Source of the DNA: Rosistilla carotiformis
Lineage (GTDB): Bacteria; Planctomycetota; Planctomycetia; Pirellulales; Pirellulaceae
Assembly (NCBI RefSeq): GCF_007753095.1
Contig: NZ_CP036348.1
Location: forward strand, 496,001-560,000
Direction of reading: 5' to 3'
DNA: 64,000 nt
This document shows, piece after piece, positions 1 to 64,000 of this stretch. The notes beneath the pieces were generated by a model. That model made no database searches and had not been told where the DNA came from. It worked only from the letters and a program-made list of their open reading frames with translations. The translations under genes and the position numbers were made by a program. Position 1 is the first letter of the stretch; each line of letters begins with the position of its first letter.

Positions 1-144
1 CAGCAATGTCGCGACCAACAGCGCCGCGATTCCGAACCGAGCCAGTGTGCCGGCATACGCGACCGGCGGCCAAGGGGCTGCCGATGCATCGCTCGGACCG
101 TGGCGATGGCTCGGTTCGGGCGGCTTCGGCTTGGTGGTCGTCAA
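1..144 (-). CDS. N-terminus of a probable membrane protein (partial)
   Basis: This is an open frame running off the left edge, read on the minus strand from a TTG at 144. It gives 48 residues: a Pro/His-rich cytoplasmic-looking start followed by a hydrophobic stretch (about residues 36-48) that looks like the beginning of a membrane helix. The TTG overlaps the TGA of the upstream sugar-phosphate transferase by 4 bases, the usual sign of translational coupling. The product cannot be named from so little; a polysaccharide-pathway membrane protein would fit the neighbour. The start codon is an inference from the overlap. Confidence 0.5.
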   Translation of the reverse strand, partial: MTTTKPKPPEPSHRHGPSDASAAPWPPVAYAGTLARFGIAALLVATLL

Positions 145-1283
145 TCTTTGTTTTTTTTTCGCCAACCGGTCGATTCCAGAATCACAACAAGAGCGAGCAT
201 GCAGAGGACGATCCCCACGACGATGATCGCCGCTTGGGAATCGACGCGGCCCAACAGCAGCGCTGCCAGACCACAGGTTCCCGTGACCAGATAGATCGTC
301 AGAACAGCTTGAACTTTCGTGAGTCCCAGATCAACCAGCCGATGCGAGAAATGGCTTTTATCGGCGACGAACGGGCTGCGCCCCTCGCGGATCCGAATCC
401 ACAGAACCGTTGTCATGTCGTACAGCGGTACCGCCATCACACATAGCGGCGCCAGGATGCCATGCGGTCGTTCGCTCCCTTTGTAGCCAGCGTAGGTCGC
501 CGCCAGGGTGGCGATTCCGATCAGGAACCCGACCAGGTAGCTGCCCGCGTCGCCCATGAAGATCTTTGCCGGAGGGCGGTTGTGCCACAGGAATCCCAGC
601 AGCGATCCGACGACGACCAGCAGCATCGCCGCGACAAAAAACTGTGGCTGCTGCGTGTCGGGATCGGGACTCAACAGCATCACCGCCGCCAGCATCGCCG
701 CGATGATTGCCGCCACTCCGCCGCTCAAACCATCCATGTTGTCCAGCATGTTGAACGAATTGATCAACGCGACGATCCAGATCACCGAAAGGGTGGATGT
801 CACCAACGGGACGGGAATGAAGGCCGTCAGGCCGTAACCGAGCACCAAAACACTGGCAATTGCAACGGCGAATTCGATCGCCAGGCGGAGTGTCGCGGGC
901 AAGCCGCGCCAATCGTCGACGAGCCCCAGCAGTGTCAGGACAGTCCCCGCTCCAAGGACCAGCCACAATTCGCGGGTGCGAAATCGCAGCCCGTCGACAT
1001 GTTCCAGGACGCTTGCGGGCAATAGGTTGGCGATCATCGGCAGGTTGATCAGATACCAGACGGTGATCGATCCCGCCAGGAAAGTGCCGATGATTCCGGC
1101 CCAGATCCCGATCCCGCCGCCCAGTGGCGTGGGAGTGGTGTGGACCTTGCGCTCTCCCGGTCGGTCGACGAGTCCTAACGGTTCGGCGAACCGACGCACC
1201 ACCGCAACGACGATCCAACTGATGATCGCAGCCGGCAGCGCGGTGACTGCGAGCAAGAACAATAGCGATCGTAGGTCGAGCAT
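141..1283 (-). CDS. Undecaprenyl-phosphate sugar-1-phosphate transferase (WecA/MraY family)
   Basis: The 380-residue polytopic membrane protein belongs to glycosyltransferase family 4, which transfers a sugar-1-phosphate (often GlcNAc-1-P) from a UDP-sugar to undecaprenyl phosphate and so starts a lipid-linked glycan. Visible family motifs are RKVHTTPTPLGGG (residues 45-57), the DDWRG aspartate pair (123-127), NMLDNMDG (178-185), MGDAGS (243-248) and a C-terminal cytoplasmic loop with SHFSHR. About ten hydrophobic segments are apparent. The lack of the MurNAc-pentapeptide setting suggests a WecA-like rather than MraY role. It overlaps the next minus-strand gene, so the pair is probably an operon for a surface polysaccharide. 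Confidence 0.9.
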   Translation of the reverse strand: MLDLRSLLFLLAVTALPAAIISWIVVAVVRRFAEPLGLVDRPGERKVHTTPTPLGGGIGIWAGIIGTFLAGSITVWYLINLPMIANLLPASVLEHVDGLRFRTRELWLVLGAGTVLTLLGLVDDWRGLPATLRLAIEFAVAIASVLVLGYGLTAFIPVPLVTSTLSVIWIVALINSFNMLDNMDGLSGGVAAIIAAMLAAVMLLSPDPDTQQPQFFVAAMLLVVVGSLLGFLWHNRPPAKIFMGDAGSYLVGFLIGIATLAATYAGYKGSERPHGILAPLCVMAVPLYDMTTVLWIRIREGRSPFVADKSHFSHRLVDLGLTKVQAVLTIYLVTGTCGLAALLLGRVDSQAAIIVVGIVLCMLALVVILESTGWRKKNKD

Positions 1284-1329
1284 TCGCGAAGGTGATTTTT
1301 AAGGGAGCGTTTTCTTATGGCAAACGAAC

Positions 1330-1335
1330 AGTATA
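1330..1335 (-). promoter_or_regulatory. Possible -10 element for the sugar-phosphate transferase
   Basis: On the minus strand TATACT lies about 47 bases upstream of the ATG at 1283. It sits at the edge of the degenerate tandem-repeat region. No strong -35 hexamer is visible, so this is weak. Confidence 0.25.
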
Positions 1336-1341
1336 GCGAAA

Positions 1342-1576
1342 GCGATGAAAAATGTTTGTCATCGATTGCACCGGAAACGTTCGTTTTGCCACGTTTGGCG
1401 ATACACGATCGATATGGCGATTGAAAACGCTTGTCACCGCTTGAAAGGTAACCGTTCGCGACATCACTTCTGTTTACACACGATCGATATGGCGATTGAA
1501 AACGTTTGTCATCGCTCGAAAGGTAACCGTTCGTGACATCACGACTGTTTTACACACGATCGATATAGCGATTAAA
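1342..1576. repeat. Tandem repeat of about 75 bp derived from the 3' end of xylA
   Basis: About three units of 75-76 bp are visible. GATATGGCGATTGAA occurs at 1411 and 1486, and the related GATATAGCGATTAAA at 1562; a more diverged unit starts near 1342. The right-most unit contains the last codons and stop of xylA. The next unit still reads NVFNRHIDRV followed by TAA on the minus strand, so the repeated block includes the gene's C-terminal codons. Confidence 0.85.
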
Positions 1577-2869
1577 AACGTTTTCGAGCATCTCTTGGCG
1601 GCCGCTCTGGTTCGCGTCGGCTTCACCCTTCTCGAGCATATAGGCTTCCAGTTCTTTTAAGCTGGTCTTGCCCTGTTCGATCTTCTGGCCGATCCCCGAA
1701 TCGAAGCTTGCGTAGCGCTCGCTGACAAAGTTTTCCAACGCCTTGTCGGCGCGGATCGCAGCGGCGATCTTCAGCCCGCGAGCAAACGCATCCATGCCGC
1801 CGATGTGCGCGTAGAACAGATCGATCGGTTCGAAGCTCTCGCGTCGCACCTTGGCGTCGAAGTTGACGCCGCCGGTGGTCAGACCGCCGTATTTCAGCAG
1901 CATTAGCATCGTTTGCGAGGTCAGGTAATAATCGGTCGGGAATTGGTCGGTGTCCCAGCCCAGCAGCATGTCGCCGGTGTTGGCATCGATCGAACCGATC
2001 ATGTCTTGGGCACCGGCGTAATCCAATTCGTGCATCATCGAATGGCCAGCCAGCGTGGCGTGGTTGGTCTCGATGTTCAATTTGAAATGGTCGGTCAGTT
2101 CGTACGCGCGAAGGAAGTTGATGCAGGCCGCGGCGTCCGAATCGTACTGGTGCTTCGTCGGTTCTTTCGGCTTCGGTTCGATCAAGAACGGCCCGTCGAA
2201 CCCGATCTCTTTGGCGTAGTCGACCGCCATGTGGAAGAACGATCCCAGGTGATCCAGTTCGCGGCGGATGTCGGTGTTGTAGAGGTTCTGGTAGCCTTCG
2301 CGGCCGCCCCAGAAAACGTAGTTCTCGCCGCCGAGTTCCTTGGTGACTTCGAGGGCTTTTTTAACTTGAGCGCCGGCGTACGCGACGACGTCGGCGTTGC
2401 ACGACGTGGCCGCACCGTGCATGAAGCGGGGGTTGCTGAACATGTTCGCCGTTCCCCACAACAGTTTGATGCCGGTCCGTTGCTGTTCCTCTTTGAGGAC
2501 GGCGACGACGGCGTCGAGGTTGCTGTTGGTTTCGGCGAGGTTCGCGCCCTCGGGAGCGATGTCGCGATCGTGGAAAGCGTAGAAGGGAGCTCCCAGTTTC
2601 TCGATGAACTCAAACGCCACGCGGGCTCGGTTGCAGGCGTTTTCAACCGAATCGGTGCCATCTTCCCAGGGGCGAACTGCTGTGCCGGGGCCAAACGGAT
2701 CCGATCCGGTGCCGCGGAAGGTGTGCCAGTAGACGACGCTGAACCGCAAATGATCCTTCATCGTCTTTCCCTCGACAACTTCGTCGGGGTTGTACCAACG
2801 GAAGGCTAGCGGGTTGTCCGATTCAGGACCTTCGTAAGCGATCTTGCCGATTTCGGGAAAAGCAGACAT
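1550..2869 (-). CDS. xylA: Xylose isomerase
   Basis: The 439-residue protein is a class II xylose isomerase, a cytoplasmic TIM-barrel enzyme that interconverts D-xylose and D-xylulose with two divalent metals. The characteristic segments are all present: [14 protein letters not shown] near residue 47, the catalytic His in [12 protein letters not shown] (H100, with D103), WGGREGY, the metal-binding [16 protein letters not shown] and the C-terminal [13 protein letters not shown]. Length is normal for the family. No xylulokinase is adjacent. The 3' end lies inside a tandem repeat array that copies its last codons downstream. No strong ribosome binding site is seen upstream of the ATG. Confidence 0.97.
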
Positions 2870-3139
2870 GGCAGCTCTAAAATATTAGGAGGTGTTGGGG
2901 ATAGATGATTCCGACGAGGGGGGCCGTCGATTCGCTTCGCGTGGCCCCAAGCCGACGATCCGACCGATAAGGGCGGGATGTGCATCGTTTCATGGCACGC
3001 AAGGTATAAACCGCCAATATCATCGACGGTCCGAACGCCGGAAACAAGTCCACGGCGGCAGCGAGCGGAAGCCATTTGCTGCGGCGCGGTGGAGGGCGGT
3101 GCGATCTAGGAAACGCGTATTTTCGATCGCGAACGCGGA

Positions 3140-4456
3140 TCAGCCCGCAAATTTCGCGATTCGGAATGCCGTCGCTTGGCCTTGAGGCGAGACGTTCAGG
3201 CTGACGAAGTTATCGCCGGCGGGGACATCGTTGGAGCTGACGACATTGATGGGGCAGTCGGCGTCGGGCGTTTCGTAATTTAAAGTCGGCCACAGCGACC
3301 CCTCCGCAAGGGCTTTGACGCTGGCGATCGCTTCAACCATTCCGCCGCCGGCACCGAGGTTGCCGAAGTTGCTTTTGGCAGCAACAACTGGCGGCGTGTC
3401 GGTTCCCAAGACTTCGACGATCGCCGCAGCTTCCTGGATGTCGCCGTCGGGGGTGCCGATACCGTGGGCGTTGACGTGACCGACGCTTGTGTCGCTGTTC
3501 CGCATCGCACCACGCAGTGCATTGGCCAGTGCGGTTTGAATGAACTGAGGCCCTGCGGTGCGACCCGCGGTGCTGGAGCCAAACCCGACGACTTCGCCAA
3601 GGATCTCGGCGCCGCGAGCTTTCGCGAATTCCAGTTCTTCCAGGATGAACGCCCCGGCTCCTTCACCCAGCACCGAACCGGTGCGGTCTTTGTCGAACGG
3701 GCGACTCAATCCCGCCGGGTTTTCGCTTCCGCCGGCGAGAACTTCTTGCATCACCACGTGCAGCGTGCGGAAGGGATTGATCCGCGTGCCGGTCGCGCCG
3801 ACGACCATTGCGTCGACGATCCCGCGAGAAATGGTCGAGACCGCTTCGCCGATCGCCGCTCCGGGAGAGGCTTCGCGCAAGGTGAGTGAATTGTTGGCAC
3901 CGCGCAGGTCGTTGTAGATCGCGATGTGGCTGGCGGGCATGTTCGGCAGGTACTTCAACAGCCACAGCGGGTTGACTTCGGGCAGCCCCAGTTCGCTCCA
4001 ACGTTCGAATTGGAAGCGTCCTTCGGCATCCTGGCACTTGCGAATTCCGGCGGCGAATTCTTCGGGCAGCGTCATAATATAGTCGCTGCCATAGAGGACG
4101 CCGGTGCGGTCGGGATCGCGAACGTCCGACGAGAGTCCCGAATCGTGGAGTGCTAATTGAGCCGCTGCGACCCCCATCTCGATCTCGCGGCACATCAGCT
4201 TCAGGCCCTTTTTGATCGCGCGTTGGAGCTGTTTGTCCAACGGACCAAATTCGTCGATGCTGCCGGTGAAGTCGCGCGCCTCGGCGCCGCAACTGATGGA
4301 CATCACATCGCTGGGGAGCGCTTGCAGTCGGTCGACGGCGCTCTTTCGGTCGCGCAATGCTTCCCACACCGCTTCGACTTGATTGCCCAGCGGGCTGATA
4401 AGTCCGACACCAGTGATCACAACGCGACGGGGAGAAACGGAATCACGCATATTCAA
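3140..4456 (-). CDS. Beta-ketoacyl synthase-like protein lacking the catalytic cysteine
   Basis: The 438-residue protein has the thiolase fold and length of FabF-type ketosynthases (N-terminal RRVVITGVGLISPLG; GEGAGAFILEE near 264). The nucleophile region differs: where FabF has the TAC motif, this protein has LTLREAS with Glu195 in place of Cys. The first active-site His is kept (VNAHGIGTP, H331), as is the Lys of KSNFG (K361), but the second His is replaced by Asn366. It therefore should not condense acyl chains like FabF. Chain-length factors and KSQ decarboxylases also replace the cysteine, there with Gln. No acyl carrier protein or partner synthase lies next to it. The function is unknown; the family is certain. 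Confidence 0.85.
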   Translation of the reverse strand: MNMRDSVSPRRVVITGVGLISPLGNQVEAVWEALRDRKSAVDRLQALPSDVMSISCGAEARDFTGSIDEFGPLDKQLQRAIKKGLKLMCREIEMGVAAAQLALHDSGLSSDVRDPDRTGVLYGSDYIMTLPEEFAAGIRKCQDAEGRFQFERWSELGLPEVNPLWLLKYLPNMPASHIAIYNDLRGANNSLTLREASPGAAIGEAVSTISRGIVDAMVVGATGTRINPFRTLHVVMQEVLAGGSENPAGLSRPFDKDRTGSVLGEGAGAFILEELEFAKARGAEILGEVVGFGSSTAGRTAGPQFIQTALANALRGAMRNSDTSVGHVNAHGIGTPDGDIQEAAAIVEVLGTDTPPVVAAKSNFGNLGAGGGMVEAIASVKALAEGSLWPTLNYETPDADCPINVVSSNDVPAGDNFVSLNVSPQGQATAFRIAKFAG

Positions 4457-4677
4457 AGCAAATTTGAAGGGTAGCTTGCCAAACCGGGCATTTTATCCCA
4501 ACCTGGGCTGGAGTGAACGGGGTAGGACAGGGCTAGTGGGCCGAACTTGGAAAGTAGGGCTGAAAAGAAGGGGATCCCGATCGCTGAGTGCGATAGCATT
4601 CGCACCGCTTTGGGGATTGGTTCGATCTCCGCACGAGCCGTCTGCGTTGGTACGTCGTCGGGTGGCTCGCAGCTGAG

Positions 4678-5850
4678 TTAGTAGCGGCCTCGGCTGATGC
4701 TTCCCGCGACCGATGCTTGAGGAGTAGCGGCTGTGGGGGCGAGTCCTTCGCCGGCGCGGCCGCCAAAGGTGAGGAACAGCAGAGCGTCGGCGCGACCGGG
4801 AGTGTTGCCGATGAAGCGGTCGAGGTTCAGCAACGGGTTGGACGAGGTCTGCCGATCGGGGCTGGCGATCACGCCGCACGACAGCAGCAGCACCATGTCG
4901 GAATCCCAGCGGAAGCGTTCATGCAATCGCCAGCTGACGATCTGTGGCACTTCGATCTGCGTGCGGTGCGATTGGCCGTTGGGCAGCGGCAGGTCGATGC
5001 CGACTGGAACCAATTTATCGACCTGGTCGATCTGGGCGCGGATCACGCATTCGATCGTTTTGCCATCGGTGTCCAACAGCGGGCTGATCTCCAATTGATA
5101 GCCCTCGTGGACTTCGCTGATCTCCGGTTCGTAGGGAGGCCAGACAGTCGATGCTTGGCGGATCGTGCGGACATAGGTTCGCCCTTTGGTGCTCGAAAGC
5201 GATTGGGTTTGCCCGTTGTAGATCGTCATTTGGGAGTTTTGCGATTCGCGAGCGTCGGTTCGCGAGCTGAGCATCGAAATCAGGACGGCGGCGTTTTCTT
5301 TGGTCAGCAGCCAAGCTTGGACACCTGGCGATTGCACGTTGACGTCTTGGATCAACGGCAGCGCGCGAGCCCGCCAGTTAGGGCTCGAGACGGTCAGCAG
5401 ACGCAGCTTCAGGATTTGAGGATCGGTGGGGCCGTTGACGAATCGGTCGACCATCTTTTTGACAACCGCTTGCATCTCCGGCGTGTGGTAGGCGGTCAGC
5501 ATGCTGCGGTTGGTGCTCAAGAACCCAAAGGGTTCGGAGAACCAGACATCGGTGCCGGTTTCTCGCAGCACCCAATCGACGACAGCTTGTTCGGGTTTGT
5601 CGATCTTCGACAGGTTGTTGGTGTAGCGACTCAGGTCGTATTGCCGGAACTCTTGGTTCGCATCGCGCGGCAGCTGTCCGCTGACCGAAGTCGCTGCGGT
5701 TGTGGCCGGTGCGCGTTGCATGCTCGGCGGTGTCGAGAGTCCACCGGTTGTGGGGGGCGGAGTGACTTGGGCGTTGAGGCTGCGCGCGGACGTCGCAAAA
5801 CCAATCGCCAGTGCGATCGTGAGCGATGCGTGTAGAGTCTTTTGGAACAT
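4678..5850 (-). CDS. Exported hypothetical protein, possibly secretin-like
   Basis: The chosen start (MFQKTLHASLTI) gives 390 residues with a clear signal peptide ending near SLNAQ; a longer frame reaches 5883 but adds residues before the signal peptide. After a Pro/Thr-rich linker the mature protein is soluble. The segment EGYQLEISPLLDTDGKTIEC resembles the beta-rich repeats of type II/III secretin domains, and the preceding region could be an N-type domain, but no complete secretin is present. It stands alone between the ketosynthase-like gene and an Rpn-type nuclease. The role is unknown; export is well supported. Confidence 0.7.
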   Translation of the reverse strand: MFQKTLHASLTIALAIGFATSARSLNAQVTPPPTTGGLSTPPSMQRAPATTAATSVSGQLPRDANQEFRQYDLSRYTNNLSKIDKPEQAVVDWVLRETGTDVWFSEPFGFLSTNRSMLTAYHTPEMQAVVKKMVDRFVNGPTDPQILKLRLLTVSSPNWRARALPLIQDVNVQSPGVQAWLLTKENAAVLISMLSSRTDARESQNSQMTIYNGQTQSLSSTKGRTYVRTIRQASTVWPPYEPEISEVHEGYQLEISPLLDTDGKTIECVIRAQIDQVDKLVPVGIDLPLPNGQSHRTQIEVPQIVSWRLHERFRWDSDMVLLLSCGVIASPDRQTSSNPLLNLDRFIGNTPGRADALLFLTFGGRAGEGLAPTAATPQASVAGSISRGRY

Positions 5851-6120
5851 GCGTTGCCTTCCTTGGTCGCCGTCTGCCAGCAAGATCGATCGATTTTGTA
5901 CTCAAAATGGTAGCGCGTTGCCGGGAGTATAGACAGGCGATGTCACGCGGGCCAAGAGCGATCCCGGCGGCGGAGCGGCAAAGGTTTAGCCCAATTTTTA
6001 AAAAGCCTTGAAAGCGACATCGTCGACAGCTTTGCTGGCAATTGCGCTAGGTCAGGCTGGACGTTTACCATTTCGGATGGACGCGTCTGGCCTCCGCAGA
6101 GGCTTTGGGCAATCCGCGTC

Positions 6121-7095
6121 TCAGGTGTTGCGGAGACGGGCTTGCGATTGGAGATCGGTATGTTGTGCCGTCAGTTTTTCGGTGGGCAATTGCAGCAGTT
6201 CTTCCAATGGCTGTTCGGGCTGTTGCAACAATCGCTGCAGCAGCTGGATTTGACCGGCGAGCACGCCCGCGTGGCGTCCCTTCTGTAAACCCTCTTGTAG
6301 CCCCTCTTGCAAGCCTTGCTGCATTCCTTCCTGCAAACCTTGTTGCATTCCCTGCTGTAATCCTTCTTGGCGGGCTTCCATGCGCGTTCCTTCCATTAAC
6401 CATTGTTGGTCGCGAATCGCTTTTTCTCGTTCATCGTACATGACTCGGTCCTCGGTTTTCGCTGCGATTCGGTCGATTGCATCGATCGCGGCCTGGAACT
6501 CCAACGCTGAAAACATTTGCCGCAGTTCGGCAGTCTCGTGCTGATCTGCCTTCAACAAGAAATAGACCCACTGTTCGATCCGGCTCGCTTGGCTGATCGT
6601 GGCGGCTAACAAATTATACTTTGGCAGCTCGATCGTGTGTACTTCGATCCCGCCCGCCAACCGGCGTCCGCTGGCCATATCGACCTGTTCAAACCAGTGG
6701 TGCGGTTGTTGTGTGTCGCGAAATAATTGGTCGTTGAGAAAGCAGATTGAGATAGCCGGGCGGAGTGTCCAGTAGTTGCCACCGCGTTGCATCTGGTCGA
6801 CGTACAGCGAGCAGGCGTAATAGTTCAGCCGTTGCAGCAATCCGCCGACACGTGATACCTGCATCTCCACGTTCAACGATCGCCCCTGGTCATCGCGGGC
6901 TCTGACATCCAGCACGATCTGTTTCGCATCGGCGAATTCTTGGTAGTTGAACGGATTGAGGATCTCCACGGCGATGATCGGTGAAGCCCGGTCGAGCACG
7001 GCATTGAGAAGTCCGATCAGCGCCCGAACATTTTCAGGGCTGCCAAAGATCTTCTTGAACGCAAAGTCGACTAAAGGACTGATCCCCAGAGCCAT
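6121..7095 (-). CDS. Rpn family recombination-promoting nuclease/putative transposase
   Basis: The ATG at 7095 is preceded by GGAGGT at good spacing, so it is preferred over the longer frame to 7143. The product (324 residues) starts MALGISPLVDFAFKKIFG, the typical opening of PD-(D/E)XK nuclease-family putative transposases (Rpn), with the core acidic/Lys motif region in FADAKQIVLDVRARDDQGR and NVEMQ. The C-terminal part has seven to eight four-residue repeats (GLQQ/GMQQ/GLQE), encoded by a 12-bp DNA repeat at about 6283-6370, probably a helical or coiled-coil tail. Members of this family promote RecA-independent recombination in E. coli. No inverted repeats were seen at its ends. Confidence 0.88.
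   Translation of the reverse strand: MALGISPLVDFAFKKIFGSPENVRALIGLLNAVLDRASPIIAVEILNPFNYQEFADAKQIVLDVRARDDQGRSLNVEMQVSRVGGLLQRLNYYACSLYVDQMQRGGNYWTLRPAISICFLNDQLFRDTQQPHHWFEQVDMASGRRLAGGIEVHTIELPKYNLLAATISQASRIEQWVYFLLKADQHETAELRQMFSALEFQAAIDAIDRIAAKTEDRVMYDEREKAIRDQQWLMEGTRMEARQEGLQQGMQQGLQEGMQQGLQEGLQEGLQKGRHAGVLAGQIQLLQRLLQQPEQPLEELLQLPTEKLTAQHTDLQSQARLRNT
6283..6370. repeat. 12-bp coding tandem repeat in the Rpn gene
   Basis: About seven imperfect 12-bp units encode Gly-(Leu/Met)-Gln-(Gln/Glu) repeats in the C-terminal tail of the Rpn-like nuclease. The unit is a multiple of three, so copy-number changes would keep the frame. Confidence 0.8.
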
Positions 7096-7276
7096 CGGGC
7101 ACCTCCGCCCCTTATTGTCGCCGAGGCCGGAGTCCTTGAACAATCCAGTCGCGTGGGGGGCGGCATTGCGAGCAAGAATGTTCTCAAACCGGCGTTCCCT
7201 GTCGTCGGCTCGTCTCTTTCATTAGGATTGAGGTGCTTGCGAGACAATGGCTCCCCCACCTCAAAGAACTCGACGA

Positions 7277-9073
7277 ATGAAACATATTCGCAATTTTTGC
7301 ATTATCGCTCACATCGATCACGGTAAATCGACGCTCGCGGATCGCCTGATCCAGTCGTGCGGCGGGGTTTCGCTGCGCGAGTTCCACGACCAGATGCTTG
7401 ATTCGATGGATATCGAACGCGAGCGGGGGATCACGATCAAAAGCAATACCGTCACGTTGGACTACCGAGCTCCCGATGGTCAGGACTATCTGCTGAACCT
7501 GATCGATACCCCCGGGCACGTCGATTTTTCGCACGAGGTCCGCCGTTCGCTGATGGCTTCCGACGGGGCGTTGATCGTCGTCGACGCATCCCAGGGCGTC
7601 GAGGCGCAGACCGTCGCGAATCTCTACCTGGCGATGGAATACGATTTGGAAATGTTGCCGGTGATCAACAAGATCGATCTTCCGGCAGCCGATGTCGACC
7701 GAGCTCGCGAGGAGATCGATTCGGATCTGGGGCTCGATCCGTTTGCGGCGATTCCGGTTTCGGCGAAGACCGGCGTAGGGATCGAGGATGTGTTGGCTGG
7801 GATCGTCGAACATCTACCTCCTCCCACAGGCGACCCTACGGCGCCACTGAAGGCGTTGGTCTTCGACGCCCACTTCGATAAATACCGCGGCGTGATCCTG
7901 CAGGTTCGCGTCATGGAAGGGACGCTTAAGCCGCGCGACATCATCCACTTCATGCACGCCGATCGCGACTTCAAAGTCGATGAGCTCGGCTACAACCAAC
8001 TGAAGCTGGTTCCGCGCAAACAGCTCAGCGCGGGCGAAGTCGGCTACATCGTCGCGGGAGTCAAAAGCGTCCAAGACATCGAGATCGGCGATACGATCAC
8101 GCTGGCAGATCGCCCGGCCGACGCGCCGATTCCCGGCTATCAACCGGCGCGCCAAGTTGTCTTCTCGTCGGTCTATCCGATGAGCACCGACGAATACCAG
8201 GACCTGACCAAGGCCTTGGACAAATTGGCCATCAACGACGCTGCGTTGACTTACGAAAAAGATAGCTCCGCCGCGTTGGGCTTCGGTTTCCGCTGCGGCT
8301 TTCTCGGCTTGTTGCACCTGGACGTGATCCAGGAACGACTGCAACGCGAGTTTGACATCGGGCTGGTGATTTCCGCTCCCTCGGTGAAGTATCAGTTGAC
8401 GATGACCGACGGTTCGACGTTGGAAGTCGACAACCCGAGCTATTGGCCCGACCCGATGAAGATCCAATCGGCGGCGGAACCTTATATCAAGGCGACGATC
8501 CTGACGCCCGAGGCGTATGTCGGTCCGATCATGGAGTTGTGTCGAGATCATCGCTCCGAATCGCAGACGATGAACTACCTGTCGGCGGGGCGCGTCGAAG
8601 TGGTCAGCGAGATGCCGCTGGGCGAGGTGCTGTTCGATTTCTATGGCAAGCTGAAGATGATCACTCGCGGTTACGGATCGTTCGATTACGTGCCGATCGA
8701 ATACCGCACGACCGACGTGGTGAAGGTGGAGATCTTGGTCAACAAAGAACCGATCGATGCACTCTCTTATCTGGTCCACCGCGAGAAGGCGCGGACGCGA
8801 GCGTTGCACTACTGCGAACAGCTTGCCGAAGCGATTCCACGACACCAGTTTAAGATCCCGATCCAGGGTGCGATCGGTGGCACGATCATCGCCCGTGCGA
8901 CGATCCAACCCTACCGCAAAGATGTTACAGCCAAACTGTACGGCGGTGACGTGACGCGGAAGAATAAGCTGTTGGAGAAGCAGAAGAAGGGTAAAGCGAA
9001 GATGAAGCAGTTCGGCAGCGTGAACATCCCGCAAAAAGCGTTTGTCTCCGTGTTGCAAGCCGATAAAGACTGA
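7277..9073 (+). CDS. lepA: Elongation factor 4 (LepA), ribosome back-translocating GTPase
   Basis: The ATG at 7277 (MKHIRNFCIIAHIDHGKST) matches the family start; the longer frame from 7247 adds ten unconserved residues. The 598-residue product has GTPase motifs AHIDHGKST (G1), the switch region ERERGITIKSN (G2), DTPGHVDF (G3) and NKIDLP (G4), EF-G-like domains and the LepA-specific C-terminal domain ending in a Lys-rich segment (KNKLLEKQKKGKAKMKQFG). EF4 acts in the cytoplasm on translating or assembling ribosomes. It stands alone on the plus strand, 51 bases before the oxidoreductase gene. Confidence 0.98.
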   Translation: MKHIRNFCIIAHIDHGKSTLADRLIQSCGGVSLREFHDQMLDSMDIERERGITIKSNTVTLDYRAPDGQDYLLNLIDTPGHVDFSHEVRRSLMASDGALIVVDASQGVEAQTVANLYLAMEYDLEMLPVINKIDLPAADVDRAREEIDSDLGLDPFAAIPVSAKTGVGIEDVLAGIVEHLPPPTGDPTAPLKALVFDAHFDKYRGVILQVRVMEGTLKPRDIIHFMHADRDFKVDELGYNQLKLVPRKQLSAGEVGYIVAGVKSVQDIEIGDTITLADRPADAPIPGYQPARQVVFSSVYPMSTDEYQDLTKALDKLAINDAALTYEKDSSAALGFGFRCGFLGLLHLDVIQERLQREFDIGLVISAPSVKYQLTMTDGSTLEVDNPSYWPDPMKIQSAAEPYIKATILTPEAYVGPIMELCRDHRSESQTMNYLSAGRVEVVSEMPLGEVLFDFYGKLKMITRGYGSFDYVPIEYRTTDVVKVEILVNKEPIDALSYLVHREKARTRALHYCEQLAEAIPRHQFKIPIQGAIGGTIIARATIQPYRKDVTAKLYGGDVTRKNKLLEKQKKGKAKMKQFGSVNIPQKAFVSVLQADKD

Positions 9074-9124
9074 TCGGCCGGTTTCGTTCTTCGATAGCTC
9101 TAGCAATCAAAGTTGGTCTGTGAG

Positions 9125-10300
9125 ATGACGAATCTGACGATCGCGATGCACGGTGTCACCGGGCGGATGGGAACCCATCAACATTTCGTCCGCTCGATTT
9201 TGGCGATCATGCGCCAAGGAGGCGTCCGCGCGGCCAGCGGAGAAATGATTCAGGTGACGCCGATTCTGTTGGGGCGTGACGAGGCGAAGTTGCGACACTT
9301 GGCGGAGGTTGTGGCGGACGAAGAGATCGGGGCGCAGGTCGCTTGGTCGACCGATGTCGATGCCGTCCTGACCGATCCCCAGGTCGATATCGTCTTCGAT
9401 GCTTCGAGCACTCAGGTGCGGGCGTCGATCGTCCGCCAGGCGGCTCAGCAGGGCAGGGCGGTTTATTGCGAAAAACCGATCGCCGTCGATGTGCCTCAAG
9501 CGATGGTCTTGGCCGAGCTTTGTGAATCGGCGGGGATCAAAAACGGTGTGGTCCAGGACAAGTTGTGGTTGCCGGGCGTTTGCAAATTGAGAGCGCTCCG
9601 CGACGGAGGCTTTTTCGGCGATATCCTCAGCGTCCGCGGCGAGTTTGGTTATTGGGTCTTCACCGGCCATGATCCCGATCGCCCGGCGCAGCGGCCTTCG
9701 TGGAACTATCGTCGCGAGGACGGCGGCGGGATGATGTTGGATATGTTCTGTCATTGGCAGTATCTGCTGGGCGATCTGTTGGGCCCGATCGATCGCGTTC
9801 TGGCTCACGCGACGATCGATCTGCCCGAGCGAATCGACGAGGCGGGGAATCCCTATCCCTGCACCGCGGACGATTCGGCGTATGCGATTTTTGTGACCGA
9901 AAGCGGGATCACGTGCCAGTTCAATTGCTCTTGGGCGACGCGGGTGCGACGCGACGATCTGTTGACGATCCAAATCGATGGGACCAAGGGCTCGGCGGTC
10001 GCTGGATTGCGAGACTGTTGGGTTCAAGAGATGGCTGCGACGCCGCGGCCGGTTTGGAATCCCGACATCCCACAACCGATCGACTTCCGCAGCGGATGGC
10101 AGAAGCTGCCCGACACGACAACCTACGACAACGCCTTTAAAGTTCAGTGGGAGTTGTTTTTGCGGCACGTTGCGGCGGACGAACCCTTTCCTTGGACGCT
10201 GCGTCGCGGCGTCGACGGGGTGGCGCTGGCCGAAGCCGGGCAGACGTCATCGGCAGAACAACGCTGGGTGACGCTCGGCGGGTCGCCGTCGTCAATATGA
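9125..10300 (+). CDS. Gfo/Idh/MocA family oxidoreductase
   Basis: The 391-residue protein has an N-terminal Rossmann fold ([13 protein letters not shown]) and the family's catalytic-lysine motif CEKPIAVDV, with an Asp-rich dinucleotide fold and a C-terminal alpha/beta domain. Such enzymes are NAD(P)-dependent dehydrogenases of sugars, inositols or related polyols. The segment [19 protein letters not shown] corresponds to the substrate-side region of the C-terminal domain. The substrate is not predictable. The ATG at 9125 is preferred over 9113 because it begins directly at the Rossmann strand. The gene ends exactly where a 15-bp inverted repeat starts. Confidence 0.9.
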
Positions 10301-10313
10301 AAGGCGACCATCG
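10299..10313. repeat. Left arm of a 15-bp inverted repeat bracketing the RarD-like gene
   Basis: GAAAGGCGACCATCG at 10299-10313 is exactly complementary to 11669-11683. The two arms lie on either side of the RarD-like gene. Confidence 0.6.
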
Positions 10314-10724
10314 ATGCGAAAAATGCGACGGTTGATCGTCGGCTACAATCCCACATCTCGCCGAGCTGCAGTTTGTCCTTCGTCGCTCCCCACGGTCCCT
10401 CGCGGCAACCGTATGTTCACGCGAATTTAGCCGGTTCGTCATGCGTCCTGAACAATGGAAATGCTTGCGCCGTTTCGATTCCCTCGGGCACATATTCATA
10501 AATGGATTGGGCGTGTAGGCTGGGCCAGTGGCATCGTTTGCTGGCATGTCGCTGGGGCGGGGCATCGCAACTTTGTGCTCCCATTTGCAGGGGGCCAGCC
10601 GCCAGATGGTGTCCGTTGCCACTGAACCTATCGCCCGATACGTTGTCTCAAGCGGCGGGTTGGCGATCGGCAAGGATCCATTGGATGCAACGGGAAGAGG
10701 GATGAAGGGAAAGAGGAAAACGGG
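10314..10724. other. Gene-free interval
   Basis: No reading frame with coding character was found in this interval. It holds only the left arm of the 15-bp inverted repeat at its edge and the probable ribosome binding site (AAGAGG) of the following gene. Confidence 0.6.
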
Positions 10725-11666
10725 TTGAACGAGCAGCAGGGTGAAGAGTGCGATTTGTCGACGCGTCACGAGCGGATCGGTGCGATGTGCGCTGTTGGTG
10801 CCCATATGATGTGGGGCTTTTTTCCGCTCTACTGGCATCTGCTCGATTACGTTCCCTCGGCTACGTTGACGGCGTATCGCGTGATTTGGTCGTTCCTGTT
10901 GTTGATGACGCTATCGATCGCGATGCCTCGGCTGCGTCGCGCTCTGCTGCAGCTTCGTGAGCCACGGAAATTAGCGATCTACGCGGCGACAGCAACGATG
11001 ATCGGGATCAACTGGGGTGCGTTTATGTATGCGGTCGGCAGCGGCCAAGTGCTGCAGGCCTCGTTGGGCTATTACATCAACCCGCTGTTGAACGTGCTGC
11101 TTGGAGTCGTCGTATTGGGCGAAAGGTTGCGGCCATTTCAGTGGATCGCCGTCGGCTTTGCCGCGGTTGGCGTTGCCGTGATGGTGATGATGGGCTCGGG
11201 GATGCCGTGGATCGCGTTGGCGATGGCCTCCGCTTTTGCGACCTACGGTCTACTGAAGAAGAAAGCGACGCTGCCCCCTTTGGAAGGATTGTCGATCGAG
11301 ACGGGGCTGCTGTTTCCCGCCGCGTTGGCGTTCCTGTTGCTGCAGTCCCCCGATCCGGGCGCACAACCTTACACGCCGGTCACTTGGTTGCTGTTGATCA
11401 TCGGTGGAGCGCTCACGATCGCCCCGTTGGCTCTATTTGCGACCGCGGCCAAACGCGTCACGCTGACGACGATCGGGATCCTGCAATACGTGGGGCCCAC
11501 GTTGCAGTGGTTTGTCGGAGTCGTGTTGCTTGGCGAAGCGTTTGGCGGCAGCAAGTTGATTGGTTTTCTGTTTGTCTGGACCGGCGTGACCGTCTTCATC
11601 GTCGGCGGCCTGCAGATGCAGAGCCGAGCGACGCGGCAAGCCCGCCAAGTCGCGCTAGCCGAATAG
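10725..11666 (+). CDS. rarD: RarD/EamA family transporter
   Basis: The 313-residue protein has about ten hydrophobic helices in two EamA halves. The RarD-type signature is clear: GAHMMWGFFPLYWHLL at the first helix, NWGAFMYAVGSGQVLQASLGYYINPLLNVLLG, and LTTIGILQYVGPTLQW in the second half. It is an inner-membrane drug/metabolite-superfamily permease; the substrate is unknown (chloramphenicol resistance is only the historical name). The start is a TTG at 10725 with AAGAGG eight bases upstream; an internal ATG at residue 20 is possible. It converges on the methyltransferase gene. Confidence 0.88.
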   Translation: MNEQQGEECDLSTRHERIGAMCAVGAHMMWGFFPLYWHLLDYVPSATLTAYRVIWSFLLLMTLSIAMPRLRRALLQLREPRKLAIYAATATMIGINWGAFMYAVGSGQVLQASLGYYINPLLNVLLGVVVLGERLRPFQWIAVGFAAVGVAVMVMMGSGMPWIALAMASAFATYGLLKKKATLPPLEGLSIETGLLFPAALAFLLLQSPDPGAQPYTPVTWLLLIIGGALTIAPLALFATAAKRVTLTTIGILQYVGPTLQWFVGVVLLGEAFGGSKLIGFLFVWTGVTVFIVGGLQMQSRATRQARQVALAE

Positions 11667-11668
11667 AA

Positions 11669-11683
11669 CGATGGTCGCCTTTC
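11669..11683. repeat. Right arm of the 15-bp inverted repeat
   Basis: CGATGGTCGCCTTTC is the exact reverse complement of 10299-10313 and also forms the left half of the hairpin at 11672-11702. Confidence 0.6.
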
Positions 11684-11702
11684 GCAGAGCGAAAGGCGAC
11701 CA
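11672..11702. terminator. Perfect 14-bp hairpin between convergent genes
   Basis: TGGTCGCCTTTCGC is followed by a 3-base loop and its exact complement. It lies between the convergent RarD-like and methyltransferase genes, the usual place for a bidirectional terminator. No U-run follows on either strand, so it may instead be a REP-like palindrome. Confidence 0.5.
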
Positions 11703-11719
11703 ACCGCAGACGCTACCTT

Positions 11720-12460
11720 CTATTTGCTGGGCTTGGTGAATCGCAGCAGGTAGTTTTCTTCGAACGCATCGACTTCGACTTCATCGGTGAACTGGAAGCC
11801 TGCCGCGACGACTTCGCTTTGAAAGACCTCTTTTCCAGCCCGCACGTGGCCGAGGATGAACTCACGCGATTTGCCTGGAATGCGGTCGAAGTCGATCAGG
11901 ACCAATCGTCCGCCGGGCTTTAGCGCCCGGTAGATCGAGGCCAGCGATTGCATCGGTTTTTCGAAATGATGGTAGGTATCGCAGATGAAGACGAGGTCGA
12001 CCGATTCGGGAGGCAAGCGGATCGAAACGTCGGTGCCGAGTACCGTTGTCAGGTTTTCGATTCCGTCGGCGGTCGCTCGCGAGGCGATGTGCTGCAGGAA
12101 GCTTGGCGCGATGTCGACGCTGTAGACCCATCCGTCCCAGCCGGTCGTCTTGGCGAACAACTGGCTGTAGAAACCGGTCCCCGCCCCGACGTCGGCGATC
12201 CTTTCGCCCGGTTTGATCGCACACGCTTCGAGCACAGCTTTTCGGCCGGCGTAGACCTCGCGGCTTTCGACTTCGAAGCGATCCAGCCATTCGCTGACGT
12301 TGAGTTCGGGATCCTTGAAGTTGTCGTTGATCCCAGCGGGCAGGGGGATCGACGCGGGGGCTTCGGTTGCCGTCTGTTGGGCTTCCAGTCGTGCTGACGT
12401 TTGGACCGAGAGGGCAAACAATGCTGCTAGCGAGATGTGAAGGAAGGATCGGTGAGTCAT
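11720..12460 (-). CDS. Exported class I SAM-dependent methyltransferase-like protein
   Basis: From the ATG at 12460 the product has 246 residues. It begins with a plausible signal peptide (MTHRSFLHISLAALFALS, cleavage near RLEAQ) and then a class I methyltransferase fold: motif I DVGAGTGFYSQ, an acidic end of strand 2 (SVDIAPSF), and a motif IV-like region VDLVFICDTYHHFEKP. The substrate is unknown. A SAM-dependent enzyme with an export signal is odd because SAM is made in the cytoplasm; planctomycete genomes do contain such proteins. The gene converges on the RarD-like gene. Confidence 0.85.
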   Translation of the reverse strand: MTHRSFLHISLAALFALSVQTSARLEAQQTATEAPASIPLPAGINDNFKDPELNVSEWLDRFEVESREVYAGRKAVLEACAIKPGERIADVGAGTGFYSQLFAKTTGWDGWVYSVDIAPSFLQHIASRATADGIENLTTVLGTDVSIRLPPESVDLVFICDTYHHFEKPMQSLASIYRALKPGGRLVLIDFDRIPGKSREFILGHVRAGKEVFQSEVVAAGFQFTDEVEVDAFEENYLLRFTKPSK

Positions 12461-12614
12461 CGGTGCTCTCATTCCTTTTGGACTATAGGGTTGGCTGTTG
12501 AATTGTTTCTTGGTCTGCCTGCACTGGCTGGCCGAATGTTGGCGTCGGCGCCCATTGTAGCAAGGGGCATGCGCGCCGTTCCGTTCGAGATCGATTGGAA
12601 CGTGCGGCCACGGG

Positions 12615-13697
12615 TCATTTCGAATTGCCGGGTGTCTTTGTGTCGGTTGGCAAGTTTGCTGGGATCTTCTTCGGCGGGCCGGTGCTGGTCATTTGATCGT
12701 GCATGCCCAGGCCGACGAAGGTGGCGAACAAGATGCTTGTCGCCAGCAGCCCCATTCCCAACCATCGCGTTCGTTTGATCTGCCACCACATCAATAACCC
12801 CGAACAGCCCCAGAAGACCATCGAGACGAACATCGCATCGACCAGCAGCGCCCACAGCCAACGGATCTCCATGACCGGCGTGTAGATCCGTCCCAGGTGC
12901 ATGCGTTGCAAGAAGGCTTTTTTGGTCAGTTGCGGGCGGTCGTCCTCGCGAACGCTGTTGACGCTGCCGTCGGCCAAGTTGTAGCTGACGATGCAGGGAA
13001 TTCCGTCGGCTTCGGCCGAAAAAACGACGCTCAGTTTTCGATACCCGAGGCTGGCCCGGTTCGATGGCAGCCCCAATTGATCGAGCACTTCCGGAATCTG
13101 GCGTTGGATGTCGGCCGACACATTTGGCTCGATCTCGACTCGATAGACCTCTGCCAACGGATCGGGTTTATTATCTGCCGCGTCGTCAGCTTCGGGATCG
13201 ACAAGCGTCGTGCGAACTTCGCCGTCGCCGGTGACGGGGTTGACGGCCAATTGGTGTTTGGCGGTGGGAGTGTTGACGTTGTATTCCAGGTGTCCGCTGA
13301 ACAGCGGTCGCCGGTCGTCGGTGATGCGCAGTTCGGGGCCCTGGGATTCGGACGTTTGAAGGTTGATTTGTTCGACGACCGCAATCGCCGTCTGCTGCGC
13401 CGATGTCAGGTCGGTCAGCAGCCCGTCGTCGAGATCCGCCGCGCGATAGGTGGTGACTTCGTCGGCGGTGAACATCCGCGGGTGATTGAACATCCATCCG
13501 CTGAACCCGTACATCAGCACCCAGGGGAACATGAAGATGCCCGAATAGAGATGGATCCGCCGCAGCAGCATCACCGTCGATCGGCCCAGCTTTTCAGCTC
13601 GCGTCTTCTTTTTGGGAACCCGTCGCGCCGATTCGCCATTTGCGTTATCGAGATCGTCGGGCGAACTGGGAGTGGCGGATTCGGTCGAGCTCGACAT
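12615..13697 (-). CDS. PepSY-associated transmembrane protein
   Basis: The 360-residue protein has a charged, Ser-rich N-terminus, a first membrane helix with the RRIHLYSGIFMFPWVLMYGFSG pattern typical of PepSY-TM proteins (about residues 46-68), a large periplasmic domain (about 70-265) and two or three C-terminal helices (VDAMFVSMVFWGCSGLLMWW and the next). The conserved His of RRIHLYSG and of LQRMHLGRIY are heme- or metal-ligand candidates. Members often work with iron uptake or as membrane reductases. No iron transporter is adjacent. The C-terminal tail is Pro/Lys-rich and probably cytoplasmic. Confidence 0.8.
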   Translation of the reverse strand: MSSSTESATPSSPDDLDNANGESARRVPKKKTRAEKLGRSTVMLLRRIHLYSGIFMFPWVLMYGFSGWMFNHPRMFTADEVTTYRAADLDDGLLTDLTSAQQTAIAVVEQINLQTSESQGPELRITDDRRPLFSGHLEYNVNTPTAKHQLAVNPVTGDGEVRTTLVDPEADDAADNKPDPLAEVYRVEIEPNVSADIQRQIPEVLDQLGLPSNRASLGYRKLSVVFSAEADGIPCIVSYNLADGSVNSVREDDRPQLTKKAFLQRMHLGRIYTPVMEIRWLWALLVDAMFVSMVFWGCSGLLMWWQIKRTRWLGMGLLATSILFATFVGLGMHDQMTSTGPPKKIPANLPTDTKTPGNSK

Positions 13698-14006
13698 GGC
13701 AGGCGTTGAGGATTGGGGAGGTGAATCGCGGCCAACGCGATCGCGCGGTGGATCGCAGTTACGCTCAGCGAATGCATTGTAAAGTGAGATGTTCTCCGTA
13801 GGGTGCGGAGTCGTTTAGATCGTTGCTGCAATCTGGGCAAGCAACAAGGGGGGCAATCGAGTCGCCTCACCGCGTCGGCAGCCACGTCAGAGAGTGGGGC
13901 AGGGCAGGGGAGGTGGATCGGTTTTGATGCAAAGCGCCTCGATCTGCCGGTCAGCCGCGTAAGTGGAGTCGGTCGCAGGAACGAAGAATCAATGACAAAA
14001 CGCCAA
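13698..14006. other. Gene-free interval
   Basis: No supported gene here. It contains a GGGCAGGGCAGGG run at about 13897-13909, one of the strand-biased motifs discussed in the findings. Confidence 0.6.
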
Positions 14007-15275
14007 TCAGTATTTCGGGAAGATATCTGGGGTGGGGAAACGTTCGTTAACGCTAGAAGCCCCGTCGCTGAGGTATTCCTCGCGTGGCACGTGGACGTCG
14101 GGCCAGTTTGCAGGGCGGATGCGGACGACTCGCGTGGGGCGGATCCCCTCGGTAATGAGGTCCATCTCAAAACGGATCTGGATGCCGCTGCTGCCCAGCG
14201 GAACGTCTCCGGGCGTCGTTGTGACTTCGAGGATCGAGCCTCGCGCGGCCATTTGCGAAGGCCCCGCGGTGCCTCCTTCGGTATGCTTCAACGTATTTTC
14301 GGCCGCATTCATCAGCGCCGCGATACCTTGCTTGAAATCAGCGTAGAGGGAGGCATCCATACCGCCAAACAGCGTCGCGGTTACGGTGGCGTGGCCGAAC
14401 TTGCCGTACTCGACGGCATCGACCCAGGCGGGCATCCAACGGCCGCGGATAAAAGCTTTGTGCACTTCGTTTTGGTTGTCGGTGGCACGTTGCATCGCGG
14501 TGCCGTCGAGCCAGATGTCCGAGATATGGAAGCGAGTGAACACGCCGCCTGGAGTGGGCTTCCAGGTGAGTCCGAGCAGGACGGCTTGGCCGCCGAGGGA
14601 TTTTTTGCCGCTGGCGGGCCAGTTGCCTTCGTCGATTAAATCCTTGACGCTGAGTCGTTCACGACCACGCCAGATACGGGTGGCGGCATCGAAAGTCATC
14701 GATTCCACGCTCGCGTCATCGCCATCGCTTTGCTTCGCTTCGAGGCTGGCGAGGACCATCCCTTGGTTGTTTTGAAGGTTCACTTCTTTGAGCTTCCAGA
14801 CCTTGCCCTCGCGTTGGCAATAGCTGGGCTCGTCTTCGAGCAGGAGGACGTGGTTCTCGGCGGGAGCAATTCCGACACCACTTAGGCTGACGGTTTTCTT
14901 GCGGTTATCCACCGGAAGCACCGGTACGGCGGAGATCGTGGGATCGGGCGGGAGAAAGGCCCGGACGTGCATGATCGTCCCTAGTGGGATGTCGCGGAGA
15001 TCCGCCGGTGCGCCGCGATAACGCACGATGCCGTAAGGGAGCATGGCGAAGGGGTGTGGAGCGTTTCTTCGGAACACGCCGATCGATTGCACGCGGATGC
15101 TGCCGCGGCGATTGGCATGGTCCACGAACACGAGTTCTCCGCGGTAGGAATGCGATTTTTCCAAAGGGGGAAACGTTCCCGGTTCAGGTCGGAAAGGCTC
15201 GTCCGCGCTGGCGGCGTTTGCGAGTAAGGAGAGACTGATGTAGAGGGCCGCGAGCGATGTGAGGGTGGGGTGCAT
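14007..15275 (-). CDS. Secreted hypothetical protein, paralogue 2 of the DUF1552 operon
   Basis: The ATG at 15275 gives about 422 residues with a signal peptide (MHPTLTSLAALYISLSLLAN, cleavage near ASADE). An ATG at 15299 is also possible. The mature protein starts EPFRPEPGTFP and is strongly similar along its length to the gene upstream at 15515: [38 protein letters not shown]-like [31 protein letters not shown] and [18 protein letters not shown] are all shared. I recognise no enzymatic motif. It is the last gene of the operon, after a 239-base gap. Confidence 0.8.
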   Translation of the reverse strand: MHPTLTSLAALYISLSLLANAASADEPFRPEPGTFPPLEKSHSYRGELVFVDHANRRGSIRVQSIGVFRRNAPHPFAMLPYGIVRYRGAPADLRDIPLGTIMHVRAFLPPDPTISAVPVLPVDNRKKTVSLSGVGIAPAENHVLLLEDEPSYCQREGKVWKLKEVNLQNNQGMVLASLEAKQSDGDDASVESMTFDAATRIWRGRERLSVKDLIDEGNWPASGKKSLGGQAVLLGLTWKPTPGGVFTRFHISDIWLDGTAMQRATDNQNEVHKAFIRGRWMPAWVDAVEYGKFGHATVTATLFGGMDASLYADFKQGIAALMNAAENTLKHTEGGTAGPSQMAARGSILEVTTTPGDVPLGSSGIQIRFEMDLITEGIRPTRVVRIRPANWPDVHVPREEYLSDGASSVNERFPTPDIFPKY

Positions 15276-15514
15276 AGGGATCAAGCTCAATTTCAACATG
15301 CGTGCCGATTGGGATCGCAAGGGGAGCGGCAGGTGGAAACTTATCGGATTAGAAAACCTGTCCTCGATGTTCAGGAACAGTCGCGACAACGGTTCTATGT
15401 TCGCCGGGGAATTTGCTTTCCGCCGCTCGCCAATGTTGCCATTGGGTGACATCGAATCGGAAAACGGTTGCGACCGGAGTCTCTGAGATAGGCAGCCCGG
15501 GCGATTTTTCAGGG

Positions 15515-16783
15515 TTAGTATTTTGGGAAGATCGCCGGGGTCGGGAAGCGTTCTTCCATGTTGGATCCATCGTTGAGGTATTCCTCGCGCGGCAACTGAA
15601 CCTGAGGCCAGCTTGTTGGCCGGACACGGACAACTCTGCCGGGGCGGATGCCTTCGATGATCAGGTCGGTCTCAAAATGGATCTGGATGCCGCTGCTGCC
15701 CAACGGCACCTCTCCGCTCGTCTGAGTGACCTCCAGGATGGAACCTCGTGAAGCCATGTGCGCGGGGCCGTAGGCGCCGTGGGTGTGCTTCAGCGTTTGC
15801 TCGACCGCATTCATCATGGCAGGGGCATCTTTTTCGAAATCGGCGTAGAGGGATTCGTCCATGCCGCCGAACAAGGTCGCCGTCACCTTGGCGCGACCGA
15901 ACTTTCCATATTCGACGTGATCGATCCAGGCGGGCATCCAGCGACTGCGGATAAAAGCCTTGTGCGTTTCGGTTTGCTTGCGGGCAGCGCGTTGCATCGC
16001 CTCGTCGTCCAGCCAGATGTCCGAGATGTGGAAGCGCGTGAACACGCCGTCGGGCGTCGGCTTCCAGGTGATGCCGAGCAGGGCGGTCTGCCCATCGAGC
16101 GATTTCTTGCCGCTGGTGGGCCAGGTGCCTTCGGAGATCAAGTCCTCGATCAAGAGGCATTCGCGGCCGCGCCAGATGCGCGTGGCGGCGTCGAAGGTCA
16201 TCGATTCCTCCGTGGCGTTTTCGTTGCTACCTTCCTTCGGTTCACGGCGTGCGACGATCATCCCCTCGCTGTTTTTTTTGAGGTCCACTTCTTTGAGCTT
16301 CCAGACCAATCCTTCGCGCTGGCAGTGACTGGGTTCGTCTTCCAGGAGGAGCACGTGGTTCTCAGCGGGGGCGATGCCGGTGCCGCGATTGTGGTTCGCG
16401 TCTTTTGACTTGTTGTTGACTGGCAGTACTGGCACGGCAGAGATCGTCGGGTCGGGCGGGAGAAACGCCCGAACGTGTAGCACGGTGCCCAACGGGATGT
16501 CGCGCAGATCCGCCGGTGCGTCGTGATAACGCACGATGCCGTAGGGGAGCATGGCGAAGGGGTGCGGGTCGTTGCGGAAGAACATGCCCGACCCTTGCAC
16601 GCGGATGCTGCCGCGGCGGTTGGCATGATCCACGAAGACAAGTTCGCCTCGATAGGAGTGTGCTTGATCCAAAGCGGGGAACGTTCCCGCTTCGGGGCGG
16701 AACGGCTCGTCCGCGGTGCTGGCGATTGTGAACAGGCAGAGGCAGAGGGCCGCAAGCCAGGTTGGATTGAGGAAACGCATCAT
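15515..16783 (-). CDS. Secreted hypothetical protein, paralogue 1, coupled to DUF1552 gene
   Basis: The preferred ATG at 16783 overlaps the TGA of the DUF1552 gene (ATGA), so translation is probably coupled; the longer frame to 16897 lies inside that gene. The product has about 422 residues with signal peptide [18 protein letters not shown] and a mature start near [13 protein letters not shown]. It is the closer copy of a tandem pair with the following gene. The conserved blocks include [28 protein letters not shown] and [12 protein letters not shown]. The function is unknown. Coupling to DUF1552 suggests it acts with the DUF1592/DUF1552 pair. Confidence 0.85.
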
Positions 16784-18156
16784 ACTTCGATCACCTTGTT
16801 GCTGTCGCCGAATTGGTCGATTTCCACGCCCATCCGCTGGGCCATCATGAGCAGCAGATTGCTCATGTGGGCGTTCGGATTCGCGGGACGGCTGCACAGT
16901 TGATAGTGGGCGGTCGTGAGGGCTCCGTCGGAACCGAGCGCGTAGCCTTTGAAGTCATCCGCCGACTGATTGAAGTCGAGGTGGCTGCCGTGCTTCAGCC
17001 CGAGATCCGACCCACCGGCAAGGACCAGCGGGAGGTTCGCGTTACCATGGCTGTGGCCGTAGCACATGCCGCTGCCGAACAGGGCCATCGTCGAGTCTAG
17101 GAGCGGCTTGCCGTTGAGGTCGTTGGTCTCCGCAAGCCGGGTGAGGAAGTAACTGAACTGCTCTACGGCAAAGGTGTCATACATGGTCAGCTTTTCCATG
17201 TAGCCTGCGTCCCCGCCGTGGTGGCTCAATTGATGGCGCGACTCGGTGATACCGATTTCGGGAATGGCGATGGCATCTCCTTCACCTCCCATGCTGAAGG
17301 TGGCGACGCGCGTCACGTCGGTTTGAAAGGCGAGCACCATCAGGTCGTAGACCGTGCGGAAATAATCACCTGCCATGGTGGTGGCAATATCGCGGTTGGT
17401 GCGTTTGCGGTCCGCGTCGGAAACGACCGGCAGCGGCGTGTCGAGCCACGCGTCGGCCCGTCGCGTTCGGATCTCCGCCTCGCGGATGGAGCTGAGGTAT
17501 TGGTCCATCCGCCCTTTGTCGGCCGATCCCATCTTTTTCTCGAGTCGCCGCACTTCGGCGAGGTTCGCGTCCAGGACGCTCCCTTTGCGACGCAGCGCCC
17601 TCCTTTGTGCCGTTTTGCCTCCTTTGGGTTCCTCGAACATCGATGCGAAGATCTCGCTGCAACGACGCATCGCAGGCAGCCGGACGCCGTCCGCCGTCCA
17701 GGCGAGGGAATCCTGCGTGATGGCGACCTCCATCGACGCGACGCGGGTGTGCTGCGCCGTGACCTCCGCCATCTTCTGGTCCACCGAGATCGTGTTGCGA
17801 TCCGAAGGACCGAGCTTTCCGCCGGTCAACCAGACCGAGATGCAGTTGTGGTGATGGCTGAGGGCACCCGGATGATGCAGGCCGCTGATGGGCGTGATGA
17901 CCTGGCGATGCTTCTCCAAAGGCATGAGCGATCTGGAAAGCTGGTAGTCCTTGCCCGGTGTGGTGATCTGATAGTTCAGCGAATGGACGCCGTTGGCGAG
18001 ATAGATGAAGGCACTGCGGCGGGGCGCGGCGGTTTCCTTTTCGGCCGCCCGCAGTGGGACCATACATTCCAGCAGGGGCAGCGAGATCAAGCTGCCCATG
18101 GCACGAAGGGCATGGCGGCGGTCGATCAGCCAGGATTGGGAAAGATAGTTGCTCAT
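16780..18156 (-). CDS. DUF1552 family exported protein
   Basis: The ATG at 18156 ([21 protein letters not shown]) gives 458 residues starting with a twin-Arg-like signal region ([19 protein letters not shown]), typical of DUF1552 proteins; the longer frame to 18324 is inside the upstream gene's terminal region. Family landmarks are [45 protein letters not shown], and the C-terminal [24 protein letters not shown]. These proteins are distantly related to DUF1501/sulfatase-like folds. They nearly always accompany a DUF1592 cytochrome-type protein, as here (23 bases away). The biochemical role is not established. Confidence 0.93.
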
Positions 18157-18179
18157 AGGGTTCTCACGATTTCGGTTGG

Positions 18180-20693
18180 TTAGCGTTTGCGGATCAGGTT
18201 GGACAGGGCCACAGCTCGGATGACATCTTTGACGCGGTAGTCGTGTTTTTTGGCTTCCGCCTCGATCGCTGCCACTTCCTCTCGATCGTCGACGGTGAGG
18301 ACGCGGCGGAGAGCATAGGTGCAAAGATGCTCGATGAAGGCCCGCGAGATCTGGTCGCGGTCTTCGAGCAGCAGCTGTTTAAATTGCACAGAATCCTCGA
18401 ATGAACGGCCGTCGGGCAACACGCCGGAGGGATCGACCAAGGGATCTTCGCCGAGGCCCGCCGCAACCTTTTCATGAGTGCGCCATTGGCCGATGGCATC
18501 GTAGTTATCCCACGCAAGTCCCAAGGGGTCGATTCTCGCATGGCACGCGGCGCAGTTGGCGTCGTTGCGGTGTGCCTCGATTTTCTGGCGGAGAGTCGCT
18601 TTGGGGCTTTTCGGCGGATTGGGCTCGATGGCGTCTACGTTCGCCGGTGGCGGCGGAGGTGGTTTGTTGAAGATCGATTCGCTGACCCACACACCGCGGT
18701 GGACCGGGCGATGGCGAGTGCCATCGGAGGTCAGCCCGAGTACCGCTCCCATCGTGAGCAGACCGCCGCGATGATCCTCAGGCTTCAGCGCGACGCGCTG
18801 AAATCCGTCCGACTTCGGTTCCGGCAGTCCGTAGAAATCGCACAGCCGGGCGTTGGCCATCGTCCAATCGGAATCGATGAAACTGTCGATCGGTAGGTTC
18901 TTCGCGAACATCTCACGGAAATATTCGATCGGCTCAGATCGCATGCTCGTCTCGAGCCACGCATCGTAGACCGGGTAGAGCTTCTTGTCCGGGGGAAACA
19001 TTCCCACGCGGTGCAGTTGCAGCCACTGTCGGGCGAAGTCGTCGACCAGGCGATGGATCTTGTCGTCCGTCAACATCCGGTCCACCTCCTGCTTCAGCCC
19101 CTCACCATTCAGGGAGCCCGCTTGGGCAGCCGTGAACAGGGTGTCGTCGGGCATCGAACTCCAGAGGAAATAGGAGAGCCTGGAGGCAAGTTCCCAGTCG
19201 TTGAGGCGTTCGCGAGCCACGGGGTCGCCCTCGACGAGGTAGATGAAGTGCCTGGAGGTCAGCACGCCCACCATCGCGACACGAAAGGCGTCGGCCGTCT
19301 TCTCTCCCGCTTCTCGCTCGAAGTGGTAGGCTTGCAGATAAGCCTCCAGCTCTTCCGTTTTCACCGGCCGCCGCCAGGCGCGTTCGGCGAAGCGTTGAAG
19401 ATGCGCTGCGACCACTTCGGGCGCCGCGTCATCGGGAGGGACAAGATCGTTGCGCCGAGACTTTTCAGATTCCGTAACAAGTGGTCCCTCCCATTCGATC
19501 CAGTCGAGGAGCACGGTGGAGAAGATGCCGTTCCCTTTGTCATCGAACATCTGCGGAGCGTTCGGATTCAGGAGCAGGGTCTCGCTGCTGTGCGTGAAGA
19601 TATAACCGCCCCGGCTGCTGAGCGCATTGCGGAAGGCGGCACCGGCTCTTCGGTCCACAACATCGGTCGCCACCACACAGAAGTGCAGACTCGTGGGCAT
19701 CTCAAGGAACACTTCGAATTCATAAACCTGCGGACTGTCCTCTGGGGCGGTGATGTCAAACTCGATCAGGCCATCCACCGTCTCCTCACCCGTCCGTTTG
19801 CCGATGCTCAGATGCGCCGGTTGGCCACCGGTCGGTCGGACTCCACTGGCTTGGATGCGGAATTTGTATAGCCCGCTGTGCTCCGGCCCGGTCCGGCCGA
19901 ACCAATTGGGCGAGAGGGCGTTCTGGACATTGCCGGGAAACAGCAGATAGCGCAGCGGCCGTTTGATGCCGAATCGGTCCAGCGCCTCCTGTTGGGCCTT
20001 GCCACCGCCGTAACGCAATTCGGCCGCGGTCTTGTGGACTTTTCGGGGCTCGCTGGAGGTGGCGGGGAAGGCCCTGTCGAGGATGAGTTCCGCAGCCCGG
20101 TAGTAGCGATCGATGTGGGATGGGGAGAGTGAAAGCTCCGACCCGATCCGCTCAAAACCATGCCAAAGCGTATCTTCGTTCAATTCGCCCGGCTTGGTGG
20201 GATCATAGCGCACGCCGAGCAGATCATAGACCGTATTTTGATACTCTTTCCGGCTCAGTCGGTAATGCGACACTGGCGGTCTGGCCGCCATCCGCGCCGC
20301 TCGACCCTCTTTCAGGCGTGCGTCAAGATTGGCGACGAACGCCGAGATTTCCTCCTGCGTCGGTTGCGGCTCTCCTGCTGGAGGCATCTCGCCACTGTTA
20401 ACCTTCTCAAGTGCCTCGGCCCAATGATGGCTGTCGAGCCCCGACTTGAAATCGCGAGAGAGTTGGTGGATCCGCACGTCCCCCTCTTCGTTCTCAGGGC
20501 CATGACACCGAACGCAATGCTTCTCGAGGAAGGCTTCAAACGGATCCGACCCGTAGGCGGCATTCTCCAGTCCAAGGCCGGCAGCGAGGAACAGCACAAT
20601 AGCGATGAAACAGCGAGGCACCGTCGAGGAGGGAAGAACAACGAGGTTGGGGGCGATGAATTGGGGCGTCATTAGAAAGTTACTTCTCTGCAT
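18180..20693 (-). CDS. DUF1592-type planctomycete cytochrome-like protein
   Basis: The 837-residue exported protein has the planctomycete multi-domain order: an N-terminal c-type heme site (CVRCH near residue 60), then DUF1587, DUF1595, DUF1592, DUF1588 and DUF1585. A second CXXCH-type site ([12 protein letters not shown]) lies in the C-terminal part. Clear landmarks are [48 protein letters not shown] and the [13 protein letters not shown] linker. It should act in the periplasm or at the cell surface; a redox or polysaccharide-related role has been proposed for the family but not proven. An alternative start is the ATG at 20672. It heads a four-gene operon. Confidence 0.93.
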
Positions 20694-21584
20694 TGCAATA
20701 AAAACGGAGTCTCAAGTTGCCTGTTTCCGTCAGTCCATCTTACGCGTCGGCTCGAGACTGCCAGCAACATTTGTGACGTCAACTTGGAACTTCGGAAGTT
20801 TGGTGGAGACGACGCTGCGGGGCTCGGTATTGGAGCCCATGGGGTTGCTGCACCACGGAGTTTGAAGCAATTGGGATCGAGCGGGACCGCAGCATGTGCA
20901 GCGATGGTTTGAACGGCTTGATGGGGGTTCATCCTACTTTACTTCCATCTTATGTGATTTGCACGCCCCTAGAAGGGTGCGTTTGGTCTTCTTCCTCAGT
21001 CGCGTTGGCCGGGCTTGGGAATCGCTGGAGAACAGCGTGCCAAGGTTTTCTTCAGAAGTTGCAGGGCAACAAGAATTGCGGCTTTTTGCAAGCGTTCGAT
21101 CGCGAGGCGGCTCGCGAAAGAACAACCGTGGAGCCTTGCATCGGCGGGCACAAAAAATAGCGATGTGTTGCGACTCGCAACGACAAACTTGCATCACACT
21201 ATCTCGCACGCACACAACTCCTCGCGATGCGAAGCGCAGTCCGACTGCCTGAAGGCACAGTGCCTAATCCGGCGGTAGGGAAACGCCAAAACGCCGTGTC
21301 GGCGATTGGGGTATATGGGTTCAGTGGTGGTCGGGTGGCCATCGCGATGCCGTCTCGAGCGTCTGGCGTAACGGATGCTTCACGCCGTGCCAAATTTTTT
21401 TAGCGGTCGGTGAAAGTGCTGTGTTATTGCATGATCATCGCGCATTGCTTGGGTCTGTAGGGATGCGAAAATCCCCGAATTCTCAAAAACTCTGAATATT
21501 GTCGTTATCTTGACGGGATTGCGGATAAGTCTTTCACCGAGAAGTTTTCCATTTGATCGATGATGATCGCTCGAGGAGAAGGGA
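20694..21584. other. Long gene-free divergent intergenic region
   Basis: Nearly 900 bases separate the divergent DUF1592 operon and the ECF sigma operon. No convincing gene, RNA or repeat was recognised; the open frames lack coding character. It must hold the promoters of both operons. AGGAGAAGGG directly before 21585 is the sigma gene's ribosome binding site. Confidence 0.6.
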
Positions 21585-22145
21585 ATGAATGTGGACGTAG
21601 CATCTCCTTGTGAAGCGCAAGAAGCCTTATGCGATGAACAATTCGTGGCTTCGATCGCCCGCAGCCAAGTGCCCTTGCGAGCGTTTCTGCGGACCCTGTT
21701 GCGTTGCGATGCAGATCTCGACGACGTGCTTCAGGAGACAAACATGGTGCTGTGGCGGAAGCGTGTCGAATACGATCCTTCGCGGACCTTTATGTCGTGG
21801 GCATGCAAGATCGCCCATCTTCAAACGTTGGCTTACTGGAAAAAGCATGGGCGACAGCGGCATCAGTCGCTCAGTGAACCGATGATTGCGGAAATCGCCG
21901 CTATCTCAGCGCAACAAGCCGAGCATGCCAATGAGAAACTAACGCTGTTGCGGTCCTGTTTGCAGCAACTGAATGAAACCCGACGCAGATTGTTGCAATC
22001 GCGTTATCAAAAGCAGGTGCCCGTCAAGCTTCTTGCAGAATCGCAAGGTCGCACGGCCGAGTCGTTGGCGATGGAGTTGTTTCGGATTCGCGTGCAGTTG
22101 CGTGGTTGTGTCGAACGGAAATTGGATGCCGAGGTGGCGACCTGA
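21585..22145 (+). CDS. ECF-type RNA polymerase sigma factor
   Basis: The 186-residue protein has region 2 (FLRTLLRCDADLDDVLQETN, then FMSWACKIAHLQTLAYWKK) and a region 4 helix-turn-helix (RLLQSRYQKQVPVKLLAESQ, then ESLAMELFRIRVQLRGCVE). This is the planctomycete-expanded ECF type that is found next to FecR-like membrane regulators. A strong AGGAGAAGGG site precedes the ATG. Its stop overlaps the start of the FecR-like gene (TGATG), so the pair is made together. It likely directs transcription of its own operon in response to a surface signal. Confidence 0.95.
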   Translation: MNVDVASPCEAQEALCDEQFVASIARSQVPLRAFLRTLLRCDADLDDVLQETNMVLWRKRVEYDPSRTFMSWACKIAHLQTLAYWKKHGRQRHQSLSEPMIAEIAAISAQQAEHANEKLTLLRSCLQQLNETRRRLLQSRYQKQVPVKLLAESQGRTAESLAMELFRIRVQLRGCVERKLDAEVAT

Positions 22146-23908
22146 TGTCCGAAACGAAACGCTTCGAAACGTTGTTGGCCAAATTGTTGGCAGACTCGCT
22201 GTCCGATGGGGAACACCGCGAGTTGGATGACCTCATGTTGCGGGATCCGCAGCGATTGCAAACCTACACTCAGCAGATTTGGTTCGATACGTTGCTTCAG
22301 GCCAACTATCCGACCGACGAGTCATCTGAGGATGTCGATTGGCAAGGCGTCTTCGAGCAAGCGGATCCGGCAATTCTATCGAACCGGCCATCGCGTCACG
22401 TAAGCATTGTTGCCCATTGGAGAGTCCTCGCGGCGCTGGTTGCCTCTGTCTTATTGCTCGCTGCGTTTTTTCTGTCCGATTCGCGGCACACTCCAATCGC
22501 CATTGACGACAAAGACGCGGTTCCGCGCGCGACAGCGGTGATTCCATCTCCCGAGACGCCGGTCGTCGCTGTTCTGCTGGACAGCGAAGACGCCGTCTGG
22601 AATGAGCAGCCGATCGAATACGGTGACTCGTTGCGAGCCGGAGATCTGGTCCACATCGATGCTGGTTTGGTTCGGTTGATCTTCCAGTGTGGCGCTGGAG
22701 TTGTCGTCGAGGGGCCCGCGCGGTTGGAGCTTCGGTCGGCGTGGGAAGCCTGTTTGCATCGCGGTAAGCTAGCGGCTGTGGTTCCCGATGGGGCGAAGGG
22801 ATTCACCGTGTTGACGCCCGACATGCGGATCATTGATCTGGGGACAAAATTTGGTGCCGTGGTCGACGAATCGGGGCATGCAGATATCCAGGTCTACGAA
22901 GGGGAGGTGGAAGTTATTTCCCGAACGCCTGCTCAGGGGGACAAGCCCTTGCGTTTGGAGGCCTACTCTCAGTCCCGGTTCTCTCAGAATGCGTCGGTCC
23001 AGCCGGAGATCAAGGTGGCGGGGGTCGATTCGCTGAGATCGGTGTCGGTGCCAACTCTTGAGCAATTGCTGGCCGCGCGGAGTGGTGAATACCCTCCTCT
23101 TGAGCGTTCGGAAATGCTTGAGATCGCTTCGGCGGTGACGCTTCCGGTGGGGCCCATGCCAAGTTCCAGCTCGATTCCTGAGGGGGCGTTGGTGGGCGAA
23201 GACTTTTTCCCCGAACCAGCGTCGGTCTCCGGGGAGAGCGTTTCCCATCGTTGGATTCTCGATTCCAGGTTCGCGCGGGTCGTCAACCTGGCCGAGCCGT
23301 TGCGTTGGCAATCCATGGATGGCGGTCGGTACGCGATTGAAATCGATGGTCGCGACAGCGCCTTTCCGTCGATTGCCAATCGGTTGCAGACCAACTTGTC
23401 GAAACCAATCACCGAGGACTTCTACTTTAGCTTCCTCGGTCGCTACCAAGGGTTGGACGATGACGATTTTTTTTCGTTGTGGTTTGACGATTGCGTCGGC
23501 GATTCGGTGAGCCACGGTGGGCAGCCTAACGTGGGGATTCGATTTGGCGAGTACTTTGCTCGGATTACCGCGCAGCATTCAGGGTATCACGGTAGGCCCC
23601 AAGACAATGCGACGTTCTTCTTGGTCGGGCAACTACGGAAGGACGCTCAAGGCCGCTTCAGCGACATCCGGCTGTGGGTCAACCCCCACTCTACGAGGCT
23701 TGGCGCTCCCGACGCATCGGCGCGGTTCGAAGAGGGCCAGCGAATCCACTCGATTCCCTATCTGGGAATTCGTATGGGGCTCGATACCGAGCTTCAAGAC
23801 AAGCTCTTGCTGGACCGCTTGGTGTGTGGCCTTACGCTCGCCGAAGTTTTTCCCGCGGAAGCAGCGAGTCCTGCAACGCCAGCAGAACCTTCCGACGAAA
23901 CTCGATAG
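22145..23908 (+). CDS. FecR-like membrane regulator with C-terminal lectin-like domain
   Basis: The start at 22145 shares one base with the sigma factor stop; the frame upstream of it is not conserved. The 587-residue product has a cytoplasmic N-terminal region ([24 protein letters not shown]) like anti-sigma proteins, one membrane helix ([19 protein letters not shown], about residues 89-107), then a FecR domain ([19 protein letters not shown] to [13 protein letters not shown]). A C-terminal beta-rich domain (about 380-575) resembles the N-terminal part of the next gene's product. It probably senses an envelope ligand and controls the neighbouring sigma factor. Confidence 0.88.
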
Positions 23909-23943
23909 TTCATTTTCACCCACCACAATCCCGCCTGCGATCT

Positions 23944-26900
23944 ATGAACTGCATCCCTCAAAAACGATTGCCTCTATTCCTTGCCACGCTCGTTTGGTTG
24001 GCAGCTGGAGCTGTGAATCTTTCTGTCGCGGAAGATCGGTTGGCGGCCGATCGCTTCATTCCTCAACACGCTTTTGGCAAGAACGCGCCGGGCGACCTGT
24101 CTTCGGGCTTCGCCGCGCCGTGGCAGTTGTCGCAAATTCGGCCCGCTAAATTTGCTGACGCTGTCGAACCGTCTCATTCCAATGGTTCGCAACCCAATGT
24201 CGTGATCGCCGGAACGAATCAGCGAAACAATCCACTGCGTCGGGAGCTGAGCCGAACGTACGCAGAGGATCAGCTGTTTGTTGGGTTTCGGTTTCTCTAC
24301 GAGCCTGCCAAGCTTGATCAAGGAATCGACCCCGAATTCTTTGTGCTGTGGCTCGATCGCACTCAAGGAAGCGATCAGGCGGTCCATAGCATTGGGGTGC
24401 CCAACATCGGGATTCATATGGCAGATCGTGGCCCCAGTCGTGGTAAAAACGTCTTTATGGTGCGGTTCGGGGCGGGGCAAGTCGCGTGGAGTCGCACCGA
24501 GATGGAGCCCGGGAAGACCTATCGTGTGATTGCCAAGCTCTCCAAGCAGACCGCGGGAACACGCAATGGTTACAGCCAAATCCAACTGTGGGTCGACCCG
24601 CAATCCGATGATGCCGAGCAACCGATCCTTTCGTTGAGTAACCAAGATGGTATCCACCAATTCCGTTGGATCGGTTTTGCGACGGGAGGCAAGACGGAAC
24701 GTGAGGACCGAATCCGTGTGGACGACGTGGTTCTATCCCGTTCGTGGCAAGACGCATTTACGTTCCTGAGTGATTCCACCGATCCCTCTTCACTTCACCA
24801 CGCCATGAATCCGCCGGCGGTGACATGGGATCATCCCATCGATTTCACCACCGATATTTTTCCGATCTTACGAGATCGTTGCTTTGGCTGTCACGCGGGC
24901 GACTATCCCGATTCGGGATTTCGTTTGGATGTTCGAAACGAATTGCTTGGGTTCAGTACCGGGCATGTGTTGGCCATCCCAGGAGAAAGTCACAGCAGCC
25001 CTCTGTTGAAAGCGTTGACAACCAAGTCGGAAGCGGAGCGGATGCCTCCCGATGAAGCGCCACTTGCCGACATGGAGGTGGCGAAAATTCGAGCTTGGAT
25101 TGACCAGGGGTTGAAATGGGACGATGCGCTCCTGCCGACGCCGAAGATAGAATCCGATCACTGGGCGTTTTTGCCGATCAAGCGTCCCGCGGTGCCTGTC
25201 CGTTCAACCGGTCCCGTTGACGATGAAACGACCGGTTCACGGCATCCGATCGACGTGTTCATTCACGCCCGGCAAAAAGAGATCGGTGTCCAACCCACCG
25301 CGCCGGCCGATCGTCGAACGCTCGTACGGCGTTTGTATCTCGACATGTTGGGTTTGCCTCCCACCGTTGCACAGACCGAAGCGTTTGTTAACGACACCTC
25401 TGCCGATGCTTATGAGAAATTGGTCGACGCACTGTTGTTGTCGCCTCATTATGGAGAGCGGATGGCCCGCTACTGGCTCGATCTGGCTAGGTGGGGCGAG
25501 AGCCAAGGGTACCAGCATGACATCCCCCGCCCCTTTGCGTGGCGCTATCGCGACTATGTGATCGACGCATTCAATTCTGATAAGTCATATGCCCAGTTTT
25601 TGCGAGAACAGATTGCGGGCGATGAATTGCAACCCTATACCGACGACGCACTGATCGCGACAGGCTTCCTCGCAGCGGCTCGCATCAGTGGCAATCAATT
25701 GGACAAGCTGCAGCAGCGAACCGACGTGATGATGGACATCGTCGACAACACGACCAGCGCGTTGTTAGGGCTGACGATGGAGTGTGCTCAGTGCCACAAC
25801 CACAAATTCGAACCCATCATGCAACGCGACTACTATGCGTTGATGGCGTTTTTCGCGAACGGGCAATTGGGGAATTATAAGCTGCGCGATACGCCGTCCG
25901 TGCCCGCTGACGAAATTCAAAACTGGTTCACCAGCGATTCCTATCGTTTTTATCTTTCGGAAGCCAAAAAGCGGAAGGTCGTTCCCGGCGACTATCCCGT
26001 ACACACGTGGGGATTCTATTCTCCGCGAACGGGTGACAAACAGGTGCAGCATCTTCCGGTGGTGAATCGGTCTCCGTTGCCCTATTCCCCCGATTTCCTC
26101 TCCGAGAAGACAACGCATGTATTGATTCGTGGGGACGTCCGCAGTCCGGGGCTGCGCGTTGAACCAGCGTGGCCTGCGGTACTGGGGGAAACGCCTTCGC
26201 AGCTTCTTCCCACACCGCGTCAGGCGTTGGCCGATTGGTTGTCCAGTGCACAGAATCCGTTGGTCGCGCGTGTCTGGGTGAATCGGCTGTGGCAGTCCCA
26301 CTTTGGCCGCGGGTTGGTTGAAACGCCGAGCGACTTTGGTACGCACGGCGCGGCGCCAACGCATCCTCTGCTGTTGGATTGGTTGGCCTCGGAATTGATC
26401 GACAACGACTGGAGTACCAAACATATTCATCGCTTGATCGTTACCTCGGCAACCTATCGACAATCGGGCGTGTCGGTTGCGGCCAATCTTGAGCTTGATT
26501 TGGACAACAAGACCTTGTGGCGATGGCCTCAGCGACGGATGGAAGCCGAGGTGATTCGCGATTCCATCTTAGTTGCCACGGGCGAATTGAACCGACTGGT
26601 CGGCGGGCCAAGCGTGGCACCGCAGCGGGATGAACAGGCATTGCGACGGACGATCTATTTGTCCCAGCGTCGCAGCCAAATGCCCGACGTGATGACGATG
26701 TTTGATGCCCCCGACGGTGTTCGCAGTTGTTCGCGGCGCGAGGTGTCAACCGTCGCGTTGCAGCCATTGTATCTGCTGAACAGTCCGTTTGTGGTCAAGC
26801 GAGCTGAGCAGTTGGCAAGGATCGTTAGGGATCAAGCGGGTGACGATCCCGAAGCACAGATTCATGTCGTGTTCGAACAAACACTCGGCAGAGCTCCTAT

Positions 26901-27048
26901 GGCGGCGGAGGTTCGACTTGCCATGGGCTTGTTGGAACGTAGTGACACGGACAGCGGGGTAGGGGGGGCTGATGGGAACGTTTCCCCCGAGCTGATTCGC
27001 CTGTGCCACTCCATGATGAACCTCAACGAATTCGTCTATATCCCCTAA
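23944..27048 (+). CDS. DUF1549/DUF1553 planctomycete surface protein with cytochrome-like domain
   Basis: From the ATG at 23944 the product has 1034 residues and a signal peptide (MNCIPQKRLPLFLATLVWL, cleavage near VAEDR). Order: a beta-rich N-terminal domain similar to the C-terminal part of the FecR-like protein, a PSC1-type heme-binding site (ILRDRCFGCHAG), DUF1549 (HPIDVFIHARQKEIG to DEL, including MARYWLDLARWGESQGYQ) and DUF1553 (ARVWVNRLWQSHFGRGLVE and LYLLNSPFVV). Such proteins are exported and partner with DUF1501 proteins as here. The function is unproven. It is part of the sigma-factor operon. Confidence 0.92.
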   Translation: MNCIPQKRLPLFLATLVWLAAGAVNLSVAEDRLAADRFIPQHAFGKNAPGDLSSGFAAPWQLSQIRPAKFADAVEPSHSNGSQPNVVIAGTNQRNNPLRRELSRTYAEDQLFVGFRFLYEPAKLDQGIDPEFFVLWLDRTQGSDQAVHSIGVPNIGIHMADRGPSRGKNVFMVRFGAGQVAWSRTEMEPGKTYRVIAKLSKQTAGTRNGYSQIQLWVDPQSDDAEQPILSLSNQDGIHQFRWIGFATGGKTEREDRIRVDDVVLSRSWQDAFTFLSDSTDPSSLHHAMNPPAVTWDHPIDFTTDIFPILRDRCFGCHAGDYPDSGFRLDVRNELLGFSTGHVLAIPGESHSSPLLKALTTKSEAERMPPDEAPLADMEVAKIRAWIDQGLKWDDALLPTPKIESDHWAFLPIKRPAVPVRSTGPVDDETTGSRHPIDVFIHARQKEIGVQPTAPADRRTLVRRLYLDMLGLPPTVAQTEAFVNDTSADAYEKLVDALLLSPHYGERMARYWLDLARWGESQGYQHDIPRPFAWRYRDYVIDAFNSDKSYAQFLREQIAGDELQPYTDDALIATGFLAAARISGNQLDKLQQRTDVMMDIVDNTTSALLGLTMECAQCHNHKFEPIMQRDYYALMAFFANGQLGNYKLRDTPSVPADEIQNWFTSDSYRFYLSEAKKRKVVPGDYPVHTWGFYSPRTGDKQVQHLPVVNRSPLPYSPDFLSEKTTHVLIRGDVRSPGLRVEPAWPAVLGETPSQLLPTPRQALADWLSSAQNPLVARVWVNRLWQSHFGRGLVETPSDFGTHGAAPTHPLLLDWLASELIDNDWSTKHIHRLIVTSATYRQSGVSVAANLELDLDNKTLWRWPQRRMEAEVIRDSILVATGELNRLVGGPSVAPQRDEQALRRTIYLSQRRSQMPDVMTMFDAPDGVRSCSRREVSTVALQPLYLLNSPFVVKRAEQLARIVRDQAGDDPEAQIHVVFEQTLGRAPMAAEVRLAMGLLERSDTDSGVGGADGNVSPELIRLCHSMMNLNEFVYIP

Positions 27049-27096
27049 TTGTCAATCGACGGAACCCTTCCTAGCACTTCAACCCACCGGACCATC

Positions 27097-28515
27097 GTGA
27101 CTCCATTCACTCAATCCCGAAGAGCGTTCTTCGAAACCGCGGGCATCGGCTTGGGATCGCTCGCTTTTAATTCTCTGCTTGGCGCCGATGCGGCGGGCAA
27201 CACTTCCAGTCAACCGTTTTTGCAGCAGCCGCACTTTCCGCCAACGGTCAAGAGCGTGATCTTTTTGTTCATGTCGGGCGGACCAGGCCACATGGATACC
27301 TTTGATCCGAAGCCGGTGTTGTCGAAAATGGATGGTGAGTACGTTCCTGGCAGTATCGCCGCGACGGTCCCCAACATTCCGCGGGCGGGGGTCGGATCGA
27401 AATTGATGGCCTCGCCGTTTGGCTTTAAAAAGTATGGCGAGTCGGGAATCGAGGTGTCCGACTTGCTTCCCCACACAGCGCGTCACGTCGACGATCTGTG
27501 CGTGATACGTTCGTTGAACCACAGGATACCGGTGCATGGGCCTGGGGAAAACTTCACGTTGACCGGATCTTCGCTCGGTGAACGGCCTAGCTTGGGCGGT
27601 TGGGTCACCTATGGGTTAGGCAGCGAAGCTCAGGATTTGCCTGGATTTATTGTCCTTTCGTCCAATTCGTCGGGGCCCGCACCCCAGCGGCCTGGCTGGG
27701 GGAGCGGATTCCTGCCAGCCCGGTTCCAAGGGACTCAGTTGGACAACCAGCGGGGCGTGCCTTATTCCGAACTCCCCGATCTGTATTCGGTTTCCGATCG
27801 TCGGAATCAGCTCGATTTCATTCGCAGCATGAATCAACAACATCTCCGACGGCAAGATGAAAACACCGAACTCGAAGCGCGGATCGAATCTTACGAATTA
27901 GGTTTTCGGATGCAGTTGAACGCTCCCGAAATTCTGGACCTGTCCGGCGAAACCGAAGCGACCCAGCGGATGTACGGGATCGACCAGAAGGCCAGCAGTT
28001 TGTTCGGCAGCCATTGCCTTTTGGCACGTCGGCTCGTCGAGCAAGGTGTGCGTTTCATTCAACTGAGGAACGGCGGTTGGGACGCGCACGGATCCTTGAA
28101 AGGGAATCACATCAACCGCTGTCGGGCCACCGACATGCCTGTCGCCGGCCTGCTGCAAGACCTGAAGCAACGCAACCTGTTGGATCAAACCTTGGTTATA
28201 TGGGGCGGAGAGTTTGGGCGAACACCAACCACGGAAGGGAGTCGCACCGGCGATGCACGCGGTCGCGATCATTCGCCTGCGGGGTACACGATGTGGATGG
28301 CTGGCGGCGGCATCAAGGGAGGCCAAGTGATTGGCGCGACCGACGAATTGGGGTACGTCCCCATCGATCGTCCGCTCTCCCCACACGACCTGCATGCCAC
28401 GATGTTACACGGTCTCGGACTTGATCAACACAAACTGATCTATCTGCACAACAATCGCGAAGAAATTCCCACGGTCCTTGGTGGTGAGGTGATTCGTGAA
28501 GCATTTGCCACCTGA
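27097..28515 (+). CDS. DUF1501 family exported protein
   Basis: The product (about 472 residues from GTG 27097; a TTG at 27049 directly after the previous stop is the alternative) starts with a Tat-like signal ([19 protein letters not shown]). Family landmarks are [18 protein letters not shown], the [15 protein letters not shown] region, [13 protein letters not shown] and [13 protein letters not shown], plus [22 protein letters not shown]1501 proteins have a sulfatase/phosphatase-like alpha/beta fold with His/Asp ligands in those motifs. They are made together with DUF1549/DUF1553 proteins. The substrate is not known. Confidence 0.92.
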
Positions 28516-28581
28516 GTCTCTTTGCGCTCATGCCATCGATTCTGTTCTGTTTTGTTCTGACCCCATTTTGAAGGAATTCAA

Positions 28582-29571
28582 ATGCGTCCCATTGTTTTCA
28601 TTCCGCGGGCTCGCCGTGCTGTTGGCTTTACGTTGGTCGAATTGTTGGTCGTGATCGCGATCATTGGCATCCTGGTCGGCCTGCTGCTGCCAGCCGTTCA
28701 AGCGGCAAGAGAAGCGGCGCGGCGAATGTCCTGTCAAAACAACATGAAGAACATCGGACTCGCGTTACATAATTATCACGACACCTATCGTACGCTGCCG
28801 CCGGGCGGATTCAGCCACCGTCATGCGAATAGTTCCAGTACGAATGAGTACACGGCCTTTGGGGCCATCAGTCATAGTTATCTGGTTTCGATCTTATCTT
28901 TTGCCGAAGAGGGCAATTTGTATGACCGATTCAACACGATCCAAGGATGGCGTGGTAAGCCGAATCGTCAGGCGGTGACATCCGTCCCGAGTGTCTACCA
29001 GTGCCCGAGTTCGGCCAATGAACGCTCCGATCATGTAGACGAGACGATTCTCAACGCCGCTGGTACCCAGGCTATTGGGCAGATGTTTGCGGGGCATTAT
29101 GTCGGCAACATGGGACCGATCGGCACGGGGTATACGTTGCAATGTGATGCGGACGGCAGTACCCCGGCACCGGCATGCAAGTCAAGCAATCAAGTTTCCG
29201 CGCAAGGAGTTCTTGGTGCGCAGAATTGTGTCCGTTTTGCAGCGGTGACCGACGGCACCTCCAACACGATCATGGTGGGTGAGTTGTCTGCGATGAAAAT
29301 TCCCGCCGGCGCAGTCGCGCCGCGCGCGTGGTCACGTGGGTGTGCGGATCACTCGTGCGGGATGAGCAAAAACGTGAAGTATGGGATCAACGTCTTGGGG
29401 TTTGTGTCGGGAGAGTTTAATAGCATGAGTTTCAGTAGCCAGCACCCTGGTGGTGCATTGGCAGCGATCGTCGATGGCAGTGTCAAGTTTATGTCGGAGA
29501 CCGTGGACATGGACTTGTATTTGGCAACCGCCAGTCGAGACGGTGGCGAGTCCCAAATTATCGGATTCTAA
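28582..29571 (+). CDS. DUF1559 type IV pilin-like protein
   Basis: The 329-residue protein has a class III/type IV pilin-like N-terminus: a short leader, then [23 protein letters not shown], so a prepilin peptidase should cleave after the Gly and methylate Phe. The DUF1559 signature follows ([39 protein letters not shown], and the C-terminal [20 protein letters not shown]). Pirellulaceae encode many such proteins, often at the end of sigma/DUF1549/DUF1501 clusters. It is probably a surface pseudopilin. AAGGAATTCAA precedes the ATG. Confidence 0.95.
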
Positions 29572-29620
29572 GAAATTTTCAGAACGTCATTCCATCGCTC
29601 ACACCACGGATCCTCGATTC

Positions 29621-30025
29621 ATGCATCATTCACTTTCGAAATCATTGTGCTGGCCAATTTGTGTTTTGTTCGCGACGCTACTGTCCGGTTGCGATCAGGG
29701 CGGCTTGCAGCGGTATCGCGTTTCTGGAGAGGTGACCATTCAGGGAGAACCGGCTCCCGGCGGATCGATCATTTTCACGCCCGATACCGCCAAAGGTAAC
29801 TCGGGACCCCAGGGGAGCGCCAACATCGTTGATGGCAAATACGATACGGCATCCGGTGGGATCGGCGTTGTGGGTGGGCCGCACCGCGTTTTGGTGATTG
29901 CGACAAAAGCAGGGCTGACTGCCGATGAGGCGGAACAGGCCGCGCCGTTGGCGAACTACCAATTCGAGCTCGATCTGCCCCAGGAAACCTCGCTGCAGAA
30001 TGTCGAGATTCCGGCTAGCGAGTAG
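29621..30025 (+). CDS. Small lipoprotein, carboxypeptidase-regulatory-like
   Basis: From ATG 29621 the product has 134 residues and a lipoprotein signal (SLCWPICVLFATLLSGC, lipobox LLSGC). The mature part (VSGEVTIQGEPAPGGSIIFTP) has the beta-sandwich pattern of the short planctomycete lipoproteins that follow DUF1559 genes. A longer frame reaches back to 29450 but overlaps the DUF1559 gene. It is the last gene of the 21.6-30.0 kb operon. A surface-structural role is likely; the detailed function is unknown. Confidence 0.85.
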   Translation: MHHSLSKSLCWPICVLFATLLSGCDQGGLQRYRVSGEVTIQGEPAPGGSIIFTPDTAKGNSGPQGSANIVDGKYDTASGGIGVVGGPHRVLVIATKAGLTADEAEQAAPLANYQFELDLPQETSLQNVEIPASE

Positions 30026-30141
30026 GTGCTGGTTGGCGAAGTTCCGCTGCTTGTTGCTCACCTCTGCTGTTCCTCTTTCCGACAAGTGGATCGGAATCAC
30101 CTCACGTCGATGATTTTCGTTTTCGTGCGTCGTAACTTTGC

Positions 30142-30284
30142 TCGGGGAACATCTTCGGGGAACATCTTCGGGGAACATCTTCGGGGAACATCTTCGGGGA
30201 ACATCTTCGGGGAACATCTTCGGGGAACATCTTCGGGGAACATCTTCGGGGAACATCTTCGGGGAACATCTACGGGGAACATCT
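30142..30284. repeat. 13-bp tandem repeat, 11 copies
   Basis: TCGGGGAACATCT is repeated ten times without change from 30142, followed by an eleventh copy with T to A at position 1 and a partial twelfth. It lies downstream of the lipoprotein stop. Being 13 bp, three units shift through all frames, so it gives open frames on both strands that are not genes. Confidence 0.95.
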
Positions 30285-30459
30285 ACGGAAGGGCAGGGCA
30301 GGGGGCTGCGGATTGGGGCTTGATGCGACCTTCTGCCCGTGCCGGAGGTGCGTCAGGGGACCATAAAGGTGTCCGCGTGGAGCGCTGGGATGGTATCGCA
30401 GCTGCCGTGATGGGAGGGTTTATTGCCCGCTTTTCACGATTTCTCTTGTGATTTATTCG

Positions 30460-30471
30460 ATTATCGATAAT
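30460..30471. promoter_or_regulatory. 12-bp palindrome, possible GntR operator or promoter overlap
   Basis: ATTATCGATAAT is a perfect palindrome 36 bases upstream of the GntR start. It overlaps an AT-rich stretch (GATAATATA) that could serve as a -10 box. FadR-type regulators often bind such palindromes and control themselves. Confidence 0.4.
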
Positions 30472-30506
30472 ATAGGAATTGTGATCTGTTGTGAGGCGAG
30501 GGGCGG

Positions 30507-31187
30507 ATGTTTGAACGGAAGTGTATGAGCGACGTGATTCGCGATCGCATCGCGGGCCGGATTTACGACGGTTCGCTGCAGCCGGGAGAGAGGTTGCGCG
30601 AGCTGGCGATTGCGGAAGAGTTTGGCACCAGCCAGACGCCGGTTCGCGAGGCGCTGCGGGAACTCGAAGCGCTCCGCTTGGTTCATTCGGAAGCCTACAA
30701 AGGGACGCGTGTTCGCGAGATCACCGCGCGGGAGATGACCGAGGTCTATCTGGTCCGCGCGATCCTGGAACAACGCGCCGCCGAACTGGCTGGCTCGCGA
30801 TTAGAGAACAACGTGGAACCGTTGGATCGAGCGGTCGATCGGATTTGTGATTCCGCGGCGGATGGGGATGTCGATGGGTACGCCCGGCACAACCTCGACT
30901 TCCACCGCCAGATCGTGGTCGCGGCCGACAACATGGTCCTGCTGCAGGCTTGGGACTCATTACGTTTCGAAGCGAAGATCCGCATCAACCTGATACGCAA
31001 GATGCCTTCGATCGTTGAACGCGCCGCCGAACACCGGCCAATCGTCGCTGCGTTGCGACGCGGTGATGGGGACGCAGCGGGGCGATTGTTGCGCGAACAT
31101 TCGGAATCCTTTGCCGCCGTTTGGGCTGAAGAAGCCGCCGCACAATTAAAGACGCAACACGTGGAGTCGCAAGAGACATCGTCCTAG
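30507..31187 (+). CDS. GntR family transcriptional regulator (FadR/FCD subfamily)
   Basis: The 226-residue protein has an N-terminal winged helix (IRDRIAGRIYDGSLQPGERLRE then EEFGTSQTPVREALRELEALRLV) and a C-terminal all-helical FCD domain with the metal-ligand pattern around ARHNLDFHRQIVVAAD and REHSESF. Such regulators bind small organic acids. An in-frame ATG at residue 7 is an alternative start. It lies 102 bases upstream of the RND efflux operon on the same strand, so it may regulate it, and a palindrome precedes it. Confidence 0.93.
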   Translation: MFERKCMSDVIRDRIAGRIYDGSLQPGERLRELAIAEEFGTSQTPVREALRELEALRLVHSEAYKGTRVREITAREMTEVYLVRAILEQRAAELAGSRLENNVEPLDRAVDRICDSAADGDVDGYARHNLDFHRQIVVAADNMVLLQAWDSLRFEAKIRINLIRKMPSIVERAAEHRPIVAALRRGDGDAAGRLLREHSESFAAVWAEEAAAQLKTQHVESQETSS

Positions 31188-31289
31188 CCGACTTCGCCAA
31201 ACCCTACCCAACCCACCGCTGGATCGCGATCGGCGATCCACAAAAAATCCCACCTGAATTTCGACCTGCCACCCTGAGATTGTTCTGTC

Positions 31290-34200
31290 ATGTGGATCGT
31301 CCGCTTGGCGCTGATGCGCCCCTACACCTTCGTCGTCGCATCGATGTTGATCGCCATCGCCGGCGTGATCTCGATTCGTCGGATGGAGACCGACATCTTT
31401 CCGCAAGTCAATATTCCGGTCGTCGCGATCATTTGGAACTACGAGGGGATTCCGCCGGACGAAATGGAGAAGCGGATCGTCGGCAGCTTTGAACGGGTGC
31501 TCTTCTCCACCGTCAGCGATATCGAACATGTCGAGAGCCAGTCGCTCAACGGGATCAGCGTCGTCAAGGTCTTCCTGCAGGAAGGGGCCAGTATCGAAGC
31601 GGCGATTTCGCAGATCGTCGCGACTTCGCAGCAGTCGCTGAAGTCGATGCCGCCGGGAATTTTTCCGCCGCTGGTGATGCGGTATAACGCCGCCAACGTG
31701 CCGATCGTGCAGGCGTCGATCGGCAGCGATGTGCTGACCGAACAGCAGCTGTACGACTTGGCGATCAACACGATGCGCCCTGGATTGGCACCGGTCCGCG
31801 GTGCCCAGCTGACCTGGCCCTACGGCGGCAAGGTGCGTCAGATCATGATCGATATCGATCCGCAAAAACTGCACGCCTGGGGCATCTCGCCGGGAGAGAT
31901 CTCCGAGGCGGTCAACGTGCAGAATCTGATCCTTCCCTCCGGATCGGTGAAGATCGGCGTTCAGGAGATGAACGTGCGGCTCAACGGCAGCACCCAGGCC
32001 GTCGAGGCGATCAGCGAACTGCCGATCAAATCGATTGGCAATCGAACGATCACGATCGGCGACGTGGCGGTGGTGCGCGATGGTTTTGCCCCGCAGCGGA
32101 ACATCGTCCATGTCGATGGCAAGCGGGGCGTGTTGCAGCCGATTTTGAAGTCCAGCGGATCGACGTTGGATATCGTCCGCGGAGTTCGCGATCGGTTGCC
32201 GGCGGTGTTGAACACGTTGCCCGAAGCGATGAAGGTGACGCTGTTGGCCGATCAATCGATCTTTGTTCGCAATGCGGTGCACGGCGTGTTGGTCGAAGCG
32301 GCGATCGCCGCGGGGCTGACCGGAGCGATGATTCTGTTGTTCTTGGGGTCGTGGCGTAGCACGCTGATCATTGTGATTTCGATCCCGCTTGCGATCCTCG
32401 CCTCGATCACCGTCATGGGCGCGCTGGGCCATTCGCTCAACGTGATGACCTTGGGCGGGCTGGCCTTGGCCGTTGGTATTCTGGTCGACGACGCAACGGT
32501 GGAGATCGAAAACATCCATCGCAATCTGCATCAGAGGAAAGCGCTCACGCGGTCGATCCTCGATGGGGCACAACAGATTGCGATGCCTGCGCTGGTTTCG
32601 ACACTCTGCATCTGCATTGTTTTCCTCCCCGTCTGGTTTATCACCGGAACCGCCCGCGCACTGTTTGTGCCGATGGCGATGGCGGTGGTCTTTGCGATGC
32701 TGGCTAGTTATCTGTTGAGCCGGACGTTGGTCCCGACGATGACCCGCTATCTGTTGGCTGCGGAAGTCGACCGCTATGTGACGGCCGATGCTTCGGAAGC
32801 TGGAGCCGGGCTGTTCATGCGACTTCATCACGTCTTTAATCGCGCTTTTGAGTGGATGCGGGGGATCTATGGCAGTGGCTTGTCGTGGCTGTTGGCGCAC
32901 CGGATCGCCGTGACAGTGCTGTTCCTCGGTTTTTCGCTCGGGTCCTTTGCGCTGCTGCCAATGATCGGGCAGGATTTCTTTCCCTCGGTCGATTCGGGGC
33001 AGATGCGGTTGCATGTGCGGGCCCCCGCGGGGACGCGCGTCGAAGAGACCGAACGCCACTTTGCCCGCGTGGTCGATACGGTTCGCGAAGTCATCCCGGC
33101 CGAAGAGATCGAATCGATCATCGACAACATGGGGATTCCGAACAGCGGAATCAATCTGGCGCTCAGCGATGGCACGTTGATGTCGTCGGCCGACGGTGAG
33201 ATTCTGATCACGCTGGGGCCGGGGCATGCGCCGACCGACGTCTACAAAAAGAATTTGCGTGGCGAGTTGATGCGCCGCTTTCCTGAATTGATCTTCTTCT
33301 ACAAACCGCCAGATATCATCACCCAGGTCCTGAACTTTGGACTCTCGGCCCCCGTCGATATCCAACTGGTGGGACCGCGAAGGAATCTGGCAGCCAATTA
33401 TGAAATCGCCAAACAGATTCGCGACCAGCTGCAAGAGATCCCGGGTGCGGCCGATGTGCGGATCCACCAGGTGCCCTACGCGCCGGAGTTGCAGATCGAA
33501 ACCGATCGGACCCTTTTGAGTCAGTTGGGGATTTCGCAGCGTGAACTGGCCAACGATGTGTTGGTTTCGCTCAGCTCCAGCAAACAAGCGGCTCCCAACT
33601 ACTGGCTGGATCCGAAGAAGGGGATTCAGTATCCGTTGGTCGTGCAATCGCCACAGCGCCAGGTGACTTCGGTTGCCGCGATTTCGGCGACTCCGATCAC
33701 ATCGCGCGAAGGTGCCAATGCGTCCCAGTTGTTGGGCAACCTGGCTCAGGTGACACGCCGCGTCGGGCCCTCCAACGTGACCCACTACAACGTGGCGCCG
33801 AGCCTGGATGTGCTTGCCAATGTCGAGGGGACCGATCTGGGGAGCGTCGCGGCGGAGGTCGATCGCGTGCTGGCCGGATTCCAGGATCAATTACCACGGG
33901 GGACGACGCTGAAGGTCCGCGGCCAAGTCGACAGCATGCGTTCGTCCTTCACTGCACTCTCCTACGGCGTGCTGTTTGCAATCGTGTTGGTCTATCTATT
34001 GATGGTCGTCAACTTTCAATCGTGGACCGACCCGTTGATCGTCTTGATGGCGTTGCCGGGAGCGTTGTGCGGCATCATTTGGATGCTGTTTGTCACGCAG
34101 ACGACGATCAGCGTGCCGTCGTTGATGGGGACGATCATGTGCGTTGGGGTTGCTACCGCCAACTCCATTCTGGTCGTTACGTTTGCTAACGATCAACGGC

Positions 34201-34487
34201 GACTCGGCAAGAACGCGCACGATGCCGCTTGGGCGGCCGGCGTGACGCGGATTCGCCCCGTCCTGATGACGGCCGGAGCGATGATTCTAGGCATGTTGCC
34301 GATGGCGTTGGGGATTGGCGAAGGTGCCGAACAGAACGCTCCGTTGGGACGCGCGGTGATCGGGGGACTGATGATGGCAACCGTTGCCACGCTGGTCTTC
34401 GTGCCCGTTATGTACAGCTTGATTCGCGTCAAACCACCGCGAGCTATCGAAGATCTGGATCGAATCGAGGAATTTGGGAAAGCATGA
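31290..34487 (+). CDS. RND efflux transporter permease (AcrB/HAE-like)
   Basis: The 1065-residue inner-membrane protein has the RND layout: an N-terminal helix (PYTFVVASMLIAIAGVISI), periplasmic porter loop, six helices with the proton-relay motif LALAVGILVDDATVEIENIHRN in TM4, a second porter loop (TRVEETERHFARVVDTVREV) and a second helix bundle (MGTIMCVGVATANSILVVTFANDQRR). It couples proton entry to export of drugs or other compounds. The adaptor gene follows with a 4-base ATGA overlap. No outer-membrane channel gene is in the window. Confidence 0.96.
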   Translation: MWIVRLALMRPYTFVVASMLIAIAGVISIRRMETDIFPQVNIPVVAIIWNYEGIPPDEMEKRIVGSFERVLFSTVSDIEHVESQSLNGISVVKVFLQEGASIEAAISQIVATSQQSLKSMPPGIFPPLVMRYNAANVPIVQASIGSDVLTEQQLYDLAINTMRPGLAPVRGAQLTWPYGGKVRQIMIDIDPQKLHAWGISPGEISEAVNVQNLILPSGSVKIGVQEMNVRLNGSTQAVEAISELPIKSIGNRTITIGDVAVVRDGFAPQRNIVHVDGKRGVLQPILKSSGSTLDIVRGVRDRLPAVLNTLPEAMKVTLLADQSIFVRNAVHGVLVEAAIAAGLTGAMILLFLGSWRSTLIIVISIPLAILASITVMGALGHSLNVMTLGGLALAVGILVDDATVEIENIHRNLHQRKALTRSILDGAQQIAMPALVSTLCICIVFLPVWFITGTARALFVPMAMAVVFAMLASYLLSRTLVPTMTRYLLAAEVDRYVTADASEAGAGLFMRLHHVFNRAFEWMRGIYGSGLSWLLAHRIAVTVLFLGFSLGSFALLPMIGQDFFPSVDSGQMRLHVRAPAGTRVEETERHFARVVDTVREVIPAEEIESIIDNMGIPNSGINLALSDGTLMSSADGEILITLGPGHAPTDVYKKNLRGELMRRFPELIFFYKPPDIITQVLNFGLSAPVDIQLVGPRRNLAANYEIAKQIRDQLQEIPGAADVRIHQVPYAPELQIETDRTLLSQLGISQRELANDVLVSLSSSKQAAPNYWLDPKKGIQYPLVVQSPQRQVTSVAAISATPITSREGANASQLLGNLAQVTRRVGPSNVTHYNVAPSLDVLANVEGTDLGSVAAEVDRVLAGFQDQLPRGTTLKVRGQVDSMRSSFTALSYGVLFAIVLVYLLMVVNFQSWTDPLIVLMALPGALCGIIWMLFVTQTTISVPSLMGTIMCVGVATANSILVVTFANDQRRLGKNAHDAAWAAGVTRIRPVLMTAGAMILGMLPMALGIGEGAEQNAPLGRAVIGGLMMATVATLVFVPVMYSLIRVKPPRAIEDLDRIEEFGKA

Positions 34488-35740
34488 ACGAACACACATT
34501 AACAATCGACGCCGATACGATCGACGACATCGGCGATCCCGCTCCGGTGCCCAGCGTGCCGGCGTGGAAGTTGGCTTTCTTGATCGTTGCGCTAACCGGA
34601 ATAATCGTCGCCGCCTTTTTTATCGGCTGGTTGCCCAAGACGCATCGCCAGCAAGCGCTAGTCGAGACGGTCCAGCGTCAGAAAGAGATGCTGCCGATCG
34701 TGGAGATCGTTTTGCCCAAGCCGGCCTTGGAGACGGTCGAAGTCACTTTCCCCGGCGAGATCGAAGCGCTCGAAGAGACGGTGATCTATGCGCGAACCAG
34801 CGGCTACTTGAAGCGGTGGCACGTCGACATCGGTGACACCGTCCAACAGGGGCAACTGTTGGCCGAAATCGATACGCCCGAGGTCGATCAGCAGTTGCAG
34901 CAGGCTTTGGCAAATGTCGAGCAACTCAAAGCGCGTCGCCAAGTGGCTGAGACCAAGTTGGGGCTAACGCGTTACACGCTGACCCGGTTGGATGAATTGT
35001 TGCAGTCGCAGGCTGCCTCACGCCAGGAGTACGATGAGAGTCAAGCGGAGTTTGCGGTGGCCGAACACCAGGTGAAAGTGGCGGACGCCGACATCGCCGC
35101 CGGAATGGCTGAATTGCAACGGATCAAGGAATTGCAGTCGTTTGCGAAAGTCTACGCGCCGTTCGCCGGGACGATCACCGAGCGTTCGATCGATCTTGGT
35201 CAGCTGGTGACCGCCGGCAGCGGGCAGGCTCAATCCCTGTTTCGTTTGGTCTCAACCGACCGCGTCCGGGGCGTCGTGCACGTTCCTCAGATCTATGCAT
35301 TTAACATCGAGCCCGGCGAACAGGCTCAGCTGTTAGTGCGTGAAATGGCGGACAGGACCTTCGTCGGCCAAGTTGCCCGCACCGCGCGATCGCTCGACTT
35401 GCAAACCCGCACGATGCGAATCGAAATCGAATTTGACAACTCCGACGGCCAACTGCTCCCAGGAGCGTACGTGCAGGTCCGCCTGCCGGTGCGTCGTCCC
35501 AATCCACCGATGTTGATTCCCGCATCGGCGTTGATCTTTAACGCCAGCGGTTCGCAGATCGCAACGGTCAACGCCGAGAACTTGGTGGAGCTGCGTGCGG
35601 TCGACGTCGATGCCGACTACGGAAACGTGTTGGGAATCGCCACCGGGATCGAATCGACCGACCGCATTGTCGTTAATCCAGGCGAACGCTTGGTCGACGG
35701 CATGTCGGTCGCCATCGCCGAACCCGACGCCGCGGGTTGA
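34484..35740 (+). CDS. RND efflux periplasmic adaptor (membrane fusion protein)
   Basis: The ATG at 34484 overlaps the TGA of the permease gene. The 418-residue product has an N-terminal membrane anchor (WKLAFLIVALTGIIVAAFFIGWLP, about residues 27-50), the biotinyl-lipoyl half motifs (IYARTSGYLKRWHVDIGDTVQQGQ and VYAPFAGTITERSIDLGQLV), a coiled-coil hairpin between them (about 110-190) and a beta-barrel domain with LPGAYVQVRLP. It links the RND pump to an outer channel. The unusual order is permease first, adaptor second. Confidence 0.95.
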   Translation: MNEHTLTIDADTIDDIGDPAPVPSVPAWKLAFLIVALTGIIVAAFFIGWLPKTHRQQALVETVQRQKEMLPIVEIVLPKPALETVEVTFPGEIEALEETVIYARTSGYLKRWHVDIGDTVQQGQLLAEIDTPEVDQQLQQALANVEQLKARRQVAETKLGLTRYTLTRLDELLQSQAASRQEYDESQAEFAVAEHQVKVADADIAAGMAELQRIKELQSFAKVYAPFAGTITERSIDLGQLVTAGSGQAQSLFRLVSTDRVRGVVHVPQIYAFNIEPGEQAQLLVREMADRTFVGQVARTARSLDLQTRTMRIEIEFDNSDGQLLPGAYVQVRLPVRRPNPPMLIPASALIFNASGSQIATVNAENLVELRAVDVDADYGNVLGIATGIESTDRIVVNPGERLVDGMSVAIAEPDAAG

Positions 35741-36125
35741 ATGAAGCAACTCCGAAGTCCCAGCAACTGACGCTCAGACCGAAACAAAACCGCGGAAGCA
35801 CCGGCCGCATAAAGCCTGCGGCGCATGCCGCAGAAAAGGTTGGGCGAGGACGCCGCGCGAGCCCCGTGCAGCGGTGAGGGCCGAAGGTCCGGCGATTTGC
35901 ATATAGCTCTGGTCAAACGGTGCGAGCCTAGCGAGCGGAGTGCCGGCTGATACCTCCTCTTGAAACACTGTTTAACCTGTCGACGAATACGTCCGAGTTG
36001 AAACGTGTTGCTTTGGCGAGTTAGAATTAGCTCGCGAATGAATCAATAGGAGTCGTCTCCACATCAACGGGCGACAACTCGCCGCCACCGGCATGCGTGA
36101 TTTGAAACCCACTAGGAATCATCCG
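35741..36125. other. Gene-free interval with repeat-like sequence
   Basis: It contains a 7-bp hairpin (CTGCGGC, GCAT, GCCGCAG at 35816-35833). From about 35880 there is a sequence (GGCCGAAGGTCC and ATTTGCATA) also found inside the inverted-repeat element at 51401-51807. No gene is supported before the ATG at 36126. Confidence 0.6.
35816..35833. terminator. Short hairpin after the RND operon
   Basis: CTGCGGC pairs exactly with GCCGCAG around a four-base loop, 75 bases after the adaptor stop. Four A residues follow, not a U-run, so termination on the plus strand is uncertain. Confidence 0.3.
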
Positions 36126-37472
36126 ATGATCTTTGAGTACCGGTGTCTTGCTTGTTGGTCCTTGATTTTGGTGAGTTGCATCGGTGCAGATGGAATTGTA
36201 TCTGCTGAAGAAGCAAACCCCAACGCAAGAGCGGCAGGCAGTCGCGTGTCGTGGCAGGCACAAGTTGTCGAGAACGCGCGGATCATGTCGCGAGTGAAAT
36301 GGAGTCCCGTCGCCAGCGGAATGCCGAAGCGAGGAGGGTATTTCGAAAAAGGAGTCGAATACACCGGTGTTCCCTATTCGAGTGTCAAATCTGTGGGGCG
36401 ATATGTCGGATACGACATTTTCCTCAAGACATTTTTGGCGGCAGTCGAGAATCCCCGTAGCGTGCTCTACACCGAAAATTTGCGTGGTAAGGTGAGCAAC
36501 GCAGAGTGCTACTATGGGAAGGTCTGTTCTTCTTATACCAGCTATGCTTTGCAGTGCGGCATCTGGTATGTGAGCCGGTTGCATGGCCCGCCGCATCGCA
36601 ACGGAGTTCGGGTGGTGGATTCGCCGTCGGCTCAAACCGCGGAAGTGGGCGACGTCATTTACACGCCGCCGGCGACAGCAGGTGGTGGTTCACACGTAGA
36701 GCTCATAACAGGATTCACCAGGGACGCCGATGGTAAAGTAACTCACGTCCGTGTCGAGGATAGCTGGCCCCAAACGACTCGGAATAACAACCGCAGCGTC
36801 AAAAACTTCAATTCGCATGTTCGCGCTAGAGGGCGACAATTGTTGCGGATTACCGATTTAGACGCTTGGCGCGAAGGCAATCGAGCGGAATCCTTTCTGT
36901 TTCCAAACTACCGCGAAGATTCCGCATCGCCAGAGATCAACCGCGTCTTGCTTCTCGACCTTGGGGATTGGGTCCCTTACCACAAAGGGCAGGACGTTAA
37001 GTTCAACATCATGGACAGGGATGATCAGGGCGTGAAAGCTCTTGTTGTTAAACGGGGAGACACTGTCGTTGAAACAATCAACCGGCCCGGCAAGGGGGTC
37101 ATCGAACGCTCTTTTTCAACTTGTGGCGACTACACTGCGCACTGCGTGCTGGACGACGATTCGCTCAGCCAGGTGTGCGAATTCGCTGTTTGTGATCTTG
37201 ATTTCACTATGCCCGTCGATGCGATAGCCCTAGGGGAAACATGGGAGATCGATATCGACTCCGAAAACATGGACGTCATCATTGTGTACTTTAAGAGCGA
37301 CGCAAACAGCTACGAAGAACACAACGTGTTTGTTTCCGATCAAGAACGGCAAGCGGGGAAAGTTGTCATTCCCGCAGATATGCTTCAAAGCAAAGGGAAG
37401 CTGCAAGTGTGGCTGATAGGCGAGAACCGATATGGAAGGTTGAAGAAACGAAGAGATGTGGTGGTTGAATGA
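36126..37472 (+). CDS. Secreted protein with probable papain-like (NlpC/CHAP-type) fold
   Basis: The ATG at 36126 has TAGGA eight bases upstream and gives 448 residues; the earlier ATG at 36093 lacks a site. A signal peptide (MIFEYRCLACWSLILVSCIG, cleavage near VSAEE) is followed by a domain with a Cys at a helix start (CYYGKVCSSYTSYALQCG), a GDVIYTPP strand and a following His (GSHVELITGF), then an acidic/Trp segment EDSWP. This order fits cysteine peptidases or amidases that act on cell-wall peptides or similar amides. The C-terminal half is probably two beta domains. The family assignment is from motif order only. Confidence 0.65.
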   Translation: MIFEYRCLACWSLILVSCIGADGIVSAEEANPNARAAGSRVSWQAQVVENARIMSRVKWSPVASGMPKRGGYFEKGVEYTGVPYSSVKSVGRYVGYDIFLKTFLAAVENPRSVLYTENLRGKVSNAECYYGKVCSSYTSYALQCGIWYVSRLHGPPHRNGVRVVDSPSAQTAEVGDVIYTPPATAGGGSHVELITGFTRDADGKVTHVRVEDSWPQTTRNNNRSVKNFNSHVRARGRQLLRITDLDAWREGNRAESFLFPNYREDSASPEINRVLLLDLGDWVPYHKGQDVKFNIMDRDDQGVKALVVKRGDTVVETINRPGKGVIERSFSTCGDYTAHCVLDDDSLSQVCEFAVCDLDFTMPVDAIALGETWEIDIDSENMDVIIVYFKSDANSYEEHNVFVSDQERQAGKVVIPADMLQSKGKLQVWLIGENRYGRLKKRRDVVVE

Positions 37473-37776
37473 TATGAGATGGTGGTCCGCGTGGATCACG
37501 TGTGTTCCAGGGACGTTGATGTCTCGATTCATTTGCCTGCCGAGCCTTTTTTAATACGAGTCGAAGCGTCCGGTGAGCAACGCCGGGAATTGCCACGAAC
37601 CAGATGACGCTGCGGATCGAGGGAGGTTGATTGGCAACAGGAGAGCGATTCGTGCCTGCGCCGGAAGTTGATTTGAATGTTGGTTTCCATTCGCCTTCGG
37701 TCATGTGTCAAGTCCATGCCATCGGTGGATGGATGATGAATCGCATACTCGTTTTGTCGAATCGAAAGGTACTGGA
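37473..37776. other. Gene-free interval
   Basis: Nothing recognisable; short frames on both strands look non-coding. Confidence 0.5.
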
Positions 37777-38247
37777 ATGAAGACGTTTCTTCAGATCATG
37801 TTGTGTCTAATCGTGGCCACTGGATTGAGCTACGGCGCACAGTCGCTCGACGACGTTGGCACTTCACCAGAACGAAGCGACAACGCGACAGCATTCGATG
37901 CAGCCCTCAGTGCGCAACCAAAGCTGTTGCGAATTTCGGGGCGTTTTGACGGCAGTGGGCGAATCCGGTTCACTCGCCGTGTCGTGCGTTACGAACACAA
38001 AAGCTGGCAGCCCCCGAGTCGTGTTCTCTTCGACGGTGAACCTTGGACGAAATTGGATCGAACACCGGCACCGTGGCGTGATTTCGGAACTCGTTTGGAT
38101 CTGTCCAAGGCATGGATCGCCAAGCGAAAAGGTCGCGACGTGATCGCACTGGAACATACGCCCGACGGTTTCGATCTGTACATCTGCGACTCGCCAAACG
38201 GTTCGGGCGATTACAGCGTGACGCTTGCTATTCCGCGACGAAAATGA
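37777..38247 (+). CDS. Small secreted hypothetical protein
   Basis: From ATG 37777 there is a 156-residue protein with a clear signal peptide (MKTFLQIMLCLIVATGLSYG, cleavage near AQS). The mature part is charged and probably beta-rich (KLLRISGRFDGSGRIRFTRR; YICDSPNGSGDYSVTLAIP). No family was recognised. An upstream in-frame start at 37705 would precede the signal peptide. It lies in a run of secreted-protein genes on the same strand. Confidence 0.65.
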   Translation: MKTFLQIMLCLIVATGLSYGAQSLDDVGTSPERSDNATAFDAALSAQPKLLRISGRFDGSGRIRFTRRVVRYEHKSWQPPSRVLFDGEPWTKLDRTPAPWRDFGTRLDLSKAWIAKRKGRDVIALEHTPDGFDLYICDSPNGSGDYSVTLAIPRRK

Positions 38248-38584
38248 TTTTCGGCGGTGTAAAGCGAACCCAATCCGGCGCGCTAAAGGAGCCGTTGTTT
38301 TTGACCAGCGCTATGGAGGCGACGTGACGCTGTGTCGGAAGCAAAGGGGGACACGGGGCCTAGCTCACTCTGTGGCAAGGAATGCGTTCTTCGCCGGCGG
38401 TTAGCGTGGGGCTGCGATCCTTTGCGGCTTGCTATCACTGGTGCGTTCGATTAGCCTTCTCGATTCTCTCCGGTTGCACTTTGATGATGCCGTCGATCGG
38501 CGATTCGCTTGTGCGGAATTGAGATCGCATCGCCCAGAAACTGCAGTTCTCCCGAACAAACGCAGTCACACCACGGATTAGATC
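38248..38584. other. Gene-free interval
   Basis: No gene or repeat recognised. It is the leader region of the following large secreted protein gene. Confidence 0.5.
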
Positions 38585-41500
38585 ATGCGTAAACGCATTC
38601 CCTTTTTTGCCGCTTTATTTGGTTGCCTGTTGGCGAACATGGTGGCTGCGGATGAAACCATCGTTGCAAGTTTGGCGGTCGAGCCGAACACTTGCTATCG
38701 CTTGCAGTTCGACGCGGAGGTCGATGGCGAATCTGCGACTTGGTTACTCGACTCGATCGATGAACAGGGGGATGTCCCGCACGCGGGCAGTCACCACGAT
38801 GCGTGGCAACAGATCACGCCCGAGCAAAGCCACTACGTTCATGTGTTTCGCACGGTACCGAATGCCACAACGGTCAATCTTGCGGTTCGCGGCGAAGGGA
38901 AACTGCCTCAAGTCAGCGACGTGCAACTGCAGGCGGTGACGTTGGATGGATTGTTTGTGAACGGAGATTTCAGCGAAGGGGCCGGAAACTATTCCGGTTG
39001 GTCGGAAACACTCAACACGCGTTTTGTCGAAGTCGACGGCAAGACAGCCTTAAAGATCGAGCACAACGGTTATGCGTTGACCGATCGCATTCCGGTGGTT
39101 GGCGGAGCGGACTATCGCTTTGACGCGGGGTCGGCGATGCCAAACTACGTCTTGGCTTACGATTCCGACATGCATCTTCTAACGCCGGCTCCCTACAACC
39201 GCCACCGCGAACTGAAGACTCCCGAACGGGCGGCGTATCTTCGGTTGTTGTATCAGACCAGCTTTGACCACATCCCTGCTTACCGAACAAAGACGATCAC
39301 GGGTGTGGGGCTGCGGCCAGTTGATGCCGACGCTGTCGCGGACGAGACGGATCTTCCGCTGTACCCTGGCGAAGTTGTGCTCGACAGCCGAGCCGATCCA
39401 CGCGAGCTTCGGGCGGCTCACGAGCTGTGTCATTGGATCCGGGAGATTACCGGCAAACGGCTGGTCCTGCTCGCGCAGCCCTCCCAACGCGACAACACCA
39501 AGTTTTTGCTTGGGGCCAAGTGGGCACAGGAATATCAAAACGACATCGACTATCTGGCGGGATCCGATGGATATGCCATCCGCCGCAGCGGAAACAGGAT
39601 CCATGTATTTGGAAGCCACCCACGCGGGACGTTGTTTGGCGTTCATGCGCTGCTAGAGAAAAACACCGACATCATCTGGCCGCGGCCGCATCCGGATTTC
39701 GTCGCGGTATATTCACATGTACCCGAAATCGAATTCTCGCAGACTGATCTAATCTCCCGACCCGCGTTTAAGGTGCGTCAGATTTCCTTTCCCGGTGGCG
39801 ATCGGAATCCCGTGATCAGCCACGACTGGATCGGCCGCAACGGCGGCAACTCGCCGATGAAATTAGGGAAAGGGTTCCAGTATCTGAATTGGTTGTCGGG
39901 AGCGACGATCGGCGCAGGAGGCGGCTACATTTGGAGTTTCATGGGGCTGAAGCAAGAGGACGAAACGCTATACCCGCTGGTCAATGGCAACCGCCTGCGC
40001 AACATGTGGCGTCAGCCCTGTTACACGCACAGTGACGTTCCCAAAGTCATGGCCGACGCCGCCCGCGAAATGCTGGAAAGTGTGCCGGGACGTAAGCTTG
40101 AGTTTCTTATCTCGCGAGTGGGAGACAACTGGGAGGTCTGTAGTTGCCCCGATTGCATGCAGCCGATTCCGCTGGCCGACGGCAGTGAATTGGCTCCCAA
40201 AGCGACAAGCAGTATCAAAGATCCGCTTTTCTTTTCGACTCGCAATTACATGATGCTGAATCGGATGGCGGAAGAGTTGGTCAAGGATTATCCCGGCCTG
40301 GAGCTGCATACGCACGCCTACATTTTTGCCGCCGAGCCGCCCAAGGTGAAACTGCATCCGGCTATCGTGCCTCACTTCGCTGCATACCCGACGAAAAACG
40401 AACGCTATCCCATCTTGGAACAGCCCTCCGAACCGGGCGCTGTTTGGGGCAGGCGGATGCGACAGTGGAGCGAAGAGCAAGATGTCCGGTTTGGATTTTT
40501 TGGCTACTACTACGCTGCAGGTTTCAACGCACTGGCCGACACAGCCGGTCCCGACTACGAGGCGCTAGCCGAGATGGGCGGCATCCATGCACATTGCGAA
40601 GGATTTGCTGTCGATTCGACCGACACGAGCAGCTGGGATGTCGACGGTTGCGAGAAATGGGCGATCGCAAAACTGCAATGGGATCCGACTTTGGATCCGG
40701 CGGCGCTGCGGGATGAATACATCACTCGCACCTACCGCGAAGCGTCCGAACCGATGCGGCAGTTCTACCAGATCATCAACGATTCATGGCACGATTCCAG
40801 CAATCCCACGACGGTGAATTGTCACACGCCGGCTGCGGAATTGTTCCAGAAGTTCATCGTCGATCCTGGAGTTGAGAAGCGTGCGCGGGCCGCGTTGTTA
40901 GAAGCTCGATCGATTGCAACCGATTCAAAAACTCAAAAGTTGGTCGAGCGAGTTCTCGAAAAGTTTGACCACTACGCTGCCGGACTCAATCGCCTGCCGG
41001 TTCCGTTGGTTCCCGAATCGACCGAGCAATGGAGCCAATACGATTCGCCACACTGGTACAAGGCTCATGAGATCAGCGGATTCAAGCGAATCGCTAATGC
41101 AGAGCCACTCGCTGAGGATACGCCGACGCAGTACCCAACAACGGTTGCGATGATGCGGGACAAGGATCATCTGTATTTCAAAATCGATGCTTTTGCGAAT
41201 GACGATCCGGTGACGGTTGCCTCGCAGTCGTCGGATGCTTTCCCGCAGGGGGATCGCGTCGAAATTGTACTTCGGTCCGGTGCCGACACCTACTATTTGG
41301 CAGTCGGTGAGGATCGCGGAACTTATTTGCTGAAAAACTGGAACACGGCGGAGTCGGCCTGGAATAACAAGGTTCGTGCACAGCACGATCGAGGAGAAGG
41401 GCGTTGGTCGGTGCTGCTGGCGGTTCCACTGAAAGATATCGGCGCGGATCGAGACAACATCGATATCGATGGCAAGTTCAGCAGGGTCGTCCATCCTCAG

Positions 41501-41587
41501 AGTGCCAAACGGGAGGAAAGCACTTACGACGGTCGCGGCATCTTCACCGAGCACAAACTGTTACGCAGTCCGTTTCAGTTTGATTAG
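38585..41587 (+). CDS. DUF4838 secreted protein with C-terminal CBM9-like domain
   Basis: The 1000-residue protein has a signal peptide (RIPFFAALFGCLLANMVAA). After an N-terminal beta domain (about 25-250) comes an alpha-glucuronidase-like N-terminal region (PGEVVLDSRADPRELRAAHE; GRIHVFGSHPRGTLFGVHALLE type pattern) and a DUF4838 domain (EFLISRVGDNWEVCSCPDCM, LHTHAYIFAAEPP). The C-terminal about 170 residues (AMMRDKDHLYFKIDAFANDD to VLLAVPLKDIG) match the pattern of family 9 carbohydrate-binding or DOMON-like domains. DUF4838 proteins occur in polysaccharide-use loci; a glycan target is likely but unproven. Confidence 0.88.
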   Translation: MRKRIPFFAALFGCLLANMVAADETIVASLAVEPNTCYRLQFDAEVDGESATWLLDSIDEQGDVPHAGSHHDAWQQITPEQSHYVHVFRTVPNATTVNLAVRGEGKLPQVSDVQLQAVTLDGLFVNGDFSEGAGNYSGWSETLNTRFVEVDGKTALKIEHNGYALTDRIPVVGGADYRFDAGSAMPNYVLAYDSDMHLLTPAPYNRHRELKTPERAAYLRLLYQTSFDHIPAYRTKTITGVGLRPVDADAVADETDLPLYPGEVVLDSRADPRELRAAHELCHWIREITGKRLVLLAQPSQRDNTKFLLGAKWAQEYQNDIDYLAGSDGYAIRRSGNRIHVFGSHPRGTLFGVHALLEKNTDIIWPRPHPDFVAVYSHVPEIEFSQTDLISRPAFKVRQISFPGGDRNPVISHDWIGRNGGNSPMKLGKGFQYLNWLSGATIGAGGGYIWSFMGLKQEDETLYPLVNGNRLRNMWRQPCYTHSDVPKVMADAAREMLESVPGRKLEFLISRVGDNWEVCSCPDCMQPIPLADGSELAPKATSSIKDPLFFSTRNYMMLNRMAEELVKDYPGLELHTHAYIFAAEPPKVKLHPAIVPHFAAYPTKNERYPILEQPSEPGAVWGRRMRQWSEEQDVRFGFFGYYYAAGFNALADTAGPDYEALAEMGGIHAHCEGFAVDSTDTSSWDVDGCEKWAIAKLQWDPTLDPAALRDEYITRTYREASEPMRQFYQIINDSWHDSSNPTTVNCHTPAAELFQKFIVDPGVEKRARAALLEARSIATDSKTQKLVERVLEKFDHYAAGLNRLPVPLVPESTEQWSQYDSPHWYKAHEISGFKRIANAEPLAEDTPTQYPTTVAMMRDKDHLYFKIDAFANDDPVTVASQSSDAFPQGDRVEIVLRSGADTYYLAVGEDRGTYLLKNWNTAESAWNNKVRAQHDRGEGRWSVLLAVPLKDIGADRDNIDIDGKFSRVVHPQSAKREESTYDGRGIFTEHKLLRSPFQFD

Positions 41588-41710
41588 CTGTTCCCAGTCG
41601 ACCGCTGATTCCTGCGTCATGCGATCGGTTTGTTATTCGTCTCGCGGGCCGTTCTGTCTCGCTGTTGTGCAGACGCCTTCATCTTGAAATTACACCTGAA
41701 ATTCGCTCCC

Positions 41711-42682
41711 ATGAAAACGATCCTACAACTCGCCGGACTCTGTTTATTGTCGGGAGCCGCAACGGCGCACGCACAAACTCTGCTGAGCATTCCCTTTGAC
41801 AGCGACGACGATCTCCAGCACTTCGTCGCCCCGGTCGATGAGCTGGTGGTAGAGCCCGTGTTTGATAACCAACGCTGTCTCGTCATCGGCGGTGATGTTG
41901 ACGCTCGCGCGTTGAAGCCGATCGGCGTGCAACGGTTACAAAAATACAAGCTCATAATTCGAGCTGCCGTCGACGATTCTGACACCGTCGAAACCAACGA
42001 CCGGTTGCCCGAGATCCTTGCCAAGAATGGCGGCAAGAGTTTTGCTGCCTGCCAATTGACGTTCTTCGACAACGATGGTGAAGAGACGTCGTTTCTGTTG
42101 TATGGAAGAATTCGGATGCGGACCGATCACATCTCGATCATCTCGGGGCAACTGCACGAGTTCGTCTCTGTCTTTTATGCACCACCTGAGGCTGAAACGC
42201 TGCAATTGAAACTGTTGCCGCGGGGACGGAAGGTCTGGATCGATGAGATCGTTCTGGAGCGAGAGACGTCGGAGGGGACGGTAAATGGGAACCCCGATTT
42301 TCGATATGGCAAGTTCAATCTCAGCGGATGGGATCCAGGTTCGGAGGGGCGGCTGTACGTTCGGTCCGATGGGGCAACCGTGTTGAAATGTGGAACGAGC
42401 GGCGGAAGTTCATTTTTCGCAGTGGACGATCAGGCCAGGTATTCTTTTCATTGCAAGGGGAAAGGCTACTCCAAAACCGCTGGGAAAGTCACCGTTTCGT
42501 TTTACGATTTGACGGGTAAAGACCTGGGATATACGCACTTGTTTTGGGACAGAGACATGGAGGAAGGAACTACCAAAACTGGCATCAAGCCACCGCCTGG
42601 AGCAAAGTTGGCGATGCTGAAATCTTCTCGCTTGATCCTCGAAAAGGTGATGGTAACTCAAGACACGCCGGCGACGGATTAG
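41711..42682 (+). CDS. Secreted hypothetical protein with two probable carbohydrate-binding-like domains
   Basis: The ATG at 41711 gives 323 residues with a signal peptide (MKTILQLAGLCLLSGAATA, cleavage near AHAQ); the longer frame adds residues before it. The mature protein has two beta-rich segments, about 20-185 and 195-315, the second with NPDFRYGKFNLSGWDPGSEG, a pattern of jelly-roll carbohydrate-binding modules. It follows the DUF4838 gene by 123 bases on the same strand, so it may act on the same substrate. No catalytic motif is visible. Confidence 0.65.
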   Translation: MKTILQLAGLCLLSGAATAHAQTLLSIPFDSDDDLQHFVAPVDELVVEPVFDNQRCLVIGGDVDARALKPIGVQRLQKYKLIIRAAVDDSDTVETNDRLPEILAKNGGKSFAACQLTFFDNDGEETSFLLYGRIRMRTDHISIISGQLHEFVSVFYAPPEAETLQLKLLPRGRKVWIDEIVLERETSEGTVNGNPDFRYGKFNLSGWDPGSEGRLYVRSDGATVLKCGTSGGSSFFAVDDQARYSFHCKGKGYSKTAGKVTVSFYDLTGKDLGYTHLFWDRDMEEGTTKTGIKPPPGAKLAMLKSSRLILEKVMVTQDTPATD

Positions 42683-42778
42683 TGTTTCTGCGATAGGTCG
42701 CGGCTGGTTGGCACTGCAGGCTATGCAAGCTTCAGATTTTGAAATACGGAAGCCTCGACTCCCGCGCGGCGTGTTGTC

Positions 42779-43579
42779 TCATTCCTCCCAGAGGTCGTCG
42801 GTGTAGCCTTCGGGGAAGGGGTTGTAGTTCTCTTGCTGCAGCTTGCGTTTGCTGAGATCCTCCGGTTTCGTTGGAGGCTGCTTCTTTTGGCTCCGCGGCG
42901 GCGCTGGCTTCTTGGGTGGCTTGGGCTGCGGTTTTTGTTTGGTTGCTTTTTTAGCTGGCTTTGCTTTGGGCTGGGGCAGGGCAGGGGGGCGTGGTTCGGG
43001 AATTGGCGAAGGTTCTGCGGCGAGCGAGCTGAGTTCGTCTTGGATCGCGTCGGCATTAAACCGATCCAACCAGCGGGCCAATTGTTCGTCGGTCAGCGGG
43101 CTGTCGGGCTTGTGCGATTTGCCTCGCTTGGCCTGTCGATTGCCACGGCCTTGTTTGTTTTTCTTCGCACCGGTAGTGACTTGGCCGGCGAGCAGTCGTT
43201 CGTACCAGATGTCGGCGTCGACCGATTTCCCGCCGCGTCGATCGATCGCTTTTTGAAGCCGATGGTCCGACGAGACAACTGTCAATTGCTTGGGGTGCGA
43301 ACTCTTCGCGATCAGGTCTTCGATCAAGTCGTCCGCTTCGGGGTGGTCGACGGCATAGAAGATTTGGATTCCGCTGGAGTCGACTTGGTGGGCGTCGATC
43401 CGTTTTCCCGAGTGACGGTCGAAGACGATCGTCGTTTGGGGAAGGTCTTGCGGTTCCAAGTAGGCAGCGATCGTATCGATCAATCGCTGCCGCGCCCGTT
43501 CCAACCATGCTGCTCCCCGACCGGTCCCCATCAGGTCGGATTGGTGCAGCAGGTTGTATCCGTCGATTAACAGACGCAT
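42779..43579 (-). CDS. NYN domain protein (YacP-like predicted RNase)
   Basis: The 266-residue protein opens with MRLLIDGYNLLHQS, the first acidic strand of NYN/PIN-fold nucleases. VFDRHSGKR follows, then FYAVDHPEADDLIEDLI and VVSSDHRLQKAIDRRGG, the conserved Asp residues of the metal site. From about residue 185 on there is a long Pro/Lys-rich tail (low complexity, up to about 245), likely for RNA or ribosome contact. YacP/Rae1-type proteins cleave mRNA on ribosomes. It lies 56 bases downstream of leuA on the same strand and is probably cotranscribed. Confidence 0.9.
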   Translation of the reverse strand: MRLLIDGYNLLHQSDLMGTGRGAAWLERARQRLIDTIAAYLEPQDLPQTTIVFDRHSGKRIDAHQVDSSGIQIFYAVDHPEADDLIEDLIAKSSHPKQLTVVSSDHRLQKAIDRRGGKSVDADIWYERLLAGQVTTGAKKNKQGRGNRQAKRGKSHKPDSPLTDEQLARWLDRFNADAIQDELSSLAAEPSPIPEPRPPALPQPKAKPAKKATKQKPQPKPPKKPAPPRSQKKQPPTKPEDLSKRKLQQENYNPFPEGYTDDLWEE

Positions 43580-43635
43580 GGGAATCGTCCATAGCGTTGG
43601 GGACGTGGGCGGCCTTCAGCGGCCGTCCGTATCGA

Positions 43636-45195
43636 TCACGCTTCGGAGGCGTTTTCGGTCTCCGCCGCGATCCGATTGACGGCGTTGAGCATCGCCAGGA
43701 TCGTCGCTTCGACCGTGTCGGTGCTGACGCCGATCCCGCGATAGGTCTTGCCGTTATATTCGATCTCCAGCGTCGTTTCGCCTTGCGCGTCGCGACCCAG
43801 CGTGGCGCTGTGGACTTGAAAATCCTTGCAGACCACTTTCATGCCGGTGATCTGTTCAACCGCCCAAAATGCGGCGTCGATCGGTCCGTCTCCTTGGTTG
43901 ACTTCGGCCGAGTGTTCTTCGTCGCCGCGGCGGAGCGTCAGCTTCACGGTCGGCGTGCTGGTCCGCGAGTTGCGAACTTCGTAATCGACAAGCGACCATT
44001 CGGCTTGGTTGTTGCCGGAGATCTGTTGTTGAATCAACGCAGTGATATCGCCGTCGTAGATCTCTTTTTTCTTGTCAGCCAGATCTTTGAAGCGTTCGAA
44101 GACGGCTTGTAATTGTTCGCCGGTCAACTGGAAACCCAACTGGCGTGCGCGATCGGCAAGCGCCGCTCGACCGCTGTGCTTGCCCAACACGAGGTCGGTC
44201 TTGGCAAATCCGACATCTTCGGGGCGGATGATCTCGTAGGTGGTTGGTTCTTTTAACATCCCGTCTTGGTGGATCCCCGATTCGTGCGCGAAGGCGTTGC
44301 GGCCGACGATCGCTTTGTTGCGTTGGACCGACATTCCGGTGGTGCTGCTGACCAATCGGCTTGCCGGAACCAGGCGCTGAGTGTTGATCCGAGTGTCGAC
44401 TTTGTAGAAGTCCGATCGGGTGCGGAGCGCCATCACGACTTCTTCCAACGAACAGTTGCCGGCTCGTTCGCCAATCCCGTTGATCGTGCATTCGACTTGG
44501 CCGGCACCCGCTTGAACTCCCGCCAAGCTGTTGGCGACCGCCATCCCCAAGTCGTCGTGGCAGTGGACGCTGATGACGGCTTTGTCGATGTTGGGCACGC
44601 GGTCGATCAACATTTTGATCCGCGCGTGGAATTCAGTCGGAGTGGTGTAGCCGACGGTGTCGGGGATGTTGATCGTTGTCGCTCCAGCGGTGATCGCTGC
44701 TTCGACGACGCGGCACAAGAAATCGGGTTCGGTACGGGCTGCATCTTCGGGCGAAAATTCGACGTCGTCGCAGACATTGGCGGCACGCGTGACGCCCGCG
44801 ATCGCCCGTTCGACGATCTCGTCGGTTGTCATCTTCAATTTGAACTGGCGATGGATCGCGCTAGTCGCCAAGAAGACGTGGATCCGCGGCTGTGGAGCGC
44901 CTTTGAGTGCTTCCCAGGCGCGGTCGATGTCCTTTTCGGCACAGCGAGCCAGGCCGCAGATCGTGGCGCCGCGAACGGTTTGCGCGATCTCGCGGACGGC
45001 TTCGAAGTCGCCAGGCGACGCGATCGGAAAACCGGCTTCGATCACATCGACGCCCAATTCGACAAGCATCTGAGCGACTTCCAGTTTCTCGTTCAGATTC
45101 ATGCTCGCGCCGGGCGATTGTTCGCCGTCGCGAAGCGTCGTGTCGAAGATCTTGATGTGGCGTGTTTCGGTCGATTCGTTATCGTTGACTGGCAT
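43636..45195 (-). CDS. leuA: 2-isopropylmalate synthase
   Basis: The 519-residue enzyme condenses acetyl-CoA and 2-oxoisovalerate in the first committed step of leucine synthesis. The catalytic TIM barrel is recognised by IFDTTLRDGEQSPGASMN at the start and the metal ligands in VISVHCHDDLGMAVANSLAG. NGIGERAGNCSLEEVVMAL follows, and AFAHESGIHQDGMLK. The C-terminal regulatory domain (from about residue 395) with GDGPIDAAFWAVEQITG is the leucine-binding, feedback domain. The length is that of LeuA type 1. An attenuator-like hairpin with a U-run lies 40 bases upstream of its start. Confidence 0.97.
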   Translation of the reverse strand: MPVNDNESTETRHIKIFDTTLRDGEQSPGASMNLNEKLEVAQMLVELGVDVIEAGFPIASPGDFEAVREIAQTVRGATICGLARCAEKDIDRAWEALKGAPQPRIHVFLATSAIHRQFKLKMTTDEIVERAIAGVTRAANVCDDVEFSPEDAARTEPDFLCRVVEAAITAGATTINIPDTVGYTTPTEFHARIKMLIDRVPNIDKAVISVHCHDDLGMAVANSLAGVQAGAGQVECTINGIGERAGNCSLEEVVMALRTRSDFYKVDTRINTQRLVPASRLVSSTTGMSVQRNKAIVGRNAFAHESGIHQDGMLKEPTTYEIIRPEDVGFAKTDLVLGKHSGRAALADRARQLGFQLTGEQLQAVFERFKDLADKKKEIYDGDITALIQQQISGNNQAEWSLVDYEVRNSRTSTPTVKLTLRRGDEEHSAEVNQGDGPIDAAFWAVEQITGMKVVCKDFQVHSATLGRDAQGETTLEIEYNGKTYRGIGVSTDTVEATILAMLNAVNRIAAETENASEA

Positions 45196-45233
45196 GGAAA
45201 AGGTCCTGGAAATGCTGAGTCGGATTCGTCCAA

Positions 45234-45272
45234 TAAAAAAACCCCGCGGCTCATCGACGAGCCACGGGGTTT
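45234..45272 (-). terminator. Intrinsic terminator/attenuator in the leuA leader
   Basis: On the minus strand AACCCCGTGGCTC pairs with GAGCCGCGGGGTT (one mismatch) around a six-base loop and is followed by seven U. It lies between the leuA start (45195) and the gene-free DNA upstream, so it cannot be the end of another gene on this strand. A read-through-controlled attenuator is the simplest role. Confidence 0.75.
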
Positions 45273-45439
45273 GGTGATTTGTTACGTTCGCGGTTTTGCG
45301 AATCCAATCGTTCCCCTAGCACTCGCCCTTGGCAGCGCGTCGCAAGTATAGCGATAGGAGGTGCAGTTGGATGGTCATTGGGAAGACGTCGCAAATAAGG
45401 TGGAACGGGAGGCCGCTTCGATTATTGACTAGGCAAGCC

Positions 45440-45783
45440 CTGCGGTCAAGACAGCAGCAGGGCAGGGCGGGTTCGCGCTCTGAAGAATTAATACAACACG
45501 CATTACCACGCGGACGTCGCGGCTCCCCCAGCCATCGCTCCGCGGTCCACCTCGTTCTGCGGATCGTCTCGCTGGCTGTGGGAACGATGGCAGAATGCTT
45601 GCTGGCAGAATGAGAAAAGCGGGGGGAGCGAGAGTTGTTCTTCGCGGAAGCTGCAGCGCAAATAGACTTCGCCTCGTGCGATTGGTTATTCTGCCCCTAT
45701 CATCCTGCCGAAGTTTTGTTCCGCCCCGTCATCGTGTGTCGACACTAAATACGACAGGGGGACGCAACCGTCTCGTTCAGCGG
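45440..45783. repeat. Dispersed repeat, left part (copy A)
   Basis: This segment matches 50841-51140 (copy C): both hold the GCAGGGCAGGGCGGGTTCGC start, GGAGCGAGAGTTGTTC, and a shared CTGCCGAAGTTTTGTT. It ends in CTCGTTCAGCGG at 45772-45783, directly before the toxin gene's downstream region. No gene is supported in the stretch. Confidence 0.75.
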
Positions 45784-45836
45784 AGCACCTGCTGGGCAGA
45801 GGATGATTAGCAGGTGCATTTGCAAGAGTCGTTATC

Positions 45837-46127
45837 TCACCGGTCAGTCCAGTAGTCGGGAGACCGCGATCCGTGGGCAACAGCGACCACCACAATGTCG
45901 GCTCCCTCAATTCGGAAGATAATCCGAAACGGGAAGCGTCGCAGCAAAAAGTAGCGATGGCGAGAGTCGCACTTTGGAAACCGCTCGGGAGCATCCGCGA
46001 TCTGCGATAACGCCCGATCGAATTCCGCATCGAAATCGTTTGCCGTTTCAATGCTTCGCTCGGCGTACCATTTCAGGGACTCCGTGTAGTCGTCCTCTGC
46101 CGCCGAACAGATCGTGACGTTAGCCAT
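45837..46127 (-). CDS. RelE/ParE family toxin
   Basis: The 96-residue protein is a small ParE-type toxin: a YTESLKWYAERS helix, then FDRALSQIADAPERFPKCD, the FLLRRFPFRIIFRIEG strand pair, and IVVVAVAHGSRSPDYWTDR at the C-terminus. ParE toxins block gyrase; other members of the superfamily cleave mRNA on ribosomes. Its start overlaps the stop of the antitoxin gene by 8 bases (ATGGCTAA), so antitoxin is made first. The pair lies inside a split dispersed repeat. Confidence 0.9.
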   Translation of the reverse strand: MANVTICSAAEDDYTESLKWYAERSIETANDFDAEFDRALSQIADAPERFPKCDSRHRYFLLRRFPFRIIFRIEGADIVVVAVAHGSRSPDYWTDR

Positions 46128-46356
46128 CCAGGCCAGCCTTGCGTCGAGCGCGCTGGCGCACTTCAGCCCATGGTGTGCTGGTCATTTCACCCGCGTCGCA
46201 AGCGTCGCTGCGTCGATTGGCCTCGGTGATCCATTGGGAATCGGGGGGCACCCAGTCAAGTGGAGAAACGCTGTCCCAAAGGTTTGCGATCAATTGGGCG
46301 CGATCCGATGCAGGCAACGACTGCGCGGCGGTCAAGATTTCGTTCATGTTGGTCAT
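46120..46356 (-). CDS. Addiction module antitoxin
   Basis: From ATG 46356 the product has 78 residues (MTNMNEILTAAQSLPASDRAQLIANLWDS...), matching the short helical antitoxins of the unstable-antitoxin family that pair with RelE/ParE toxins, including the family's ALSLPxxERxxLxxxL-like pattern. The longer frame to 46440 runs into the dispersed repeat and is rejected. It overlaps the toxin start by 8 bases, typical of such operons, so both should be cotranscribed and autoregulated. Confidence 0.88.
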   Translation of the reverse strand: MTNMNEILTAAQSLPASDRAQLIANLWDSVSPLDWVPPDSQWITEANRRSDACDAGEMTSTPWAEVRQRARRKAGLDG

Positions 46357-46392
46357 AAACGGAATTATACCCAGTTCGTCGACGAAACGACA

Positions 46393-46740
46393 GAAAATGC
46401 GACAGGTTGCACATCCAGCTCGTTCAGCGGTTCGACTCATTCGCAGAACAAAGATTGCGAGTGGCGAGTCTCTTCGTCACGGTTGATTCAAAGTCGATAG
46501 ACTTCGCCTCGTGCCACAAATCATTCTGCCAAAATCTCCTCGTCCTGCGACGCGGCACAATGAATGTGAATACGCGTCGTCCTCGCGACTGGAGATTGGG
46601 GCAGGGGAGGGCGGTTTGAAAGCGGCTGGGTGTGGGCGAGCGGTTGGCGCGAACAGTCGCGAGTAGCCGAGGGCCTTTGGCGGCCGAGAGCATCTCTTCA
46701 GAGGTGCTGGGCAACATTTTATGGGTGTCCCCTTCTTCCT
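46393..46740. repeat. Dispersed repeat, right part (copy B)
   Basis: This segment matches 51115-51400 plus 51808-51880 (copy C). Shared markers are AGAACAAAGATTGCG, CACGGTTGATTCAAAGTCGA, CTTCGCCTCGTGCCACAAA, GGGGCAGGG and, at the end, CTGGGCAACATTTT. Near 46660-46710 on the minus strand it contains a decayed copy of the last codons of the small gene at 53309 (EEMLS, then GYSR in a shifted frame). Confidence 0.8.
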
Positions 46741-46749
46741 TTTCTTCCT

Positions 46750-46920
46750 ACTTACACGGATGGCGAATGGATCGAGGATGCTGACGACGATCGGAACAGT
46801 GTTCCGTACGAAAACCTCGTTCCGGTGATCGGCGAGACGGTTTGTTTTACCGGTGGGATCGAAACGCGGCACCTGCACCCCGGTACGATTAAGCAGGTCG
46901 CATTGTATTTTTTCGTTTAA
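46750..46920 (+). pseudogene. 3' fragment of an unknown gene
   Basis: From about 46750 to the TAA at 46918 the frame reads TYTDGEWIEDADDDRNSVPYE then NLVPVIGETVCFTGGIETRH, with codon use and composition like real genes. Upstream the frame runs into repeat copy B, so the 5' end seems to have been replaced by the repeat. The parent family was not recognised. Confidence 0.45.
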
Positions 46921-46981
46921 CCGCGAGCCCATCGGGCCGCGCGGCCCTGAAAAACGCGGGGCGATGCCCGCGCGGTTAAAC
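46915..46981. repeat. Inverted-repeat-bounded hairpin element
   Basis: GTTTAACCGCG at 46915-46925 is exactly complementary to CGCGGTTAAAC at 46971-46981. The 45 bases between contain further small palindromes (GGGC GAT GCCC). It overlaps the stop codon of the upstream gene fragment and could act as a terminator or be a small palindromic repeat. Confidence 0.6.
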
Positions 46982-47032
46982 TAGAAAACTCTTTGCTTGC
47001 TGCTTAGCGGCGTAGAGCATCTGGTCCGCAAG

Positions 47033-47170
47033 ATGCGCCAAGCGTTTTTGGATTTAGAACAGCGTCTGTCGGATAACCCGATTGACGCATTTGCCATCAT
47101 CAAGCCGAAAGTGGAAGCGGATGCGGGTGGCTCGTTGAATGTGATTTGGCCGGAGATAGACGATGAATGA
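47033..47170 (+). CDS. Short overlapping gene, 45 residues
   Basis: ATG 47033 to TGA 47170 encodes MRQAFLDLEQRLSDNPIDAF, then AIIKPKVEADAGGSLNVIWPEIDDE. The frame is open from 46985, so it may be the end of a longer gene that lost its 5' part. Its stop overlaps the start of the next gene by 8 bases (ATGAATGA), typical of operons, which supports that it is translated. No family is recognised. Confidence 0.5.
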   Translation: MRQAFLDLEQRLSDNPIDAFAIIKPKVEADAGGSLNVIWPEIDDE

Positions 47171-47648
47171 GTCCGAGAGTTTAAACGCTATTAGGTTCGG
47201 GAGGATGCCAAGGTTGCTTCTTGGAGTCGTCGCAGTTCTTATGCTTTTGGTCGTGGTTTTGTCATCTGTTGTTGTAGCGGGTCAGCGAAAGATCAGCGCT
47301 CAATCGCAAAAAATTATCAAATTGGAAGCGGCTCGCGACGGGTGTTCACATGCACTAGGGGAGGTGATGCGTTCGGAACATTGCTTGTTTGCGATCCTGG
47401 GCGGGACCGATGCGGAGTTAATCAAAGGCTTGGAGGCGACGGTCCGGGTTGTTGAGAATAGAGACGTGTTGCGAGTATTGGAGCAATATCGCAGGGATAT
47501 CGGGCGGGAGTCGGAAACGTTTGATGGTACAGAGCCGACTTATCCTGAATTGGTTGCTTCGTTGCGTGAACAGTTGCAGCAGAGTGAAGGGAAATGCCTG
47601 CAGCTTGAGCAGGAATTGGAAGAAGGTCGAAATGAACTGTCGGAATAG
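47163..47648 (+). CDS. Membrane-anchored coiled-coil hypothetical protein
   Basis: The 161-residue protein has one N-terminal membrane helix (LLLGVVAVLMLLVVVLSSVVVAG, about residues 18-40) and a mostly helical, charged remainder with heptad-like pattern (about 41-65 and 125-160, KCLQLEQELEEGRNELSE), so it is probably a periplasmic coiled coil. It overlaps the preceding short gene by 8 bases and the following lipoprotein gene by 17. No family is recognised. Confidence 0.75.
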   Translation: MNESESLNAIRFGRMPRLLLGVVAVLMLLVVVLSSVVVAGQRKISAQSQKIIKLEAARDGCSHALGEVMRSEHCLFAILGGTDAELIKGLEATVRVVENRDVLRVLEQYRRDIGRESETFDGTEPTYPELVASLREQLQQSEGKCLQLEQELEEGRNELSE

Positions 47649-48915
47649 AAGAGGTTGCGGAGCAGGCGCCGTTCGCACAAGAATCGTGGTTCTCGCAACC
47701 TTCGTTTCTTTGCTCTTCGGTGTCGGTTGCGATCATTCCGATCGCAGCACCGTGGTGGCAAAGCCACGCCCGAAATCGGCAGCCAAAGCAAAACCCGTAG
47801 TCGAAGAAGTCTCGATCGATGCATTTCCGGTTGGGGTCAAATCGCTGTTTCCCATCCGCAAAGGGAGCAAGGGGTTTGGGTTGATCGATCGGCATGGAAG
47901 GACGCTTGTGTCGCCAGCTTTTTCCCAGGTCTCCAAAGGGTTCGCGAACGCATCGATTGTCAGTTATGACTACTTTGTCGGGCAGGATCGCGTTTTGCTG
48001 TTGAGTCGCGACGCGTGGTATTACTGTCACGAAGGTGGTGCCGAGCGGGTCGAGCCTACGGTGTCGATCTTCTCCATTCGCTTTGCATACAACGTAGGTG
48101 ACGGCCTGTTTGCGCTCATGCCTACCGACCGAGACAATCGGTATCGTGCGATGGTTGTTGATCCCGAAAGTAAATGGCGGCCGACCGAATCGTTTCAACT
48201 AGCCCCTATGGCCCGCATGAATTCTGGTCGGGTACCAATCCAGGTGGGTGAAAAATATGGTTATGCGGACCGCACGGGGCGAATTGTGATCGAGCCGAAG
48301 TATCAGGATGCTGAAGCCTACTTTGGCGACCCACCGCGTGCTCCCGTCTGTCTTGACGACCGATGGGGCTATTTGGACTTGGATGGAAATGTCGCCGTGC
48401 CGATTCAATACAAAGGGGTTTCGGCTTGGTTTGATCAGGGGATGGCATTGGTTTGGAAGCACGATCGCCCGCGAAGTTTTTTTATCGATGTCGACGGGGC
48501 CGAATTGCGTGAGTTCCCTCTTTCATGGCATATGCCCAATGCCTGTTTTGACGGGTTTGCTCAAGGACGACTTTATTTTCGCGGGCCCGACCTCGCTGAC
48601 CCGCGGATGGGAGGAGGGTTTGTTTTGCAGTTTGGTGTCATCGATACGGATGGCAATTGGGTTGTGGAGCCCAATCGAGGAATGAGCGGGGTCGGAGCAA
48701 GCTTTTGGCCCGGTCACGCCATTCTGAACCGCTGGTCCGAGGGGCAGTTCGCGGAAGAGGCTTGTTTCATTTATGGAATCGATGGCAAGGTTGTCAGCAA
48801 GTTGCCTCGCCGCGATGTGAAGCAATGGAATGGGTTTAGTTATGGGCTGGCGTGCGATCGAGATTGCAAAGTCGGTTATGTCGATACGAACGGCAACCGG
48901 CCTGGAGTGCCGTGA
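47632..48915 (+). CDS. WG-repeat lipoprotein
   Basis: The ATG at 47632 lies inside the end of the previous gene; it gives 427 residues with a lipoprotein-like signal (VVLATFVSLLFGVGC). The mature part has at least four WG-type repeats: GFGLIDRHGRTLVSPAF, KYGYADRTGRIVIEPKY, RWGYLDLDGNVAVPIQY and FGVIDTDGNWVVEPNR. WG repeats form small beta units and mediate contacts. The last codons overlap the start of the methyltransferase-glycosyltransferase fusion gene (GTGA), so the chain of four genes is one operon. The ligand is unknown. Confidence 0.85.
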   Translation: MNCRNRRGCGAGAVRTRIVVLATFVSLLFGVGCDHSDRSTVVAKPRPKSAAKAKPVVEEVSIDAFPVGVKSLFPIRKGSKGFGLIDRHGRTLVSPAFSQVSKGFANASIVSYDYFVGQDRVLLLSRDAWYYCHEGGAERVEPTVSIFSIRFAYNVGDGLFALMPTDRDNRYRAMVVDPESKWRPTESFQLAPMARMNSGRVPIQVGEKYGYADRTGRIVIEPKYQDAEAYFGDPPRAPVCLDDRWGYLDLDGNVAVPIQYKGVSAWFDQGMALVWKHDRPRSFFIDVDGAELREFPLSWHMPNACFDGFAQGRLYFRGPDLADPRMGGGFVLQFGVIDTDGNWVVEPNRGMSGVGASFWPGHAILNRWSEGQFAEEACFIYGIDGKVVSKLPRRDVKQWNGFSYGLACDRDCKVGYVDTNGNRPGVP

Positions 48916-50666
48916 AGTTAAGTGAAATTGAAGCAGTCCCCCCTCTCCCAAAAGACTACGATTATCTCATAAGTATGTCGAATCCTGCTTTTTCTGCCGC
49001 GACGGTAGCCAATGGTTTGCAGCGATGTTCTTCCAAATCGGGGGGCATGCTAGTGCTCCAGTACGCGAGGATCGTGTTGGAAATTATCGCCCGCGCGCCC
49101 GCCAATGTGCTTGTCTTTGGCGCTGGGGCCGATACGGCGATGTATGTCGATGCCAATCCTGGTGGGCGGACGGTTGTTCTGGAGCGGCATGCGAAGTGGC
49201 TCGACGCGATCCAGGATGTTTCTTGCGAGTCCTTTCACGTTCACTACTCGACCGTTCGCAGTGCGGGAGTTCGCGATCATGTGACAGCCCCCGAAGGGAT
49301 GCCTTGGAATCTGTTGGATGTGCCGTGGGATGTGATCATCGTCGATGGCCCCGAAGGGCATACCGATACGATGCCCGGTCGACAACAGAGTCTTTTTGCC
49401 GCTTCGCTGGCATCAAAAAACAGCAGTGTTTTATTTGTTCACGACTACCAGCGTGACTTGGAACGGCAGTGCTGTGATCGGTACCTGGGTTCAGCCGTTG
49501 AGGAGATCGGCCAGCAACCATCGCTGGCAGTCTTTGACGGTGCGACGGTGTCGCTGCGCACGGCAGGCGACAGTGCGGAGTCTGACGTGCCGCCAAAACA
49601 GCATCCTTTGATGGAAGTTGCTTGCGCTGGCAAACCGGTTTCCCGGCTGCAAGGCTCGTCGCGGCCCGTCGTTTCTGTGGTGATTCCGACGCACGATGAA
49701 GGGGATTGGTTGAAGCGGACCGTCCATAGCGTGTTGGCGGCAAAATCGGACACTGCGTATGAGATCGTGATCTTTGATGATGCGTCGACCGATGGCAGCG
49801 TGGATGTGGTTCGCAATCTTGATGGGGTGAACGTCGTTTCGGCTTGTGAATTGCCCGTAGAACGCATTCCCGACTGGGGAAAACCACGAGGCGACCACGA
49901 TGAATCGAGAACAGGTCAAGCCGTCGGCTGTATCGTTGGCCGAAACGCTGGGGCGGAAGCCGCCTCGGGTGATTATTTATGCTTCTTAGACAGCCATGTT
50001 TTGGTGCAGGATCATTGGTTGGATCATCTGTTGGAAACATCGCGCAAGCATGGTGATCGTTGCCTGGTCAGCGGGAACATCTTGAATGTCGACAATCTCG
50101 GCGAACCCAATATCGAATCAAAGCAGTTTGGGTATACGCTGCGCGACTGGGGCGCGCGAACCACGTGGCACTATTACGGACTTGGTCGTTTCGAAACGGC
50201 TTATGAAACACCACTCTGTCCCGGTGGTTTGATGTTCACCAGCCGTCGTCACTTTGACTCCATCGGTGGTTTCAGTGAGCACGTCCGCTGGTGGGGAGGG
50301 ACCGATGCAGAGATATCGCTCAAGAATTACATGCTTGGTGGTGTCGCGCTGGCCGATCCACTCGTTGCAATCTATCACTACTACAAGAACATTACCGATC
50401 GCAAACCGTCGTTCAAAGTCAGTTATCGCGACACGTTCTTCAACCGTCTGTTCATCATGAAAGCGTTTAGTAGTCAAGCGGTGTTTGACCGTTTGTGTGG
50501 GCACTACGCCCTGCAGGCTAAGATGGATGCGATTCTTGCCGACGTTCACCAGCAGAAGTACTTGCAGGCGATCGAAGCGATGCAGGCAACGTTTGTGCGA
50601 ACGTGGGATCAGTTTGCGACACAATTTGCGTCTCAGTTGAAGCAGCTTCCGATTCAGGCAGGCTAG
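48912..50666 (+). CDS. Fusion of glucuronoxylan-methyltransferase-like and GalNAc-transferase-like domains
   Basis: The GTG at 48912 overlaps the WG-lipoprotein stop by 4 bases and gives 584 residues. Domain 1 (about 65-195) matches the plant DUF579/GXM pattern: VLVFGAGADTAMY, GGRTVVLERHAKWLDAI, SFHVHYSTV, DVPWDVIIVDGPEGH, MPGRQQSLFAAS and VLFVHDYQRDLE. That family 4-O-methylates glucuronic acid with SAM. Domain 2 (about 251-480) is a GT-A glycosyltransferase: VSVVIPTHDEGDW, DDASTDGS, the DSH metal motif, and PGGLMFTSRRHFDSIGGF with RWWGGTDAEISLKNYMLGG as in polypeptide GalNAc-transferases. A two-step sugar addition and methylation enzyme is inferred. Confidence 0.8.
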   Translation: MKLSEIEAVPPLPKDYDYLISMSNPAFSAATVANGLQRCSSKSGGMLVLQYARIVLEIIARAPANVLVFGAGADTAMYVDANPGGRTVVLERHAKWLDAIQDVSCESFHVHYSTVRSAGVRDHVTAPEGMPWNLLDVPWDVIIVDGPEGHTDTMPGRQQSLFAASLASKNSSVLFVHDYQRDLERQCCDRYLGSAVEEIGQQPSLAVFDGATVSLRTAGDSAESDVPPKQHPLMEVACAGKPVSRLQGSSRPVVSVVIPTHDEGDWLKRTVHSVLAAKSDTAYEIVIFDDASTDGSVDVVRNLDGVNVVSACELPVERIPDWGKPRGDHDESRTGQAVGCIVGRNAGAEAASGDYLCFLDSHVLVQDHWLDHLLETSRKHGDRCLVSGNILNVDNLGEPNIESKQFGYTLRDWGARTTWHYYGLGRFETAYETPLCPGGLMFTSRRHFDSIGGFSEHVRWWGGTDAEISLKNYMLGGVALADPLVAIYHYYKNITDRKPSFKVSYRDTFFNRLFIMKAFSSQAVFDRLCGHYALQAKMDAILADVHQQKYLQAIEAMQATFVRTWDQFATQFASQLKQLPIQAG

Positions 50667-50840
50667 ATCGCTTTGGTGTAGATACGGCCCGCCAGGCTAG
50701 CTCTGTTGGGCCTGGCTGCGGGATCATGGGCTGGAGCTTCGCCCCATGGGGCGGCAGTAAACGGGGAGCCGTATCTGTCCGCGAATGAGAGTTGGGGTGG
50801 TCACGTTATTGGGGGCGATTTGATTGCGATCGCTTGTCAG

Positions 50841-51400
50841 AGCAGGGCAGGGCGGGTTCGCGCTTTGAGAATTAACGCAAATCGCACTACCACGTGGACG
50901 CCGCGGCGCCCCGAGCCATCGTTCTGCGAATCCTCTCGTTGGTTCTGGGAACGCAGGCAGAATGATTGGCGCAGAATGAAAAAAAATGCGGGGAGCGAGA
51001 GTTGTTCGTTGCGGAAGTCGCAGCGCAAATGCACGTCGCTTCGTGGGATGGATTATTCTGCCCCCATCATTCTGCCGAAGTTTTGTTTTGCACCCGTTAT
51101 GGTGCATCGACACCAGATGCGACAGGTCGCACACTCCGCTCGTTCGGCGGTTCGGCTGATTCGTAGAACAAAGATTGCGCGTGGCGAGTCTCTATGTCAC
51201 GGTTGATTCAAAGTCGATAGACTTCGCCTCGTGCCACAAATCATTCTGCCAAAATCTCCTCATCCTGCGACGCTGCACAACGAATGTGAACGGGCGGCGT
51301 CGCGACTGGAGCTTGGGGCAGGGCAGGGCGGTTTGAAAGCGGCTGGAGGTGGGGAGCGGTTGGGCGCGCGCTGTCGCGAGTCGCCGAGGGCCTTTGACGC
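50841..51400. repeat. Dispersed repeat copy C, left segment
   Basis: This copy is uninterrupted over the region where copies A and B are separated by the toxin-antitoxin pair. It shares long blocks with A (to about 51140) and B (from about 51115), for example CTGCCGAAGTTTTGTTTTG and CAAAGTCGATAGACTTCGCC. The right part continues at 51808 after the inserted element. Confidence 0.8.
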
Positions 51401-51807
51401 TGTCAGTTATACGCAAGTCGCAGGCAACGGCGAAAGCAAGGGGCGAAAGGGAGGCGAAAGGGACAGCCACGTTCCTGGCACGCCTGGCGCGGGCCGAAGG
51501 TCCAGCAATTTGCATAGCCGAGCCTGCAGGGCTGGGTATCAGTCGACGGTGCCCGGTTTCATTTCACAACGGGTGAAGGGGCAACGCCCCGGGTGGGGTG
51601 GTGACAATCGACCGGGCCTACAGCCCAACCATGTCAATCATCGCCGCTAGAACCCAGGCCGATGGCCTGGGCTATGCAAACGGTCGAGCCTGCGGCCCTG
51701 ACTCGGATAAATACGATGTGGAACGGTCTGCGACGAACGAAAGACTTCCCACTGGCCTGGCAAGTGTTCGGTCGCGATAACTCACCATGACTTACGTATA
51801 ACTGACA
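51401..51807. mobile_element. Non-autonomous inverted-repeat element (MITE-like), 407 bp
   Basis: The ends are TGTCAGTTATACGCAAGTC (51401-51419) and its inverted copy GACTTACGTATAACTGACA (51789-51807), 18 of 19 bases matching. The insertion interrupts repeat copy C; copy B shows the uninterrupted target. GGCCTTTG(A/G)CG flanks both sides (51389-51399 and 51808-51818), a probable target duplication of 8-11 bases. No transposase gene is inside, so it would need one in trans. Confidence 0.75.
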
Positions 51808-51880
51808 GGCCTTTGGCGGCCGAGAGCAACTCTTCAAAGGTGCTGGGCAACATTTTTTGCGTGTCCCCTTCTTCCTCCCC
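51808..51880. repeat. Dispersed repeat copy C, right segment
   Basis: It continues copy C after the inserted element and matches the end of copy B, including GCTGGGCAACATTTT and TGTCCCCTTCTTCC. On the minus strand it holds the remnant TFEELLSAAKG of the small gene's C-terminus. Confidence 0.75.
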
Positions 51881-52136
51881 GCACTTCGTGCCACGTTCCA
51901 ACAGCGATGGGAGCGGCAGACAGCGTAGCGGCGATCGGCTGGTAGCTGTCGATAGCGTCTCGAAGCGATATCGGTCGATCCGGGACGAAAAGTTCGGTAC
52001 AGTGGGCTCGGCGTTCGGCTGCCTCGCGCTTCCTCGTAGGGAGTCATGTTTGTTGCTTCCGATGAAAGACTGCAGCGAAGTTGGAACGTTGGAAGACCGT
52101 CACGCGACCTCATTGCAACGCGAAGATTTTTGAAAC

Positions 52137-53144
52137 GTGGTAGACACGCTCTCCGACATCGTTCGGCGAATGACCGGCGCACAATCCGTTCAGCTTGGTG
52201 AACCGATCCAGAGCCTCTGGAGTGGCTACGGTGTGATTCAGCGTGCTCTCTTGCGAGGGCTCCAGGACGACGGATCGGGCGAGCCAACTCCCGTGGTCAT
52301 CAAACACATCGATGTCTCTAGGGCACGCTCTAACCGTCGAGGCTGGGGAGGTGACGCGTCGCACTTGCGGAAAGTCCGTTCCTACGGAGTCGAGCAGGTG
52401 TTCTACGAGAAGTACTCGGGGCAATGCGGACCATCCTGCCAGGTCCCCGGCCTTGTTGCAGCTCACCAGAAAGCAAACGAAGCCGGCTGGGTGATTGTGC
52501 TCATCGATCTCGACGCTCAAGGTTTCGATCGCCGCAAAAACGATCTCGACCTGCATGGTCTCCGCGCCTGTCTGACTTGGCTGGCAAACTTCCACGCTAC
52601 GTTCCTGGGAAGCTCGGCGAGCGGCTTGTGGCCAATTGGCACCTACTGGCACTTGGACACACGCCCCGACGAACTCGCCGCCTTGCCGACCGGCCCTTTA
52701 AAGTCGTCGGCACCGGAGATCGATCGCCGTTTAAATGCTGCAAGGTTCCAGACGTTGGTTCACGGGGATGCCAAAGTTGCGAACTTCTGCTTTTCTGACA
52801 GAGACAGTGGCCGCGTTGCTGCGGTGGACTTTCAATACGTCGGTCGCGGCTGCGGCATGAAGGACGTCGCCTATCTGGTCAGCAGTTGCTTGAGCGCAGA
52901 CGACGCGGCCTCCCAGGAGGCTGCGTTCCTGAATGTCTATTTCGATGCGTTACGGAATGCCATCGCCGGCCGCCACATCGAAGTAGACGTCGCGGAACTG
53001 GAACGCGAATGGCGTGCGTTGTACCGGTTCGCCTGGGCCGATTTTTACCGTTTTCTTGCGGGCTGGTCTCCGGACCATTGGAAGCTGAACGCCTACAGCG
53101 ATCGCATTACGCAGTCGGTCATCCAACAACTGGGCAATCGCTGA
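52137..53144 (+). CDS. Aminoglycoside phosphotransferase/ecdysteroid kinase-like protein
   Basis: The GTG start gives 335 residues with a protein-kinase-like fold: VVIKHIDV for the nucleotide-binding Lys, [14 protein letters not shown] with the catalytic Asp (HGD), and [21 protein letters not shown] with the metal-binding DFQ. The DFQ form points to the EcKL/DUF1679-type family rather than classic antibiotic kinases. It phosphorylates a small alcohol; the substrate is unknown. It stands alone, with repeat copies on both sides. Confidence 0.8.
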
Positions 53145-53174
53145 TCGCCTGCCGCATTCAAGGCTTCCACATTT

Positions 53175-53365
53175 TCTGCTGCCAAAATCTCCACGTCCTG
53201 CGACGCGGCATGACGAACGTGAATGCGCGGTGTCGCCGCAACTGGAGTTCGGGGCAGGGGAGGGCGGTTCGAAACCGCCCGGGTGCGAGAGCGCGCGTGG
53301 GACGCGAGCTATCGCGAGTAGCCGAGGCCTTTGACGACCGAGAGCATCTCTTCAAAGGTGATGTA
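53175..53365. repeat. Dispersed repeat copy D, including the end of the small gene
   Basis: TGCCAAAATCTCC, GTCCTGCGACGCGGCA and GGGGCAGGGGAGGGCGGTT match copies B and C. In this copy the sequence continues into the intact 3' end of the gene at 53309, which the other copies carry only as a decayed fragment. Confidence 0.75.
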
Positions 53366-53554
53366 GCGGCGGCGATGCTGCAGTTTGTAGCTGTCGATCG
53401 CCAGCGCCAATTCTTTGGCTTCGTCCGACAGGCCGTCGTGCGAGCTGACGAACTGACGACGTTCGGAAACCGAAGCATTGGGGTTCGGTGCGCTGCGTCG
53501 GTCGACAAAGGTGTTGGTTGGTTCTGCCGGAGGGCTGAGGGTCGTTGACTGCAT
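53309..53554 (-). CDS. Small conserved planctomycete protein
   Basis: From ATG 53554 the product has 81 residues: a variable N-terminus with ERRQF, then SDEAKELALAIDSYKLQHRR and RYITFEEMLSVVKGLGYSR. I recognise the C-terminal helix pair (SYKLQHRRRYITFEEML) as a pattern conserved in small planctomycete proteins; it may bind DNA or a protein partner but the function is unknown. Its last codons recur in decayed form in repeat copies B and C. The longer frame to 53676 is not favoured. Confidence 0.7.
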   Translation of the reverse strand: MQSTTLSPPAEPTNTFVDRRSAPNPNASVSERRQFVSSHDGLSDEAKELALAIDSYKLQHRRRYITFEEMLSVVKGLGYSR

Positions 53555-53749
53555 GGGGCCCCTTTCGATTGTAACGAGCAATCTGGTTCTGCCGTCCAAA
53601 ACGCAATAAGCGTGCCTCGGCCGCAGGGGCTTCGGCAGCGTTCTGAGGGACGGTCACACAAGAACACAAGGAACAATACCTCACGATTGTAGACCAGGCA
53701 AAATTAGCGGCGGTTTTGCCCGCAGATCAGCCGCGGTGGTTCGTGCGTA

Positions 53750-54667
53750 TCAACGCTCCTGCGTCAGGTCGTCGGTGGCGGTATCGGCGGCCAGTCGGGC
53801 TTGAGCTTGTTGGATGTTCTGTGCCAGCGAGAGGCTTTCGGCGTCGTCGGGAGCCAGTTGCAGGGCGTTGCGGATCGCGTGGCTCGCCGCAGCGAATCGG
53901 CGACTGGCAAGCTCCGTCTTGGCCAATTCGTGATAGACCTCCCGCCCGCTCATTCCCAACGCAATCGCTCGTTGCAGGTGTTGGGCCCCGCTATCGGGAT
54001 GTCCCAGTTCCCGCATCGCAATCCCTCGCATCATTTCCAGTTGTGCCGCTTGTTCGGTTGGGATAGTCGATTCTTCCAATTGGTCGACTGTCGCCAGCAG
54101 GCGATCGTGCCGCTGTTGCCGGCTGTAGATGTCGGCGATCGCTAGCCGGACTTGCGGGGATTGGCGGTCGAGAGAGATCGCGCGGTGATAGGAGGCCAAA
54201 GCGGCTTCCAGTTTCTCTTGGCGGACGAGAATATCGCCATGCAGTGCCCAGGCGGTCGCCATGTCGCGAGTCGATTCGAGCACATGTGCAACTTGGGTTG
54301 CCGCGTCGTCGACGCGATCTTCTTCCAGGTACATGTTGCCGAGTCGAACGCGCAGTTCCGGCGCACCGGCCGACAGGCGGACTGCCTGTTCCAGGTGACT
54401 GATCGCTTCGGCGTGCTGCCCCTTCTGCCACAGGACTTCGCTGTAGCCCCAGTAGGCGCGGTCGTCGGAATGACTCAGTTCCAGTGCCGCTTCAAACAGC
54501 TTTTCCGCTTCCTCCCAGCGATTTTGGTGGATTGCGGCGAGACCTTCGCGCGACATCCGCCGAGCTTCGATCGATTGCCGGCTGTCGACCGTGCGGCGGA
54601 TCGCTCGACAACCTGGAGCGAGCCCCAGGCAGAGGAAGATCAGGAGGATGGCCGTTTTCAACCGCAT
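53750..54667 (-). CDS. TPR-repeat lipoprotein
   Basis: The ATG at 54667 gives 305 residues beginning MRLKTAILLIFLCLGLAPGC, a lipoprotein signal with lipobox LAPGC. The mature part is a TPR array: NRWEEAEKLFEAALELSHSD, GQHAEAISHLEQAVRLS, KLEAALASYHRAISLD, and HPDSGAQHLQRAIALG are successive helices, about six repeats in all. TPR lipoproteins scaffold envelope complexes. A longer frame to 54760 precedes the signal. It is divergent from the small gene at 54999. Confidence 0.88.
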   Translation of the reverse strand: MRLKTAILLIFLCLGLAPGCRAIRRTVDSRQSIEARRMSREGLAAIHQNRWEEAEKLFEAALELSHSDDRAYWGYSEVLWQKGQHAEAISHLEQAVRLSAGAPELRVRLGNMYLEEDRVDDAATQVAHVLESTRDMATAWALHGDILVRQEKLEAALASYHRAISLDRQSPQVRLAIADIYSRQQRHDRLLATVDQLEESTIPTEQAAQLEMMRGIAMRELGHPDSGAQHLQRAIALGMSGREVYHELAKTELASRRFAAASHAIRNALQLAPDDAESLSLAQNIQQAQARLAADTATDDLTQER

Positions 54668-54998
54668 GTGCCGTCTGGATAAGTGTCGGGATTCGCGGGG
54701 CGATGGTTCGAGAGGTTGCTGGACCGCACGCGTCGCGCAGTGGGAATCATTGGGGTTCATAACAAAGCGAGGCTAGGGGGATCAAGGTGGATCATCGATC
54801 CGCTCGCGCGAGAAGCTGCTGCTAGCAAAGCGGTTTGATTTGCAGCGGTTGTCACCGTTACGATTCGAGGCCGACTGAGCTAATATGAACGCTTGATTGT
54901 GTTCTCAAGTATTTAGGTTGCGCGATTGAGGCGTACCCGAGCAATAACGACATCCAGACCGATGGTCTGCCACTGCGATAGAAGGCGAGCTAGAAAAA

Positions 54999-55430
54999 GT
55001 GCCGAAAAAATGTGACCTCTTGGGTACTGAGTTGATGTACCCCGACAATTGGGAATTAACCGGGCCGGTCGAAGATGGCGACAGCGAGGGTTATGTCGTC
55101 GAGAGCCCCACGGGGATGTTTTTCTCGTTGAACCGGTTTGGGGGACGCAACGACCACGAAAACATTCTCAAGCAAGCGTGTCTGGCGATGGACGCCGAAT
55201 ACGATGAGGTGGAGTCGGAGGTCTACGCCGCCGACGGAGCGTTTCCGGAGGAGGTGGGGGTGGAGATGCAGTTCTATTGCAAAAGCCTAGTGATCACCTC
55301 ACGGCTGCTGGCGATGCAGTATCAGGACGACGTGCTGTTGGTGCAGATGCAGGCGGAAAACCGCGACTTCGATCAAAACGAACTCGTCTTCGCGGCGATG
55401 CTGAAAACGGTCCGCGACGGCCTGGCCTAA
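54999..55430 (+). CDS. Conserved hypothetical cytoplasmic protein
   Basis: The GTG at 54999 gives 143 residues with no signal or membrane segment. It is acidic, with alternating strands and helices (MYPDNWELTGPVEDGDSEGY, FFSLNRFGGRND, VEMQFYCKSLVITSRLLAMQ, LVFAAMLKTVRDGLA). The pattern is like a small alpha/beta protein known mostly as hypothetical. It converges on ppk1, with 30 bases between the stops. Confidence 0.7.
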   Translation: MPKKCDLLGTELMYPDNWELTGPVEDGDSEGYVVESPTGMFFSLNRFGGRNDHENILKQACLAMDAEYDEVESEVYAADGAFPEEVGVEMQFYCKSLVITSRLLAMQYQDDVLLVQMQAENRDFDQNELVFAAMLKTVRDGLA

Positions 55431-55460
55431 TCCGCGACCATCGTTTGGGCGGTTCTGGAA

Positions 55461-57575
55461 CTACTTCGGTTCGGCTTGGTGCGTTTCGAAGTGTGTCCGC
55501 CGCACGTGTTCCGCCTTTTTCACTTCGGCAACGACCGTGTTGTATAGGACTTCTTGAGCCCGGAAACGCTTGCCTTTGGTCGGCGTTTTTCGCGTGTAGA
55601 CGCCGTCGGGTCCCAGTTGCCAGGCGTTGACATTGTCCTGGAAATAGGTGTCCAGCGACTGTAACAGCTTTTGCCGGCAGGCGGTATCTTGCACCGGGAC
55701 AAACAGTTCGACGCGGCGGTCGAGGTTGCGAGGCATCCAGTCGGCGCTGCTGATGAAGACCGCTTCGTCGCCGCCGTGGTGGAAGTAGGCGATTCGCGCG
55801 TGTTCGAGGAAGCGATCGATGATGCTGGTGACCTCGATGTTTTCGCTGAGCCCCGGGACGCCTGGCTTGAGGCAGCAGATGCCGCGGATGTTCAGTTTGA
55901 TCTTCACGCCCGCTTGGCTGGCGCGATAGAGGGCATCGATGATCGTGTTGTCGACCAGCGCGTTCATCTTCGCCACGATCACCGCGCGTTGACCTTGGGC
56001 GCGGCGGCGGGTTTCGTTTTCGATCAGCGATAAGACGCGCGTTCGCAAGCTGGTCGGGGCCATCGACAATTGATGGAACTGTTGCGGCTGGCTGGCACCG
56101 ATCACTGAATTGAAGAAGTTGGTCGCGTCGGCGCCAAATTCTTCGTTGCAGGTCATCATGCTGACGTCGCCGTAGAGCGCGGCTGTTGCTTCGTTGTAGT
56201 TTCCCGTGCCGAAGTGAACGTAGCGGGCGATGCCTTGCGTTTCGCGGCGGACGACGATGCAGATCTTGGCGTGCGTTTTGAGGCCGCGGACGCCGTAGAC
56301 GACTTGCACGCCGGAGGCTTCCATTTCGCGAGCCCATTCGATGTTGCGGGCTTCATCGAAACGGGCCTTCAGTTCGACGATTGCGGTGACGTATTTGCCA
56401 CGCTCCGCCGCTCGCATCAACGCCGCGACGATCGGGCTGTTGCGGCTGGTTCGGTACAGCACCTGTTTGATCGCCAGCACGTCGGGATCCTCCGCCGCCT
56501 CTTGGATCAACCGGACGACGGGGTCAAATTGTTCGTAGGGGTGCAGCAGCAACAGGTCGCGTTGGGCGATGTTGTCGAACATCGATTCGGCGGGATCGAT
56601 CTCGGGGGAATGTTGCGGAGCCCAGTGCGGATCGCGGAGCGCCGAAAATCCTTTCAGCCCAGCCAGTTGGAACAGGTAGGTCAGGTCCAGCGGGCCGCGC
56701 ATCGACGTGATGTTTTGATCGCACAGATCCATCTTGTCGCTCAAGAACTGCAGCATCTCTTCGCTCACGCGCTCGTCGATTTCTAGACGAACGCAGCCCG
56801 AGGTGCGGCGACTCTCCAGCAGTTCTTCCATTCCAACCATCAGGTCGCGAGCGGAGTCCTCTTGGATCGCGATGTCGGCGTTGCGAGTGACGCGAAACGC
56901 GATGCATTCGGCGACTTCGCGCCCGTTGAAGAACTCGTCGATGTGGTGCGTGACGACATCTTCCAGCAGGGCGTAGGCGTAGCCCCCTTCGGTTGGCAGC
57001 GTGACCACGCGTCCCACGGCTCGGCCCAGCGGAATGATCGCGTAGTCCCAAGGCGTCTCTTCGGTCAGGCCTTTCAGTCGAACGCACAGCTGGATGCTCA
57101 GCACTTGGACCAGCGGGAATTCGCCGCTGCTGACGATTTGCGGGGAGAGGACCGGTTGGATCAGCGTTTGGAATACCGAGCGGGCTGTCTTTTGATGTTG
57201 TTCTCCCGCATCGTCCATCGTGACCCGCGCGATGCCGTGAGCCAGCAGGGTTGGTTCGATATCTTCCAACAGGATCCGGTATTGATCGTCGACCATCTTG
57301 CGATAGCGTGTGCGGATCGCAGACAACTGTTCCGCGGTGCTCAGCCCCGACGGGTCGGTGAACGATTCGGGGCGGCGGCTTTGCAGGATCAGCCCGCCGA
57401 CGCGGACCATAAAAAACTCGTCCAGGTTGGAACTAGTGATCGCCAGGAATTTCAGCCGCTCCAGGGCGGGATTATTTTCATCGTCGGCGTGATCCAACAC
57501 CCGTTGGTTAAACTCCAGCCAACTGAGTTCGCGATTGAAGAAGCGGTCTTCGGGCAACGGTTCCGGTTTATTCAC
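55461..57575 (-). CDS. ppk1: Polyphosphate kinase 1
   Basis: The 704-residue protein makes and degrades inorganic polyphosphate from ATP. It opens with FFNRELSWLEFNQRVLDHA and NLDEFFMVRVGG (N and head domains). The catalytic histidine regions are LKTHAKICIVVRRE with RYVHFGTGNYNEATA, and the second site at HHGGDEAVFISSADWMPRNL with RRVELFVPV. Length is normal. It has no exopolyphosphatase neighbour. Confidence 0.97.
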   Translation of the reverse strand: MNKPEPLPEDRFFNRELSWLEFNQRVLDHADDENNPALERLKFLAITSSNLDEFFMVRVGGLILQSRRPESFTDPSGLSTAEQLSAIRTRYRKMVDDQYRILLEDIEPTLLAHGIARVTMDDAGEQHQKTARSVFQTLIQPVLSPQIVSSGEFPLVQVLSIQLCVRLKGLTEETPWDYAIIPLGRAVGRVVTLPTEGGYAYALLEDVVTHHIDEFFNGREVAECIAFRVTRNADIAIQEDSARDLMVGMEELLESRRTSGCVRLEIDERVSEEMLQFLSDKMDLCDQNITSMRGPLDLTYLFQLAGLKGFSALRDPHWAPQHSPEIDPAESMFDNIAQRDLLLLHPYEQFDPVVRLIQEAAEDPDVLAIKQVLYRTSRNSPIVAALMRAAERGKYVTAIVELKARFDEARNIEWAREMEASGVQVVYGVRGLKTHAKICIVVRRETQGIARYVHFGTGNYNEATAALYGDVSMMTCNEEFGADATNFFNSVIGASQPQQFHQLSMAPTSLRTRVLSLIENETRRRAQGQRAVIVAKMNALVDNTIIDALYRASQAGVKIKLNIRGICCLKPGVPGLSENIEVTSIIDRFLEHARIAYFHHGGDEAVFISSADWMPRNLDRRVELFVPVQDTACRQKLLQSLDTYFQDNVNAWQLGPDGVYTRKTPTKGKRFRAQEVLYNTVVAEVKKAEHVRRTHFETHQAEPK

Positions 57576-57906
57576 GGCGCATCAGGGGAATGAACGAGAT
57601 CGGATTCAGTAAGCATGTTGGGGCAGGGTAGGGGCCCAGCCCGGTCGGATCAATCGCAGCTTGCCATTGCCCCAACCCTAATAAACTCTAGCGTTGTCGA
57701 ATCGATGATACGATCACCCCTGGCAAGATTTCATCATTGCAGAGGACCGATTTTTGATCCCGATTGACTCGTTTGTTTGCTGTCGTCACGAGATGCGAGA
57801 TTGCGAGGAAGAGATCCGTTGCCGTCGATTCTTCCGCGTCGCGGGGGCGAGCCTGAACGAACGCTGCTGCCCCAGGGCCTTCGTCGAAAGCCAGAAAAGA
57901 AATGAG
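57576..57906. other. Gene-free interval
   Basis: Only a GGGCAGGGTAGGGG run (57621-57634) stands out. A short frame here reading MRVQIPPSAL is a typical artefact of sequence next to a tRNA. Confidence 0.6.
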
Positions 57907-57989
57907 TGCGGATGGCGGGATTTGAACCCGCACGCCCGTGAAGGCACTAGCCCCTCAAGCTAGCGTGTCTGCCGTTCCACCACATCCGC
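57907..57989 (-). tRNA. tRNA-Leu (GAG)
   Basis: The 83-base gene has acceptor stem GCGGATG/CATCCGC and a T arm with GGTTCAAATCC. The anticodon stem CTAGC/GCTAG encloses the 7-base loop TTGAGGG, so the anticodon is GAG. A long variable arm fits a leucine (class II) tRNA. CCA is not encoded. Confidence 0.95.
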
Positions 57990-58031
57990 ATTGGATAAGA
58001 ATCCAAAAGATTACTCAAACTTCGGCTGGCG

Positions 58032-59732
58032 TCAATGCCGGTCGCGTTTCGTCAAAGGAGCGGGGCGTCGGGGCGGTTTGACCGCAAACGTCCTGCGGCT
58101 CTTGCCACTGCCGATGATCACATGCGACCACGAGGCGGAGATGGCGGTCTCGGAACCAGCAAATTCGCGGATCAAATTGCCTCGGCGCGACGCCGGCGTG
58201 TCTTTGGGAGGCATCCGCATCGCGCTGGAAATCTCGTCCAGATCGACGATCGAACAGCAGGGAACCGCTCCCGTTAAACGGTGGTAATATCCGTTGGGGG
58301 AGAGTTCGTGGTACCGCAGGTCGACCTTTTTCCGCGACGCCAGGCTGGCATCGCTCCCCATCTGATCGATCAGCCACTTTTTGGAAGCCCAGTCGATCTT
58401 GGCCAGCGAGGGTTCGTAATCGACTGGCAGTTCGCGGATCTGCCCGGCTGCGTCGAGCATCTGTTCCCAGAGTTCGAGGATGTCCCAAGCTTCGGAGCTG
58501 GCCGGCTCTTCGCTGTCGAAGACAAATTGGCGACAGCGGTGCAGGTAGGCTTGCTGGATTTCCAGCGCCGTCATCGGGCCGCTGTTAGTCGCCACGCGAG
58601 CAATCAGGCTCCAGTCGCTGGCGATCTGTTGCAACGCCTCGAGCGGTTTTTTCAGCTTGGGCAGCCCCTTGGCGTAGCCCGCTTCGATCATGTCCAGGAC
58701 GAGGCTTGTCGCGCCAACTTTTAAATACTCCGCGGCATCGGCGACGTTTGAATCGGCCAATCCGATCTGCAGTCGCTGGCGTCGACCCAGCAGTTCCAGC
58801 AGGCAGCGGGGCGAGATGATCGATTCGCTGCACATCGTCTGCAACCAGTGACCGAAGACATAGATCGGCCGTTCGTTCAGGTAGCCTCCCATCCCGACCA
58901 TGCTGTTGATCGCGGCGGCTTTGCCCGAGAGCGAGAACTTGCCGCGGGCATTCAAGTGTCCCGTACCGCAGAGTATCGTCCGCGAGATCAGGAACGGGGT
59001 GAGCCCTTGGCGTTGTTGGCGGAAGGCGGTGAAGCGGGCGACCAACCACAGCAGGCACGTCAGCGGGGCGTGAACGATTCGCAGCAGTCCCGCGGCGGCG
59101 CGGATGCACCAGTTGGGAATGTCCAACAGGCTTTCGAGGCAGGGGCGACGTCCGCGAACGATCGCGCCGGCACTCTTCAGCGAGACCAGCAGCGAAACGC
59201 CTAAGAAGGTCAGCGTCAGGCAGATCGCGACGTACAGCATGTACATCGGGATCAGCATCAAGATCCCGGCGCGGTAGGCCCACAGCATCGGGCCGCTGGC
59301 GACGTCGGCCGAATAATTCTCTTGGCATCCGTAGACATGGTCTTCGGCATCGCGGGAGTTCTTCAGCAGGCAGACCGAAGCGGGGAGATCGCACCCCGCG
59401 ACCGCGTCGGCGAACAATCGGTCTTGAGCGCGTTGGCAGACCAGCAGATTGCGTGGGCTGCTGCATTCGGGAGTCGCTCCTTCGATCAAGCCGCCCGGTT
59501 GGTCCATCCAATCGAAGCACGATTCCAGCGAGATCGCACCGCCGGTTGCGAGGAACAATCGGCAATCATCGAACCGCGCCTTGGCCGTCGGAACCGATTG
59601 CGTCAGGCTCTTGCAGACCGCGTCGTAAACTTCGCGTCGCGATGGCGGATGTTCTTGGTCGGCGGGCGTTTGAACGACCGTGGCGTATTCGGTTTCCAGC
59701 CCGATGTGTCGGCGCAGCAACCGGCTTGCCAC
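58032..59732 (-). CDS. PafA/Dop family protein (Pup ligase/depupylase homologue) with membrane insert
   Basis: The GTG at 59732, 4 bases after the stop of a small upstream gene, gives 566 residues beginning VASRLLRRHIGLETEY, like PafA starts. Carboxylate-amine-ligase landmarks follow: IGLETEY (about 10-16), ATPECSSP (86-93), LLKNSRDAEDHVYGCQENY (122-140), FLISRTILCGTG (247-258), LADSNVADAAEYLKVGATSL, VLDMIEAGY, MTALEIQQAY, KIDWASKKWLIDQ and VDLRYHEL. Residues about 150-243 are an insertion absent from known PafA proteins, with two to three hydrophobic segments. The usual LYLD catalytic Asp position reads LFLA. The longer ATG frame (59807) is not favoured. Confidence 0.85.
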   Translation of the reverse strand: MASRLLRRHIGLETEYATVVQTPADQEHPPSRREVYDAVCKSLTQSVPTAKARFDDCRLFLATGGAISLESCFDWMDQPGGLIEGATPECSSPRNLLVCQRAQDRLFADAVAGCDLPASVCLLKNSRDAEDHVYGCQENYSADVASGPMLWAYRAGILMLIPMYMLYVAICLTLTFLGVSLLVSLKSAGAIVRGRRPCLESLLDIPNWCIRAAAGLLRIVHAPLTCLLWLVARFTAFRQQRQGLTPFLISRTILCGTGHLNARGKFSLSGKAAAINSMVGMGGYLNERPIYVFGHWLQTMCSESIISPRCLLELLGRRQRLQIGLADSNVADAAEYLKVGATSLVLDMIEAGYAKGLPKLKKPLEALQQIASDWSLIARVATNSGPMTALEIQQAYLHRCRQFVFDSEEPASSEAWDILELWEQMLDAAGQIRELPVDYEPSLAKIDWASKKWLIDQMGSDASLASRKKVDLRYHELSPNGYYHRLTGAVPCCSIVDLDEISSAMRMPPKDTPASRRGNLIREFAGSETAISASWSHVIIGSGKSRRTFAVKPPRRPAPLTKRDRH

Positions 59733-59736
59733 GGCG

Positions 59737-59904
59737 CTATTCGCCTTGTTGCTGTGTGTTTGCACGGCGAATGTACTCGCGAGGGGATCGATGGGCGTCG
59801 CAGACAATCTTTTGGGCTACATCCTGCAACGCCCCTTCGCTTGCCGACGGAGGAGGGGAGGCCGTGGGGAGGGTGGCACGTTCGACGGGTGTCTGTGTTT
59901 TCAT
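59737..59904 (-). CDS. Candidate Pup/UBact-like small modifier protein
   Basis: This 55-codon frame reads MKTQTPVERATL, then a Pro/Ser-rich stretch, EGALQDVAQKIV and ends SPREYIRRANTQQQGE. The C-terminus resembles that of Pup (EFVRSYVQKGGE/Q type) and ends in Gly-Glu like UBact. It stops 4 bases before the PafA/Dop gene's GTG, so both should be cotranslated. No ribosome binding site beyond a weak GGGAACG is seen. The match is by eye and short; conservation in other Pirellulaceae is the needed support. Confidence 0.6.
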   Translation of the reverse strand: MKTQTPVERATLPTASPPPSASEGALQDVAQKIVCDAHRSPREYIRRANTQQQGE

Positions 59905-60151
59905 CGGTTAATCGTTCCCGTGGGGTAGACTCGTGAGGACGCGTGCTCGTCGAACTCAATTGTAACGAGGATTGGCTTGCCAAGTACAGCGACAAATCGA
60001 TTGGCAAAAACGCAAATTTCCATTTTCTGCAAAATCGTTTTTCGCTTCACCTTGCCCGTTGACTCGCGTCGCGCCGCGGTGCCATCGATCGCTTCGGCGA
60101 TTGGGGCCGATCGCATTGCTGACATCTGGGGCGCTCGATACCCTTTAAAGT
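59905..60151. other. Divergent intergenic region
   Basis: It separates the small modifier/PafA pair from the exporter gene and must hold both promoters. Nothing else is visible; long minus-strand frames here are antisense to the exporter. Confidence 0.5.
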
Positions 60152-62461
60152 ATGATCTCCCGCGCGCCCGACATCCCCCGCTTGCTCGTCTCCAATCGCT
60201 ATCTGTTGCTTGCGATTGCGGTTGCAGTTTTTGCGCTGGCTTGGTCGATCGATCAACGGTTGCAGTTCGATCGGCGGATCGAGCGGATGTTTCCCGAAGC
60301 CGATCCGGCGGCGCAGGCCTATCAACAATTAAAAGAGACCTTCGGCGGTAACGAGGTCGCGATGTTGACCTATCCCAACGCCGATCTGTTCGATCGGGGT
60401 GGGGCAGGGCTGAAGTTGCAGCGGGAGTTGACGCAGCGGATCGAAGCGCTGCCGGGGGTGGCGAGTGTGTTGAGTCTCGCCAAAGTCGATACTGCCCTGA
60501 CCAAGATGCGTCCGGCCGCGTTGTTCTTCGCTGCCGATTCCGCTCCGCAAATCCTGGCCGATGATCAATTGGCCACCGCGTTTCGCGAGCTGTTTGCCGG
60601 CTACACGCACTCCGACGATGGCGACTATGCCGCACTGGTCGTGATGTTGGACCCGCAGCGCACGACGGTCGATGGCCAAGATACCGCGGTGGCTGGGCTT
60701 CGCGAAATCGCGGCGACGCTACCCGCCGAGCACCAGCCGGCGAGTCTGGTCGGCGAGCCGGTTTTGGTGAGCGAAGGTTTTTCGATGGTCCAAGCCGATG
60801 GTCGGCGTTTGGGATTCGTGACGCTGTCGCTGTTGTCGGTTGCCATGTTTGTGATGTTCCGCTCGCTGCGGTGGGTGTTTGTGCAAGTGGTTGTGATCTG
60901 TTGGTCAGTCGTTTGCACCAGAGCCTTGGTCGCCTTAGTCGGTCTTCAGTTAACACTTGTCAGTTCGATGTTGACCGCCGTGGTGACCGTGATCGCCGTG
61001 GCGTCGATCATTCATCTTGCGGTGGCCGACCGCAATGCGCGGCTGCGTGGAAGGTCGGGGCGCGAAGCGACCGTGTTGGGGCTGCGCGGTGTGCTGCGGC
61101 CGATCGCTTGGGCTTGTCTGACCGATGCGGTCGGCTTCGCCGCGTTGTCGGTATCCGACGTGGGGCCGATTCGCGATTTCGGATGGATGATGGCGATCGG
61201 AGCGTTGGTCGTGTTGGTCGCGATCGTTTTGTTTGTGCCCGGCTTGGCCTCGATCGGACCGGCTGGCGGAGGCTCGCGTCCGCGGCAGACCAACCGCCGC
61301 GTGCGGCACGCGATGTATGCCGGTTACCATTGGCTGACGCTGCATCGGAGGATTGCGATCGCAGCGATTGTCCTTCTGGCGATCGGGATCTCGTTGGGGC
61401 TAGGGCGGCTGACGATCGAGACCAATTTCATTCGAAACTTTCGCGCCGACCATCCGCTTGCGATCGATTACCGCATCGTTGAATCGGATCTTGGCGGAGC
61501 GGGGGTGTGGGATGTTTTGTTGCCGGCTCCCGATCTCCTTTCCAGCGAATACCTGGCCAGCGTGCGCGAGTTGGAAGATCGGCTGCGTGCGATCGGCGAC
61601 CAGCCCGATACTCGGTTGAGCAAAGTCTTTAGTATCGCCGACGCCGACGCCGCGGCCAGTTCTTCGCCGCTGCTTGCGATCGCGCCGCCGTCGCTGCGGA
61701 TCGCTGGCATGCGCGCGTCGATGCCATATTTCATCGATGCCTTGGTCGCTGGACCGTCGACCGATGGCAAGCCGGCGATGTTGCGTATGATGATCCGCAG
61801 CAGCGAGCAGGTGCCGGCGGAAACGAAGCAGCAATTGATCGCCAGCGTTCGGCAGACCGTTGGCGAGCATACCGCTTCGGATCGTTGGAAAGCGTTGTTT
61901 GAAGAGGAACGGCCGGCGGTCGAGCCGCAGGTGACGGGGTATTACGTGTTGTTGACGGGGCTCGTCTCGGGGCTGGTCGCCGATCAGTGGATCTGTTTCG
62001 GCGTCGCGTCGCTGGGCGTGTTCGGGATGTTGTGGATCGTCGCCAGGTCGCTGAAGTTGGCCGTTTGTGGAATGCTGCCGAACATGCTGCCGATTCTCGG
62101 CGTCCTGGCGTTGTTGGGCTATTGGGGGACGCCGGTGAATCTGGGGACCGCGATGATCGCGGCGGTTTCGATTGGGATCTCGATCGATGGATCGATTCAT
62201 TTTCTGTGTGCGTACCGTCGGCATCGAATCGGTCACGGCGTGCAGCGATCGATCGCCAGCGTCTATCAAACCGTTGGCATCGCGGTGATCTTGGCGACGC
62301 TGTCGTTGACGATCGGGTTCTCCACGTTGGCGACCAGTCCTTTCATTCCGACGGCGACGTTTGGCGTACTGGTCAGCATCACCTTGGTCGTCAGCAGCAT
62401 CGCCAACCTGACGCTGCTTCCATTTATGATTCGCATCGTCGATGGGGCCAATTCCCGTTAA
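60152..62461 (+). CDS. MMPL/RND-superfamily exporter
   Basis: The 769-residue membrane protein has two similar halves, each with a large periplasmic domain and sterol-sensing-type helix bundle. An N-terminal helix (RYLLLAIAVAVFALAWSI) is followed by RIERMFPEADPAAQAYQQLKE; TM helices around VVTVIAVASIIHLAVADRNA and at the end AMIAAVSIGISIDGSIHFL carry the family's Ser/Asp relay. Related proteins (MMPL, HpnN) move lipids across the envelope. No hopanoid genes are visible. The next gene starts 11 bases after its stop. Confidence 0.9.
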   Translation: MISRAPDIPRLLVSNRYLLLAIAVAVFALAWSIDQRLQFDRRIERMFPEADPAAQAYQQLKETFGGNEVAMLTYPNADLFDRGGAGLKLQRELTQRIEALPGVASVLSLAKVDTALTKMRPAALFFAADSAPQILADDQLATAFRELFAGYTHSDDGDYAALVVMLDPQRTTVDGQDTAVAGLREIAATLPAEHQPASLVGEPVLVSEGFSMVQADGRRLGFVTLSLLSVAMFVMFRSLRWVFVQVVVICWSVVCTRALVALVGLQLTLVSSMLTAVVTVIAVASIIHLAVADRNARLRGRSGREATVLGLRGVLRPIAWACLTDAVGFAALSVSDVGPIRDFGWMMAIGALVVLVAIVLFVPGLASIGPAGGGSRPRQTNRRVRHAMYAGYHWLTLHRRIAIAAIVLLAIGISLGLGRLTIETNFIRNFRADHPLAIDYRIVESDLGGAGVWDVLLPAPDLLSSEYLASVRELEDRLRAIGDQPDTRLSKVFSIADADAAASSSPLLAIAPPSLRIAGMRASMPYFIDALVAGPSTDGKPAMLRMMIRSSEQVPAETKQQLIASVRQTVGEHTASDRWKALFEEERPAVEPQVTGYYVLLTGLVSGLVADQWICFGVASLGVFGMLWIVARSLKLAVCGMLPNMLPILGVLALLGYWGTPVNLGTAMIAAVSIGISIDGSIHFLCAYRRHRIGHGVQRSIASVYQTVGIAVILATLSLTIGFSTLATSPFIPTATFGVLVSITLVVSSIANLTLLPFMIRIVDGANSR

Positions 62462-62472
62462 GAGAGCTTGCG

Positions 62473-63540
62473 ATGGCCGAAGACTACTTTTCATCGTCGT
62501 ATCTGCAAGCGCGGGAACGCTTCCGAATCGCAGCTGATGCGATCGGGGCCAAGTGCGATGCGTATCAGGTCATCGGGGCAGGGGAGGGCGGCCGGACGAT
62601 CGACGTCGCCACGCTTGGCCCCGCCGATGCGCCAGCGGTTGTTGTCTCGTCGGGCGTGCATGGAGTCGAAGGCTTCTTTGGATCGGCGGTTCAGTTGGCG
62701 ATGTTGGATCGATTCCGCCGCCAACCGCCCGATCGTGGTTTGCGTTTCGTCTTGATTCACGCGATCAATCCGTTTGGCTTTGATCAGCTGCGTCGTTTCG
62801 ATGAAGCGAACATCGATCTGAACCGCAATTTTCTAATCGATCCGCAGACATATAAAGGATCGCCCGCCGGATACGCGACACTCGACCGGTTTTTGAATCC
62901 CGCTTCGCCAGCGACGCGATGGGAGTTGCCGTTTCAGATGCAAGCGATGGCGTTGATCGCGCGTCACGGGATGCCCACGCTCAAGTCCGCTGTCGCCGGC
63001 GGGCAATACGAATATCCAAGCGGCTTGTTTTTTGGAGGCTCACAGCCCGCCGCGTCGATGGACGTGATCCGCGACTACTGCGCCCGTTGGATCGGCGACG
63101 CGCCGTCGGTTGTTCATATCGATCTGCACAGCGGACTGGGGCGATTTGCGGAGTGCCAGTTGATGCCGGTCGTCAGCGACGCGGCACCGGCGTCGGCTTT
63201 TATCGATGGGTTCCCGGATCGTTCGCTCGAATTCGAAGCGACGCACCAGCGAACCGCTTATACGGTCCGCGGCGGGATGGGTCAGTGGTTCGTCGATCGA
63301 TTCAGCGATCGACCGTATCGATTTGCACTCGCCGAGTTCGGGACGTACGGACCGTTGCGCGTCCTGGCGGCGCTCCGTCGCGAGAACCGTTTCCATTTTC
63401 AAGGGCCTCGCGATACCGAGGCGCAGCGTCGCGCCAAGGCGGAATTGTTAGAATGCTTTTGTCCTCGATCGGCCGCATGGCGACGACGCGTCCTCGACAC
63501 CTCGCTCTCGATCGTCGATCAAGCATCGCGCTGGAGTTAA
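62473..63540 (+). CDS. DUF2817 (M14-like zinc carboxypeptidase) family protein
   Basis: The ATG at 62473 gives 355 residues without a signal peptide. Zinc-peptidase landmarks are VVSSGVHGVEGFFGSAVQ (HxxE ligands), NLNRNF-like NIDLNRNFLIDP, HIDLHSGLGRF (third ligand) and the catalytic Glu in ALAEFGTYGP. DUF2817 proteins are distant M14 carboxypeptidases; the substrate is not known. It follows the exporter by 11 bases and is probably cotranscribed. The longer frame back to 61987 lies in the exporter gene and is rejected. Confidence 0.88.
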   Translation: MAEDYFSSSYLQARERFRIAADAIGAKCDAYQVIGAGEGGRTIDVATLGPADAPAVVVSSGVHGVEGFFGSAVQLAMLDRFRRQPPDRGLRFVLIHAINPFGFDQLRRFDEANIDLNRNFLIDPQTYKGSPAGYATLDRFLNPASPATRWELPFQMQAMALIARHGMPTLKSAVAGGQYEYPSGLFFGGSQPAASMDVIRDYCARWIGDAPSVVHIDLHSGLGRFAECQLMPVVSDAAPASAFIDGFPDRSLEFEATHQRTAYTVRGGMGQWFVDRFSDRPYRFALAEFGTYGPLRVLAALRRENRFHFQGPRDTEAQRRAKAELLECFCPRSAAWRRRVLDTSLSIVDQASRWS

Positions 63541-63790
63541 AGGCTCTAGCCGACACGAGCGTTGGAGTCGAGGCTTCAGCCGAACGAGCATGGTTGTTGG
63601 AGTCGAGGCTTTAGCCGAACAAGCATAGTTGTTGGAGTGGTAGGCTTTAGCCGAACCGATGAGGTCGAACTCGCATCGGCTAAAGCCTCGACTCCAGCGA
63701 TGAGGTCGAACTCGCATCGGCTGAAGCCTCGACTCCAGCGATGAGGTCGAACTCGCGTCGGCTAAAGCCTCGACTCCAGCGATGCGCTCG
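63541..63790. repeat. Inverted array of short direct repeats
   Basis: Three to four forward units (TTGGAGTCGAGGCTTTAGCC type, about 36 bp apart) are followed by three to four inverted units (GGCTAAAGCCTCGACTCCAG, 41 bp apart, with GATGAGGTCGAACTCGC between). The two halves are complementary, so the region could fold into a large hairpin. It lies directly after the DUF2817 stop. Confidence 0.9.
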
Positions 63791-63826
63791 AAAAATCTAT
63801 TCATCACAGAAAGGAATCGCAAGGCG

Positions 63827-64000
63827 ATGGCGAAGGAGCAAACCGGTACCGGTTTTAGTCTGAAGGATCATCTGTTCAATCGAGATCGCGTCGAATATCT
63901 GGCGGGGCTGTTGCATGCCGCCGACGATCGCTTCGACGCGTCGGGATTTGTCCGCGATACGATGCGGTCGCTGAAGTCGCTGGAGCTAAAGCAACGGATC
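63827..64000 (+). CDS. N-terminus of a possible DNA alkylation repeat protein (partial)
   Basis: The gene runs off the right edge. ATG 63827 has AAGGA about 11 bases upstream and gives 58 residues: SLKDHLFNRDRVEYLAGLLH then FDASGFVRDTMRSLKSLELK. The start of DNA-alkylation-repeat (AlkC/AlkD-like) proteins has this LKDxLF and FDxxxF pattern with helical repeats. An in-frame ATG at 63782 lies in the repeat array and is less likely. Confidence 0.55.
   Translation, partial: MAKEQTGTGFSLKDHLFNRDRVEYLAGLLHAADDRFDASGFVRDTMRSLKSLELKQRI

Follow-up and report, generated by a model that had tools for sequence, protein, structure and literature searches.

What does a bacterium do with a methyltransferase domain from a family that a passage of PMC13413985 describes as plant-specific, and why should this domain be joined to a glycosyltransferase? 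Both questions are raised by a gene of Rosistilla carotiformis located at 48912-50666 (plus strand) of a 64,000-nucleotide stretch of the chromosome (NZ_CP036348.1, positions 496,001 to 560,000), which is called the window below.

Domains of the fusion protein

The gene is a single open frame of 584 codons that ends with its stop at 50666. The GTG start at 48912 shares the bases GTGA with the TGA of the preceding gene, which encodes a WG-repeat protein, and the same frame can be extended upstream to a GTG at 48852, giving 604 residues. The first-pass annotation had described a frame at these coordinates carrying five N-terminal motifs in a given order, followed by DSH and WGGTDAEISL. All of them were located: the five motifs lie in that order at residues 84-97, 107-114, 138-150, 155-161 and 173-184, FLDSH with its D-x-H motif at residues 358-362 (49983-49997, plus strand), and WWGGTDAEISL, the counterpart of the GT27 WGGE(N/Q) motif, at residues 460-470 (50289-50321, plus strand). 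Nothing points to an assembly chimera, since third-position GC is alike in the two halves of the gene (0.59 and 0.58) and the source genome consists of one contig. The same annotation had placed a methyltransferase and a glycosyltransferase domain in one protein, and both profiles do exceed their Pfam cut-offs within the one frame. The fusion is real and well supported, and it combines known families in an arrangement that is new. No export signal was recognised on the protein by eye.

The putative GXM-type methyltransferase domain covers residues 58-193 (49083-49490, plus strand) and matches the Pfam family IRX15_IRX15L_GXM (PF21729) with 86.2 bits against a cut-off of 27.8 (E 2.6e-24). This is the significant profile match on which the proposed GXM/DUF579-type identity depended, reached through another model than the one first named: PF04669 is absent from the seven Pfam families listed up to E 10. 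PF21729 matched one gene in the source genome (in two stretches) and none of 14 control genomes. The narrower NCBIfam model TIGR01627 gave 81 bits (E 1e-22), under its cut-off of 149.85; of nine further members scored with this model, L007 (160.1) and L005 (159.8) exceed the cut-off and the remaining seven stay below it. When 19 bacterial and phage GXM domains were aligned, the window included, 20 columns were identical in all 19, namely L67, F69, G70, G72, D74, N82, G85, T87, E91 and W96 in the first half and P131, W139, D140, D145, P147, P155, R157, D178, R181 and E184 in the second. The window domain is divergent, with 24.6-32.0% identity to the 18 others. A tree of these 19 bacterial and phage domains (plant genomes are absent from the collections used) places it beside the L027-type viral copies (95/86) on an end branch of 2.75, a length at which the placement is not relied on.

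A structural model of this domain was built from 13 alignment rows and reached a pLDDT of 76.4, with blocks at 89-96 between residues 51 and 190. Foldseek put O-methyltransferases on top (4oa5, E 4.7e-6). Structural re-alignment of Foldseek's first 1000 chains, in which rows within 1 Z count as tied, gave Z 15.1 for the rhamnosyl 4'-O-methyltransferase SpnH (165 aligned residues, 2.7 A), 15.1 for MeT1 and 14.3 for MycF (3'-O). These three make up the top five rows (two entries each for SpnH and MeT1; Z 14.3-15.1), at 10-16% identity, and have the class-I fold in common with the model. The entry titles name SpnH and MycF as sugar O-methyltransferases, presumably of the TylF type, and we take MeT1 to be a mycobacterial sugar O-methyltransferase. 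The resemblance of the modelled domain to sugar O-methyltransferases is a leaning only, because differences of less than 1 Z do not separate the hits, and further methyltransferases follow close behind. By sequence, neither a TylF/MycF-type profile nor any methyltransferase family besides PF21729 appears among the seven Pfam families up to E 10, and a search of the PDB with the domain profile returned ten sequences up to E 1 with no methyltransferase among them. The best of these matches were lectins, from E 0.0077, and were taken as chance. The plant DUF579 proteins (GXM1-3, IRX15/IRX15L, AGM1/2) are like the window domain in profile match, motif order and predicted class-I methyltransferase fold. 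The window domain differs in being divergent, fused to a glycosyltransferase and bacterial, whereas GXM, IRX15 and AGM1 are Golgi proteins according to excerpts of PMC6508755.

The C-terminal half contains a predicted GT-A glycosyltransferase core at residues 255-470 (49674-50321, plus strand), and alignments with GalNAc-transferases extend to about residue 499. Glycos_transf_2 (PF00535) matches from residue 255 with 84.9 bits against a cut-off of 23.3 (E 7.9e-24), and Glyco_transf_7C (PF02709) matches residues 427-469 (E 1.8e-6). The nearest solved proteins by sequence are the polypeptide GalNAc-transferases T10 (E 2e-16) and T2, which align over residues 333-499. A weak model of the domain (pLDDT 59.9, seven alignment rows) also retrieved GalNAc-T2 chains best in Foldseek (E 1.5e-15); chondroitin polymerase came 28th. 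FLDSH and a later AIYHYY align with FLDSH and VGH of the GalNAc-transferases, and the D-x-H and the later histidine presumably have a metal role. The first-pass description as GT27-like stands in so far as this is a glycosyltransferase with GalNAc-transferases as its nearest structures, but it does not extend to GT27 in the strict sense. In the alignment, which shows two GT27 enzymes, the window has WGGTD where T2 has WGGEN and T10 has WGGEQ, and a C-terminal ricin-type lectin domain is not among the seven Pfam families listed up to E 10. At the place of the E-N/Q pair, 11 related glycosyltransferase domains (read partly by alignment and partly by eye) all carry an acid in the second position: ED in L013, L014, L015, L017, L065 and L068, ND in L064 and L070, SD in L016, EE in L069 and AE in L099. 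Inverting GT2 and GT7 enzymes use an acid in this second position as their base, and for this reason 'GT2/GT27-like GT-A domain' is a more fitting name here than GT27.

GXM-type domains in other bacteria and viruses

Predicted GXM-type domains are rare, yet they are spread across five bacterial phyla as well as viral contigs and phages. In evenly drawn samples, which overlap each other, PF21729 was found in 2 of 392 genomes of the phylum and 2 of 396 of the order, the source genome included in each; the other genome is G071 in the phylum and G1446 in the order, and both carry a stand-alone copy. Conservation of the fusion in other planctomycetes, which had been put forward as a check, was thus not borne out: excluding the source genome, 1 of 391 and 1 of 395 genomes match, and neither copy is fused. 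Two congeners gave no match to PF21729, so that the refuting case proposed at first, two separate genes in close relatives, has no application to them. A whole-protein search of 98 genomes, the source included and with at most 13 candidates scored per genome, yielded no second full-length match. Its matches fell on the glycosyltransferase side, except for a weak one to the N-terminal side in G439 (residues 88-202, E 2.7e-4). In none of the collections searched does the exact architecture of the window protein occur a second time. Further samples were centred on three metagenome-assembled genomes, with matches in 2 of 299 genomes in the phylum of a Burkholderiales genome, 2 of 247 in that of a Spirochaetes genome and 3 of 190 in that of a Chlamydiae genome (centre genome included in each).

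Scans with the GXM domain recovered 5 loci in genome contigs (39 stretches tried) and 14 in viral contigs (63 stretches, by tblastn), 12 of which were found again on the same contigs in a second scan. The one plasmid match comes from Priestia megaterium, a stand-alone member that already bears the RefSeq label 'TIGR01627 domain-containing protein'. The phage records of INPHARED gave no match to the N-terminal domain, and six viral GXM proteins fell in no PHROGs family at E 0.001.

Twelve distinct bacterial loci were compared (the window, L011, L106, L005, L007, L052, L053, L008, L050, L009, L010 and L049; L003, L004 and L011 are one gene, that of G071). A glycosyltransferase is fused or encoded by the next gene, on either strand, in ten of the twelve (three fused, seven adjacent), a raw count over these loci. 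Besides the window, the fused proteins are L009, whose 950 residues run from GT2 through a sub-cut-off GT4-like stretch to GXM, and L049, a GT2-GXM protein of 442 residues. GT_PLOD is encoded next to L007 (E 1.6e-36), L052 (E 6.5e-37) and L053 (E 1.2e-46), and GT4 next to L008, L050 and L010, the last of which sits among glycosyltransferase genes. The gene adjoining L106 has no Pfam match at E 0.01 and shares 34% identity over 197 columns with a Nucleotid_trans protein beside the viral L030. Three annotated genes away from L005, in an incomplete gene table, a GT-D-fold protein is encoded, and L011 has no glycosyltransferase among the four neighbours tested. L007-L011 are metagenome-assembled, and the short contigs include L049 (3,476 bases) and L106 (7,059 bases), so that binning errors are possible.

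The viral contigs present a similar range. Seven of the 14 were tested with Pfam and all seven exceeded the cut-off; the remaining seven are known by tblastn. RXYLT1/GT47-like, GT8, GXM and GT34-like stretches lie within one 907-residue protein in L036. L027, L028, L029, L031 and L032 encode proteins of 551-556 residues with the GXM domain at their end; the front part is weakly glycosyltransferase-like in L027 (E 0.0054, below cut-off) and has no match in L029. The next gene encodes a glycosyltransferase in L030 and L033. L034, L035 and L037-L040 have a stand-alone GXM domain with no glycosyltransferase seen, one or two neighbours having been tested in L034, L037 and L038. L009, L049, L036 and the L027-type proteins resemble the window protein in joining GXM to sugar-transfer domains, but the partners and their order differ, which suggests that such fusions probably arose more than once.

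The repeat-bounded segment around the gene

The gene lies within a variable segment of 5,070 bases (46738-51807); the congener G393 lacks it, and different DNA takes its place in the congener G392. The edges are marked by a 69-base direct repeat (46672-46740 on the left and 51808-51876 on the right, 94% identical, repeat family D6). BLAST comparison with the same region of the two congeners gave 94-96% identity; the flanks join inside the 69-base repeat in G393. In G392 the site is filled by some 3.9 kb that encode a HEAT/VWA protein and a two-frame transposase (HTH_Tnp_1 plus rve). A search of the genome with a 353-base stretch matched four sites, one of them the stretch itself; as all four lie in the neighbourhood of the segment, it is not a dispersed family.

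Two further genes are carried by the segment. One (47163-47648, plus strand) encodes a protein of 161 residues with an N-terminal hydrophobic stretch seen by eye and no Pfam match at E 0.001. The other (47449-48915, plus strand) encodes the WG-repeat protein and has 4 bases in common with the fusion gene; with a later start this protein is probably a lipoprotein, judging from a lipobox recognised by eye, and nothing else in the genome matched it. With its three genes, for the 161-residue protein, the WG-repeat protein and the fusion, the segment behaves like a cassette that is gained, lost or exchanged. The WG-repeat and fusion genes have a third-position GC of 0.58-0.60, compared with 0.73 for LeuA and 0.76 for both PPK and the Pup ligase outside the segment. 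Composition alone is a weak argument, because the DUF4838, APH-like and TPR genes outside it also reach 0.64-0.68. An APH/ecdysteroid-kinase-like protein is encoded 1.5 kb downstream of the fusion gene, and no glycan-assembly genes were recognised among its neighbours.

Proposed function of the fusion and possible origin of the family

A moderately probable reading, in our view, is that of a two-domain enzyme by which a surface glycan first receives a sugar and a sugar of that product is then methylated. The C-terminal GT-A domain would take a sugar from a nucleotide sugar and attach it to a glycan under assembly, probably a lipid-linked one, after which the N-terminal GXM domain would O-methylate a sugar of the product using S-adenosylmethionine and probably a divalent metal, and the fusion would hold the methylase beside its freshly made acceptor. 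We infer the coupling of the two activities on one glycan, its surface location, the sugar added and the hydroxyl methylated; the reading draws on the two profiles, the fold of the N-terminal domain, the repeated pairing of GXM with glycosyltransferases and the strain-variable locus. PMC3921138 reports that plant GXMs methylate glucuronic acid on a xylooligomer, and not glucuronic acid or UDP-glucuronic acid, in assays with CoCl2, and according to PMC6508755 the arabinogalactan members are needed for 4-O-methylation of glucuronic acid. A fusion that places the methylase at a fresh acceptor fits such action on chain-borne sugar only. A methylase that waits on a glycosyltransferase would gain from tethering, which would explain why GXM and glycosyltransferases are paired repeatedly. 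Judging by the family, O-4 of a uronic acid would be a first guess for the methylated hydroxyl. Counted against the coupled enzyme are the lack of a glycan-assembly neighbour, the singleton architecture, L011 and the six viral contigs with no glycosyltransferase seen, and the poor glycosyltransferase model.

The first guess about the hydroxyl has a competitor that we consider unlikely, though worth keeping in view, in which the N-terminal domain methylates another residue (rhamnose, hexosamine or mannose) at another position. This would agree with the rhamnosyl 4'-O enzyme, the mycinamicin 3'-O enzyme and MeT1 as best fold matches, with the low identity and long branch of the window domain and its score below the TIGR01627 cut-off, and with the proposal of other sugars for uncharacterised members in PMC6508755 itself. 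However, the members with known activity, the GXMs and AGMs, act on O-4 of glucuronic acid in the relevant passages of PMC3921138 and PMC6508755, and the window domain keeps the columns shared by the family.

An improbable reading is that a mobile segment joined the two enzymes by accident, with no coupled function and with one or both of them decaying. The open frame, the motifs kept in both halves and the further GXM-glycosyltransferase fusions found elsewhere argue against this, although the strain-variable, repeat-bounded segment with its low third-position GC, the singleton architecture, the replacement of E by T in the WGGE motif and the long branch speak for it. Least probable is a protein O-glycosyltransferase of the GT27 type that would both transfer and methylate its sugar, with a target such as the co-encoded WG-repeat protein. 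The polypeptide GalNAc-transferases that are nearest in sequence and fold and the 4-base overlap with the WG-repeat gene speak for it, but T-D replaces E-N/Q, an acid is second in all 11 related domains read, no lectin domain is listed, and the fusion has no export signal by eye whereas the WG-repeat protein looks exported.

As a tentative and rather doubtful proposal, DUF579/GXM may at root be a prokaryotic and phage module for glycan methylation that travels with glycosyltransferases and repeatedly fuses to them, and the plant xylan and arabinogalactan methylases may have been acquired from such a bacterial pair. The candidate donors would be the Chlamydiota copies, which have a PLOD-type glycosyltransferase gene adjacent at all 3 of their loci. 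L007, the only one of them scored with TIGR01627, exceeds its cut-off, as does a Priestia copy. No paper on bacterial DUF579 proteins was noticed in the open-licence PMC literature, surveyed mostly at the level of titles and the beginnings of abstracts.

The GXM family is not restricted to plants, but has rare and widespread members in bacteria and phages that keep company with glycosyltransferases, and this population is a more interesting result than the window fusion itself. The family has no solved relative found by sequence, and its bacterial and viral members offer small proteins for work on structure and mechanism. Some of them may represent ready-made transfer-plus-methylation enzymes for the synthesis of methylated glycans, and the bacterial members provide a route to testing the origin of the plant xylan methylases.

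Edges of the variable segment

The variable segment of the window is bounded by imperfect direct repeats (61-96%) at 45456-46740, 50841-51876 and 53167-53363, and a 353-base piece used as a query found all its matches within this locus. An ecdysteroid-kinase-like/APH protein is encoded at the edge of the segment (52137-53144, forward strand) and is present in both congeners. The planctomycete Rosistilla carotiformis also carries a Pup-ligase-type gene (58032-59807, reverse strand; PF03136, E 1.2e-78).

GXM-type genes in Chlamydiota

In three genomes of the phylum Chlamydiota, a gene of the plant-type GXM methyltransferase kind adjoins a PLOD-type glycosyltransferase gene (L007, 3785-5295; L052, 587-2007; L053, 753-2121). 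Both members of each pair have N-terminal hydrophobic stretches which, by eye, resemble signal peptides.

Viral GXM genes and glycosyltransferase fusions

In two viral contigs, the GXM gene is flanked by frames matching the front and back of a family B DNA polymerase (L037, 5960-8529; L038, 1573-4733). Judged by open reading frames, contigs L039 and L040 are arranged similarly. The layout in L037 and L038 gives the impression of a split polymerase gene with the GXM gene inserted within it or next to it. Another viral contig encodes a 907-aa protein with consecutive RXYLT1/GT47-like, GT8, GXM and GT34-like stretches (L036, 6555-9278). In viral contig L069, one protein (2995-4380) has a GT2-like domain (VLDSH, WGYEE) followed by a C-terminal region whose likeness to other methyltransferase families is weak and below cut-off. 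This protein is possibly a second glycosyltransferase-methylase fusion, unrelated to the GXM-glycosyltransferase one.
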